IMG/VR virus record: IMGVR_UViG_3300017986_000052
Span: 1 to 41,573 of that record
DNA from: a virus
DNA length: 41,573 nucleotides
Reading direction: 5' to 3' (one strand)
In this document: positions 1 to 41,573 of the stretch, one piece after another
Layout: each line of letters begins with the position of its first letter
Position numbering within the stretch: position 1 is the first letter of the stretch
The notes under the pieces: generated by a model
Seen by the model: the letters and a program-made list of their open reading frames with translations, nothing else
What the model was told of the DNA's origin: nothing
The model's database searches: none
Program-made: the position numbers and the translations under genes

Positions 1-936
1 GAATATAAATTTACAATGACTCATCATGCCGCTACAGCTTTTTGGTATAATAATGACTTACATAAAAACAATGATGCAGATAATAATACTGCTAAAGATT
101 TCTTAAATCATTTATTTGATAGAATGATTCCTTTAATTGATGAAGGTAAAATTTTATATAAAGAAAAACAAGAAGAAAGAAAAGCTCAAAGCAATGTAAT
201 TATGCTATCACCGCAAGAAAAATTAACACGTAAAATTAATAATACTATTATGCAAGAATTACTTGAACTAGAAGACAAGTGGATCGATGGTGAAGATGCC
301 ACAATTAACATATACGATAGGTTCAAGTTCCACGGCTTAACAAACACTGCCATAAGTCATGTTAAGCCAATGATTGAGGGCTGGCTTCTTGATTATGAAG
401 ACGCATATTATAAGAGATGCGATCAAGCTGTCGAAGGTTACTCCCACCTTAAACGGTCAGTCCTCAATCAAAGAATTAAAATATGTACTGCAATGCTGGA
501 AGATCTTGAAAGAATCAGATCTGCTACTAAAGCTTCAAGAAATGTTAAAATCAAAAGACCAACATCTATTGATAAGCAGGTTGCTAAAGTGCAGTACAAG
601 AAAGAAGATAACGATTTTAAAATTGTATCAATCAATCCAATTCAAATACCATTAAAAACTCGGTTATATGCATTCAATACTAAAAGTAAAATGATTATTG
701 AGTATGTTACTGAAAGTGTTAATGGATTTGAAATATCAGGTTCAACCATTAAGAATTTTTCAAAGGTTTCAAGTAGAACAGTGTGCTTACGTAAACCACT
801 TGATTTCTTACCGATTGTTTTACAGAAAACACCAAAGCAAATTAATGATGCTTGGCAAACTCTTAAAACAAAAACAAAAGTACCTAATGGACGAATCAAT
901 AAAGATACAATATTATTAAGGGTTTTAGACAAATGA
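1..936 (+). CDS. Conserved phage protein of unknown function, 5' end outside window
   Basis: The frame is open from the first base, so the ATG at 16 (MTHHAATAFW...) is probably internal and the gene is likely truncated at its 5' end. At least 306 residues are visible. The middle (about residues 70-175) is charged and probably helical. The C-terminal third (about 205-306) looks like a separate domain with an RLYAFNTKSK segment, a GFEISGSTIKNF segment and an LRKP motif. I recall this C-terminal pattern from uncharacterised proteins of marine T4-like phages but cannot attach a function. Its stop overlaps the gp33 start (ATGA at 933-936), so the two are probably translationally coupled. T4 has gene 59 close to 33 and 32, but I see no convincing gp59 similarity. 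Confidence 0.75.
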   Translation, partial: EYKFTMTHHAATAFWYNNDLHKNNDADNNTAKDFLNHLFDRMIPLIDEGKILYKEKQEERKAQSNVIMLSPQEKLTRKINNTIMQELLELEDKWIDGEDATINIYDRFKFHGLTNTAISHVKPMIEGWLLDYEDAYYKRCDQAVEGYSHLKRSVLNQRIKICTAMLEDLERIRSATKASRNVKIKRPTSIDKQVAKVQYKKEDNDFKIVSINPIQIPLKTRLYAFNTKSKMIIEYVTESVNGFEISGSTIKNFSKVSSRTVCLRKPLDFLPIVLQKTPKQINDAWQTLKTKTKVPNGRINKDTILLRVLDK

Positions 937-1175
937 AAATAGAAGAACAATTTTTAACAAAGTCTAAATTCACTAAGCTTATCGAAAGTACCGTAGCAGA
1001 TCTCAAGATTCCATATATGGATGCAATACTGAAGGTCTGTGAAACTAATGATATAGAAGTCGAAGACATTCGAAAGTTCATATCACCAGTTATAAAAGAT
1101 AAGCTTGAAGCCGAAGCGATGGAACTCAATTTCTTACCAAAGAAAAATGCTATTGATTCATCGTTTTTTAACTAG
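933..1175 (+). CDS. 33: gp33, late-promoter transcription accessory protein (sliding-clamp coactivator)
   Basis: An 80-residue protein that matches the T4 gp33 family. The conserved core runs from about residue 10 to the end: a KLIESTVADLKIPYMDAILK segment, then VEDIRKFISPVIKDKLEAEAM and NFLPKKNAIDS, in the order seen in T4 gp33 (MSYLEATTAF, then QFAKFIP, then EAIDENLL). In T4, gp33 joins the host RNA polymerase beta flap to the gp45 clamp and, with sigma-like gp55, activates late transcription. The T4 protein is about 112 residues; this one lacks the N-terminal extension. It starts inside the stop of the upstream gene and is followed by gp32, and 33 and 32 are also neighbours in T4. The TATAAATA boxes in this window are the expected targets of this activator. 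Confidence 0.85.
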   Translation: MKIEEQFLTKSKFTKLIESTVADLKIPYMDAILKVCETNDIEVEDIRKFISPVIKDKLEAEAMELNFLPKKNAIDSSFFN

Positions 1176-1227
1176 TATATATAGTATTATACTTCAGTCA
1201 ATATTTCAGTAATAAGGAGACAATACG
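1176..1227 (+). promoter_or_regulatory. gp32 leader with strong ribosome binding site
   Basis: The 52 bases between gp33 and gp32 contain a strong Shine-Dalgarno sequence (AAGGAGA, 1216-1222) placed for the ATG at 1228. They also hold an AT-rich inverted repeat (AGTATA 1174-1179 with TATACT 1188-1193, 8-nt loop). T4 gp32 represses its own translation through a leader pseudoknot and an unstructured AT-rich stretch. The AT-rich leader here is compatible with that, but I cannot identify a pseudoknot. Confidence 0.4.
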
Positions 1228-2112
1228 ATGTCATTTGAAACACTTAAACGCAATCGCGGTTCTAATATCAGTAAAATCATTAAAGCAGCAGAAGCCACTA
1301 ATACTGGTGAAACTAAATCATACGTTGATGATAGAATATGGAAACCAACAGTTGATAAAGCAGGTAATGGTTATGCTGTGATCAGATTTCTTCCTGGTAC
1401 AGAAGATAATCTTCCATTCGTAAGATATTGGGATCATGGTTTTAAAGGCCCTACTGGTCAATGGTATATTGAAAATTCACTTACTTCAATAGGTCAACCT
1501 GATCCAGTTGGTGAACTTAACTCTAGACTTTGGAACTCAGGTATTGAGTCCGATAAGGATAGAGCAAGAACTCAAAAGAGAAGATTGCATTACGTAACTA
1601 ACATCTATGTAGTTAGCGATCCATCTGCACCTCAAAATGAAGGCAAGGTATTCTTATATAAGTTTGGTAAGAAAATCTTTGATAAGATTTATGATCTTAT
1701 GAATCCTGCATTTGCCGATGAAACACCAATTGACCCATTTGATTTTTGGGAAGGTGCTGATTTTAAACTTAAGATCAGAAATGTTGAAGGTTATAGAAAC
1801 TATGATAAATCAGAATTCTCTTCTGCAGCTCCGTTATTAAATGCGGATGAAGCTAAGCTGGAAGAAGTTTATAGCAAGTTGCATGATCTATCAGAATTTA
1901 CTAATCCTAAAAACTATAAATCATATGATGAACTTAAGACAAAACTTATGAGAGTGTTAGGTGAACAAGCCGCTGCTGGTGCCTATACGGTACAAGAAGA
2001 AATTAAGTTAAATAATCCTGAGCCGGCCGTTGAGCCAGTTACTGCTGAAGATATGAGTAGTGATGATGAGGATACTTTATCTTATTTCTCTAAACTTGCA
2101 AAGCAAGATTAA
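1228..2112 (+). CDS. 32: gp32, single-stranded DNA binding protein
   Basis: A 294-residue homologue of T4 gp32 (301 residues), which coats single-stranded DNA at the replication fork and in recombination. Diagnostic stretches are AGNGYAVIRFLP (about 46-57), HGFKG....WYIE (about 70-81), NEGKVFLYKFGKKIFDKI (about 137-154), FWEGADFKLKIRNVEGYRNYD (about 173-193) and YDELKTKL near 238. The basic N-terminus (LKRNRG) fits the cooperativity region. The C-terminus is acidic (SSDDEDTLS), as needed for contacts with replication partners. Oddity: the protein contains no cysteine at all, so the Cys ligands of the T4 zinc site (C77, C87, C90) are absent, although the His of HGF is kept. Its stop overlaps the stop of the convergent tape measure gene through TTAA at 2109-2112. 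Confidence 0.95.
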   Translation: MSFETLKRNRGSNISKIIKAAEATNTGETKSYVDDRIWKPTVDKAGNGYAVIRFLPGTEDNLPFVRYWDHGFKGPTGQWYIENSLTSIGQPDPVGELNSRLWNSGIESDKDRARTQKRRLHYVTNIYVVSDPSAPQNEGKVFLYKFGKKIFDKIYDLMNPAFADETPIDPFDFWEGADFKLKIRNVEGYRNYDKSEFSSAAPLLNADEAKLEEVYSKLHDLSEFTNPKNYKSYDELKTKLMRVLGEQAAAGAYTVQEEIKLNNPEPAVEPVTAEDMSSDDEDTLSYFSKLAKQD

Positions 2113-3800
2113 CCAACATTCCATCCAAGCATCTGGTCTTGCAGGTCTACTGCAGGACCAGACGATATTAGAGCATTTGTTGTATTACGGTTGTTTATTG
2201 TTTGATTAGAGTCATTTGATATTACCACATTACTTTTAGAAGAGCTACTATTATTAGTTGTATTAGAAGGTACTGTTGATTTTCCAGTTTCAGGTGGATT
2301 TATGTTAGATTTTTGAAGTTGACTGGAAGGTTCTATTGTATTAGTTTTGCCTAATATCATATTTACTTTGTTCATCTGCTTAACTAAATCATCTACCTTT
2401 AAGTCTGGAGATAAAAACCCTTTTCCAAAATCGACTTCTGGTATTCCATCAAAAAATCCGGTACCTATTTTTCCACCATTAGCCATTTTATCAATTAAAT
2501 CAAGTTGGATGCCCATTCCAGCAATCATGTCTTTAACACTTTTTTCAAATCCTTCAAGACTTACTTTTCCTAAATCATTTAAGTTACCCATAAATTTCTT
2601 TAATGCGGCACTGAGCTTATCTAAATTATCAGCAACTGATACATCAATAGTTTTAAGAGGTTCCATAGCATCAACCATGCTTTGAATCATGTTTGCTCTT
2701 GTGGTTTTTTGATCTTTTAAATCTGTTCCAAATAAGAAGTTGACAATTTTTTTAGCGCCATCAATTAGACCATCAACTAATTGAACTCCGCCTGTGCCTA
2801 CCATTGCTGATAATAAAGCAGGTCCAATTCCAGCGATTGCAGTTATTTTACTCAATAAACCTTCAGCATTTATTTTATTTAATTCTGATAATCCTCCAGC
2901 TATATTGGTAACTAAAGTTTTAAATGCACTACCGTCTACACCTAATACAGCACCTAGCTTAGAAAATCCAGCTAAAGATGTGATAAAGGCTCCAATTCCA
3001 ACACCTATTGCTCCAATTCCTAGTGCTGCTGCTTGAGCTCCTCCAGGAAATAAAGCTAATAATGCACCTGACCCCATAGCGGCGCCTAGTGCTGCAAATT
3101 CTTTAGATCCAAATGCGCTAAGACCACCTGCAATATTTGTTAATAATTTCTTTAAGTTTTCCCCTTGGTCACCACCCATCATAGACATTAAAGCATCTGC
3201 TCCAGCCAATGCAGTAAAAAAACCGGCCATGCCTACACCTACGGCAACTAAACCTTTTGCAGTACCTTTTGGGAATATTATACCTGCTGCTAAAACCGTA
3301 CCTAATGCTAAGAATTCTTTTTTACCAAACGCGCTTAAACCTTCAGCTAAATTGGTTAATAATTTTTTTATACCTTCACCAGCATCTTTTGATGCAAATT
3401 TTTGTATAATAGCTTCAGCGCCAGCTAATCCTAAAAAGAATGCACCTAATCCAACACCGGCAGGTCCTAATGATGCCAATATCTTTGCAACACCGCCTCC
3501 TACAGCTTTAGCTAATAACGCAAGACCACCTAAGAATCCTATTCCCTTTAAACCCTTTAAACTTCCAAGTAATCCACCATCTGCTTTTTTGACTTGTTCA
3601 GTAACACCGGATGTTGCCGCTTTTCCTTTGGCAGTAGATTTTTCTCTTGATGCTTCAAGATCCATTTTAGATTTTTTAACAAAGTAGCTTGATACAGTGT
3701 TATGTAAACTATCAACCGCTTGCGTTGTATCTATGGTAGAATCATTATTAGTTTTGAGTTGGTCAATAACATCACCTAATGTTGAATATCTTCTTGCCAT
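2109..3800 (-). CDS. Tail tape measure protein (T4 gp29-like role)
   Basis: A 563-residue protein, close to T4 gp29 (590 residues). The centre is Gly/Ala-rich, hydrophobic and repetitive. About residues 145-171, 217-243 and 294-320 share the pattern K-[LT]-L-[LV]-T-N-[IL]-A-x-G-L-S-x, spaced 72-77 residues apart. The N-terminus (1-75) is polar and the C-terminus (490-563) is Ser/Asn-rich. A tape measure fills the tail tube, sets its length and is expelled on infection. The assignment rests on size, composition, repeats and position directly after gp26 and the small gp51-like frame on the same strand, the usual chaperone-then-tape order. A moderate purine-rich ribosome site precedes the ATG. 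Sequence identity to gp29 is not obvious by eye, so no gene number is given. Confidence 0.75.
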   Translation of the reverse strand: MARRYSTLGDVIDQLKTNNDSTIDTTQAVDSLHNTVSSYFVKKSKMDLEASREKSTAKGKAATSGVTEQVKKADGGLLGSLKGLKGIGFLGGLALLAKAVGGGVAKILASLGPAGVGLGAFFLGLAGAEAIIQKFASKDAGEGIKKLLTNLAEGLSAFGKKEFLALGTVLAAGIIFPKGTAKGLVAVGVGMAGFFTALAGADALMSMMGGDQGENLKKLLTNIAGGLSAFGSKEFAALGAAMGSGALLALFPGGAQAAALGIGAIGVGIGAFITSLAGFSKLGAVLGVDGSAFKTLVTNIAGGLSELNKINAEGLLSKITAIAGIGPALLSAMVGTGGVQLVDGLIDGAKKIVNFLFGTDLKDQKTTRANMIQSMVDAMEPLKTIDVSVADNLDKLSAALKKFMGNLNDLGKVSLEGFEKSVKDMIAGMGIQLDLIDKMANGGKIGTGFFDGIPEVDFGKGFLSPDLKVDDLVKQMNKVNMILGKTNTIEPSSQLQKSNINPPETGKSTVPSNTTNNSSSSKSNVVISNDSNQTINNRNTTNALISSGPAVDLQDQMLGWNVG

Positions 3801-3801
3801 G

Positions 3802-3924
3802 TCATCTTCTTTCTTGTTTGCTTTCTTCTTCCTTTATGTGGTCTATTAGCATTCCCACATAAACTTCTTTTTCCCATGGTATCAAATTGTCTATCTCACT
3901 TAAAGAATATTTGTGATGCTGCAT
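3802..3924 (-). CDS. 51: gp51-like small protein / frameshift extension of gp26
   Basis: A 40-codon frame starting MQHHKYSLSE and ending KQERR, with PWEKEVYVGMLIDHIKEEE in the middle. It sits between gp26 and the tape measure gene. The ATG at 3924 has no Shine-Dalgarno sequence (upstream AATTTTAACTTA). The frame is open upstream through SNYYETNFNL to 3981, where it lies -1 to the end of gp26 at a slippery T TTT TTA. A -1 shift there would add 59 residues to gp26, giving about 294 residues. The NYYE...QHHKYS...PWE pattern recalls small proteins beside tape measure genes in many tailed phages. In T4, gp51 is a hub-assembly factor absent from the mature virion. Whether this is a free protein, a fusion, or both cannot be decided here. 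Confidence 0.6.
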   Translation of the reverse strand: MQHHKYSLSEIDNLIPWEKEVYVGMLIDHIKEEESKQERR

Positions 3925-3977
3925 TAAGTTAAAATTAGTCTCATAATAATTACTTAATGAGTTATGAGATAGACTTA

Positions 3978-4685
3978 TTATAAAAAACTTTGCAGGCCCT
4001 CCACTTTAATTTCATTATGTGTATTACATTTGATGCAATCAAATTCGATATCATGAGATAACTTAGGTATATTCTCAATATATTCTCTTATCTTAGTAAA
4101 TTGTTCTTGTGTCATTGATTCAATAAATTCTTGAAATTCTTCTTTTTCAATATCCTTAATATCAATTCTTTCATCATCCGTCATTACAGCATTGATTGAT
4201 TCTTTTATTAATCCAAACACTTGAACTGTTGGAGATTCTTCGTTTAATGATTCACTAGCCGCCATTTGACTGAAAGTAGGATGCTTCATTTCAACCACTA
4301 TCTTATCAGTTATATTAATTCTATTGTTGCTATTATCAACTTTTATGTTTATATCATCAACATTAATACTAACATCATTTTCAGTTGCACACTCTTTACA
4401 TTTAAAAATCAACTTAGATGTTTCTCCAACTGACTTTGCTCTTATCTTTAAAAATAAATATTCAATGTCATATGAAGTTAAAGACTTCATGTTTAATTCT
4501 TCGTATACGCATGACTTAACTGTGTCCATTACGGCACCGGCTATTTGCATAGCATCTTGTGTTTCTAAACCTATTAATAAAATTTTTTCTTCTTTAACTA
4601 AAAAAGGCCTAAATGTAATTTCATCATTTGTTGAAGGTACCACTGCTTTGTATTTTGGTACGTCATTTAATTTAGGTAATCCCAT
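3978..4685 (-). CDS. 26: gp26, baseplate hub assembly protein (T4_baseplate family), probable tail assembly chaperone
   Basis: A 235-residue protein of the T4 gp26 type (T4: 208 residues). The N-terminus has the family pattern FRPFLVKEEKILLIGLET (about 25-42). The central part carries CKEC at 96-99 and the C-terminal part CIKC at 217-220, which together could form a four-cysteine zinc ribbon. In T4, gp26 is needed to assemble the central hub but is not clearly a component of the finished baseplate. A strong Shine-Dalgarno (AAGGAG) precedes the ATG. Immediately before the stop lies a slippery T TTT TTA, so a minority of ribosomes may extend the protein into the gp51-like frame. The upstream gene is a tail-tube-fold protein and the downstream gene the tape measure. 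Confidence 0.85.
   Translation of the reverse strand: MGLPKLNDVPKYKAVVPSTNDEITFRPFLVKEEKILLIGLETQDAMQIAGAVMDTVKSCVYEELNMKSLTSYDIEYLFLKIRAKSVGETSKLIFKCKECATENDVSINVDDINIKVDNSNNRINITDKIVVEMKHPTFSQMAASESLNEESPTVQVFGLIKESINAVMTDDERIDIKDIEKEEFQEFIESMTQEQFTKIREYIENIPKLSHDIEFDCIKCNTHNEIKVEGLQSFL
3981..3987 (-). promoter_or_regulatory. Putative -1 programmed frameshift slippery heptamer (T TTT TTA)
   Basis: On the - strand the gp26 end reads CAA AGT TTT TTA TAA. The heptamer T TTT TTA is in the zero-frame phase X XXY YYZ required for tandem -1 slippage, and the gp26 stop is the next codon. After a -1 shift the frame reads ATA ATA AGT and stays open for 59 codons to the stop at 3802-3804. Eleven bases downstream is an 8-bp stem (TCTCATAA at 3969-3962 with TTATGAGA at 3946-3939, 15-nt loop) that could act as stimulator, although it is AT-rich. 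Confidence 0.55.
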
Positions 4686-4698
4686 ACTATTTTACTCC

Positions 4699-5388
4699 TT
4701 ATAATAAATCAATTCCACCGAGAGGTGTATCAATATCCATGTTAATAAATCCTTGAGTGCTACTTGAACGAGCCCAATTTGTATATGCAAAAGTTACAGT
4801 CAATTGAACTAATCCGTCTAGTTCGTTACTTAATTCTATTGCACTAGTTGATACAGGAAAAGCATCTAGTAACTCTACAGAATAAACAGTTCCACCACCA
4901 ATGCCAGCATTAAATCTAACTGGTCCAACTTGTTTTGAAAATCCTTTTAATGGTTGACGTAGTTGGTGTATAGTTACAGACTTAGCATACTGGCTTTTAT
5001 AGTTACTTGTAAATGCTCGAGCTCCATCTTCTGGAATTGCTGTATTTCTCCATGCATCAAAATATTCTTTTACGCCGTAATCATTCATTAAGTAAAAAGT
5101 CATTGAAACGTCGTCGATAGCATATCCGTACGCTACTTTTTGAAATTCCATTCCTATTCTTCTGTCATTAGTTAATGTAATCTTTCCAGGCATAGTCGCA
5201 TTAGAGCAAAGAATATTTAATTCTCTGCCAGAAGCTCCGCCTCCACCGCCTGTCAACATTCCAATTATACCATTTAGTAATCCTCCACCACCGCCAAATG
5301 ATGTTGGAAATGTAACTAAGAATCTGTTTGCTCGTGCAAATCCTAATTTTGTGTTAGCCAAAGCTTTTAATTCATCTACACTAGCCAT
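4699..5388 (-). CDS. 54: Tail-tube-fold baseplate protein, probable gp54 (tail tube initiator)
   Basis: A 229-residue protein with the tail-tube fold signature of the gp19/gp54 families. The N-terminus has ANRFLVTFP; then NILCSNATMPG (about 58-68), VAYGYAIDDVSMTFYLMNDYG (about 86-106) and a C-terminal VELLDAFPVSTSAIELSNE (about 171-189) followed by the strand LVQLTVTFAYTNW. A glycine-rich loop (GGGGG...GGGGG, about 33-52) interrupts the first strands. In T4, gp54 (320 residues) caps the hub and starts tube polymerisation on gp48. Position next to gp26 and the tape measure favours gp54 over gp19, which usually lies beside the sheath gene. It is shorter than T4 gp54, so gp19 itself or another tube-like protein remains possible. 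It overlaps the upstream gene by 8 bases. Confidence 0.6.
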   Translation of the reverse strand: MASVDELKALANTKLGFARANRFLVTFPTSFGGGGGLLNGIIGMLTGGGGGASGRELNILCSNATMPGKITLTNDRRIGMEFQKVAYGYAIDDVSMTFYLMNDYGVKEYFDAWRNTAIPEDGARAFTSNYKSQYAKSVTIHQLRQPLKGFSKQVGPVRFNAGIGGGTVYSVELLDAFPVSTSAIELSNELDGLVQLTVTFAYTNWARSSSTQGFINMDIDTPLGGIDLL

Positions 5389-5971
5389 TTGATATCTTCC
5401 TTGAATCTGAATATACTCTTCCAGCAGAAGCTTTCTTCCAACTCGCTGTCGGTAAGAATGTAGCTATCTCCCATTCAGGTGCTGGTACTTGAGCAAATCT
5501 AGATTTAACGTGATCTAAAAGATAATGTTTAAAACATGGTTGAAAATATCTAAACCTTGCTGCACCCTTAAGTAATCTATATGTTAAAGTAAATCGCGTT
5601 GACTCATCATATTTTTTATTATTAACTACATCAAGTAAACTATCCAAAAACTTTGCTCTTAAAACTGGAGGAATGTAATGCAAATTTAAACCTTTAAATC
5701 CACCTTCAGCTTTTTCGACTGGTATAACCAATGGAAAGGTGTCGTAGTATGGAAGCTTGTCTTTAAGCTTAGGATCATAAAAGAACATCATCATACTACC
5801 AAGTAAAGGACTACTTACTTTATTGATTTCATCTTCTCTCATTAATGCTTCACGATTCACTCTTGTGAGTCTTTGTACACGACGACGAAACCAGTCTCGA
5901 GATTCTTGTGTTCGAGGTGTAATACCTTTTCGAAAAGCTTCAAGTTCTAATCTTTGAAATAAGTTACTCAT
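5381..5971 (-). CDS. Conserved T4-like phage protein of unknown function
   Basis: A 196-residue basic protein. The N-terminal half contains TPRTQESRDWFRRRV (about 18-32), then SPLLGSMMMFFYDPKLKDKLPYYDTFPLVIPVE (about 54-86, described by its key YDPK and PYYDTFPL motifs) and GFKGLNLHYIPPVLRA (about 91-106). I recall this block of motifs from a conserved gene in marine T4-like phages, but I do not know its function. It lies directly after gp4 (head completion) and before the tube-fold protein, so a role in head completion, head-tail joining or the baseplate is the natural guess. T4 gp2 (DNA end protector) is a positional candidate without sequence support. The ATG is only 5 bases from the upstream stop and has a TATAAATA immediately before it. 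Confidence 0.7.
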   Translation of the reverse strand: MSNLFQRLELEAFRKGITPRTQESRDWFRRRVQRLTRVNREALMREDEINKVSSPLLGSMMMFFYDPKLKDKLPYYDTFPLVIPVEKAEGGFKGLNLHYIPPVLRAKFLDSLLDVVNNKKYDESTRFTLTYRLLKGAARFRYFQPCFKHYLLDHVKSRFAQVPAPEWEIATFLPTASWKKASAGRVYSDSRKISNG

Positions 5972-5976
5972 AATAT

Positions 5977-6483
5977 CTATTTATATCTTTTCTTACGCTT
6001 TTTACGATATGATGGTAGTGGTTTATATTTCTTAAGTTTACCCGGAACTGGCTTAGTTAAAAGTTTCATTTCTTGTAAAGTTTTTTCTGTCCACACTTGA
6101 AACTCCCATCCTCTATCTTTTGCATAATTATCTGCAGCTTCCCATTTATTCATATTCTTAACATATGTTAAGCCTTCTGTAATATATCTTTTAGTTTTTT
6201 TAGGACCAGTTGGCGGTACTGTTTCTTTTTCGGGTTTAATTTCAACTAGCAACGTCTTATCTTCAAACACAATTTTCATATCAACATAATACCTATGATA
6301 TTTTTTATCAACGTCATAGTAGTATGGAACTATTATTTCTTCTGAGCTCCAGCTCTTTACTTTATCATTCTTATCACACCATTGAAATACAGCCTTTTCC
6401 CATAAAGATCTGTATACTATATTGGTGTGGTCACCTTTATACTTAGCTGTGTTTTTCGCCTTGTAAAGACCAGAATAAACCAT
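5977..6483 (-). CDS. 4: gp4, head completion protein (nuclease-fold)
   Basis: A 168-residue homologue of T4 gp4 (150 residues), needed to finish the DNA-filled head so that tails can attach. The sequence carries the family's order of motifs: VYRSLWEKAVFQW (about 23-35), SWSSEEIIVPYY (44-55), HRYYVDMKIVF (63-73), TLLVEIKP (77-84), KKTKRYITEGLTYVKN (95-110) and DRGWEFQVWTEKTL (123-136). E29, D68, E81 and K83 fit a PD-(D/E)XK pattern like the TnsA nuclease fold; a nuclease fold has been proposed for this family, but activity here is inference. The C-terminus is very basic (KKRKKRYK). It begins the leftward unit, divergent from gp48, with a near-consensus TATAGATA about 40 bases upstream. Confidence 0.9.
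   Translation of the reverse strand: MVYSGLYKAKNTAKYKGDHTNIVYRSLWEKAVFQWCDKNDKVKSWSSEEIIVPYYYDVDKKYHRYYVDMKIVFEDKTLLVEIKPEKETVPPTGPKKTKRYITEGLTYVKNMNKWEAADNYAKDRGWEFQVWTEKTLQEMKLLTKPVPGKLKKYKPLPSYRKKRKKRYK
5978..5985 (-). promoter_or_regulatory. TATAAATA late-promoter-like box, - strand (ambiguous)
   Basis: A perfect TATAAATA followed by GAT, as at the + strand late promoters. It overlaps the last codons of gp4 (TAT AAA TAG) and lies 6 bases before the next start codon. A transcript starting at the usual distance would begin at or just before the ATG at 5971 and be leaderless for that gene, so it may be a coincidence of the gp4 C-terminus. Confidence 0.3.
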
Positions 6484-6492
6484 GATAACCGT

Positions 6493-6500
6493 TATAAATA
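6493..6500 (+). promoter_or_regulatory. T4-type late promoter TATAAATA before gp48
   Basis: A perfect late-promoter -10 box in the 55-base divergent intergenic region, 38 bases before the gp48 ATG. A start about 6 bases after the box would give a leader of about 33 bases containing AAGGATT as ribosome site. It probably drives the long rightward baseplate operon. Confidence 0.75.
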
Positions 6501-6520
6501 AAGAAATAATACTTTAATAT

Positions 6521-6528
6521 TATCTATA
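6521..6528 (-). promoter_or_regulatory. Near-consensus late promoter box (TATAGATA) for the leftward unit
   Basis: Read on the - strand this is TATAGATA, one mismatch from TATAAATA, 38 bases upstream of the gp4 start codon and in the divergent intergenic region. It is the best - strand late-promoter candidate for gp4 through the tape measure gene. Confidence 0.35.
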
Positions 6529-6538
6529 AGGATTACAC

Positions 6539-7897
6539 ATGGAAATATTCGATAAAGCTGGACCTTTAGGAGAAACGCTTAAAGGCGGAGGTGGATTGAA
6601 AAATCCAATAAAGAATTTTAGTAACATTGAAGGCGCATTTGAAGAATTTGCAGAAGCTGGTCAATCGTTACTAGGTGCCTTATTTCAAAACTTTGGTGTT
6701 GGCGGAAACACGTTAGAATATCCATTAGATGTATCTGGTAATCCTGCTTATGCTGCAACTGTATCATTTCAAACTTTAGAATATACAACACCTGAATCTG
6801 GTAAAAGTCAAAAGTCTCATATGAAACAGCAAGAAGATAATCTCAAACAAGCCAGATTAAGAGAAGCCGATGATGCTAGAAATCAAGCTGCAGGCTTAGG
6901 ACTGGTTGACGATTTCGGAAGTAGAAATCCAGGGTTTCAACAATCAAATGATGCAAATGCATCATTCTTAGGTGCTACTAATCAACCAACAACATTCTCT
7001 GCAGATGTTGCGGATGGAAGCGGAGGATCGAATTCAGCAGCTTTTGCTGATGACGCATCTGCATTAAATTTTGCAGCTAAAAAAGATACTGAAGTTGAAG
7101 CTGCTACTGCTAAAAAATCTTCTTCGAGCGTAAGAGCTGGCACAAGCTTTTTTCCTAAGAAAGGTGAACCAACTGTTACAATGTACTTTCCTCCAAGCAT
7201 GTCTTTTGTTGACAACGTTGCATACGATACTAATGCCGAGTTAGGAACTCTAGGTGCATCAACTTTAGCAGGAATGGAAGGCGGCGCCAGTGGTTTTGCT
7301 GCGGCCGGGCAAGCACTTATGGGTGAAGGAAAAGCTTTGCTAGATGTAATAAAAGGTGGCGAAGGTAGCGTTAATAACTTATCTGAAGGTGCTACTGATG
7401 CTCTCAAATTGGCAGTGGCTAAAGTCAACAATAGATTTAATCCTTCATCTGCATTTCGAAACGCTGCAACTTTAGCAAATCGATTTATTGTTAATCCTAA
7501 TGTAAGAGCTATATTTAGAGGAGTCAATATACGTGAGTTTCAGTTTCAGTTTAAACTTATAGCAACTTCTCCGGCAGAAGCAAGAGCTGTGCAAAAAATA
7601 ATTAAGCATTTTCGAAAAGAGCTATATCCAAAAGGATTTCCAGTTAACTTTGGTTCTTCTTCTGCAGATATAGGTTATCATTTTCCAAATGCATTTAAAA
7701 TAATGTTTAAGTTTAAAGGAAGAAGAAATAGAAACTTACCTAAAATAAAACCTTGTTACTTAAGAAGTTTTAACGCAACAATTAATCCTACAGGCGGTGG
7801 ATTTAGAAATGATGGTCAACCAAACGAAATAGATATTTCAATGGCGTTTGTTGAGCATGAAACTCTTAAATCACTCGATATTCAGAAAGGATTCTAA
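6539..7897 (+). CDS. 48: gp48, baseplate tail tube cap
   Basis: A 452-residue protein with a Gly/Ala-rich N-terminal and central region and a tube-like C-terminal domain (about 330-452). The latter contains FRGVNIREFQFQFKLIATSP, a DIGYHFPNAFKIMFKF strand and a closing segment (CYLRSFNATINPTGGG... with IDISMAFVEHETL) typical of gp48 in marine T4-like phages. In T4, gp48 (364 residues) forms the ring on the hub onto which gp54 and then the gp19 tube assemble. The longer length comes from a low-complexity Ala/Ser-rich middle (about 100-210). It leads the operon and is followed by gp53 with a 1-nt overlap (TAATG). Confidence 0.75.
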   Translation: MEIFDKAGPLGETLKGGGGLKNPIKNFSNIEGAFEEFAEAGQSLLGALFQNFGVGGNTLEYPLDVSGNPAYAATVSFQTLEYTTPESGKSQKSHMKQQEDNLKQARLREADDARNQAAGLGLVDDFGSRNPGFQQSNDANASFLGATNQPTTFSADVADGSGGSNSAAFADDASALNFAAKKDTEVEAATAKKSSSSVRAGTSFFPKKGEPTVTMYFPPSMSFVDNVAYDTNAELGTLGASTLAGMEGGASGFAAAGQALMGEGKALLDVIKGGEGSVNNLSEGATDALKLAVAKVNNRFNPSSAFRNAATLANRFIVNPNVRAIFRGVNIREFQFQFKLIATSPAEARAVQKIIKHFRKELYPKGFPVNFGSSSADIGYHFPNAFKIMFKFKGRRNRNLPKIKPCYLRSFNATINPTGGGFRNDGQPNEIDISMAFVEHETLKSLDIQKGF

Positions 7898-8628
7898 TGT
7901 TATATTTTAATAACTTTTCAAATATCAGTTACAACTTTGGTGATGAACCTGATCCTGTTGTATTTCAAAATATATCATCATACGCAGATATAATAGATCA
8001 AATTAAAAATGATATTACTTTTGCAAATGTACATACAATACAAGAAGGATTTAGACCTGATCAAGTATCAATACAATTATATGATACGCCATTACATTAC
8101 TGGACTTTTTATCTCTTAAATGATAATTTAAGAGAACAAGGTTGGCCTTTACCGAATCAAGAACTAATCACTTATATACAAAAATCTTTTCCTAACACTG
8201 CTATAACTACAAGAGATGGTAGTTTAGCTAGTAAGTTTAAAATAGGTCAAACAATAACAGGTAATACTTCAGGTTTAAGTGGTAAAATAATAAGAAGAAA
8301 TATAGACCTAGGTCAAATCATTGTAGAAGGAAACATATCTTTTACAAGTGGAGGAGAAACTTTTACTTCTACTAATTCATCTGGCGTAGAGGAAACTCTT
8401 GTTGCTGTATCAGCAGAAAGAGAATATTTATCAGAAAGTCATTATGTAGATGGCACTGGAACTATAGTTGATATTGATCCTGAAGTAGGTCCTGGTGCAT
8501 TACTTACAGGTAAAACGCATCAAGATGTATATCACAGTGTAAACGAAAGTTTAAGACAAATCAAAGTTATTAAACCAGACTTAATTAATGGAATAGTGAC
8601 AAGCTTTAAAAGGTCACTAAGAGGTTAA
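7897..8628 (+). CDS. 53: gp53, baseplate wedge protein
   Basis: A 243-residue protein matching T4 gp53 (196 residues), a wedge component that locks gp6/gp25/gp7 wedges around the hub. The N-terminus has the family layout (RPDQVSIQLYDTPLHYWTFYLLND about 54-77, followed by GWPL) and the C-terminus ends with ESLRQIKVIKPDLINGIV, parallel to T4 LRQIKIIAKSDINSFM. Between them, about residues 105-165 form an inserted Thr/Gly/Ser-rich beta segment with TGNTSGLSGKI that accounts for the extra length. It overlaps gp48 by one base and is followed without gap by the gp27-like gene. Confidence 0.85.
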   Translation: MLYFNNFSNISYNFGDEPDPVVFQNISSYADIIDQIKNDITFANVHTIQEGFRPDQVSIQLYDTPLHYWTFYLLNDNLREQGWPLPNQELITYIQKSFPNTAITTRDGSLASKFKIGQTITGNTSGLSGKIIRRNIDLGQIIVEGNISFTSGGETFTSTNSSGVEETLVAVSAEREYLSESHYVDGTGTIVDIDPEVGPGALLTGKTHQDVYHSVNESLRQIKVIKPDLINGIVTSFKRSLRG

Positions 8629-9969
8629 ATGGAATTATCTGCGCAATCAAGTACTGATTATTTAATTGTTGAAGCTATTATATCATCAACTCGAAATGAT
8701 ACACAAGTTGATATAAGAACTCTAGTTTCAGAATTTATAATATATGAACATATTGAAAAGCCATATCTAACTGGTAAGTTATCTTTTAAAGAAGAAGAAA
8801 ACATTTTACAAGATATTGATTTTCAAGGTGGTGAAAAATTAACTCTTACTATTCAACATTTAGAAGAAACAGTATCTGCTAATACTATTACTAAAGAATT
8901 CTTAATTGATAAGATTGAAAACATAATAAGAGTTGATGAAAGAACAGAATTTGTTATGTTACATTTGATAGAATATCATGTGTTTGATTCGTCAGGACAA
9001 AATATTAGTAAGTCTTATGCCGGTTCTCCTACATCAATTATAAAAACAATCGTAGAAAACTTCTTAGATAAAGAAGTATTGATTGAAGGAACTGATGATG
9101 TAAAAGGCATGAAAGTTATAATTCCAAATTTAAATCCTTTAGAAGCTGGTGCGTGGTTAAATAGAAGAGCTACTACAAGTGATGGTCTTCCTTTCTTTTT
9201 CTTTTCAGCTCTTGGCGTAGATAATTTAGTATTAAAAGATTTGGAAAAAATGTTGACTCAGGTACCTATGAACATAGAGCAGCCTTACATATATGCACCT
9301 AGTGCTGGTGATGGTAATGAGATTGTAAAAAGATATTTGATACAAAGATACAGGTATGAATCTCAAGAAAATTTATTAAAGATTATGAGAAATGGGCACG
9401 TAGGTGCAAAGTATGTTTTTCATGATACGTTTAAAGGTATACCTACAAACGTTGATTTTGATGTAGACAACGTCTTTAAGAAACTGATCCTTAAGAATGC
9501 TCTTGGTGGCGAAAATTCTAGATACAATCATTCACCAGAATTTAAAATAAAAGATAAAAAGATTGGTCAATATAATTCGAAAGTTATATCTCAAATTGCT
9601 TCATCTGGCGCTTATGATACAGTAGGAACAACATTTAAGAGTTATCAAGATGAAAAAACTGTAGGTGGTCAAACTAAAAAGATTAATAGAGATTCATTAA
9701 AAGAATTTTTAATTAAATCACCATTAGTTATAACAGTAAGAGGAAGAGAATTTATTACTGGAGATGCAAACTATACTGTTGGCAAAACTATAAGACTTAG
9801 ATTCTTAGACACAAATCCCTATTTAGATGATCAAAGTGCAAAGTTTGATTTAAAAAAATCTGGAGATTATCTTATAATGACAGCAAAACATGTTTTTTCG
9901 GATGAAGGTGTGTCCACGGAGTTGACATGTGGAAGAGTTGCGTCATTGGGTGTGGAGGCTGAATTATAA
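8629..9969 (+). CDS. 27: gp27-like baseplate hub protein
   Basis: A 446-residue protein placed directly before the gp5 OB-lysozyme gene, as expected for gp27 (391 residues in T4), the trimeric hub that bridges tail tube and spike. Features in line with that family are an N-terminal jelly-roll-like region (VSEFIIYEHIEKPYLTGKLSF about 29-49, GGEKLTLTIQH 67-77), an IIKTIVENFL helix, and the segment WLNRRATTSDGLPFFFFSALG (about 177-197), typical of hub (VgrG/gp27-type) proteins. The C-terminus has YTVGKTIRLRFLDTNPY and GDYLIMTAKHVFSD, matching the second beta-barrel. Primary similarity to T4 gp27 is weak, so the call rests on these patterns and context. The end overlaps gp5 by one base. Confidence 0.7.
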   Translation: MELSAQSSTDYLIVEAIISSTRNDTQVDIRTLVSEFIIYEHIEKPYLTGKLSFKEEENILQDIDFQGGEKLTLTIQHLEETVSANTITKEFLIDKIENIIRVDERTEFVMLHLIEYHVFDSSGQNISKSYAGSPTSIIKTIVENFLDKEVLIEGTDDVKGMKVIIPNLNPLEAGAWLNRRATTSDGLPFFFFSALGVDNLVLKDLEKMLTQVPMNIEQPYIYAPSAGDGNEIVKRYLIQRYRYESQENLLKIMRNGHVGAKYVFHDTFKGIPTNVDFDVDNVFKKLILKNALGGENSRYNHSPEFKIKDKKIGQYNSKVISQIASSGAYDTVGTTFKSYQDEKTVGGQTKKINRDSLKEFLIKSPLVITVRGREFITGDANYTVGKTIRLRFLDTNPYLDDQSAKFDLKKSGDYLIMTAKHVFSDEGVSTELTCGRVASLGVEAEL

Positions 9970-10826
9970 TGGTAAACTATTACGGAGATGAGACTAGATG
10001 GTTTATAGGATATGTCGTTAATAACTCAGATCCTTTAAAACTCGATAGAGTAAAAGTAAGAATCATTGGAATTCATACAGACGATGTTAATGACATTCCT
10101 GACGATGATTTGCCATGGGCACAGGTTGGTATACCAGTGACCGAAGACGGAAGTTCAGGTCAAGGTGCAAATTCACAATTAAAAATAAGAGCGCAAGTTT
10201 TTGGTATATTTTTAGATGGAAAAAATTCACAACTTCCCTTAGTGTTAGGTTCTATTCCAAAGATTGAAACAAACACTAATTCAATTGATGAATCATTGCC
10301 TTCGGTATCAATTCCTATAGATGGAAACACTAATATTGAAAAAGCTTTTAATTTTTTTATATCACCTGAAGGCGGAGAATTTACGCCACAACAAGCTTGT
10401 GGTATGATTGGAAACTTTTGTGTAGAATCTGGAGCGACATCAAATAGAGGAGATATTAATCCTGCAGCAGTGTCTGGATTCAAAGATGAAGGATCATTTG
10501 GAATAGCTCAGTGGAATCCTGCAAAGAAAGCCGGTAATAGATTTGGTGAACTTCAAAAGTTTGCTGGTAGAATAAATAAAGATTACAGAGATATGGAAAC
10601 GCAATTGAGATTTGTTAAACATGAATTAGAGACTCTTCCATATTTAGGATTAGGTCAATTAAGAAGTACAACTACTCTTAAAGACGCCACTATAATTTTT
10701 CAAAATAAATACGAAAGACCGAGAAAAGATCTTGCGCATACTGATCAGCGAATAGCATTCGCACAAGAAACAATGAAAAAACTTGGCATCGGTGCCAGTG
10801 ATGATGCAATTGATCCTGAGGAGTAA
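9969..10826 (+). CDS. 5: gp5 N-terminal half: OB-fold hub protein with tail lysozyme domain
   Basis: A 285-residue protein. Residues about 10-98 match the gp5 OB fold (WFIGYVVNNSDPLKLDRVKVRI, DLPWAQVGIPVT, VFGIFLDG, LPLVLGS). Residues about 120-275 are a phage tail lysozyme-type domain (Phage_lysozyme2/PF18013-like): QQACGMIGNFCVESG with E153 as candidate catalytic acid, INPAAVSG, SFGIAQWNP, and an ERPRKDLAHTDQRIAFA helix. In T4, gp5 carries a different, T4-lysozyme-type domain here and then a long beta-helix. Here the protein stops after the lysozyme, and the beta-helix is encoded separately at 13085-15112. It acts as part of the hub spike, cutting peptidoglycan in the periplasm during injection. 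T4 gp5 is cleaved after the lysozyme, so a two-gene arrangement may mimic the mature form. Confidence 0.85.
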   Translation: MVNYYGDETRWFIGYVVNNSDPLKLDRVKVRIIGIHTDDVNDIPDDDLPWAQVGIPVTEDGSSGQGANSQLKIRAQVFGIFLDGKNSQLPLVLGSIPKIETNTNSIDESLPSVSIPIDGNTNIEKAFNFFISPEGGEFTPQQACGMIGNFCVESGATSNRGDINPAAVSGFKDEGSFGIAQWNPAKKAGNRFGELQKFAGRINKDYRDMETQLRFVKHELETLPYLGLGQLRSTTTLKDATIIFQNKYERPRKDLAHTDQRIAFAQETMKKLGIGASDDAIDPEE

Positions 10827-10831
10827 AATAT

Positions 10832-13084
10832 ATGGCTAGTGAATCTTTTAGTCTCAACGGAAAGGCTTTTCAAAAAGGCATAGGTCCTATAGGAAAGAAT
10901 CGTTCGTTTAATGGAACTACATTTTTCTTCGCGCCTGAAGACAAAGGTAGAATAGTAAAAATTACTGAAGTTAGAGCAGGTGCAGATAGTTTAAAACAAT
11001 CTAAACTTGAACAAGGGATAGGTTATATTTTTAATGGAACCACTGTAACGCTAGTCAATGGTGGCGTAAATTATTTTAGAATTGAATTTGAAAGAGAAGT
11101 TACTCAAGAAGAATTTAATAAGGCAACAGAAAATGCGCCAATATTGAGAGACATACAAGCTAAGCTAATTCTCAGCGTAGCTGGAGGTGAAGTCGCAACT
11201 GTTAAAAATGAACAGTTAAAAAATTCTGTAACTAAAAATTCTTTCTTTCAAAATCCAGGACAAATTATTTCAGGATTTAAATCTTTTGGTGTAACTTCAA
11301 AACCTTCAAAAGATTTTGTTAAGAGCCCTATGCCTGTTATATTACAAGAAGATGCAGGTGACGGTTCGGCTGCTTCTTCTTCTCCTAATGCTTCTAATCT
11401 GGTTAAATTATTAAAAAAGAAAATGAATTCTATTAATCTGCCTAAAATTGAAATATGTAACGGCACTTTGGATGATATACAAAAAAGTTTAAAAAGAAAT
11501 ACTCCGGGATTGAAACCAACAGCTCGACAAGATTTACTAGCAAAGAGATTTATGCCGGCAACAGTAAGTACAAAAGTTCTGGCTAAAGTTGAAGAAGCTG
11601 TAGCTGATAAAGAAAAAGGTAAATCTCCTGAAGATATTATTGGTGCAAAACAAAAAGAAGTGGTAAAAGCGAGATCATCGTTATTCAATAATGCAGGATT
11701 CGATTTAGGTAAAATTGGTGATATGCTTCCTCAAGGTGGAAGATCTTTTGCAAATATACAACCAAACTTACTTGCCAAAGCTAAAGGAATCTCAGGTTCA
11801 ACCGATATAACTGCAGCGATATCAAATGTTCCTGATGGTGTTACGATACCAACTGAGCAAAAAGGTCAAGTGGTTCAAAAATTAATGAAAGGTAAAGATT
11901 CAACTACTGGAAAGATTGACTTTAGTACTAATATGAGTCAGGCTGTTGGTAAAGGAACTTTGACATCTAATATGACGCCAGCTGTTGGAAAAGAAGAACA
12001 AGCAGCTGCAACTTCGAAATCTAGATTTAATGGATACCTTACACCAGAAGATTATGTGTTTGAGACTATCGGATCATATGATAAATTATTGGATTATCTA
12101 GAAGGAAGTGTTAGATGTAATACTAAAGGCGCTCAAGCAATAACTCAATTGCTTGTTGATTACACAACTGATGATTATGTTTATGCTAAAGATGCAAAGG
12201 GTTTACAGAAGTTAAATAAAGAACTAGATTTAGAATTTACGTTAGAAGAAGAAAAAAGTAAAAAAAGTCCAACAGAAGCAAGTGCTTCAGCTCGTAGAAT
12301 TTTAGAAGGTCCTGATGCAAAAAAATTTGGAATACAAGCACACTTTGTTATAAAGAGAGACGGTACTGTACAAAAAGGTCGACCAATAGACGAGATTAAT
12401 GATGAAGGAGTTTTCCCAGCAAGATTTGATAAAATGATATACGTTGTTTTGATAGCTGGTGAGACAAATCCTGTAACACCTCAACAAGCTGCAGCTGTTG
12501 ATCATGTTATATCTGCAGCGTTTGTAGTTATGCCACAAATTTATGCACTCGGTATTAATGAGACTGATCCAGAGGTTGTTGGACCTGGAATAGACATATC
12601 TGCTATTAGAGCAAAATATAATAAGATAATAGCAGGAACATCAATAACAGAGTCAATAGATCCGGGCGATAAAACGAGAGAAGAGCTTGCAGTTGTTAAA
12701 TCGCCAGAATTTGTTAAAACTGTTCCTACGAAACTTAGCGATGTAGAAAAAATTAACCCTAGCAAAATTACAAAAGAATTTGAAAGCATTGATGAAACAA
12801 CTGGTTTCAAAAAACCAGTAAGCATTGATGAAGCTACCGCTGAAATGAAAACTACATTAGAAGATATAAAATCAGGAAAGATAGATATTCAAAGTAATTT
12901 AGATGCAGATAAGATAAAAGCTAGAGGTGAAGCAACTAAAATTTTAGGTGATAAAAATACCAGCGCTCTCTTTGATAAACTAGATGGAAGTATGGGTAAT
13001 GTTGATGGCCTCATTAAAGATTTAAATATTAATAAAATTGATGATTTAACAAGTAATATAAAAAATGCTTTCGGAGTGAAATAA
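10832..13084 (+). CDS. Large hub/needle-associated protein with a degenerate amidase_2-like domain
   Basis: A 750-residue protein inserted between the two halves of gp5. Residues 1-130 look beta-rich; 130-400 are Lys/Ser/Ala-rich and probably extended; 640-750 are helical. Residues about 430-600 follow the T7 lysozyme/amidase_2 plan: LLVDYTTDD (440-448), then AHFVIKRDGTVQKGR (503-517), then IYVVLIAGE and TPQQAAAVDHVI, then GINETDPEVVGPGID (574-588). AHFVIKRDGTVQKGR is nearly identical to T7 lysozyme YHFIIKRDGTVEAGR. At the aligned zinc and catalytic positions the residues differ: D443 for His17, A503 for Tyr46, I575/N576 for His122, G584 for Cys130. It is therefore probably inactive and may bind peptidoglycan or act structurally. 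Function is inference. Confidence 0.75.
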   Translation: MASESFSLNGKAFQKGIGPIGKNRSFNGTTFFFAPEDKGRIVKITEVRAGADSLKQSKLEQGIGYIFNGTTVTLVNGGVNYFRIEFEREVTQEEFNKATENAPILRDIQAKLILSVAGGEVATVKNEQLKNSVTKNSFFQNPGQIISGFKSFGVTSKPSKDFVKSPMPVILQEDAGDGSAASSSPNASNLVKLLKKKMNSINLPKIEICNGTLDDIQKSLKRNTPGLKPTARQDLLAKRFMPATVSTKVLAKVEEAVADKEKGKSPEDIIGAKQKEVVKARSSLFNNAGFDLGKIGDMLPQGGRSFANIQPNLLAKAKGISGSTDITAAISNVPDGVTIPTEQKGQVVQKLMKGKDSTTGKIDFSTNMSQAVGKGTLTSNMTPAVGKEEQAAATSKSRFNGYLTPEDYVFETIGSYDKLLDYLEGSVRCNTKGAQAITQLLVDYTTDDYVYAKDAKGLQKLNKELDLEFTLEEEKSKKSPTEASASARRILEGPDAKKFGIQAHFVIKRDGTVQKGRPIDEINDEGVFPARFDKMIYVVLIAGETNPVTPQQAAAVDHVISAAFVVMPQIYALGINETDPEVVGPGIDISAIRAKYNKIIAGTSITESIDPGDKTREELAVVKSPEFVKTVPTKLSDVEKINPSKITKEFESIDETTGFKKPVSIDEATAEMKTTLEDIKSGKIDIQSNLDADKIKARGEATKILGDKNTSALFDKLDGSMGNVDGLIKDLNINKIDDLTSNIKNAFGVK
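12784..12832. repeat. 13-bp direct repeat flanking a perfect 8-bp hairpin, inside CDS
   Basis: AAGCATTGATGAA occurs at 12784-12796 and again at 12820-12832. Between them lies ACTGGTTT (12800-12807) and its complement AAACCAGT (12812-12819) with a 4-nt loop. It encodes two SIDE motifs (ESIDETTG...PVSIDEAT). It may be the trace of a small duplication. Confidence 0.6.
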
Positions 13085-15112
13085 ATGGCTTTTGAAAATA
13101 GAAATAGTAATAAGCTTGTACCAGGCGGTATTAGAAAAGAAAATGGATTTGATGATCCTAATGAAGCATATCCTAAAAAATCTTTCTTAAATACTTCTTC
13201 CGTAAATGAAAAAGCAAGAGGTACAAAGAGAGTTAATGTAGAGCTTGGAGGTGGTAATGCTGATCTAGATCTCGAATTAAAAGATGAAGCAGCTTCTATA
13301 TATCCAAACAGCCAAGTTAAAGAAACAGCATCAGGGCACATTGTAGAGTATGATGATACTCCCGGAGCTGAACGTATAATGATACGTCATAGAACAGGAT
13401 CAGGCGTAGAGATGCGCGCAAATGGAACTATGATATATGGATCAGTAGCTAATACAATAAGAGTCACAGCTCATGATGAAAAGGTTATTGTTGATGGCGA
13501 CGGAGAATTGCATTACAATGGAAACTTAAAACTAAAAGTTGCAGGTGACTTTGATTTAGAAGTTGGCGGTGATTTTAATTTAAGAGTTGACGGTGATGTT
13601 GATCAAACGATTAAACGAAGCTATAAGCAAGATATAGGAAAGAATAAAGAAGTAAAGATTATAGAAAGCAGATCAGAAACAATAGGTATAGATGGCACTA
13701 CATTCATACATGGTAATAGTACAAACACAATAAAGAAATCGAATAATATATTTGTAGGAGAAGATGAAACTCATAGCGTCGGTGGTACGTTGTTTATGAC
13801 TGCAGAAAATGAAGTTTCATTATCAACAAAAAGCATAAATGCTACTGCATCTTCACTTGCAGTTTTAGGAGATAGTGGAACAATAGGTGGCGTAAATATG
13901 GTTTATTATGGCCATACAGCTCATATACCAAGAATTAATGCAACTTCTGTTCATGCTTCACAAGGCGTAATTGCTGATGTCGGGATGACTGCACCAACTT
14001 TTAACGGTAACCTATCAGGTAATGCTAGCACTGCAGGAAAATCTGCTGTAGCTACAGCTTTAGGTGCTGGTGCTGGTAGTGCACAATCTACAGTGACTAT
14101 TACTCCTGCAGCTGATTCAGATACATTAGAGCCTACAACTTCTATCTTAAATGAATTATTAGAACAATCAACTGTTGCTATAAAAAGAGTTGCTATCGAC
14201 ACATTCGGTGGATTATTTGATAGACTTAATAGAAAAACTCATTACGGTGGATTATCAACTACAGATTTAACTACACGTCAAGTAAGATCTAAGTTAAGAG
14301 ATCCTAATACACTTAACAATGAAAAGTTTACAAACGCATGTCAAGCAGAAGGTATATTGTCACCATTCTTTACAAGACAAGCTATACTTACAACCGACAG
14401 AATTGTTTCTGGAAAGAAGAGTTTAAAAATACCAAGTACTATTATAGGCAATCCAGATAAACCTATGGAAAGATTTAAAGGTGCACCAATAAGTGTAAAA
14501 ACAACGGAAGCTTTACCTGAACCAAACTTCAATCCTGTGTTTCAAGATGAGATTACGAGCAGAACTAGATTAGCGCCAGGTATTACTATGGCCACTTTCT
14601 TAGGTGGATCTGGTGATCCTGTTACTTTAACTCATATACTTGATGATAATGTAAGATTGAAACTTGCAAAGCAATATACGTTACATGCTCGAGTCTTAAG
14701 AGCTGTTAACTCATATAATGCAGTTAAAGAATTTAAAGATTTTAGGTTACAAGTAGTTGAAGGATTATACAGAGCTGAAGAAGGTGAAGAACTTGATGTG
14801 AGTGATGGACTAAACTATTTAATGTCAAGAGGAAGAGCTGTTGTATACGAGTTAATCAATATGAGAGGTGAAATTGCTATAGAAAAAACATTTGATTTGG
14901 CAGTATACTTAAAAGATACTCTAAATTTTGAAAAGCTTATTTTAGATTATGATAACTATAATCCAGATGGATCTTTAAATGCTCAAATCATAATAATAAT
15001 GCCTGAGATAACACCGCCATGGACAGTGACATATCAAAATGAAGTTGAAACTAGATATAATAACTTTTCACAAGTAACAAATGAGCTTATGGAAGCGTTA
15101 CCTACTACATAA
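13085..15112 (+). CDS. 5: gp5 C-terminal half: beta-helix needle protein with M15-like C-terminal domain
   Basis: A 675-residue protein. About residues 77-110 match the start of the T4 gp5 C-terminal domain: SGHIVEYDDTPGAERIMIRH with RTGSGVEM, against T4 SGHIQEFDDTPGQERYRLVH. Residues 110-260 are short Gly/Val/Asp strand repeats (VDGDG, VGGDF, VDGDV, VGGTL) typical of the triple-stranded beta-helix of the cell-puncturing needle. Residues 260-480 are mixed. Residues about 500-650 recall an M15-type D,D-peptidase layout (LQVVEGLYR, then SRGRAVVYE at 581-589, then FEKLILDYDNYN), but the zinc-binding SxHxxGxAxD motif reads with Met and Val in place of His and Asp, so it is likely inactive. gp25 follows after a late promoter. 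Confidence 0.75.
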   Translation: MAFENRNSNKLVPGGIRKENGFDDPNEAYPKKSFLNTSSVNEKARGTKRVNVELGGGNADLDLELKDEAASIYPNSQVKETASGHIVEYDDTPGAERIMIRHRTGSGVEMRANGTMIYGSVANTIRVTAHDEKVIVDGDGELHYNGNLKLKVAGDFDLEVGGDFNLRVDGDVDQTIKRSYKQDIGKNKEVKIIESRSETIGIDGTTFIHGNSTNTIKKSNNIFVGEDETHSVGGTLFMTAENEVSLSTKSINATASSLAVLGDSGTIGGVNMVYYGHTAHIPRINATSVHASQGVIADVGMTAPTFNGNLSGNASTAGKSAVATALGAGAGSAQSTVTITPAADSDTLEPTTSILNELLEQSTVAIKRVAIDTFGGLFDRLNRKTHYGGLSTTDLTTRQVRSKLRDPNTLNNEKFTNACQAEGILSPFFTRQAILTTDRIVSGKKSLKIPSTIIGNPDKPMERFKGAPISVKTTEALPEPNFNPVFQDEITSRTRLAPGITMATFLGGSGDPVTLTHILDDNVRLKLAKQYTLHARVLRAVNSYNAVKEFKDFRLQVVEGLYRAEEGEELDVSDGLNYLMSRGRAVVYELINMRGEIAIEKTFDLAVYLKDTLNFEKLILDYDNYNPDGSLNAQIIIIMPEITPPWTVTYQNEVETRYNNFSQVTNELMEALPTT

Positions 15113-15115
15113 CTA

Positions 15116-15123
15116 TATAAATA
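15116..15123 (+). promoter_or_regulatory. T4-type late promoter TATAAATA before gp25
   Basis: A perfect box followed by GA, 16 bases upstream of the gp25 ATG. The predicted start would leave a leader of about 11 bases containing the AAGGAAAT ribosome site. Confidence 0.8.
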
Positions 15124-15139
15124 GAAAAAAGGAAATAAT

Positions 15140-15583
15140 ATGCCGACAAGAGCTTTTTCAATAGAGGATGGAAACCTAGGAAGTAAGACTATACTTACTT
15201 CTCGTACAAAGTCATCTCAAGACATTGACTTATCATTCGCTAAAAAGCCATCTGGTGACATATTTAAAAAAACAGATGCAGCTGCTGTAAAACAAGCAGT
15301 TAAAAATTTATTACTTACAAATTTTAGTGAGAAGCCTTTTCTTCCAAGATTCGGTGGAAACTTAAACTCATTATTATTTGCACTTAACACAGACATAGAT
15401 GATGAAGATTTAGAAGAACAAATAATTAACGCTATAGAAATATATGAGCCTCGTGCACGAGTTACTAATATAAGCAGTAACTTAAGTGATGATGATCATC
15501 AAATAAAAGTTACAGTGACTTTCAAAATAATTAACACAAATGAAACTGTAACTACAAATATAGATTTAACAAGGTTAAGATAA
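15140..15583 (+). CDS. 25: gp25, baseplate wedge protein
   Basis: A 147-residue member of the gp25 family (T4: 132 residues), present in all contractile injection systems. Visible marks are DIDLSFAKKP (about 28-37), the helix DAAAVKQAVKNLLLTNFSEKPF (46-67, with the conserved N-x-x-x-x-x-x-x-E-x-P/F layout), then PRFGGNLNSLLF and a C-terminal strand pair ending NIDLTRLR. In T4, gp25 joins gp6 and gp53 in the wedge core bundle and helps start sheath assembly. It overlaps gp6 by one base (TAATG), so the two are co-translated. A late promoter sits immediately upstream. Confidence 0.92.
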   Translation: MPTRAFSIEDGNLGSKTILTSRTKSSQDIDLSFAKKPSGDIFKKTDAAAVKQAVKNLLLTNFSEKPFLPRFGGNLNSLLFALNTDIDDEDLEEQIINAIEIYEPRARVTNISSNLSDDDHQIKVTVTFKIINTNETVTTNIDLTRLR

Positions 15584-17412
15584 TGGCAACAACAATTAAA
15601 TCAACTCAACTCGACTTTGATACTATAAAAAGTAAGTTAAAAGATTATTTAAAGCAACAAACAGAATTTGCTGATTATGACTTTGAAGCATCAGGACTAA
15701 GTAATATATTAGATGTGTTAGCTTACAACACGCATTTTACAGGTTTAAATGCTAACTTTGCATTAAATGAATCTTTTATAAACACAGCACAATTAAGAAG
15801 TTCTGTTGCCGCACTTGCAGAAAATCTTGGTTACGTTCCAAGATCTTATGTATCACCTGAGGCTTCTTTAAATTTATCAATAAACATTACTACAACACCA
15901 AGACCTAATGCAATAGTGTTGCCGCGAAATACACAGTTCACAACTGATGTTGATGGAACATCATATACATTTCAAACTAGAGAAGCTTTCACTGCAAATG
16001 ATAATGGATCTGGCGTTTACCAATTTTTAAATAGCACGAATGGAACTGGAATACCAGTTTTTGAAGGAACAGAAAAAACAAAAACATTTTTTGTAGGTGA
16101 CACATCAGATACACAAATATATGTCATACCTGATATCACAATTGATACTACAACCATCAGAGTTCGTGTCTTTCCTACTGCATCATCTACTACATTTGAT
16201 ACTTACACCGATATTAAGAAAGCAGTAAGAATAGAAAGTGACTCAACGTATTATCAAATTAAAGAAGTTCCTAATGGGTATTATGAATTAATATTTGGTG
16301 ATGGTACTACTACTGGAAAAGCACCAGTTGCTGGTAATAAAATAATAGTTGATTACTTATCAACTCAAGGTGCTGCAGCGAACACCTCTAGTACATTTAC
16401 TCCATCTTCAACAATAACCGTTAATTCAGTAGCTTATAATATAACAACGGTGACAGAATCAAATGCTGCTGGTGGTGCATTTAAAGAAAGTATAGAATCT
16501 ATAAGACAAAATGCTCCTATAGCCTTTACTTCGCAAAGAAGATTAGTTACAGCTGAAGACTATAAAGGACAAATATTATCAAATTTTAATGCATATTTAG
16601 ATGATGTGACATCCTTTGGCGGCGCTGATAACGTTCCAGCAGTTTATGGCCGTGTTTATGTTGGCTTAAAATTTAAATCTGGAATAACTGACAGCACACA
16701 ACAAAGCGTAAAAGATCAAATAAAAACTGATTTAACTGACAATATGTCAGTAATGTCAATTACAACAGAGTTTGTTGATCCTATAACAACAAACTTACAA
16801 CTTACAACTACTTTTAATTTAGATCCGGATTTAACAAGTGCTACTGCGCAATCAATGGAAAATTTAGTACAAACAAGAATAAATACTTTCTTTTCAACCA
16901 ATTTGGAAAGATTTAATGAAGTTTTTAGAAGATCAAATTTACTTACCATTATAGACGCATTGGATCCTGCAATTTTAAACTCTAAGATAGATGTTAAGAT
17001 GGTTCAAACCTTTGTACCAACCAATAATATTTCTCTTAGTTACGATATAAATTATCCCGCGAAGCTTGCGCTTCCTGCTGCGGATTTACCGGTTTTAAGT
17101 TCATCAGGATTTACTTTTAATAGTCAACAATGTTTTTTACAAAATAAATTAAACAGCGCAAAAATACAAATTGTTTCAATAGATGGAACTGTTGAAAATG
17201 ATAATGTAGGAACATACAATCAAGAAACAGGTGTTGTAAGTTTAGTCGGATTTAAACCAAGTTCAATAGATGGAAGTTTCATATCTATAACAGTTACACC
17301 AGCAAATCAAAATACTATAAGACCATTACGTAACTATGTTCTCGGTATTGACACATCGACTTCAACATCTAGAGCTTTACTTGATTTTCAAAATACACAG
17401 GTTAGCATTTAA
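15583..17412 (+). CDS. 6: gp6, baseplate wedge protein
   Basis: A 609-residue member of the gp6/baseplate J family (T4: 660 residues), the protein that links the wedges into a ring. The N-terminus has the family opening (FDTIKSKLKDYL about 13-24, SGLSNILDVLAYNTHF 42-57, NFALNESFINTAQLRSSVAALAENLGYVPR 61-90). The centre has YYELIFGDG, and the section SIRQNAPIAFTSQRRLVTAEDYKG matches the conserved P-x-x-x-x-x-x-R-x-V-T-x-x-D-Y motif of baseplate J proteins. Only the last part (about 500-609) is variable. It is co-translated with gp25 upstream and with the gp7-like gene downstream by 1-nt overlaps. Confidence 0.93.
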   Translation: MATTIKSTQLDFDTIKSKLKDYLKQQTEFADYDFEASGLSNILDVLAYNTHFTGLNANFALNESFINTAQLRSSVAALAENLGYVPRSYVSPEASLNLSINITTTPRPNAIVLPRNTQFTTDVDGTSYTFQTREAFTANDNGSGVYQFLNSTNGTGIPVFEGTEKTKTFFVGDTSDTQIYVIPDITIDTTTIRVRVFPTASSTTFDTYTDIKKAVRIESDSTYYQIKEVPNGYYELIFGDGTTTGKAPVAGNKIIVDYLSTQGAAANTSSTFTPSSTITVNSVAYNITTVTESNAAGGAFKESIESIRQNAPIAFTSQRRLVTAEDYKGQILSNFNAYLDDVTSFGGADNVPAVYGRVYVGLKFKSGITDSTQQSVKDQIKTDLTDNMSVMSITTEFVDPITTNLQLTTTFNLDPDLTSATAQSMENLVQTRINTFFSTNLERFNEVFRRSNLLTIIDALDPAILNSKIDVKMVQTFVPTNNISLSYDINYPAKLALPAADLPVLSSSGFTFNSQQCFLQNKLNSAKIQIVSIDGTVENDNVGTYNQETGVVSLVGFKPSSIDGSFISITVTPANQNTIRPLRNYVLGIDTSTSTSRALLDFQNTQVSI

Positions 17413-18374
17413 TGTCTATTAATCATCACAGTAAAAGAAGGCTCAAAAACTTTCAAGTACGAAAAGTGCGTGAAGCTTTACCTGAATATTATACAAGTGA
17501 GTATCCGACTCTCGTAACTTTTTTAGAAAAGTATTATGACTTTTTAGATTCAGACAATGGAACACACGCCTTTGGTGATGATATAAGACAACTTTTTTCT
17601 AAAAAAGATGCAAGAGAAATGCAAAGCGATTTGCTAAATAATATGGTAAGTGAAATTGCTGGTGGATTAGAAACAGGTGAAAATTTTACTGATACAAGAT
17701 ACGCAATAACAAGATTAGCTGAGTTAGCAAGAAACAAAGGTACTAAATTTGGATTTCAAGAATTTTTTAGATTATTCTTTCAGCAAGTGGCTGATGTTGA
17801 ATATGGCAAAGAATCAATATTTAACATTGGAGATTCAGCAAGTCAAATAGGTGTTGACTCATTAAAATATCTACAAGATAATGAACTTTTTCAAACATTT
17901 GGTTTATTAGTGAAAACTGGAATTGATATAACTAAATGGTCAGAGCTGTATAAAAAGTTTGTTCATCCTGCAGGATTTTATTATAAAGGTCAAGTAGTTT
18001 CTGACACAGTAGGTTCTCTTAATATCACGGCGCCTTTAGCACTCGAAGATTCATCACCTGGACCAACACTTGTTTCTGAAGTAACTGCAGCATTTTCATT
18101 TCCTTTTGTTCAGACAACAGTGTTGATAGACTCTGGCGGTGGTAACGTCAGATCTAATTTAAACGAATTAGTAGAAGAGTACGAAGACATTACTCTATCA
18201 CAACTCGATACAACTTATCACACATTACGTCAAATAATAACACCAAACTCATTTACTTTTGATGATAGCTCAATTAGAGACAGTGATGAAAATGCAACAC
18301 CAGACTTCTCAATGGTATTAGAAACAATGGATAACGAAATATTTACTAGAAGAGTAACTGACTCATCTTTCTAG
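17412..18374 (+). CDS. Short gp7-like baseplate wedge protein
   Basis: A 320-residue protein directly after gp6. The N-terminus reads LPEYYTSEYPTLVTFLEKYYDFLD (about 24-47), followed by ITRLAELARNKGTKFGFQEFFRLFF (about 105-129) and VEYGKESIFNIGD. This is the layout (sdYP...FL..YY; LY..KGT...FFR..F) seen in the N-terminal part of large gp7-type wedge proteins of marine T4-like phages. T4 gp7 is 1032 residues, so this is a much reduced version or only one piece of the wedge arm. The C-terminal 100 residues are acidic and unassigned. A late promoter TATAAATA begins right after its stop codon. Confidence 0.55.
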   Translation: MSINHHSKRRLKNFQVRKVREALPEYYTSEYPTLVTFLEKYYDFLDSDNGTHAFGDDIRQLFSKKDAREMQSDLLNNMVSEIAGGLETGENFTDTRYAITRLAELARNKGTKFGFQEFFRLFFQQVADVEYGKESIFNIGDSASQIGVDSLKYLQDNELFQTFGLLVKTGIDITKWSELYKKFVHPAGFYYKGQVVSDTVGSLNITAPLALEDSSPGPTLVSEVTAAFSFPFVQTTVLIDSGGGNVRSNLNELVEEYEDITLSQLDTTYHTLRQIITPNSFTFDDSSIRDSDENATPDFSMVLETMDNEIFTRRVTDSSF

Positions 18375-18382
18375 TATAAATA
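18375..18382 (+). promoter_or_regulatory. T4-type late promoter TATAAATA before the fibre-like gene
   Basis: A perfect box followed by GA, immediately after the stop of the gp7-like gene and 18 bases before the next ATG. The predicted leader is about 13 bases and holds a TTAGGATT ribosome site. Confidence 0.8.
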
Positions 18383-18400
18383 GACTTATTAGGATTTAAA

Positions 18401-19342
18401 ATGACAAGACAAAATATAAATGTAGGTTCATCAGCAAACGACGGTACAGGAGATACCTTACGCACAGCTGGTACAAAAATTAATCAAAACTTTCAAGAAT
18501 TGTATACACAACTTGGAGGCGATAGTTCAACGCTAAGTACAAGAGTTATAATAAAAGATTCTGATAACGAAGGCACCATTATATTTGAAGGATCTAGTAC
18601 AGATTCACATGAAACTAAATTAATCGCTACTGACCCTACAGCAGATAGAACTATCACTTTACCAGATGCTGGTGGCAATGTTGTATTGGATACTGCAACT
18701 CAAACATTAACTAATAAGACATTAACAACTCCAACTATAGCATCAATTACAAACGGTGGAACGATTACTATACCAAGTGGAGCTGGTACTATCACAACAA
18801 TAGCAGCAACACAAACACTAACCAATAAAACTTTGACATCGCCAACTATTAATACACCTGTTATCGGTACGTCTTTAAATGATGCCAATGGAAACGAATT
18901 TATAAAATTTACAACTACTAGTAGCGCTGTCAATGAACTAACAATAGCAAACGGTGCTTCAACTACAGGACCAACTCTTTCAGCAACAGGAACAGCAACT
19001 AATTTAAATATAATATTAACACCAAAAGGAACTGGTTCTATTGAATTAAATAAAGCAGCTTTTACTTCTTCTACTATAACAGCAGATGGTGCTGCAAGCA
19101 CTTCGGCTACATTAATCATAGGTAACAAAGGCTCTGCTTTGGCGGTTAGTTTAGCAGATGGAACTACTGTAGGTGAGTATAAGATTTTTACAAATAAAGG
19201 TGCAGGCGCTATGACAGTAACACCTTCTAATTTTGCACAAGGTACAGATTTTGCATTAGCGCAAAATGATGGTTGTACTTGTATATGGGACGGATCAAAC
19301 TGGTTCTTAATAGGAAATCAAGGCGAAGTAACGGTATCATAA
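18401..19342 (+). CDS. Fibre-like virion protein with repeated TLTNKTLT strands
   Basis: A 313-residue protein. The N-terminus (NINVGSSANDGTGDTLRTAG with KINQNFQELY) is a module common to fibre and baseplate accessory proteins of marine T4-like phages. Residues about 95-140 have ATQTLTNKTLT twice, typical of trimeric beta-structured fibres. The C-terminal part (GTDFALAQNDGCTCIWDGSNWFLIGNQ, described by its CTCIWDGSNW core) resembles end domains found in tail adhesins. It sits between gp7-like and gp8 genes, a position where T4 has none, so it is probably a small appendage protein anchored to the wedge. It has its own late promoter. The exact role is not known. Confidence 0.65.
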   Translation: MTRQNINVGSSANDGTGDTLRTAGTKINQNFQELYTQLGGDSSTLSTRVIIKDSDNEGTIIFEGSSTDSHETKLIATDPTADRTITLPDAGGNVVLDTATQTLTNKTLTTPTIASITNGGTITIPSGAGTITTIAATQTLTNKTLTSPTINTPVIGTSLNDANGNEFIKFTTTSSAVNELTIANGASTTGPTLSATGTATNLNIILTPKGTGSIELNKAAFTSSTITADGAASTSATLIIGNKGSALAVSLADGTTVGEYKIFTNKGAGAMTVTPSNFAQGTDFALAQNDGCTCIWDGSNWFLIGNQGEVTVS

Positions 19343-19352
19343 GGAATAGAAT

Positions 19353-20756
19353 ATGTCAGCAATAATTACAGACCCGTTTAAAAAACTACTAACTCAAAAT
19401 ATCTTTGATGAAGTTACGAACAATACTAATAGGTACTATATAGGAATTGGAAGGTCAGAACCTTGGGACAGCTCAGAAACAGTGCCCACTCCTACAAATA
19501 GTACTAGAACTGTTAGAAATTTAAGAGCAGGTTTGCAATCAATAAAATCTGCAAGTGATGTATCATATGTCATACCGAGATATAACTGGTCATCTGGGTC
19601 TATATATCAGGCTTATGACGATAATTTTACTGGTATACCAGACACAAATCCTTATGCAGTTATGACAGAAGATAACCAAGTTTATATTGTTTTAAGACAA
19701 GCTAAGAATGATGCAGGCACTGCAACAACTTCTACGATAAAGCCAACCGGAACTAGCACAAAACCTTTTAAAACTTCTGATGGATACGTTTGGAAGTTTT
19801 TATATTCTTTATCGGCTGGAAGAGCAAGTGCTTTTTTATCAGCAAACTTTTTACCAGTTGAAAAAATTCTAGACTCTGCAAGAGTCAATGAATTTACTGG
19901 CACAACTACTTTATCTGTACTTGAAATTCAACAAGCTGAGGTTCAAGATTCTGCAGTTCCTGGACAAATAGTAAATATTAAAGTCACTGATGGTGGAAGT
20001 GGATATACTTCTGCTCCAACAATAACTATCAATGGCGATGGTGTAAGAGCTGCAGCTACTGCTACAGTTTCAGGCGGAGCTGTTACAAAAATTGAACTTG
20101 ATTCAAGCGCTGACAGTGCTATAACTATGGGACAAGGATATAGGTTTGCTAGTGTCGCAATAAACGGCGGTGGAGGAAGCGGTGCAAAAGCAAGACCAAT
20201 ATTAGGTCCTCAAGCTGGATTAGGTGCAGATGCAAGAGATGATCTCAAGTCTAATTCATTAATGTTTAATGCAAAACCAAATGGAATAGAAGATAGTAAT
20301 TTTATAGTAGGTCAAGATTTCAGACAAGTAGCTTTGATAAGAGATCCAAGACATACTTCAGATAGTGCAAATGATGGTCCTCCTTTTACTACATCAAGCG
20401 GTAAAGTTTTAAGATTCTTAAAGCTTACTGCAGCTGCTAATACGGGGTTTTTAGATGCAACAATAACAGGTGGAACATCAGGAGCTAAAGCTTTAGTTGA
20501 TGAAGTTGATAGCGATAGATTATATTTTCATCAAACAGAAGATACTGGATTTAAACCATTCGCTGAAGGTGAAGCAATAACTGGTGGTGGTACATCAGGA
20601 ACACTTGTAGCTGAAGGTGTAGATGCTGACAGCGATGCTTTCACTAGAGATGATGTAGATAAACTTTCTGGAAGCATTTTATATATAGAAAACAGAGCAC
20701 CGGTCACAAGAGCAGCAAATCAACAAGAAGACATTAAAGTTGTAATATCACTGTAA
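19353..20756 (+). CDS. 8: gp8, baseplate wedge protein with inserted beta domain
   Basis: A 467-residue protein with clear T4 gp8 marks (T4: 334 residues): YYIGIGRSEPW (about 28-38), VIPRYNWSSG, DGYVWKFLYSL (about 144-154) and the C-terminal SGSILYIENRAPVTRAANQQEDIKVVISL, parallel to T4 GEMIYMENRPPIIMAMDQTEEINILF. gp8 dimers sit in the wedge with gp7 and gp10. The extra length is one or two insertions: about 205-285 is a Gly-rich segment with GGSGYTSAPTITI and GGGGSGAKA, and about 365-425 carries two TGGTSG repeats. Such insertions are common in marine phages. The next gene follows after 10 bases with an AAGGAAT site. Confidence 0.92.
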   Translation: MSAIITDPFKKLLTQNIFDEVTNNTNRYYIGIGRSEPWDSSETVPTPTNSTRTVRNLRAGLQSIKSASDVSYVIPRYNWSSGSIYQAYDDNFTGIPDTNPYAVMTEDNQVYIVLRQAKNDAGTATTSTIKPTGTSTKPFKTSDGYVWKFLYSLSAGRASAFLSANFLPVEKILDSARVNEFTGTTTLSVLEIQQAEVQDSAVPGQIVNIKVTDGGSGYTSAPTITINGDGVRAAATATVSGGAVTKIELDSSADSAITMGQGYRFASVAINGGGGSGAKARPILGPQAGLGADARDDLKSNSLMFNAKPNGIEDSNFIVGQDFRQVALIRDPRHTSDSANDGPPFTTSSGKVLRFLKLTAAANTGFLDATITGGTSGAKALVDEVDSDRLYFHQTEDTGFKPFAEGEAITGGGTSGTLVAEGVDADSDAFTRDDVDKLSGSILYIENRAPVTRAANQQEDIKVVISL

Positions 20757-20766
20757 GGAATAAACT

Positions 20767-23700
20767 ATGGCAACTAATTTAACTGAAACCACTTTTCCAA
20801 GTACTTATAAAGATGATTTTACTGACAGTGCTGGATTTCATAAGATACTTTTTAACTCAGGAAAAGCGCTTCAAGCTCGTGAGTTAACTCAATTACAAAC
20901 TATACTTCAAACCCAAATACAAAGATTCGGTGACAATATATTTAAAGAAGGAGCTGTAGTTAAGCCTGGTGGCGCAAGTATAAATCAAAAATATGAGTTT
21001 ATAAAATTAAACACTTCAGTTAATACTCTTCCAGCAGATGCGTCTTCCCTCGTTGGTACGTCATTCACAGGTCAAACTTCAGGCATCATAGTTAAAGTCT
21101 TACAGGTTGTTGCTGCAACTGGATCAGATCCTGATACTCTTTACGTTCAATACACAAATACAAGTTCTGGATCAGCAGGAGCTTCTACAATACGTATGAC
21201 AGCAGGTGAAGATATAAACAATGGATCGGTTACATTAACAGTTCAAACTACAAACACTGCAACAAATCCTGCAACAGGTGTTGGAATATTAATTACTTTA
21301 CTATCAGGAATATACTACGCTCGTGGACATTTTGTATTTACTGAAGATCAATCAAAAATTCTTTCTAAGTATACTGATGTAGCTAATACAGATGTAGGTT
21401 TTAAAGCGGTTGAATCTATTATATCGTCTATAGATGATGATAGTTTATTTGATAATCAAGGAGCTGTGCCTAATCTCACAGCGCCTGGTGCTGATAGATA
21501 TAAAATTGAATTAACAATAGCAGAAAAAACAGAAGTTGACTCAGACGAAAATTTTATACACGTTGTGACTGTTAAAGATGGTGTGATATATAGTGCTGTA
21601 AGTCAAAATGATGCATATAACGTACCAAACAAAGTTGTTGCTAAAAGAATATTTGAAAACTCCGGTGATTACTTTGTTAAGCCCTTTACTATAAACTTTA
21701 CTCTTGATTCTGAAAATACACACTTGCAATTAAATGTAAGTCCCGGAACTGCTGTAGTTGACGGCTTTAGAGCTTCAAGAGACTTTCCTACAACTTTAAG
21801 AGTGGCAAGATCAACATCAACTACTACTATAGAAAATGATGTTGTTGGTACAGATTTTGGTAACTATGTGTTTGTTGACAATGGAACCTTTGGCGATTCA
21901 GCTGCATTTGGCATGCCAAATATTAATGTTTTCGAAAAGTTAGATTTAAAAGACGGTCTTGATTATACAGGTACTACTATTGGTACAGCAAGAGTTAAAG
22001 CCATAAACGAAGATGGTATTAAATTAAGATATCATTTGTTCGATGTAAAAATGAACAGCGGTCAAGCTTTTAGAAATGTTAAAAGTATTGGAACTAGTAC
22101 GTCGAGTTATTTCAGGCCAACGCTAGAAAATGGAAAAGCAGTTTTAAAAGAAACAAACAACAATACTTCTTTATTTAAATTAGGTAGAAATAGGCCTCAA
22201 TCTTTAACTGATATATCATTTGCTGCACAGAGAAGATTCACTGCAACAGCGAATGGTTCAGGTCAAGCGTCAATATCTCTATCAGCATCAGGCGAAACTT
22301 TCACAAATACAGATGATTGGATAGTTGGAACAGATAGTGACGTATATTTAAACGCTAGTATATCAGGTGCTGGTAGCACATCAGCAACTTTAACGGGATT
22401 ACCAGCGAGTCAAGCAGTTGAGATATTAGGATACGTCAACAAAAGTCAAGCATCAATAAAAACAAAAACTTTAACTCAAAGGGCGATTACTGTAAGTATA
22501 GATTCTGATGGAAATGGTCAACAATTCTTACCATTAAATAAGGCAGATATCTTTGATGTTCAAGATGTTCTAAAAGGCGGTGATAGTAATATAAGTTACT
22601 TCGATAGATTTAGATTAGATGATGGACAAAGAGACAATCACTATGACTTAGGAAGATTGTTACTTAAGGGTGGGCAATCTGCTCCTTCAGGTAGCGTATT
22701 TGTAAACTTTAGACATTTTGAGCATGGTGTTTCTGGAGATTTTTTTGCTGTTAATTCTTACACTGGTCAAGTTACATATGATCAAATTCCTAAGTACAGA
22801 TTTAGTAATGGTCAAAGAGTAAGATTATACGACTACCTCGATTTTAGATCTGTCATGGATTCTGCCGGTGAATTTAGTAACTCAGGCTTAGGAGCAAGAG
22901 TTATTGAATTACCACAACCAACTAATCTTGTAACTGCTGATATAACATACTACCAAGCAAGAGCTGGTAAATTGGTTATTGATAGAGACGGAATTATAAG
23001 ATTTGTTGTAGGAGCTCCAGCTTTTAATCCAAATACACCGATAAAACCTGATGGCACTCTTGGGCTGTATGATATTAGACTTAATGCAAACACATTGAAC
23101 GATTCTGATGTCGCGACAAGAAAGATTGAGCACAAACGTTTTACTATGAAAGACATTGGTTTATTAGAAAAAAGAATCGATAAGTTAGAAGAAGTAACCT
23201 CTTTAAGTGCATTAGAACTTGATACAAAACACTTTCAGGTATTGGATTCTGCTGGAAATGATAGAACAAAATCTGGATTCTTCGTTGATAATTTTGTTGA
23301 TCATACATTTTCACAGTTAAGCGGAACTAACTACAGAGCAGCACTTGATCCCATAGAAAATGTTATAAGACCTGCATTTACTGAAGATAATATTAGATTA
23401 ATTTATGACTCAGCATCTTCTACTAATACTATAAGAAAAGGTGATAACATTTACATCGCTTATGATGAAACACCGTATATTGATCAAGATTTAGCGACAA
23501 AGGCGATTGCAATAAATCCATTTTCAGTTGTCATATATGAAGGTGTCACTACATTATCACCGGCGTCAGACGAGTGGAGAGATGTTAATGTTATTGCAGA
23601 AAGAACAATACAAGGTGGAACTCGTTTAAGTCCAACTCAAGCTTATAATTGGAATAACTGGTCATGGAACTGGGGCGGAATACCAGCAGAAAACTTAGGA

Positions 23701-24771
23701 ATCGGCTCTCAAACAAATACTCTTAATGGAACTGTAAATAGAGTTGTAAGTGAAGAAACAGTAATAGATCTTCTAGAAGATAGAGTGGTGCAATCTGCAT
23801 TGATACCTTTTATGAGACCTAGAAAAGTATTTTTTAAAGCTGAAGGTTTAAGACCGAATAGTAGAGTATTTCCATTCTTTGATGGTAATGAAATTTCAGA
23901 TTTTACAAAGTCAGAAACATTTCAGTTTTATTCTGACTATGATTCAGATTTTGGTAATACCTTAAAAGGAGCAACTGCTCATCCAGATGGAAGCAGCAAT
24001 TTAACTACAGACGCTAATGGTTCAATCTCTGGTTCTTTTATAATACCTAATAATGATACTCTTAAAATAAGAACAGGTGTAAAAGAATTTAAAATTTTAG
24101 ATTTAAGTGTCGATAATGAAGCTGAAGCTGCAGTAATAGCAAAAACAAATTATTCAGCTACAGGTTATATTGATAATATTGATAGAACATATTCTTCCAC
24201 AAGAGTTCTTAATGTTCAAGGTGTAAGATTAAGAGATCAAGCTGTTTATACTGCAGCAGGTGATAATGAAAGCACATATGGTCCAGGAACTACAATATCT
24301 GAAGATACTCATCAAGGCGGTGGATCATTTAGTAATGGTCATTCTAATAGTATGACTGGTGGTTTAGATGATGCAAATGCATCTATTGATGTAGGCTTAG
24401 ACGCATTTGGAGGATCTGGTGATGATAACAGTGGCTCCGGTGATGGTACACACTGCTGTACAGCAGCGCAAAAACGTGGTGATATGACCTTTACCGAAGT
24501 TAAAAAGTTAAGAGCTTGGCACAGAAATCAATCAGAGATTTGGCAAGAAGGATATGACATCTGGGGTAAAATTATTGCAGATAATCTAGTTGCTAAGTCA
24601 AAATGGCAGTCTGATAGAGTTAGAGACTTTTATAATAATAAAATATATGGAAAGAAATCAATTGGTTCATTATATGCCGACATCGTTATAACACCAATTT
24701 CAATGATAATAGGAACATATAAAGTGATTAAAAAGAAATTTGAATTAAAGGACATAAGAAAATGGCAGTAA
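20767..24771 (+). CDS. Giant virion protein, DUF4815-type
   Basis: A 1334-residue protein, the largest in the window. The N-terminus carries FHKILFNSGKALQARELTQLQTIL with an IFKEGAVVKPGG segment soon after, the signature I associate with DUF4815 virion proteins of T4-like and other large phages. The middle is a long beta-rich stretch. Residues about 1205-1230 are Gly/Ser/Asp-rich, and the last 105 residues form a distinct module: HCCTAAQKRGDMT, then LRAWHRNQSEIWQEGYDIWGK. T4 has no clear equivalent; gp7 or gp10 would be the functional counterparts by position after gp8. It overlaps the next gene by 10 bases. I am sure it is structural, not of its precise place. Confidence 0.65.
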   Translation: MATNLTETTFPSTYKDDFTDSAGFHKILFNSGKALQARELTQLQTILQTQIQRFGDNIFKEGAVVKPGGASINQKYEFIKLNTSVNTLPADASSLVGTSFTGQTSGIIVKVLQVVAATGSDPDTLYVQYTNTSSGSAGASTIRMTAGEDINNGSVTLTVQTTNTATNPATGVGILITLLSGIYYARGHFVFTEDQSKILSKYTDVANTDVGFKAVESIISSIDDDSLFDNQGAVPNLTAPGADRYKIELTIAEKTEVDSDENFIHVVTVKDGVIYSAVSQNDAYNVPNKVVAKRIFENSGDYFVKPFTINFTLDSENTHLQLNVSPGTAVVDGFRASRDFPTTLRVARSTSTTTIENDVVGTDFGNYVFVDNGTFGDSAAFGMPNINVFEKLDLKDGLDYTGTTIGTARVKAINEDGIKLRYHLFDVKMNSGQAFRNVKSIGTSTSSYFRPTLENGKAVLKETNNNTSLFKLGRNRPQSLTDISFAAQRRFTATANGSGQASISLSASGETFTNTDDWIVGTDSDVYLNASISGAGSTSATLTGLPASQAVEILGYVNKSQASIKTKTLTQRAITVSIDSDGNGQQFLPLNKADIFDVQDVLKGGDSNISYFDRFRLDDGQRDNHYDLGRLLLKGGQSAPSGSVFVNFRHFEHGVSGDFFAVNSYTGQVTYDQIPKYRFSNGQRVRLYDYLDFRSVMDSAGEFSNSGLGARVIELPQPTNLVTADITYYQARAGKLVIDRDGIIRFVVGAPAFNPNTPIKPDGTLGLYDIRLNANTLNDSDVATRKIEHKRFTMKDIGLLEKRIDKLEEVTSLSALELDTKHFQVLDSAGNDRTKSGFFVDNFVDHTFSQLSGTNYRAALDPIENVIRPAFTEDNIRLIYDSASSTNTIRKGDNIYIAYDETPYIDQDLATKAIAINPFSVVIYEGVTTLSPASDEWRDVNVIAERTIQGGTRLSPTQAYNWNNWSWNWGGIPAENLGIGSQTNTLNGTVNRVVSEETVIDLLEDRVVQSALIPFMRPRKVFFKAEGLRPNSRVFPFFDGNEISDFTKSETFQFYSDYDSDFGNTLKGATAHPDGSSNLTTDANGSISGSFIIPNNDTLKIRTGVKEFKILDLSVDNEAEAAVIAKTNYSATGYIDNIDRTYSSTRVLNVQGVRLRDQAVYTAAGDNESTYGPGTTISEDTHQGGGSFSNGHSNSMTGGLDDANASIDVGLDAFGGSGDDNSGSGDGTHCCTAAQKRGDMTFTEVKKLRAWHRNQSEIWQEGYDIWGKIIADNLVAKSKWQSDRVRDFYNNKIYGKKSIGSLYADIVITPISMIIGTYKVIKKKFELKDIRKWQ

Positions 24772-26333
24772 CATCACTAGGTTATCAATTAAATAAACAA
24801 CCAATTGCGCAGTCGTTTTACATAAGCGCTCAAACTGGAATATACTGCACCAAAGTTGATTTATTTTTTAGCAAAAAAGATGCATCTTTGCCAGTTCAAG
24901 TACAAATAAGACCAATGGTTCAAGGGTTTCCGTCAGCAAGCAGAATTATTCCAGGAACCATTAAAATGCTACCAGCTGGAAGTGTTAATGTAGACACTAC
25001 TGGACCTGAGTTAACACCAACATCTTTTGAATTTGACGAACCAGTCTTTTTAAAAGGCCAAGAAGATTACGCATTAGTTGTGATAGCCGACTCAAAAGAC
25101 TACGAAATTTATATAGCAGAAATTAATGAATTTCAGTTTGGATCCACTGAAAAGAGAGCAAATAAACAACCAGATTTAGGAAGTTTATTTTATTCACAAA
25201 ACGGTGTCACATGGACTCCATCACAAAACCAAGACTTAACGTTTACTATTCATCAAGCAAGATTTAAACACACATCTGCAACTGCCATATTACACAACGC
25301 ATCTGTACCTAAGAAAAAACTATTAAATAATCCTTTTACTGTTTCTTCTGGTGATGCAACAGTAACTACAAGGCATATAGGCCATGGAATGCAAGTAGGT
25401 AATGCAATTGATATAAGTGGTGCAACATCTGTTGGTGGTATGGAAGCATCCAGTATTAATGGTAGAAGAGTAATAACAGCTGTCGACTGGACCGGATATA
25501 CATTTGAAGCAGACAGTTCTGCAGACTCTGATGCTGTAGCTGGTGGAGCAAACGTGCTTACTACAAAAAATATTCCTTATAGTTTAATTTATCCTACAAC
25601 ACAGATGCTAGCACCTACTAACACCTTTGTAGCAGGTTCAATAAAAGCCACTACTGGAAAATCATTTGCTGGTACTGAGACATCATTTCAAAAACAATCA
25701 GAATTCCAAACTATAAAATTTAATGAAAACAATCAAGCACTTGAGCCATATGTTGTAGCTTTTGACAGTGCAGAAACTGCAGAGTTAGGCGCTGGTGTTA
25801 AGTCTTTCGATATGCAAATAAAGATGAATACTTTAGATTCTGATATATCTCCTATGATAGACTTACAAAGAACTTCAATATCATTAATTGATAATATAAT
25901 TGATAAACAAGATTCATCTTCATCATCTGGATTTAATGTACCTTTAAACTATGTTGATGAAACTGCAGCTACTGACGGTAGTGCTGCTGCAAAACACTTA
26001 ACAAAAATAGTAACTCTTGCAGATGATGCAGTAGGATTGAAAATATTATTAACGGCTAATAGACCTAATGGAACAGATTTTCAATTATATTTCAGAACAG
26101 CAACGGCCGATGAAGTAATTACTGACAAATCGTTTACTTTACAAGCTTCAGAAACTACACTTCCTACTGATGAATCTATAACAGTTTTTAGAGAGTATAG
26201 ATACTTAATAGGTGGACAAAATGGAGTTTTACCAGCGTTTACTAAGTTTCAAGTTAAAATTGTGTTTAGAAGCACAAACTCTGCTAGGGTTCCAAGAATT
26301 AGAGATTTAAGGATAATCGCACTGAGTGTATAA
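24762..26333 (+). CDS. Virion structural protein, baseplate/arm type
   Basis: A 523-residue protein starting with a segment (PIAQSFYISAQTGIYCTKVD) followed by DLFFSKKDASLPVQVQIRPM. This is a domain I recall as following or fused to DUF4815 in marine T4-like phages (pattern P-x-x-Q-x-F...GIxxTxVDxxF...PVxVxIRPM). It includes FEFDEPVFLKGQEDYALVV (about 87-105) and, near the C-terminus, VFREYRYLIGG. About residues 190-250 form an inserted domain (HIGHGMQVGNAIDISGAT). It overlaps the giant gene's end, so the two are probably made together and assemble together. Precise function unknown; gp10-like arm protein is one possibility. Confidence 0.55.
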   Translation: MAVTSLGYQLNKQPIAQSFYISAQTGIYCTKVDLFFSKKDASLPVQVQIRPMVQGFPSASRIIPGTIKMLPAGSVNVDTTGPELTPTSFEFDEPVFLKGQEDYALVVIADSKDYEIYIAEINEFQFGSTEKRANKQPDLGSLFYSQNGVTWTPSQNQDLTFTIHQARFKHTSATAILHNASVPKKKLLNNPFTVSSGDATVTTRHIGHGMQVGNAIDISGATSVGGMEASSINGRRVITAVDWTGYTFEADSSADSDAVAGGANVLTTKNIPYSLIYPTTQMLAPTNTFVAGSIKATTGKSFAGTETSFQKQSEFQTIKFNENNQALEPYVVAFDSAETAELGAGVKSFDMQIKMNTLDSDISPMIDLQRTSISLIDNIIDKQDSSSSSGFNVPLNYVDETAATDGSAAAKHLTKIVTLADDAVGLKILLTANRPNGTDFQLYFRTATADEVITDKSFTLQASETTLPTDESITVFREYRYLIGGQNGVLPAFTKFQVKIVFRSTNSARVPRIRDLRIIALSV

Positions 26334-26542
26334 TGAGTTATGTTAAAGTTGAAGGCCACAAAAATTTCGTTAGGGATAGAAGAAGTGGTGCTATTATAAA
26401 TACTAATAGAGAAGAAATAGAAGCAGCAAAAAAGCGTAAAGCTGAAAAACTGAATAAAGATAAAGAACTTAATGATTTAAAAGATGAAGTAAGTGATATA
26501 AAGAAAATGTTAACTAAAATAGTAGAGAAGCTCGATGGCTAA
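26333..26542 (+). CDS. Small coiled-coil virion-associated protein
   Basis: A 69-residue protein. The N-terminus (SYVKVEGHKNFVRDRRSGAI with INTN) is a conserved short motif in many marine T4-like phages. Residues 27-69 are a charged heptad-like helix (KDKELNDLKDEVSDIKKMLTKI), probably a coiled coil. It overlaps both neighbours (1 base upstream, 8 downstream). I recall no known function; its position suggests an assembly partner of the arm or fibre proteins. Confidence 0.7.
   Translation: MSYVKVEGHKNFVRDRRSGAIINTNREEIEAAKKRKAEKLNKDKELNDLKDEVSDIKKMLTKIVEKLDG
26395..26402 (+). promoter_or_regulatory. Intragenic TATAAATA, possible late promoter
   Basis: A perfect box inside the 69-residue coding region (codons ATT ATA AAT ACT), about 130 bases upstream of the next gene. 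It may be chance in AT-rich coding DNA, since it is followed by CT, unlike the other sites. Confidence 0.25.
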
Positions 26543-27161
26543 AACAATTATAAACTTATCAGATCCAGTATCAACACTTGTTAGTAAAACTAATACGATA
26601 TCGGATCATGTTGGAGATATAACTCAGTTAAATGTACCAGCTAGTGCAGATTCTGATTTAGTACAAGCAATAAATCATGTATTCAACAATAGTACAGATT
26701 CAGCTGTTATTGTTTCTATTGTAGACTCTGCATACGTACAAGATAGGCAAAGTCCTGCAACTTCAAGAGCTACCGTATTACCATTTTTCATAAAAGATAG
26801 CGCAAATGGAATTGGTTTAGATTCTTCTGAAGGTCGATTCTTTATTGCACCAAATACTGTTAATACAAGCATGATAGAAAATTCAGCTATTACAGCAGAG
26901 AAACTAGCAGGTGATGCCGTAACCTCATCAAAGATTGCAGATGATCAAATTAATAGTCAGCATTATGTTGATGGTTCAATTGATACTGCACACATTGCTG
27001 ATGGTCAAGTAACAACATTAAAATTAGCAGACAGCTGTGTCACAGAAGCAAAAATGGCAAATGACGCAGTAGGATCAGCAGAATTAAAATCACTATCAAC
27101 TTTATTAATTAAAGATGTTAATGGAACAACATTAAAAACTATCCACGGCGCTGGAGCTTAA
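26535..27161 (+). CDS. Fibre-like protein with I-A-D-G repeats
   Basis: A 208-residue protein. The N-terminal half has DSAYVQDR, a motif shared with the distal fibre genes in this window. Residues about 110-190 contain roughly 15-residue repeats of the type S-x-I-x-x-x-x-I-A-D-x-Q-[IV] (SAITAEKLAGDAV, SSKIADDQI, TAHIADGQV), typical of shaft segments in marine phage appendages. It starts inside the upstream coding end and is followed by the FFTG-repeat gene after 3 bases. It is probably a small appendage or fibre-attachment protein; function not established. Confidence 0.6.
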   Translation: MAKTIINLSDPVSTLVSKTNTISDHVGDITQLNVPASADSDLVQAINHVFNNSTDSAVIVSIVDSAYVQDRQSPATSRATVLPFFIKDSANGIGLDSSEGRFFIAPNTVNTSMIENSAITAEKLAGDAVTSSKIADDQINSQHYVDGSIDTAHIADGQVTTLKLADSCVTEAKMANDAVGSAELKSLSTLLIKDVNGTTLKTIHGAGA

Positions 27162-27164
27162 ATT

Positions 27165-28178
27165 ATGGCTGACGTTGTTGTCAAACAAACTACCTCTGGT
27201 AGTGTTATTCAAGAAATGAGTACTTCTGATAAAGAATATATAGAACATGTTCTTCTTACAGATTTTAACTCAGCAGATACAGGCGTTGGCACAATAAGCG
27301 TAAATCCATCTGATACAACAGGATTAACGTTGATAGGTACATTTGTTGATACGACAAGACCTTCCGCTGTAGGCTCACATCCAGTTAGTTCTACTCCGGT
27401 AACAGCAAATACATATAACTTTTATCAAGATTTAGGATCAGCAAGTGAAAGCATAACAGATGCAACAAGACCAGTTGCGCTTGATGGTTCAGCAGATATT
27501 CAACGAATGTCTGATACAGAAACAAATAATGATTTTGTTCTTTCTACACAAGAAAATTTAGTAGCAAGTGGAGTAGGTAGTTATGCACTACAACCTGCTG
27601 CACCTTCAAGCGGGACATGGATAGAAAAAGCAACTATTACAAATTCATTAGTAAGCGGTTCAAATACCACAAAACTTTGGAGAAAGTCAGCACCTGCATC
27701 TACTCCTACAACAGTAAGACCATTAAAATTTGTATCTAGTTCCGGTTCATTAAGAGAAATGACAGATACAGAAATTAAAAAGTTTACACCTAGATTAAGA
27801 AATAGAATTGTTGGAAACGGCATTGGCCAATATAAATTACAAGCCACTGCGCCTACTAGTGGCGGCACATGGGTTCAAGTAGGATCCGATATTGTTGATA
27901 CACGACATCAAGTAGCTAATCAAAATTATACTGGATTTTTTAGTAATACATTTTCAAACACGTTTAGCAACACATTCGCAGGTTTTTTTAGCGCAACTTA
28001 TAATAGATTTTTTAATGGTCAATTTTACGGAAGTTTTTCAGGTAGTAGAACTAAATTTTTTACAGGATTTTTTACAGGATTTTTTACAGGAACTTTCACA
28101 GGATTTTTTACAGGATTAACAGTACAAAGTTCAACTGAAAATGTGACTACATTAAAATTGTGGGTAAGAACAGCTTAA
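27165..28178 (+). CDS. Virion protein with Phe-rich FFTG repeat tract
   Basis: A 337-residue protein. Residues 1-255 are Ser/Thr-rich with two similar segments (about 110-175 and 195-250: ...IQRMSDTE...GVGSYALQPAAPSSGTW and ...LREMTDTE...GIGQYKLQATAPTSGGTW), so an internal duplication is likely. Residues about 260-317 are a striking aromatic tract: NTFSNTFSNTF, then GFF and YNRFFNGQFYGSF, then five FFTG-type units. The final 20 residues return to normal composition and repeat KLWVRTA (compare KLWRKSA near 180). The tract comes from a 12-bp tandem DNA repeat. I know of Phe/Tyr-rich GxF repeats in other marine phage structural proteins but not their role; a beta-solenoid stem is plausible. Confidence 0.65.
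   Translation: MADVVVKQTTSGSVIQEMSTSDKEYIEHVLLTDFNSADTGVGTISVNPSDTTGLTLIGTFVDTTRPSAVGSHPVSSTPVTANTYNFYQDLGSASESITDATRPVALDGSADIQRMSDTETNNDFVLSTQENLVASGVGSYALQPAAPSSGTWIEKATITNSLVSGSNTTKLWRKSAPASTPTTVRPLKFVSSSGSLREMTDTEIKKFTPRLRNRIVGNGIGQYKLQATAPTSGGTWVQVGSDIVDTRHQVANQNYTGFFSNTFSNTFSNTFAGFFSATYNRFFNGQFYGSFSGSRTKFFTGFFTGFFTGTFTGFFTGLTVQSSTENVTTLKLWVRTA
28056..28115 (+). repeat. 12-bp tandem repeat (TTTTTTACAGGA), five units
   Basis: Units at 28056-28067, 28068-28079, 28080-28091, a diverged unit at 28092-28103 (ACTTTCACAGGA) and 28104-28115. Three units are identical and adjacent, and the last is also identical. They encode FFTG repeats. In-frame 12-bp slippage would change the count without breaking the gene. 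Confidence 0.9.
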
Positions 28179-28196
28179 TTATTATTGGAGTTTATT

Positions 28197-28616
28197 ATGG
28201 AAAGAACTATCAAAAACCCCTATTGGGGAAATAACACTAAGACACAAGTTATATGCGAGTTTCATTACGGCGAAGGCAAACCTATACAAACTGCTGCTAT
28301 TACAGAAACTGAAGAAGGTAATCCAGATTGGAAAGAAATATTTGAAAAATTTACTATTGAAGAAATAGACGAAATTACAGAAACCTATAAAGCTGAAGAA
28401 TCTGAAAAACGTAAGAAACAAGTAGAATTTGAAAAAGATGAAATAGAAAGAATGAAAAGTGATGCATTATTTAGTGCAAAACTTGAAGCCTTTGAAATAG
28501 AAGAAATTAAAAATTCAAAAAATAGAAAACTTAAATCCCGTATACGAAAAGCCAAAAGCATTATGGAAGTAACAGCATTTACTGCCGCTTTACTTATATC
28601 TGAAAATGATGAATAA
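28197..28616 (+). CDS. Hypothetical charged coiled-coil protein
   Basis: A 139-residue protein starting at the ATG at 28197, which has a GGAG ribosome site 6 bases upstream; a TTG 12 bases earlier is less likely. The N-terminus (ERTIKNPYWGNNTKTQVICEF) is a compact segment I have seen in marine T4-like phages. Residues about 55-120 are a highly charged helix (KAEESEKRKKQVEFEKDEIERMK) that probably forms a coiled coil. The end overlaps the glycosyltransferase start by 11 bases. Function unknown; it may be a fibre assembly factor, since it closes the structural block before the accessory cassette. Confidence 0.65.
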   Translation: MERTIKNPYWGNNTKTQVICEFHYGEGKPIQTAAITETEEGNPDWKEIFEKFTIEEIDEITETYKAEESEKRKKQVEFEKDEIERMKSDALFSAKLEAFEIEEIKNSKNRKLKSRIRKAKSIMEVTAFTAALLISENDE

Positions 28617-29304
28617 TGGATTTGTTTATGTTGCAAGTAAATTTAAAAAATTTATATCAGCAGCAAGATATTCAGCTAACAGTTTAAGAGATCATTGGCC
28701 TTCAGCAAACATAACTTTGTTTACTCATGAAGAATGGTTAAATGAAAGTGACTATTCTTTATTTGATAATATCATAACAAAAGAAATTCCTAATCACAAA
28801 AGAGCAAAACTGTGGGCTTTAGATAAAACTCCGTATGATCTAACATGCTATATAGACTGTGATACTTGCATAGAGCACGATGATATTAAATTTATATTTA
28901 ATCAGCATAATAATGATTCTGATATAACTATAACAAAAACTAGAAGATATGCTGCTGCTATTGATTCTAAGTTTAAAGGTGGTGAACTTACTGATCACTG
29001 CGGATTATTCATATATAATAATAAGAAACACACATTAAATTTTATGAAGCAATGGTGGCTTTTATATTGCAAGCAAGATGAAGGCATTTGGAAATGGGAC
29101 ACAAAATTATACCCAGAATATTTAAGACCATGGGATATGTGGACTTATTGGTGGTTACAAAATAAAACAGAACACAAAATAAAGAGATCTTATTTTCCAG
29201 ATCCTGATGCTAAATGGAATTTTATTTACATTTATAAAAAAGAAGAATTAAAGGGTCATAATAAAGTAATATCACACCAACCTTTACCGAGAGCAAATGA
29301 TTAA
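28606..29304 (+). CDS. Glycosyltransferase-like protein (GT-A fold)
   Basis: A 232-residue protein. The N-terminus GFVYVASKFKKFISAARYSA with SLRDHWPSANITLFTH is the Rossmann-type start of a GT-A nucleotide-sugar transferase, and the metal-binding DxD is D84-C-D86 in CYIDCDTCIE. The second half is rich in Trp and His (WDMWTYWWLQ). It would transfer a sugar from a nucleotide donor; the acceptor is unknown. It is the first gene of the accessory cassette and overlaps both neighbours. It differs from the two other GTs in the cassette, which resemble each other more. The target could be fibre protein, host surface glycan or modified DNA. Confidence 0.65.
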   Translation: MMNNGFVYVASKFKKFISAARYSANSLRDHWPSANITLFTHEEWLNESDYSLFDNIITKEIPNHKRAKLWALDKTPYDLTCYIDCDTCIEHDDIKFIFNQHNNDSDITITKTRRYAAAIDSKFKGGELTDHCGLFIYNNKKHTLNFMKQWWLLYCKQDEGIWKWDTKLYPEYLRPWDMWTYWWLQNKTEHKIKRSYFPDPDAKWNFIYIYKKEELKGHNKVISHQPLPRAND

Positions 29305-29911
29305 TATTAAAATTCAAAATAAAGAAATAATTAATTTATTAAATGATTACTCCACATGGATCGAAAGTTTAGATAAATCAGTATTTAAATTGGAAGGAAA
29401 GGCAGACAAAAATGACTATTATACTGAAGAAGAATATTTTAAAACTATAGATCAAGAAAATCATATTGGGTGGCCAGAAGTAAGTTATGGTACAGACATA
29501 GCTTATACACACACGACAACATTAAATTTAAGAGAAAGAATAAGACAAGTCGATTCAGACTTTAATGATATATTAAGTGCCAAACATTGTGCTGTTAAAA
29601 TGTATTATCCTGAAGGAGGATACATGGGGTGGCATAATAATCATAATGCCAGTGGATATAACATACTTTTTTCATATACTAAAAATGGAAATGGATATTT
29701 TAGATATAAAGATCCTATAACTTTAAAAACAATAACAATGCATGACACACCTGGGTGGACAGCTAAAGTTGGTTATTATGGAAATTTAAAAGAAAAAGAT
29801 AAAATATATTGGCATTGTGCCCGAGCTTATGAGCCTAGGTTGACTTTAGGATTTATTATACCTGACAAAAATTTTTGGGAAATGATGATTGAAGATATTC
29901 AAGACCAATAG
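29297..29911 (+). CDS. 2-oxoglutarate/Fe(II)-type oxygenase-like protein
   Basis: A 204-residue protein with the double-stranded beta-helix pattern common among marine T4-like phages. MGWHNNHNASGYNILFSY (about 110-127) holds the first metal ligand H113, GYFRYKDP follows, then DTPGWTAKVGYYG, and IYWHCARAYEPRLTLGF (170-186) holds H173 and R181, the expected distal His and 2-oxoglutarate-binding Arg. The usual HxD acid is Asn here (H113-N-N115), so metal binding may be altered or the residue may be supplied from elsewhere. The substrate is unknown; sugar, protein or nucleic acid hydroxylation are options. The 3' end overlaps the convergent glycosyltransferase gene by 13 bases. Confidence 0.65.
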   Translation: MINIKIQNKEIINLLNDYSTWIESLDKSVFKLEGKADKNDYYTEEEYFKTIDQENHIGWPEVSYGTDIAYTHTTTLNLRERIRQVDSDFNDILSAKHCAVKMYYPEGGYMGWHNNHNASGYNILFSYTKNGNGYFRYKDPITLKTITMHDTPGWTAKVGYYGNLKEKDKIYWHCARAYEPRLTLGFIIPDKNFWEMMIEDIQDQ

Positions 29912-30648
29912 TTTTCAAATCCTTCGTAAGTCCAATCTTCAGTAGGCCCGTTAAAGAGACATATCATTCTTTCAGGTATATGATGTAAATATATTTCTTT
30001 GAAATCTTTCATTCTTACTCTTGTTTCAATATTTTTAAAAAGATTCACATCGTACAATTTAGCATGCGTATAATCTTCTTCTTTTTCTCCATTCATTCTA
30101 GAATAGAATAATCCTTCTGGAAAATAATTTAATTCAAATTTTTCATGAAATAAAAATCTGTCTATTCCTTTGTATTGAACCATGAAATAATCAGCGTTTT
30201 CATAAAAATGTTTCCATATTTTAGTAAGACTATTAGATTTCCAAAGTAACACACTGGAATTAACGTTCATGTCCCATCTATCTTTTTCACGGCGCGAACT
30301 TCCATCTGTAACAATGTTTCCTTTCCAATGGCATTTTATCATAGTTAAATTGTCAGATAAATAGTCTAATAGAGTATCAATGGGATTTTGTATTACGATA
30401 TCTAAGTCAAAGTAAAGACAAGGACCAGTTGGTACAAAATTATTTTGAAACATAGCCAATTTATTCCAATAAGTTTCTAAATAATTTGATTTTATTTTAA
30501 TAATGTTGGCATCCACATTAGTAGGATCGTCAGTATAACAATAGAAAGTGAACGGTATATTCAAATATTTTTTAACCATAGTATGAAGTCTATTGACATT
30601 CTCATAACTATACTTATCACCCCATTTCACACAAATTACATTTATCAT
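29899..30648 (-). CDS. Glycosyltransferase-like protein (GT-A fold), - strand
   Basis: A 249-residue protein from the ATG at 30648 (MINVICVKWGDKYSYENVNR). A GTG at 30678 would add ten residues, but the related gene at 31890 begins at the equivalent of this ATG. It has the YCYTDD motif (36-41) and DxD at D81-L-D83 in LYFDLDIVI, then HWKGN, a DMNVNSSVLLW strand and HHIPERM near the end. It is paralogous to the protein at 31890-32633. It is the only - strand gene in the right-hand 35 kb, suggesting separate acquisition or local inversion. Ends overlap or nearly touch both neighbours, and no separate promoter is clear. Confidence 0.7.
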   Translation of the reverse strand: MINVICVKWGDKYSYENVNRLHTMVKKYLNIPFTFYCYTDDPTNVDANIIKIKSNYLETYWNKLAMFQNNFVPTGPCLYFDLDIVIQNPIDTLLDYLSDNLTMIKCHWKGNIVTDGSSRREKDRWDMNVNSSVLLWKSNSLTKIWKHFYENADYFMVQYKGIDRFLFHEKFELNYFPEGLFYSRMNGEKEEDYTHAKLYDVNLFKNIETRVRMKDFKEIYLHHIPERMICLFNGPTEDWTYEGFENYWS

Positions 30649-30658
30649 AGAGGTATTT

Positions 30659-31225
30659 ATGCACTTTTTTATAGACACTAAAACACAAAGAGCTATTAAA
30701 AAACATCCTCATTTAGCAAAAGATATAGTTCAGTCTTACGATGAAAAGCAAATAAAATGTAAATCTTGGTTAGCAGCTGAATTAGAGAAGATTAACATTT
30801 TACCAGAAAAAATTTATGTTGCTGGTAGTTGGTTTGGTAATATTATAGTTCCAAGACTTTTAAAGATATATCCAAAAGTGCAAAGAATACTGTTGCATGA
30901 CATAGATGCTGAGGTTGTAAATATAGCTAGGAATATATTTTTTAATGACATAGAAAAAGTTAAAGTCGACGAGATAAACTGTAATAATTTTTTATATGAT
31001 GGTATGGTGATAAATACGTCTTGCGAACATATGAAACCTCTTAAGATAGAGAAAGGAACAACAGTTGTTCTTCAAAGTAATAACTATAGAGAAATTAAAG
31101 ATCACGTTAATTGTGTTGATAGCTGTGATGAATTAGCAGAGCAATATGGTGTAATTGATGAATATTATAGTGGAGAACTTAATTTCGAAAAATATACAAG
31201 ATATATGATAATAGGAAAGGTGTGA
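30659..31225 (+). CDS. Methyltransferase-like protein (class I SAM fold)
   Basis: A 188-residue protein. IYVAGSWFGNIIVPRLL (52-68) matches the glycine-containing SAM loop, RILLHDIDAEVVNIAR (76-91) the acidic end of strand 2, and MVINTSCEHM (about 116-125) the segment after strand 4. TVVLQSNNYREIKDHVNC follows. I recall this small family, with its INTSCEH motif, from marine phages and bacteria. The acceptor is unknown; sugar or small-molecule methylation fits the glycosyltransferase neighbours. A purine-rich AGAGG lies before the ATG. The stop overlaps the PP-loop start (TGATG). Confidence 0.65.
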   Translation: MHFFIDTKTQRAIKKHPHLAKDIVQSYDEKQIKCKSWLAAELEKINILPEKIYVAGSWFGNIIVPRLLKIYPKVQRILLHDIDAEVVNIARNIFFNDIEKVKVDEINCNNFLYDGMVINTSCEHMKPLKIEKGTTVVLQSNNYREIKDHVNCVDSCDELAEQYGVIDEYYSGELNFEKYTRYMIIGKV

Positions 31226-31893
31226 TGGAAGAATACGAAAAATATTTACATAAAAGATTAATCGAGCTTAATTATAAAAACGCAGTATTAAACTTATCAG
31301 GCGGTACAGATTCAACTTTAGTTTTTTATTTAATATGCGAATATGTAATTGAAAACAATATACAAGAATTTCAAATAACACCTGTTCACGGTTGGGATAT
31401 GAGAAGAGTGAACGCTTATTCGCCCGATGCGGCTAAAAAAGTATATTCATATATAAAAAATAAATTCCCTACTGTAAAAATAAACGATCTCTATTTATTT
31501 GCATACAATAAGCTTGCTGGAGAAGACAAACCTAAATATCATCGTCCTGTGTACGCGCTTTTAAGGAAAGAAGGTATGTGTGACAATGATATGGTATTTT
31601 CAGGAAGTACTCTATCACCACAAGATCAATCATTTAAATACAAAGATCCCGGAAGCTCTAATCGTAATGTAGGTGAAAAAAATGATAAAGGTATTAAGTA
31701 TGAAGACTCTAATATAATAAGCTCTTATGATAAAAGATGGGTGAGACTCATGTATGAAGAAAAAGGTTTAAAAGAAATATTTCAACATACTGTATCTTGT
31801 ATTGGTGATGAACCAAATGGACCGTGTAAAAGTTGTTGGTGGTGCCATGAAAAATATTGGGCATTTGGACATTATGACGGTGAATCCTTATGA
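31225..31893 (+). CDS. PP-loop ATPase with four-Cys C-terminus (QueC-like fold)
   Basis: A 222-residue protein from the ATG at 31225; the GTG one codon earlier is also possible. LNLSGGTDSTLV (22-33) is a textbook PP-loop (SGGxDS, 25-30) that adenylates a substrate. The C-terminus has C192, then C201-x2-C204-x2-C207 in GPCKSCWWCHEK, a probable zinc site arranged as in QueC (7-cyano-7-deazaguanine synthase). No other queuosine-pathway gene is visible here. Its position among glycosyltransferases raises the alternative of a sugar amidotransferase-like or amide-forming role. Residues 100-170 are not closely like QueC by eye. Substrate undetermined. Confidence 0.7.
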   Translation: MEEYEKYLHKRLIELNYKNAVLNLSGGTDSTLVFYLICEYVIENNIQEFQITPVHGWDMRRVNAYSPDAAKKVYSYIKNKFPTVKINDLYLFAYNKLAGEDKPKYHRPVYALLRKEGMCDNDMVFSGSTLSPQDQSFKYKDPGSSNRNVGEKNDKGIKYEDSNIISSYDKRWVRLMYEEKGLKEIFQHTVSCIGDEPNGPCKSCWWCHEKYWAFGHYDGESL

Positions 31894-32633
31894 ACATACT
31901 AACTTTAAAAGTTGGAACTAAGTATAACTATCGATATGTAAATAATTTATATGAAGGATTGAAAGCGAATAGTACAATTGATTTTAATTTTTATTGTTAC
32001 ACTGATGATGATAAAAATTTAAATGAAAATATAATTATTGTTCCTATTGTTGATGTAGAAAAATATAAGTTACAGTGGCATAAATTAGAATTTCATAATA
32101 GCGGATTTGGAAATATTGAAAATGGTGAAACATGTTTGATTTTAGATATTGATTGGATTATTATTAATGATATGAATGATATCCTCAATCATAAATTATC
32201 TATGAAACAATTTGGTTGTTTCGAAAGATGGTGGTCTAATAGAAGAAATTTTTGTAAAATTAACGGTGGATTTCAAATGTATAATATGGGAGATACTCAG
32301 CATTTATACGATATATTTACAGAAAAGCCAGACTATTGGCAGGAATATTTTATTAATAACGGACAAGCTGAAGGTCCAGTTAATGGAGAACAAAATTTTA
32401 TTGATATGCATATTGATAATAATAGGCATTGGTTTCCAATGAAATGGTTTGCAAAATACTCGCCTGATGAATATAGAAAAATACAAAGTAATTGGCATAA
32501 TGAAATTAATAATGAAGATCCATATTATATAGACAATGAATTTTCAGATTCAATTAAAATGATACATTTTTCAAACTCAAATAATATGATAGAAAATTAT
32601 AAAGATTCATGGATAAAAAAGTATTGGATGTAA
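31890..32633 (+). CDS. Glycosyltransferase-like protein (GT-A fold)
   Basis: A 247-residue protein, MNILTLKVGTKYNYRYVNNL at the start, FYCYTDDD at 34-41, and DxD at D86-I-D88 in LILDIDWII. KINGGFQMYN and GPVNGEQNFID supply the usual acceptor-side and catalytic loops. It is paralogous to the - strand protein at 29899-30648 (shared V-G/D-x-KYxY start and FYCYTDD). ATGA overlap with the PP-loop gene suggests coupling. It is the last gene of the cassette, followed by a late promoter and a GC-rich leader. Donor and acceptor unknown. Confidence 0.7.
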   Translation: MNILTLKVGTKYNYRYVNNLYEGLKANSTIDFNFYCYTDDDKNLNENIIIVPIVDVEKYKLQWHKLEFHNSGFGNIENGETCLILDIDWIIINDMNDILNHKLSMKQFGCFERWWSNRRNFCKINGGFQMYNMGDTQHLYDIFTEKPDYWQEYFINNGQAEGPVNGEQNFIDMHIDNNRHWFPMKWFAKYSPDEYRKIQSNWHNEINNEDPYYIDNEFSDSIKMIHFSNSNNMIENYKDSWIKKYWM

Positions 32634-32644
32634 ATTTATTTTTG

Positions 32645-32652
32645 TATAAATA
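32645..32652 (+). promoter_or_regulatory. T4-type late promoter TATAAATA before fibre genes
   Basis: A perfect box followed by GA, 53 bases upstream of the ATG at 32706. The predicted transcript begins near 32658 and has a leader of about 48 bases that starts with a GC-rich hairpin. Confidence 0.8.
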
Positions 32653-32660
32653 GATTAAAC

Positions 32661-32682
32661 GGCAGGGGCGCGCGCGTCCGAC
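32661..32682 (+). other. GC-rich island with hairpin in the mRNA leader
   Basis: 19 of 22 bases are G or C, in a strongly AT-rich genome. GGGCG (32666-32670) can pair with CGTCC (32675-32679) around a CGCG loop, with one G-T wobble. It lies just after the predicted start of the late transcript, where a 5' hairpin could protect the RNA. The alternating CG run is also unusual on its own. Confidence 0.6.
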
Positions 32683-32705
32683 AAAGAAATCAACTGGAGT
32701 ATTTC

Positions 32706-33059
32706 ATGGCCCAATACGAAGAATTTACCATCGATCAAGGTGCTGACGTAGCATTTGAACTTCATCTCACAGATAATACTGGAGCGGCAAAGAATCTAAC
32801 AGATTATTCTGTAGCTGCAAAGATGAAAAAGAATTACAATAGCGATAGCGCTGATACGCATGACTTTACTACGCTCATAGCAAGTCCCGCAACCGATGGA
32901 GTCGTAACAATATCATTAAATAATACTCAAACCGATGCTCTTAAAGCAGGAAGATACGTTTATGACGTAGAAATTTCTTTTGTCGATAGTGATGCAAATA
33001 CTGTTGTCGAAAGAATTTTAGAAGGAAGAATTCAAGTAACTCCATCGGTGACAAAATGA
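32706..33059 (+). CDS. Small virion protein, fibre-associated, beta-sandwich
   Basis: A 117-residue protein. Motifs FTIDQGADVAFELHLTDNTG, KNLTDYSVAAKMKK, GVVTISLNNTQTDALKAGRYVYDVE and LEGRIQVTPSVT give a regular beta-sandwich pattern. This plan recurs in many marine T4-like phages as a small structural protein and resembles the N-terminal domain of baseplate upper proteins (BppU-like). It leads the distal fibre operon from a late promoter with the ribosome site CTGGAGT. Its 5' end is less AT-rich than the upstream cassette. Possibly an adapter that holds the following fibres. Confidence 0.65.
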   Translation: MAQYEEFTIDQGADVAFELHLTDNTGAAKNLTDYSVAAKMKKNYNSDSADTHDFTTLIASPATDGVVTISLNNTQTDALKAGRYVYDVEISFVDSDANTVVERILEGRIQVTPSVTK

Positions 33060-33068
33060 GTATTATAA

Positions 33069-36000
33069 ATGGCCACAGATAAAATCCTAGTAAAGGTCGC
33101 TAAGAACGCCGAATTAAAGGTTTCTGAAGCACAAACCATTGTCAAAAAGATTGTAACGGGAACACCGGTACGTCGTGTTAGTAGCGCCACAGGATTTAAT
33201 GCTGGAACTCTTGGTGGTGAATCTGGCGGTTACTATTTAGATTATAATAATTTTACAAACATTCCAAATATACTTGATTCTGGAGACGTATTAGCTCTTG
33301 TAGAAACTCAAGATTTAGAAAATATTATAGATAGCGGATCGGGTGTATCAATACTCGGGCCAGTTAAAGTAACTGATAGTATTATACCAGATTCAGATGG
33401 CACAATAGATCTTGGATCAAATGAATATAGATTTAGACATGGTTATTTTTCTGGAGGTACGCTATTTGTAGGTGCACTTGCTATAACAGATTCTGCTGGC
33501 AAATTAACAATTAGTTCAGTTGATAATGACGGAAATATTATTTCTGGAACTCAAAAAGAAATTTCAACAGATATAGATTCAGCTGAAATTATATCTATTA
33601 CTCAACCTAAAATTGATTCTGCCATTAATGCTTTAATTGATGCTGCACCTGAACAACTTAATACTTTAAACGAATTAGCCGCAGCATTGAATGACGATAG
33701 TAATGCATTTTCAACACTAACAGATCTTGCCAACTCTAAACTAGATTCTGCCGAAGCAATACAACTTATTGATTCTGCTTACGTTCAAGCACGTGTAGCT
33801 GATGCCAATATTGGTGCACCTACAGATGGTTCTTATGGAGACGGCTTTCTTTCCTTAAATAATACGACTACGATTGCAGATGGTATTGATCAATTAAATG
33901 AAGCTATTAAAAATATCGCACAAGACAATTTTGTACAAAGTGTAAGCTTTACTGGTTCACCTTTAGCTGGCGGAGAAGGAACTACTGTAACTTTAACTTT
34001 AACAACAGTTGGTAATCCTAATCGTTATGATGTATATTGGGGCGATGGCAGTGTAGACAGCGCAACAACAGATACCACTCCATCTCATACTTATACATCA
34101 AATACTGGATCACCGTACACTGTACAGGTAAGAGCTTTTAATACTCAAGCTGCTGGAAGCGGTAGTGAAGCTTCTCAAACTAGAGACGATTATATTATTA
34201 TTTACACAGCCGATCCAGCTGTAGCATTTGCTTTATATAGAGATTCTAGTGGTGGTACCGCATTAAGTGGTAATAATCTATATGTCGTAGAAGGAAATAG
34301 TTTATATCTTAAAAATAATACCACTAATACAACAATGGCAGACGTGTCATATACGATGAATTGGGGAGATGGTTCTACAAACGATGATATTGATAGTGAT
34401 AGTGCTGCTGGTGGAGTATTAGGAAGCAGATTAAGCCACACATGGGCAGACGGAACAACTACTGGCACAGGCCGTGATACATTGACGCTTACGCTAGATA
34501 GTCATTCAACTGCAGACCCTTCAGTTATTCCAACTAACGGCACATTAAGTTTAAAAGTGTATGATCCAGATATTGCTGCACCGAATCTTTTAAGTACTAA
34601 AACTATATCACTTGGATTTTCTTCATCAGGCACAAGTCCTAAACTTACTTCAGGCTTTACAGATAACGTATCTGGAGGTTCAAGTTTATCTGCTGGAGAT
34701 ACTGTAACTAGGACAACGTCATCTTCAACATTATCTACAAACACGTTATCAACCTTTGCTTATAATGCAGATTCTGGTACATTATCCGCAATTATTAATG
34801 GTTCAACTGATGGCTCTATTAGTCTCACTAGTGCTGATAACACTGGATCAAATAGTGCTATCCAAATAACGGATGAGCAAGACTATAATCTTCTTAACGC
34901 TTCTGGATCAACCATTTCGTTTAATAATTCAATTTATCACCCTGATTTGTATAAAGGCTATAAAGCAAAAATAAACAAAGCTGCTTCAGTTGGAGTAAAC
35001 AGTTGGAAAATGGATCATAGTGGAAGTGCAACAAATACATTAGAATTTGTAAGAGACGATATAACTTCAACTCCATCCATTTCTGCCACAGGTACATTGG
35101 CACAAAATGCTGCAGGCACTTTTAGATATGTTTCTGGAATTCCTTATTACAATTCAGGTTCACCGTCGTTAACTCTATCAGGTACACAAATAAGCAACTT
35201 AACTGGACAAACATATAGTGATGTAAGTAATGTGGTTGAGGTATTATCCGGCACAAATTATGAAAGTACAACTAGCTCAGCAATTTCAACTCAAAGTTAT
35301 ACATATGCAAATATTGACGGTGCGTCAACAATGTTATCTGGTGGAATACCGACTACAGACGTTGGGGTTAGTTCAGCATATGCCATCGGAAATTTAACAG
35401 TACCTATTACAACATCAAGCGTAAGAACAGTTGAAGCATTAAGTGTTAGAGCAAGAAACACTAATGGTGTAGGTTCTTCTGGTAACTTAACAGAAAAAAT
35501 TCAAGTGCACACAGCTTCACAATCTGGAATTAGTGAAATTGCAATTGCAGTAGCAGATGCTTTAGGTGGAACATATGATGATGATGGAGTTAGAATTTTT
35601 GATTTTAACGGTGATTCAGCCGATACTCCTTCATATACAAGTTCTACAAATTTTTATACAAATAGTCTTTATTCAGAATCTGCAGACCCAGGAGTTGCTG
35701 GAACAAAAGAAGCCACAGTTAGACTTGGTATACTAAAACACGATGTAACAAATTATAGCAGTGGATTTTTACCAGCTGGACCAAACAGAAGCGGTGATAC
35801 CGGTACACAATATTTTACATTTGCTTTTAGAAGAACAGCAGTATCAAATTTCAACATCAATATTACATCTTCCGGAATTGCAGGACTCTTTATTGCGGCA
35901 CCTGGCACAACTATTGACGATACATCAACATCAAACGGTTGGTTAGATTGTAGTACACAATACGCAGGTGCTGGTGTCCCAGGAGCCGATACCGGAAATG

Positions 36001-36185
36001 GTGGTAATGGTTCAAACGGATGTGCATCGACAGGAAGCGATATTGTTGCATCTAACACATCTCTCAGTGGTTCTTTTACAATGACTCTTGGAACTGAAAG
36101 TTTAACAAATGCTACTAATAACGTAGCTTTAGTTAGAATTGCTTTATCTTCAGGGCAAAGCATAACTAGCTTGAGTATTACATAG
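33069..36185 (+). CDS. Large tail fibre/adhesin with PKD-like domains
   Basis: A 1038-residue protein. The N-terminus (ILVKVAKNAELKVSEAQTIV, then FNAGTLGGESGGYYLDY with NFTNIPN) is a fibre attachment module. Residues about 185-245 carry LIDAAPEQLNTLNELAAALNDD and DSAYVQAR, both also in the last gene of the window. Two PKD-like domains follow, marked by YWGDGSVDS (about 322-330) and NWGDGSTNDD (about 431-440). The C-terminal 180 residues (FLPAGPNRSGDTGTQYFTFAF, then GTESLTNATNN and LSSGQSITSLSI) form a distinct domain that recurs at fibre ends in marine phages and may bind the receptor. The coding sequence is continuous. Host range cannot be inferred. Confidence 0.75.
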   Translation: MATDKILVKVAKNAELKVSEAQTIVKKIVTGTPVRRVSSATGFNAGTLGGESGGYYLDYNNFTNIPNILDSGDVLALVETQDLENIIDSGSGVSILGPVKVTDSIIPDSDGTIDLGSNEYRFRHGYFSGGTLFVGALAITDSAGKLTISSVDNDGNIISGTQKEISTDIDSAEIISITQPKIDSAINALIDAAPEQLNTLNELAAALNDDSNAFSTLTDLANSKLDSAEAIQLIDSAYVQARVADANIGAPTDGSYGDGFLSLNNTTTIADGIDQLNEAIKNIAQDNFVQSVSFTGSPLAGGEGTTVTLTLTTVGNPNRYDVYWGDGSVDSATTDTTPSHTYTSNTGSPYTVQVRAFNTQAAGSGSEASQTRDDYIIIYTADPAVAFALYRDSSGGTALSGNNLYVVEGNSLYLKNNTTNTTMADVSYTMNWGDGSTNDDIDSDSAAGGVLGSRLSHTWADGTTTGTGRDTLTLTLDSHSTADPSVIPTNGTLSLKVYDPDIAAPNLLSTKTISLGFSSSGTSPKLTSGFTDNVSGGSSLSAGDTVTRTTSSSTLSTNTLSTFAYNADSGTLSAIINGSTDGSISLTSADNTGSNSAIQITDEQDYNLLNASGSTISFNNSIYHPDLYKGYKAKINKAASVGVNSWKMDHSGSATNTLEFVRDDITSTPSISATGTLAQNAAGTFRYVSGIPYYNSGSPSLTLSGTQISNLTGQTYSDVSNVVEVLSGTNYESTTSSAISTQSYTYANIDGASTMLSGGIPTTDVGVSSAYAIGNLTVPITTSSVRTVEALSVRARNTNGVGSSGNLTEKIQVHTASQSGISEIAIAVADALGGTYDDDGVRIFDFNGDSADTPSYTSSTNFYTNSLYSESADPGVAGTKEATVRLGILKHDVTNYSSGFLPAGPNRSGDTGTQYFTFAFRRTAVSNFNINITSSGIAGLFIAAPGTTIDDTSTSNGWLDCSTQYAGAGVPGADTGNGGNGSNGCASTGSDIVASNTSLSGSFTMTLGTESLTNATNNVALVRIALSSGQSITSLSIT

Positions 36186-36194
36186 GAGAATGTA

Positions 36195-37046
36195 GTGGCT
36201 ATTACTGATACTCAAAAAGTTGATTATCTTTTTAAGAAAGTTGGATTTGGCGCAACTAAAACAGATGTTAATTCTGTAAAAGGTGCAACAAACGAAGCTA
36301 TTGCTAGTCCTCTTCTACTAAGAGGTGACAAGATATGGAGTCAAGCTGGATCTATTCCTTCAACAAAACCTGGATCAAGTTCAGGTGTTGTTACCATTTA
36401 TACAAATTTAGAAACAACAGAAGACACTACAGCTACGGCAAATAGAACATGGAAAACTGGACATACAGATTGGATTCCACCTGAATTTGGATCAACATAT
36501 CAGCTTGTTGTGTATGCAGATACAACTGGTGCTTCAGATCCAACTAGCACAGGAACACAATTGTTTGCTGCCGGTAGTGGTAACAATGATGAATGGTTTT
36601 TTGATTATCAATCTGGTGTTTTACATTTTATTGGAACAAATTTACCTTCAGCAATGGACGGATCAAATGTTATATTTGTGACTGGTGCCAAGTACACTGG
36701 CTCTATAGGAAGCAGCAGAGCTGATAATATAGACAATGCAGTTAATAATGATTTGGATTCAGCTGGCACAGGACAAATAGTTGATACTTTTCAAGCTTCG
36801 GAATTTAGAACATGTAAGTATATAGTTCAGTTAGAGCATGATTCAGATAGTAAGTATCATTCTACTGAAATTCTTTTAACACATAATGGAACTAATGTAT
36901 TTTTAACAGAATACGCAGAAGTTAAAACTGATTCATCACTAGGTACATTTGATGCTTCAATTGTAAGCGGTGATGTAAAATTTACATTATCGCCATCATA
37001 CACTAATACGAGTATTAAAGCAAAAAGGATCAGTGTAGATGCGTAA
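36195..37046 (+). CDS. Virion structural protein of the fibre cluster
   Basis: A 283-residue protein with a GTG start at 36195, supported by AGGAGA 6 bases upstream; the ATG at 36190 is followed at once by a stop. The N-terminus VDYLFKKVGFGATKTD with NEAIASPLLLRGDKIW is conserved in marine T4-like phages. It continues with RTWKTGHTDWIPPEFGSTYQ (about 75-94), NNDEWFFDYQSGVLHFIG (about 130-147) and a C-terminal beta domain (CKYIVQLEHDSDSKYHSTEI). It probably forms part of the fibre or its attachment. Exact function unknown. Confidence 0.65.
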   Translation: MAITDTQKVDYLFKKVGFGATKTDVNSVKGATNEAIASPLLLRGDKIWSQAGSIPSTKPGSSSGVVTIYTNLETTEDTTATANRTWKTGHTDWIPPEFGSTYQLVVYADTTGASDPTSTGTQLFAAGSGNNDEWFFDYQSGVLHFIGTNLPSAMDGSNVIFVTGAKYTGSIGSSRADNIDNAVNNDLDSAGTGQIVDTFQASEFRTCKYIVQLEHDSDSKYHSTEILLTHNGTNVFLTEYAEVKTDSSLGTFDASIVSGDVKFTLSPSYTNTSIKAKRISVDA

Positions 37047-37049
37047 TGT

Positions 37050-37057
37050 TATAAATA
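37050..37057 (+). promoter_or_regulatory. T4-type late promoter TATAAATA before the long fibre pair
   Basis: A perfect box followed by GT, in the short gap after the previous stop, 30 bases upstream of the ATG at 37088. The predicted leader is about 25 bases and includes the GTAGGAAT ribosome site. Confidence 0.8.
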
Positions 37058-37087
37058 GTATTAATAATTTTACTGTAGGAATAGATC

Positions 37088-37396
37088 ATGGCTGTTAAAC
37101 AAAATTTTGTAGTTAAGTCTGGTCTTGAAGTAGCAGATTCCGCAACAGTCGGAGGAGTTTTCAAGGCTTCAGGCTTGCAATATCCTACAGCAGACGGAAA
37201 TAACAACGAGGTTATTAAAACAAATGGTAGTGGCTCTTTGAGTTTTGGAACTTTGAGAATTCGTGATTTAAGTGATGTAGATTTAAGCACCCTTCAAGAA
37301 GAAGGACTTTTGATTTTTGATTCAGCTACTAACACATTCCAAGCTCGAAATGAAATAGTGGGTGCGGATATTACTTCAGACGGGGGCTTTTACTAA
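37088..37396 (+). CDS. Small fibre-associated protein
   Basis: A 102-residue protein. [21 protein letters not shown] at the start is a beta-strand module found at the N-termini of marine phage fibres. [18 protein letters not shown] and [17 protein letters not shown] follow, both typical fibre segments. It is co-translated with the 892-residue repeat protein through a 1-nt TAATG overlap and shares its late promoter. It could be a separate adapter or the detached N-terminal part of a longer fibre. Confidence 0.6.
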
Positions 37397-40074
37397 TGGC
37401 AGCAATAATTAAGATCAAAAGATCGGGAACCGGAGGTGCTCCTAGTAGTTTAAAACTAGGTGAATTAGCGTACTCCTATCTCGCAGGCACGGAAGGAAAC
37501 GGCGGTGATCGATTATATATCGGTACCGGTGGCGTAGATTCGGCAGGTAATGCCAATGAAATCGAAGTCGTCGGTGGTGTCTATTTTACCGATAAATTAG
37601 ATCATACACCTGGAACACTCACAGCATCAAGTGCAATCATAGTTGATGCATCAAGTAAAATTGATGTATTAAATGTTGATAACGTTACTATAGACGGTAA
37701 TACGATATCGACTACTAACTCCAATGGTTCTCTTACTATCTCGCCTAATGGCACAGGAGTAGTAAATGTTCCAGCAGGCTATAAAGATCGATCTGGATTT
37801 GGTACTAACTCTCTTGCTACAAAAGAATATGTTGATGGTGTTGCAGGTGCTACAACACTCACATTTACAACTGATTCTGCCGGAACAGATACTATTGACC
37901 TAGATACTGATACTTTATCAATATTAGGTGGTGCGCCTATTAGTACCACAAGAACTGCTGATAATGCGCTTACTATCACTTTAGACAATACTGCAGTTAC
38001 TGCTGGTTCATATGGTTCAGTTTCCCAAATACCAACTTTTACTGTTGATGCTCAAGGACGTTTAACAGCTGCCGCTAACGTTAACATCTCAACTACTCTT
38101 TCAGTAGCAGGTGACACAGGAACAGATACAGTTAACCTCCTAGATTCTGATCTTACGTTCACTGGTGGAGAAGGTATTAACACAGCAGTAACTAATAATG
38201 TAGTTACAATTGAAGCTGAAGAAGCTACAGATACTAATAAAGGTGTTGCATCATTTGCTTCTGCGGATTTTACTGTAACATCCGGCGCTGTAACAATTGC
38301 AACGGGTGGTGTTTCAAACACACAGTTAGAAGGATCAATTGCAAATAGTAAATTAGCTAATAGCACAATTTCAGTTACTGACGGATCAACATCATCAGAC
38401 ATCTCTCTTGGTGGAACATTAACATTTACTTCAGGCGAAGGAATTGACGCTACGCAATCTGGTGGAACTGTTACTATCGCAGGTGAAGACGCTACAACAA
38501 GTAATAAAGGTATCGCATCATTTAGTAGCGATAACTTTTCAGTTAGTTCTGGTGCAGTTACTATTAAAAATGGTGGTGTTAATGCTGATGAATTAGCAGG
38601 TACTCTTGATCTTTCTGGTAAAACTGTAACACTTGCAACAGGCGAGATCAGCAATTCAGAACTTGCAAATTCTTCAATAACAATTAATGGAACAGCAATA
38701 TCTCTTGGTGGTAGCGGTTCAATTGATACCGATGATATTACTGAAGGTTCTACAAATCTTTATTACACTACTGCTCGAGCAGATAGTGATGCAAAGAATG
38801 CTATATCTTTAACATTTACTGGTGGTGATGGCGCAGCATCATATACAGCATCAACTGGTGTTATTTCAATCACCGGTCCAAGTGCAGCCGAAACAAGAGC
38901 TCACTTTTCAGGCGGAACTGGCGTAACAATAACAAACGGCGAAGTTGCTATAGGTCAAGCGGTTGCAACTACTTCAGACGTTACATTTAATGATCTTCAA
39001 GTTGATGGAAACGCTATTATTGATGGTGACCTTACAGTTCATGGTACAACAACCACAATTAACTCAGCTACAGTAACAACTAACGATCCTTTATTTAATT
39101 TAGCAGATTCAAATACTACAGCTGATGCATTAGATATTGGTTTTATTGGTAAGTATTATGATACTGCACAAACACGTATAGAACGCACTGGTCTTTTTAG
39201 AGATGCGTCAGATGGTCAATATAAACTTTTCACAGGTTTATATAACGATAGTGGAACACTTGATAGTGCTACAAACGTAGTTGATATCAGTGGAACAGGG
39301 TTTACATACGCTGATTTAAGAGTCGGTACTCTTACCGGTAACGTATCAGGTAATATAACTGGTACAGTAAGTGATATATCAAATCATTCAACGAGTGATC
39401 TTAGTGAAGGAACAAATCTTTACTATACAACTGCAAGAGTTGATTCAGATTTAGGACAAATACTTACAGCAGGTGAAGGTATTGATATCACTGAAGGCGC
39501 TGGTATTATTACAGTTGCTGCTGAAGATGCTACAGCATCTAATAAAGGTGTCGCATCATTCAGTTCAACAAACTTTACGGTATCATCTGGTGCAGTTTCT
39601 ACAAACGACATTACTCTTGCTGGCGGATCTGGTAGCGCGGCCGCTACTCTCGGCGAAACACTTACAATCACTGGTGCCAGTGCACAAGGTATTTCAACAA
39701 GTGCAACCGGCACAACAGTAACAATTACTGCTGCTAATGCAGTTGCTGATGGATCAACAAAAGGTGTTGCAACATTTAATTCAACACACTTCTCAGATGC
39801 TTCTGGCGCAATTTCAGCAAATGATATTACTCTTTATAGTGGTGATGATGTAAATGGCCAAGGAACAGGAATTGCTGCAACTATCGGTGAATCTTTTAAT
39901 ATCTATGGTGATTTTGACCAAGGTATTCAAACAACTATTGCAAGTGGTAATCTTGTAGTAACTGGTAGAAATGCCACTGTAACTACAAAGGGTGTGGCAT
40001 CATTTGATTCAGACCAATTTACAGTAACAGCAGGAGCGGTAACAGTTACAACCCTTGACGGTGGAACTTATTAA
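37396..40074 (+). CDS. Long tail fibre with GVASF repeats
   Basis: An 892-residue protein. The N-terminus ([20 protein letters not shown], then DRLYIGTGG) is a fibre attachment domain like that of the next gene. The rest is regular beta-structured sequence. Five units of the type K-G-[VI]-A-[ST]-F-x-S-x-x-F-x-[VD]-[ST]-x-G-A-[VI] begin near residues 281, 370, 716, 789 and 864. [20 protein letters not shown] (about 448-467) and [15 protein letters not shown] (about 672-686) are a second repeat, also present in the following gene. The central segment (about 555-640: [24 protein letters not shown]..., key G-F-I-G-K-Y) interrupts the repeats. It ends just before a strong hairpin. Confidence 0.75.
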
Positions 40075-40080
40075 TAAATA

Positions 40081-40104
40081 GTCAAGAGTTTTTTAACTCT
40101 TGAC
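40081..40104 (+). terminator. Perfect 10-bp hairpin after the long fibre gene
   Basis: GTCAAGAGTT (40081-40090), loop TTTT, AACTCTTGAC (40095-40104): a perfect palindrome 7 bases after the stop codon. The T-run (TTTTTT, about 40118-40123) is 13 bases beyond the stem rather than adjacent. It is therefore either an atypical terminator or a transcript 3'-end stabiliser or processing hairpin between two fibre genes. Confidence 0.6.
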
Positions 40105-40134
40105 TTAAAACAAAACCTTTTTTAAGGAATCGGA

Positions 40135-41573
40135 ATGTCTACTAGCATTAAGCTAAAAAAGTCCAGTATTGCTGGACGTATACCAGCTACAAATGATCTT
40201 GATTATGGCGAATTAGCCATTAACTATGCAGATGGTATATTATATTTCAAAAATTCTAGTAATCAAATTGGCAGCATCAATGCTCGAGCAATAGGTGTTG
40301 ATTCCACTGCAACCTTTTCCATTATCGATTCCGCATATATTGAAGCCAGAGTTGGTAGCACATCAAATATTACAGAAGGCACCAATCTTTATTACACTTC
40401 AGCACGCGCTGACAGTGACGCTAAAAATGCAATAAGTGTTACTGATACTGGTGGTGATGGATCATTAACTTATAATTCAACAACTGGTGTACTAACGTAT
40501 ACTGGTCCAAGTGCGTCTGAAGTAAGATCACACTTTTCTGCAGGTGGTGATTTAACATATGATTCTAATACTGGTCAATTTAGTTTTGATGTAGAATCAG
40601 TATACACTGCAGATAATTTTGATAGTGATTATATATTAGCAAAAGATTCTGCAAATACGGCAGTTGAAAGAAATAAACATGATGCAACTACTAAAAACTT
40701 TTCTGTAACAGTTGCTTCAAAAACAGCTGATCATGTTTACAATGGTTCGGGTAGCGGAAGCGGTTATGTTATTGATGGAACTCAATCTCCAATAGTACAA
40801 CTACAAATAGGAAGAACATATCGTTTTACTCTTAGTTCAAGTGATATGTCTAGTCACCCATTTAGATTCTATTATGACGCAGCAAGAAATACACAATATA
40901 CCACTAATGTAACAACTACATCTACATACGCTGAAATTGAAATAACAGAATCTACACCACCAGTATTACATTATCAGTGTTCAGCTCATGGGTATATGGG
41001 GCATGCTCTTGTAATTGGTACACGTAACTTAACTGGATTTACAACTTCAGATTTAACTGAAGGTAGTAATCAATACTATACCGAAGCAAGAATAGTGAGT
41101 CAAGTTGATTCAGCATATGTTCAAGCTAGACAAACAACTACAACTATAACTGATTCAAATGCCGTTGTTGACATTGTAGATTCGGCTTATGTACAAGCAA
41201 GGCAGGTTGATCTTCAAAGAGATTCAGCTTTCGTTACTAATATAGTAGGTTCTTCATATATACAAAATCGTCAAATAAAATATACAAATGCAGACTTTGC
41301 TGATTCTGCCTTTGTTACAACACAAATTAACAATCTTATTGATGGTGCACCTGGCACGTTAGATACTCTTAATGAAATAGCGGCTGCATTAAATGATGAT
41401 GATTCTGCTTACAATACTTTAATTGGACTTATAAACGCAAAATCAGATTTGGATTCTACAGATGCAATTGCTTTAATTGATTCTGCTTATGTGCAAGCAA
41501 GAACAGTGGCAGGTACTGATTCGTCAGCCACGCAAGCGATGATAGATTCATCAATATCTTTTCAGGTTGACTC
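40135..41573 (+). CDS. Tail fibre protein with cupredoxin-like domain, 3' end outside window
   Basis: Open from the ATG at 40135 to the window end (479 codons). An AAGGAAT site lies upstream. The N-terminus (SIKLKKSSIAGRIP, DLDYGELAINYADGILYF) matches the previous fibre's attachment domain, then [21 protein letters not shown] repeats the second module of that fibre. Residues about 200-300 look like a cupredoxin: IGRTYRFTLSSSDMSSHPF with H241, then VLHYQCSAHGYMGHALVI with C282, H285 and M288 (C-x2-H-x2-M as in type-1 copper proteins). After it come repeated DSAYVQAR motifs (about 320-370 and again near 450) and NLIDGAPGTLDTLNEIAAAL. The metal is inference. The protein is probably much longer than seen. 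Confidence 0.75.
   Translation, partial: MSTSIKLKKSSIAGRIPATNDLDYGELAINYADGILYFKNSSNQIGSINARAIGVDSTATFSIIDSAYIEARVGSTSNITEGTNLYYTSARADSDAKNAISVTDTGGDGSLTYNSTTGVLTYTGPSASEVRSHFSAGGDLTYDSNTGQFSFDVESVYTADNFDSDYILAKDSANTAVERNKHDATTKNFSVTVASKTADHVYNGSGSGSGYVIDGTQSPIVQLQIGRTYRFTLSSSDMSSHPFRFYYDAARNTQYTTNVTTTSTYAEIEITESTPPVLHYQCSAHGYMGHALVIGTRNLTGFTTSDLTEGSNQYYTEARIVSQVDSAYVQARQTTTTITDSNAVVDIVDSAYVQARQVDLQRDSAFVTNIVGSSYIQNRQIKYTNADFADSAFVTTQINNLIDGAPGTLDTLNEIAAALNDDDSAYNTLIGLINAKSDLDSTDAIALIDSAYVQARTVAGTDSSATQAMIDSSISFQVD

Follow-up and report, generated by a model that had tools for sequence, protein, structure and literature searches.

The window, the whole stretch of 41,573 nucleotides analysed here (IMG/VR virus record IMGVR_UViG_3300017986_000052), carries on its minus strand a set of genes in the order tube, gp26, extension, tape measure. 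Identification of the tape measure is by inference in the window and by family matches in Pelagibacter phage HTVC008M. The features of the locus are as follows.

4699-5388, minus strand: tail-tube-like gene directly upstream of gp26 (phrog_45, E=5.6e-26; phrog_3629, E=5e-19)
3978-4685, minus strand: gp26, candidate short tail assembly chaperone (TAC-N), the non-shifted product of 235 aa (T4_baseplate and phrog_150 profile matches)
3997-4002, minus strand: GGAGGG, a Shine-Dalgarno-like sequence within gp26 and 9 nt 5′ of the heptamer (sequence; enrichment in relatives)
3981-3987, minus strand: slippery heptamer T_TTT_TTA in the phase of gp26, fit for tandem −1 slippage (sequence; conserved in relatives)
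3978-3980, minus strand: gp26 stop codon TAA, directly 3′ of the heptamer (sequence)
3802-3981, minus strand: −1 frame extension with the gp51 domain, 59 sense codons (3981-3805) and a stop (3804-3802) (phrog_634, tblastn, dN/dS)
3939-3969, minus strand: 8-bp hairpin, arms 3969-3962 and 3946-3939, 11 nt past the heptamer (weak, unconserved)
3922-3924, minus strand: first ATG of the −1 frame, inside a conserved protein block, an implausible gene start (no Shine-Dalgarno; relatives)
2109-3800, minus strand: probable tape measure gene, 563 aa (position, size, hydrophobic Gly-rich repeats)

The gp26 protein gave a full-length match to T4_baseplate (PF12322; E=2.2e-58, profile positions 2-218 of 219) and a match to phrog_150 (E=1.2e-58). 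Its fold was modelled with confidence (pLDDT 87), and a BFVD fold search with the model retrieved gp26 proteins from other phages. In the PDB, the HK97 chaperone 2ob9 came up at rank 10-11 without significance (E=1.9, probability 0.28-0.38) and was discarded as too weak to count as a decisive fold match. The protein has two CxxC pairs (KCKEC, DCIKC) of zinc-ribbon-like appearance, which are lost in many cyanophage relatives, where an NPxTG-type sequence takes their place. Profile searches of the Pfam and PHROG type found no family for the tape measure candidate. In HTVC008M, the gene at the equivalent place, which lies beyond one additional small gene, gives matches to tape measure families; a direct BLAST of the window candidate against this counterpart gave no match. 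Several relatives have, between the extension and the tape measure, a small gene (about 110-150 aa) that is absent from the window (L011, 3225-3554; L012, 3211-3543; L014, 3185-3631; L015, 3205-3624; L018, 3189-3614). Elsewhere in the window, the gene for a head closure protein (gp4-like, phrog_218; 5977-6483, minus strand) shows an additional match to a TnsA-like endonuclease N-terminal domain (E=2.3e-15).

The slippery heptamer and its possible flanking signals

Read on the minus strand, gp26 ends in GGC CTG CAA AGT TTT TTA TAA. The initial annotation had noted that T TTT TTA stands here in the phase for tandem −1 slippage, next to the stop, and that the −1 frame then stays open for 59 codons up to the tape measure start. 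Both readings hold on the sequence: the extension stop lies 1 nt from the next start codon, the following gene beginning at 3800. Related loci were gathered through gp26 protein similarity or through places encoding the extension, not through the heptamer motif. All 100 other non-T4 loci of this main set carry an in-phase T_TTT_TTN, 0-3 codons before the gp26 stop, together with an open −1 frame of 57-70 codons encoding the same conserved protein. The heptamer was also present in eight of ten further, more divergent loci, those of Aeh1, VmeM-32, Milchi, Cr30, Mendera, IG49, a Desulfovibrio phage and a RHph-like contig. Since the motif occurs in phase only about 0.0007 times per codon (some 7 per 10,000) in other ORFs of the same loci, its presence at the end of gp26 is not a matter of chance. 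When the heptamer-bearing loci were clustered at 60% protein identity, it stood in 57 of 57 representatives; p-values over all loci ignore relatedness, and this 57-cluster repeat provides the safer figure throughout.

Codon choice at the site points in the same direction. The first Phe codon of the slip site is TTT in 94 of 94 loci, as against 26% TTC among the Phe codons elsewhere in gp26, and the codon before it ends in T in 94 of 94, compared with about 25% before the other Phe codons. On the evidence of sequence evolution, we consider the heptamer and its phase to be established. Exceptions were found in the Ackermannviridae, where Bue1 (L115) and Kuja (L120) keep the −1 extension behind degenerate sites (G_ATT_TTC and C_CTT_TTT, respectively). 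These sites, at gp26 ends located at 2783 in Erwinia phage Bue1 and at 2432 in Vibrio phage Kuja, recall the T7 gene 10 type. A mixed alignment of divergent gp26 sequences (A4) contained no stretch conserved enough for scanning.

The GGAGGG sequence inside gp26 is too far from any gp51 start in the window to play a role in initiation. A Shine-Dalgarno-like element lies 6-16 nt upstream of the heptamer in 75 of 94 relatives, compared with 6.4% of control positions, and in 39 of the 57 cluster representatives, compared with 6.5%; the enrichment across relatives is approximately tenfold. The Glu codon of the Glu-Gly pair at the element is biased towards GAG and away from GAA (53:22, against 10:44 at the remaining Glu-Gly pairs; p=5e-9, relatedness ignored). 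By analogy, GGAGGG is a putative frameshift stimulator of the dnaX type, which probably raises the rate of slippage by pairing with 16S rRNA. The initial annotation had missed this element and had turned instead to a stem of 8 bp, 11 bases downstream. The stem does exist at that place, but its candidacy as a conserved stimulator was rejected on account of its weak fold and its decay in close relatives. Its predicted free energy is about −5.6 kcal/mol, which shuffling shows to be ordinary for such a sequence (z −0.60); seven of the eight pairs are kept in one close relative (L004) and six in another (L022), which has no stable fold, and the mean over all loci is 4.6 of 8. Thus, the hairpin in the window is probably incidental. 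Over all loci, downstream folding is on average stronger than in synonymous controls, with a mean z of −1.50 versus −0.31, and over cluster representatives the figures are −0.82 and −0.26 (p=0.002). Some lineages possess strong downstream hairpins, such as that of S-PM2 (−14 kcal/mol); no strong conserved downstream structure was found in the window's own lineage.

Access to the −1 frame

The extension matches phrog_634, the gp51 family labelled 'baseplate hub assembly catalyst' (E=3e-27), and a tblastn search with it matched 549 phage records, in alignments that begin at the heptamer. Joined to gp26, it is predicted to yield a long form of 294 aa (TAC-NC). Among the listed matches, public records annotate the extension as a separate gp51, call it hypothetical or leave it out, separate gp51 being the annotation in most of them. 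Taken at face value, this annotation would make gp51 a small gene in its own right, expressed by ribosomes that re-initiate past the gp26 stop, and the poly-T run incidental. Such a scheme fits Cr30, Mendera, RHph_I1_9 and S-PM2, where a start codon overlaps the gp26 stop or lies close to it and some re-initiation is possible. In the window, however, the −1 frame offers no ATG, GTG or TTG before the ATG at 3924, and no Shine-Dalgarno is found in the ACTAATTTTAACTTA preceding that ATG; gp26 has AAGGAG in front of its own ATG, a difference already pointed out in the initial annotation. Relatives show the same deficiency: ATG is missing from the first 20 extension codons in 53 of 95, ATG, GTG and TTG are all missing from the first 18 in 34 of 95, and a start with a Shine-Dalgarno in front of it is lacking from the first 20 in 92 of 95.

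These start-less codons are nevertheless under strong protein-level selection. In the 57 loci lacking ATG there, dN/dS for extension codons 5-20 is 0.058 in the −1 frame and 1.3 and 1.8 in the other two, in line with the view of the initial annotation that a conserved-looking segment lies in part upstream of any ATG. Therefore, independent initiation cannot explain these codons, whereas tandem −1 slippage, judged from the sequences, can. Nor does re-initiation provide a reason for the invariant in-phase heptamer. Given the missing starts and the selection on the codons, we rejected independent translation of gp51 for the window and most relatives, and hold it very improbable as a general explanation. 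In Cr30, Mendera and RHph_I1_9 (L118, L119 and L018), the gp51 start overlaps the gp26 stop (TGATG), and there termination-reinitiation might act beside the frameshift, adding free gp51.

The same fused protein could be obtained if RNA polymerase, rather than the ribosome, slipped on the run of six Ts. Polymerase slippage usually requires runs longer than six, and in most relatives (T_TTT_TTC) the run is only six long; moreover, the conserved codon phase and the upstream Shine-Dalgarno-like element fit ribosomal slippage better. We thus accord transcriptional slippage very little credit, the same as re-initiation. Finally, sequencing error or decay of a gp26-gp51 fusion, conceivable inasmuch as T4-type phages have the fusion as one ORF, is refuted by 100 independent contigs and genomes from several phage families, all with the same split at the same site and in the same frame, and can for practical purposes be dismissed.

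Conserved heptamer, conserved phase and coding potential together argue for the −1 frameshift between gp26 and a gp51-like extension that the initial annotation had put forward. To judge by these comparisons, a one-base backward slip of the ribosome where gp26 ends is almost certain, both in the phage of the window, which is marine and T4-like, and in nearly all of its relatives. In all likelihood, gp26 is made in two lengths by a −1 slip on T_TTT_TTA, with the gp51 domain at the C terminus of the long form.

The T4 arrangement and a model for two chaperone lengths

In T4 the two proteins, gp26 (208 aa) and gp51 (249 aa), come from two genes that lie on opposite strands. T4_baseplate matches both proteins over its full length, and T4 gp51 additionally matches phrog_634. 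The profile of the predicted fusion aligns across the junction with T4-type gp51, a single ORF (a Rosetta-stone fusion), and the profile of the extension matches the gp51 C terminus, not T4 gp26. By these profile comparisons, T4 gp51 is a full-length gp26 homologue with the extension fused in frame; T4 would thus have split the short form (gp26) from the long one. This natural fusion was modelled in place of the 294-aa product, which spans two frames. The order of elements in the model is much like that in window gp26, with four C-terminal helices added. Sequence evolution establishes both the coding status of the extension and the fusion of the two domains. Within the Straboviridae, the KVP40-like nt-1, VmeM-32 and Aeh1 keep the frameshift, so that the two-gene state of T4 looks derived and its arrangement becomes readable as such. 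The initial annotation had extended the frameshift, if real, to gp26/gp51 of T4-like phages at large and had overlooked the exception of T4 itself. In one IMG/VR contig (L110, around 3001-3746), a T4-type gp51 gene is broken in frame, possibly by a sequencing indel.

We propose the following model. For most ribosomes translation would end at the TAA that follows T_TTT_TTA, with the 235-aa short form as the product. In a minority of ribosomes, the two tRNAs would instead move one base back on the heptamer and pair anew with TTT TTT; reading would go on for 59 more codons and yield the 294-aa form with the gp51 domain at its C terminus. Pairing of the upstream Shine-Dalgarno-like sequence with 16S rRNA would probably increase this minority, as in E. 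coli dnaX. We infer both the two products and their ratio. If lambda gpG/gpGT is a guide, the tape measure would be bound by the long form and coated by the short one, which would also recruit tube subunits. A chaperone role is attributed to gp26 because of the gene order and the parallels with T4 and lambda. At the sequence level, short and long forms sharing the N domain are provided by frameshifting here and by the separate gp26 and gp51 genes in T4.

Under this model, what is called gp51 in T4-like phages, the marine ones and many others, would be the frameshifted tail of gp26 and not a separate gene, so that many public genomes lack the long chaperone or misplace it. The family lends itself well to comparative study of the reason for which tail assembly maintains a short-to-long ratio, and the upstream Shine-Dalgarno-like element presents a simple, testable control of that ratio. 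More speculatively, the ratio signal may be ancestral and consist of three parts (an internal Shine-Dalgarno, T_TTT_TTN and an optional, lineage-specific hairpin), kept in marine, Vibrio, Aeromonas, rhizobial and sulfate-reducer phages and swapped only in the T4 branch for duplication plus in-frame fusion; we advance this tentatively, as an idea that could well be wrong.

Frameshifting in the chaperones of T4-like phages is not new, contrary to what the initial annotation had supposed. The study by Vladimirov, Gautam and Davidson (2022, Virology 566:9-15) on T4-like tail assembly chaperones is cited for poly-T sequences that serve as −1 slippery sites in the TAC-N genes of these phages (PMC12846349) and for the replacement of frameshifting, in some of them, by two genes, a short one and a long fusion (PMC10885494). 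As far as these citing papers convey it, the class is already known. No earlier description in cyanophages was found in the open literature, where the 2022 study is represented by the papers that cite it. What may be undescribed is the use of an internal Shine-Dalgarno as a tuner of frameshifting in phage tails, together with the wide spread of the signal. In Vandenendeviridae and Andersonviridae, the TAC locus has a GTTTTT slippery motif where TAC-N ends, a poly-T site for −1 slippage, and the downstream frame is routinely mis-annotated as a separate gene (PMC12846349). A poly-T site so placed is shared with the window; the families and the motif are different.

Comparison with T4 sets two opposite-strand genes for the short and long forms, of the same T4_baseplate family as window gp26 and with the extension carried by gp51, against one gene and a −1 frameshift. 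The likeness to lambda gpG/gpGT, drawn in the initial annotation, is supported by gene order and by the frameshifted extension: in both cases, a short form and a frameshifted long form are encoded just upstream of the tape measure, with the slip near the end of the short gene. Such a frameshift in tail genes is said to have been found conserved by Xu, Hendrix and Duda in 2004. The lambda heptamer is G_GGA_AAG and thus different from the T_TTT_TTN type of the window; unlike in lambda, small genes can separate the extension from the tape measure in relatives of the window. Family searches found no sequence relation between the window chaperone and lambda gpG/gpGT. With E. coli dnaX, the window has in common an internal Shine-Dalgarno-like sequence upstream of an X_XXY_YYZ heptamer; it differs in that the heptamer is T-rich, not A-rich, and that its lineage has no conserved strong hairpin. 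In dnaX, the Shine-Dalgarno-like sequence lies about 10 nt upstream of the heptamer. That internal sequence stimulates −1 frameshifting (PMC5600365).
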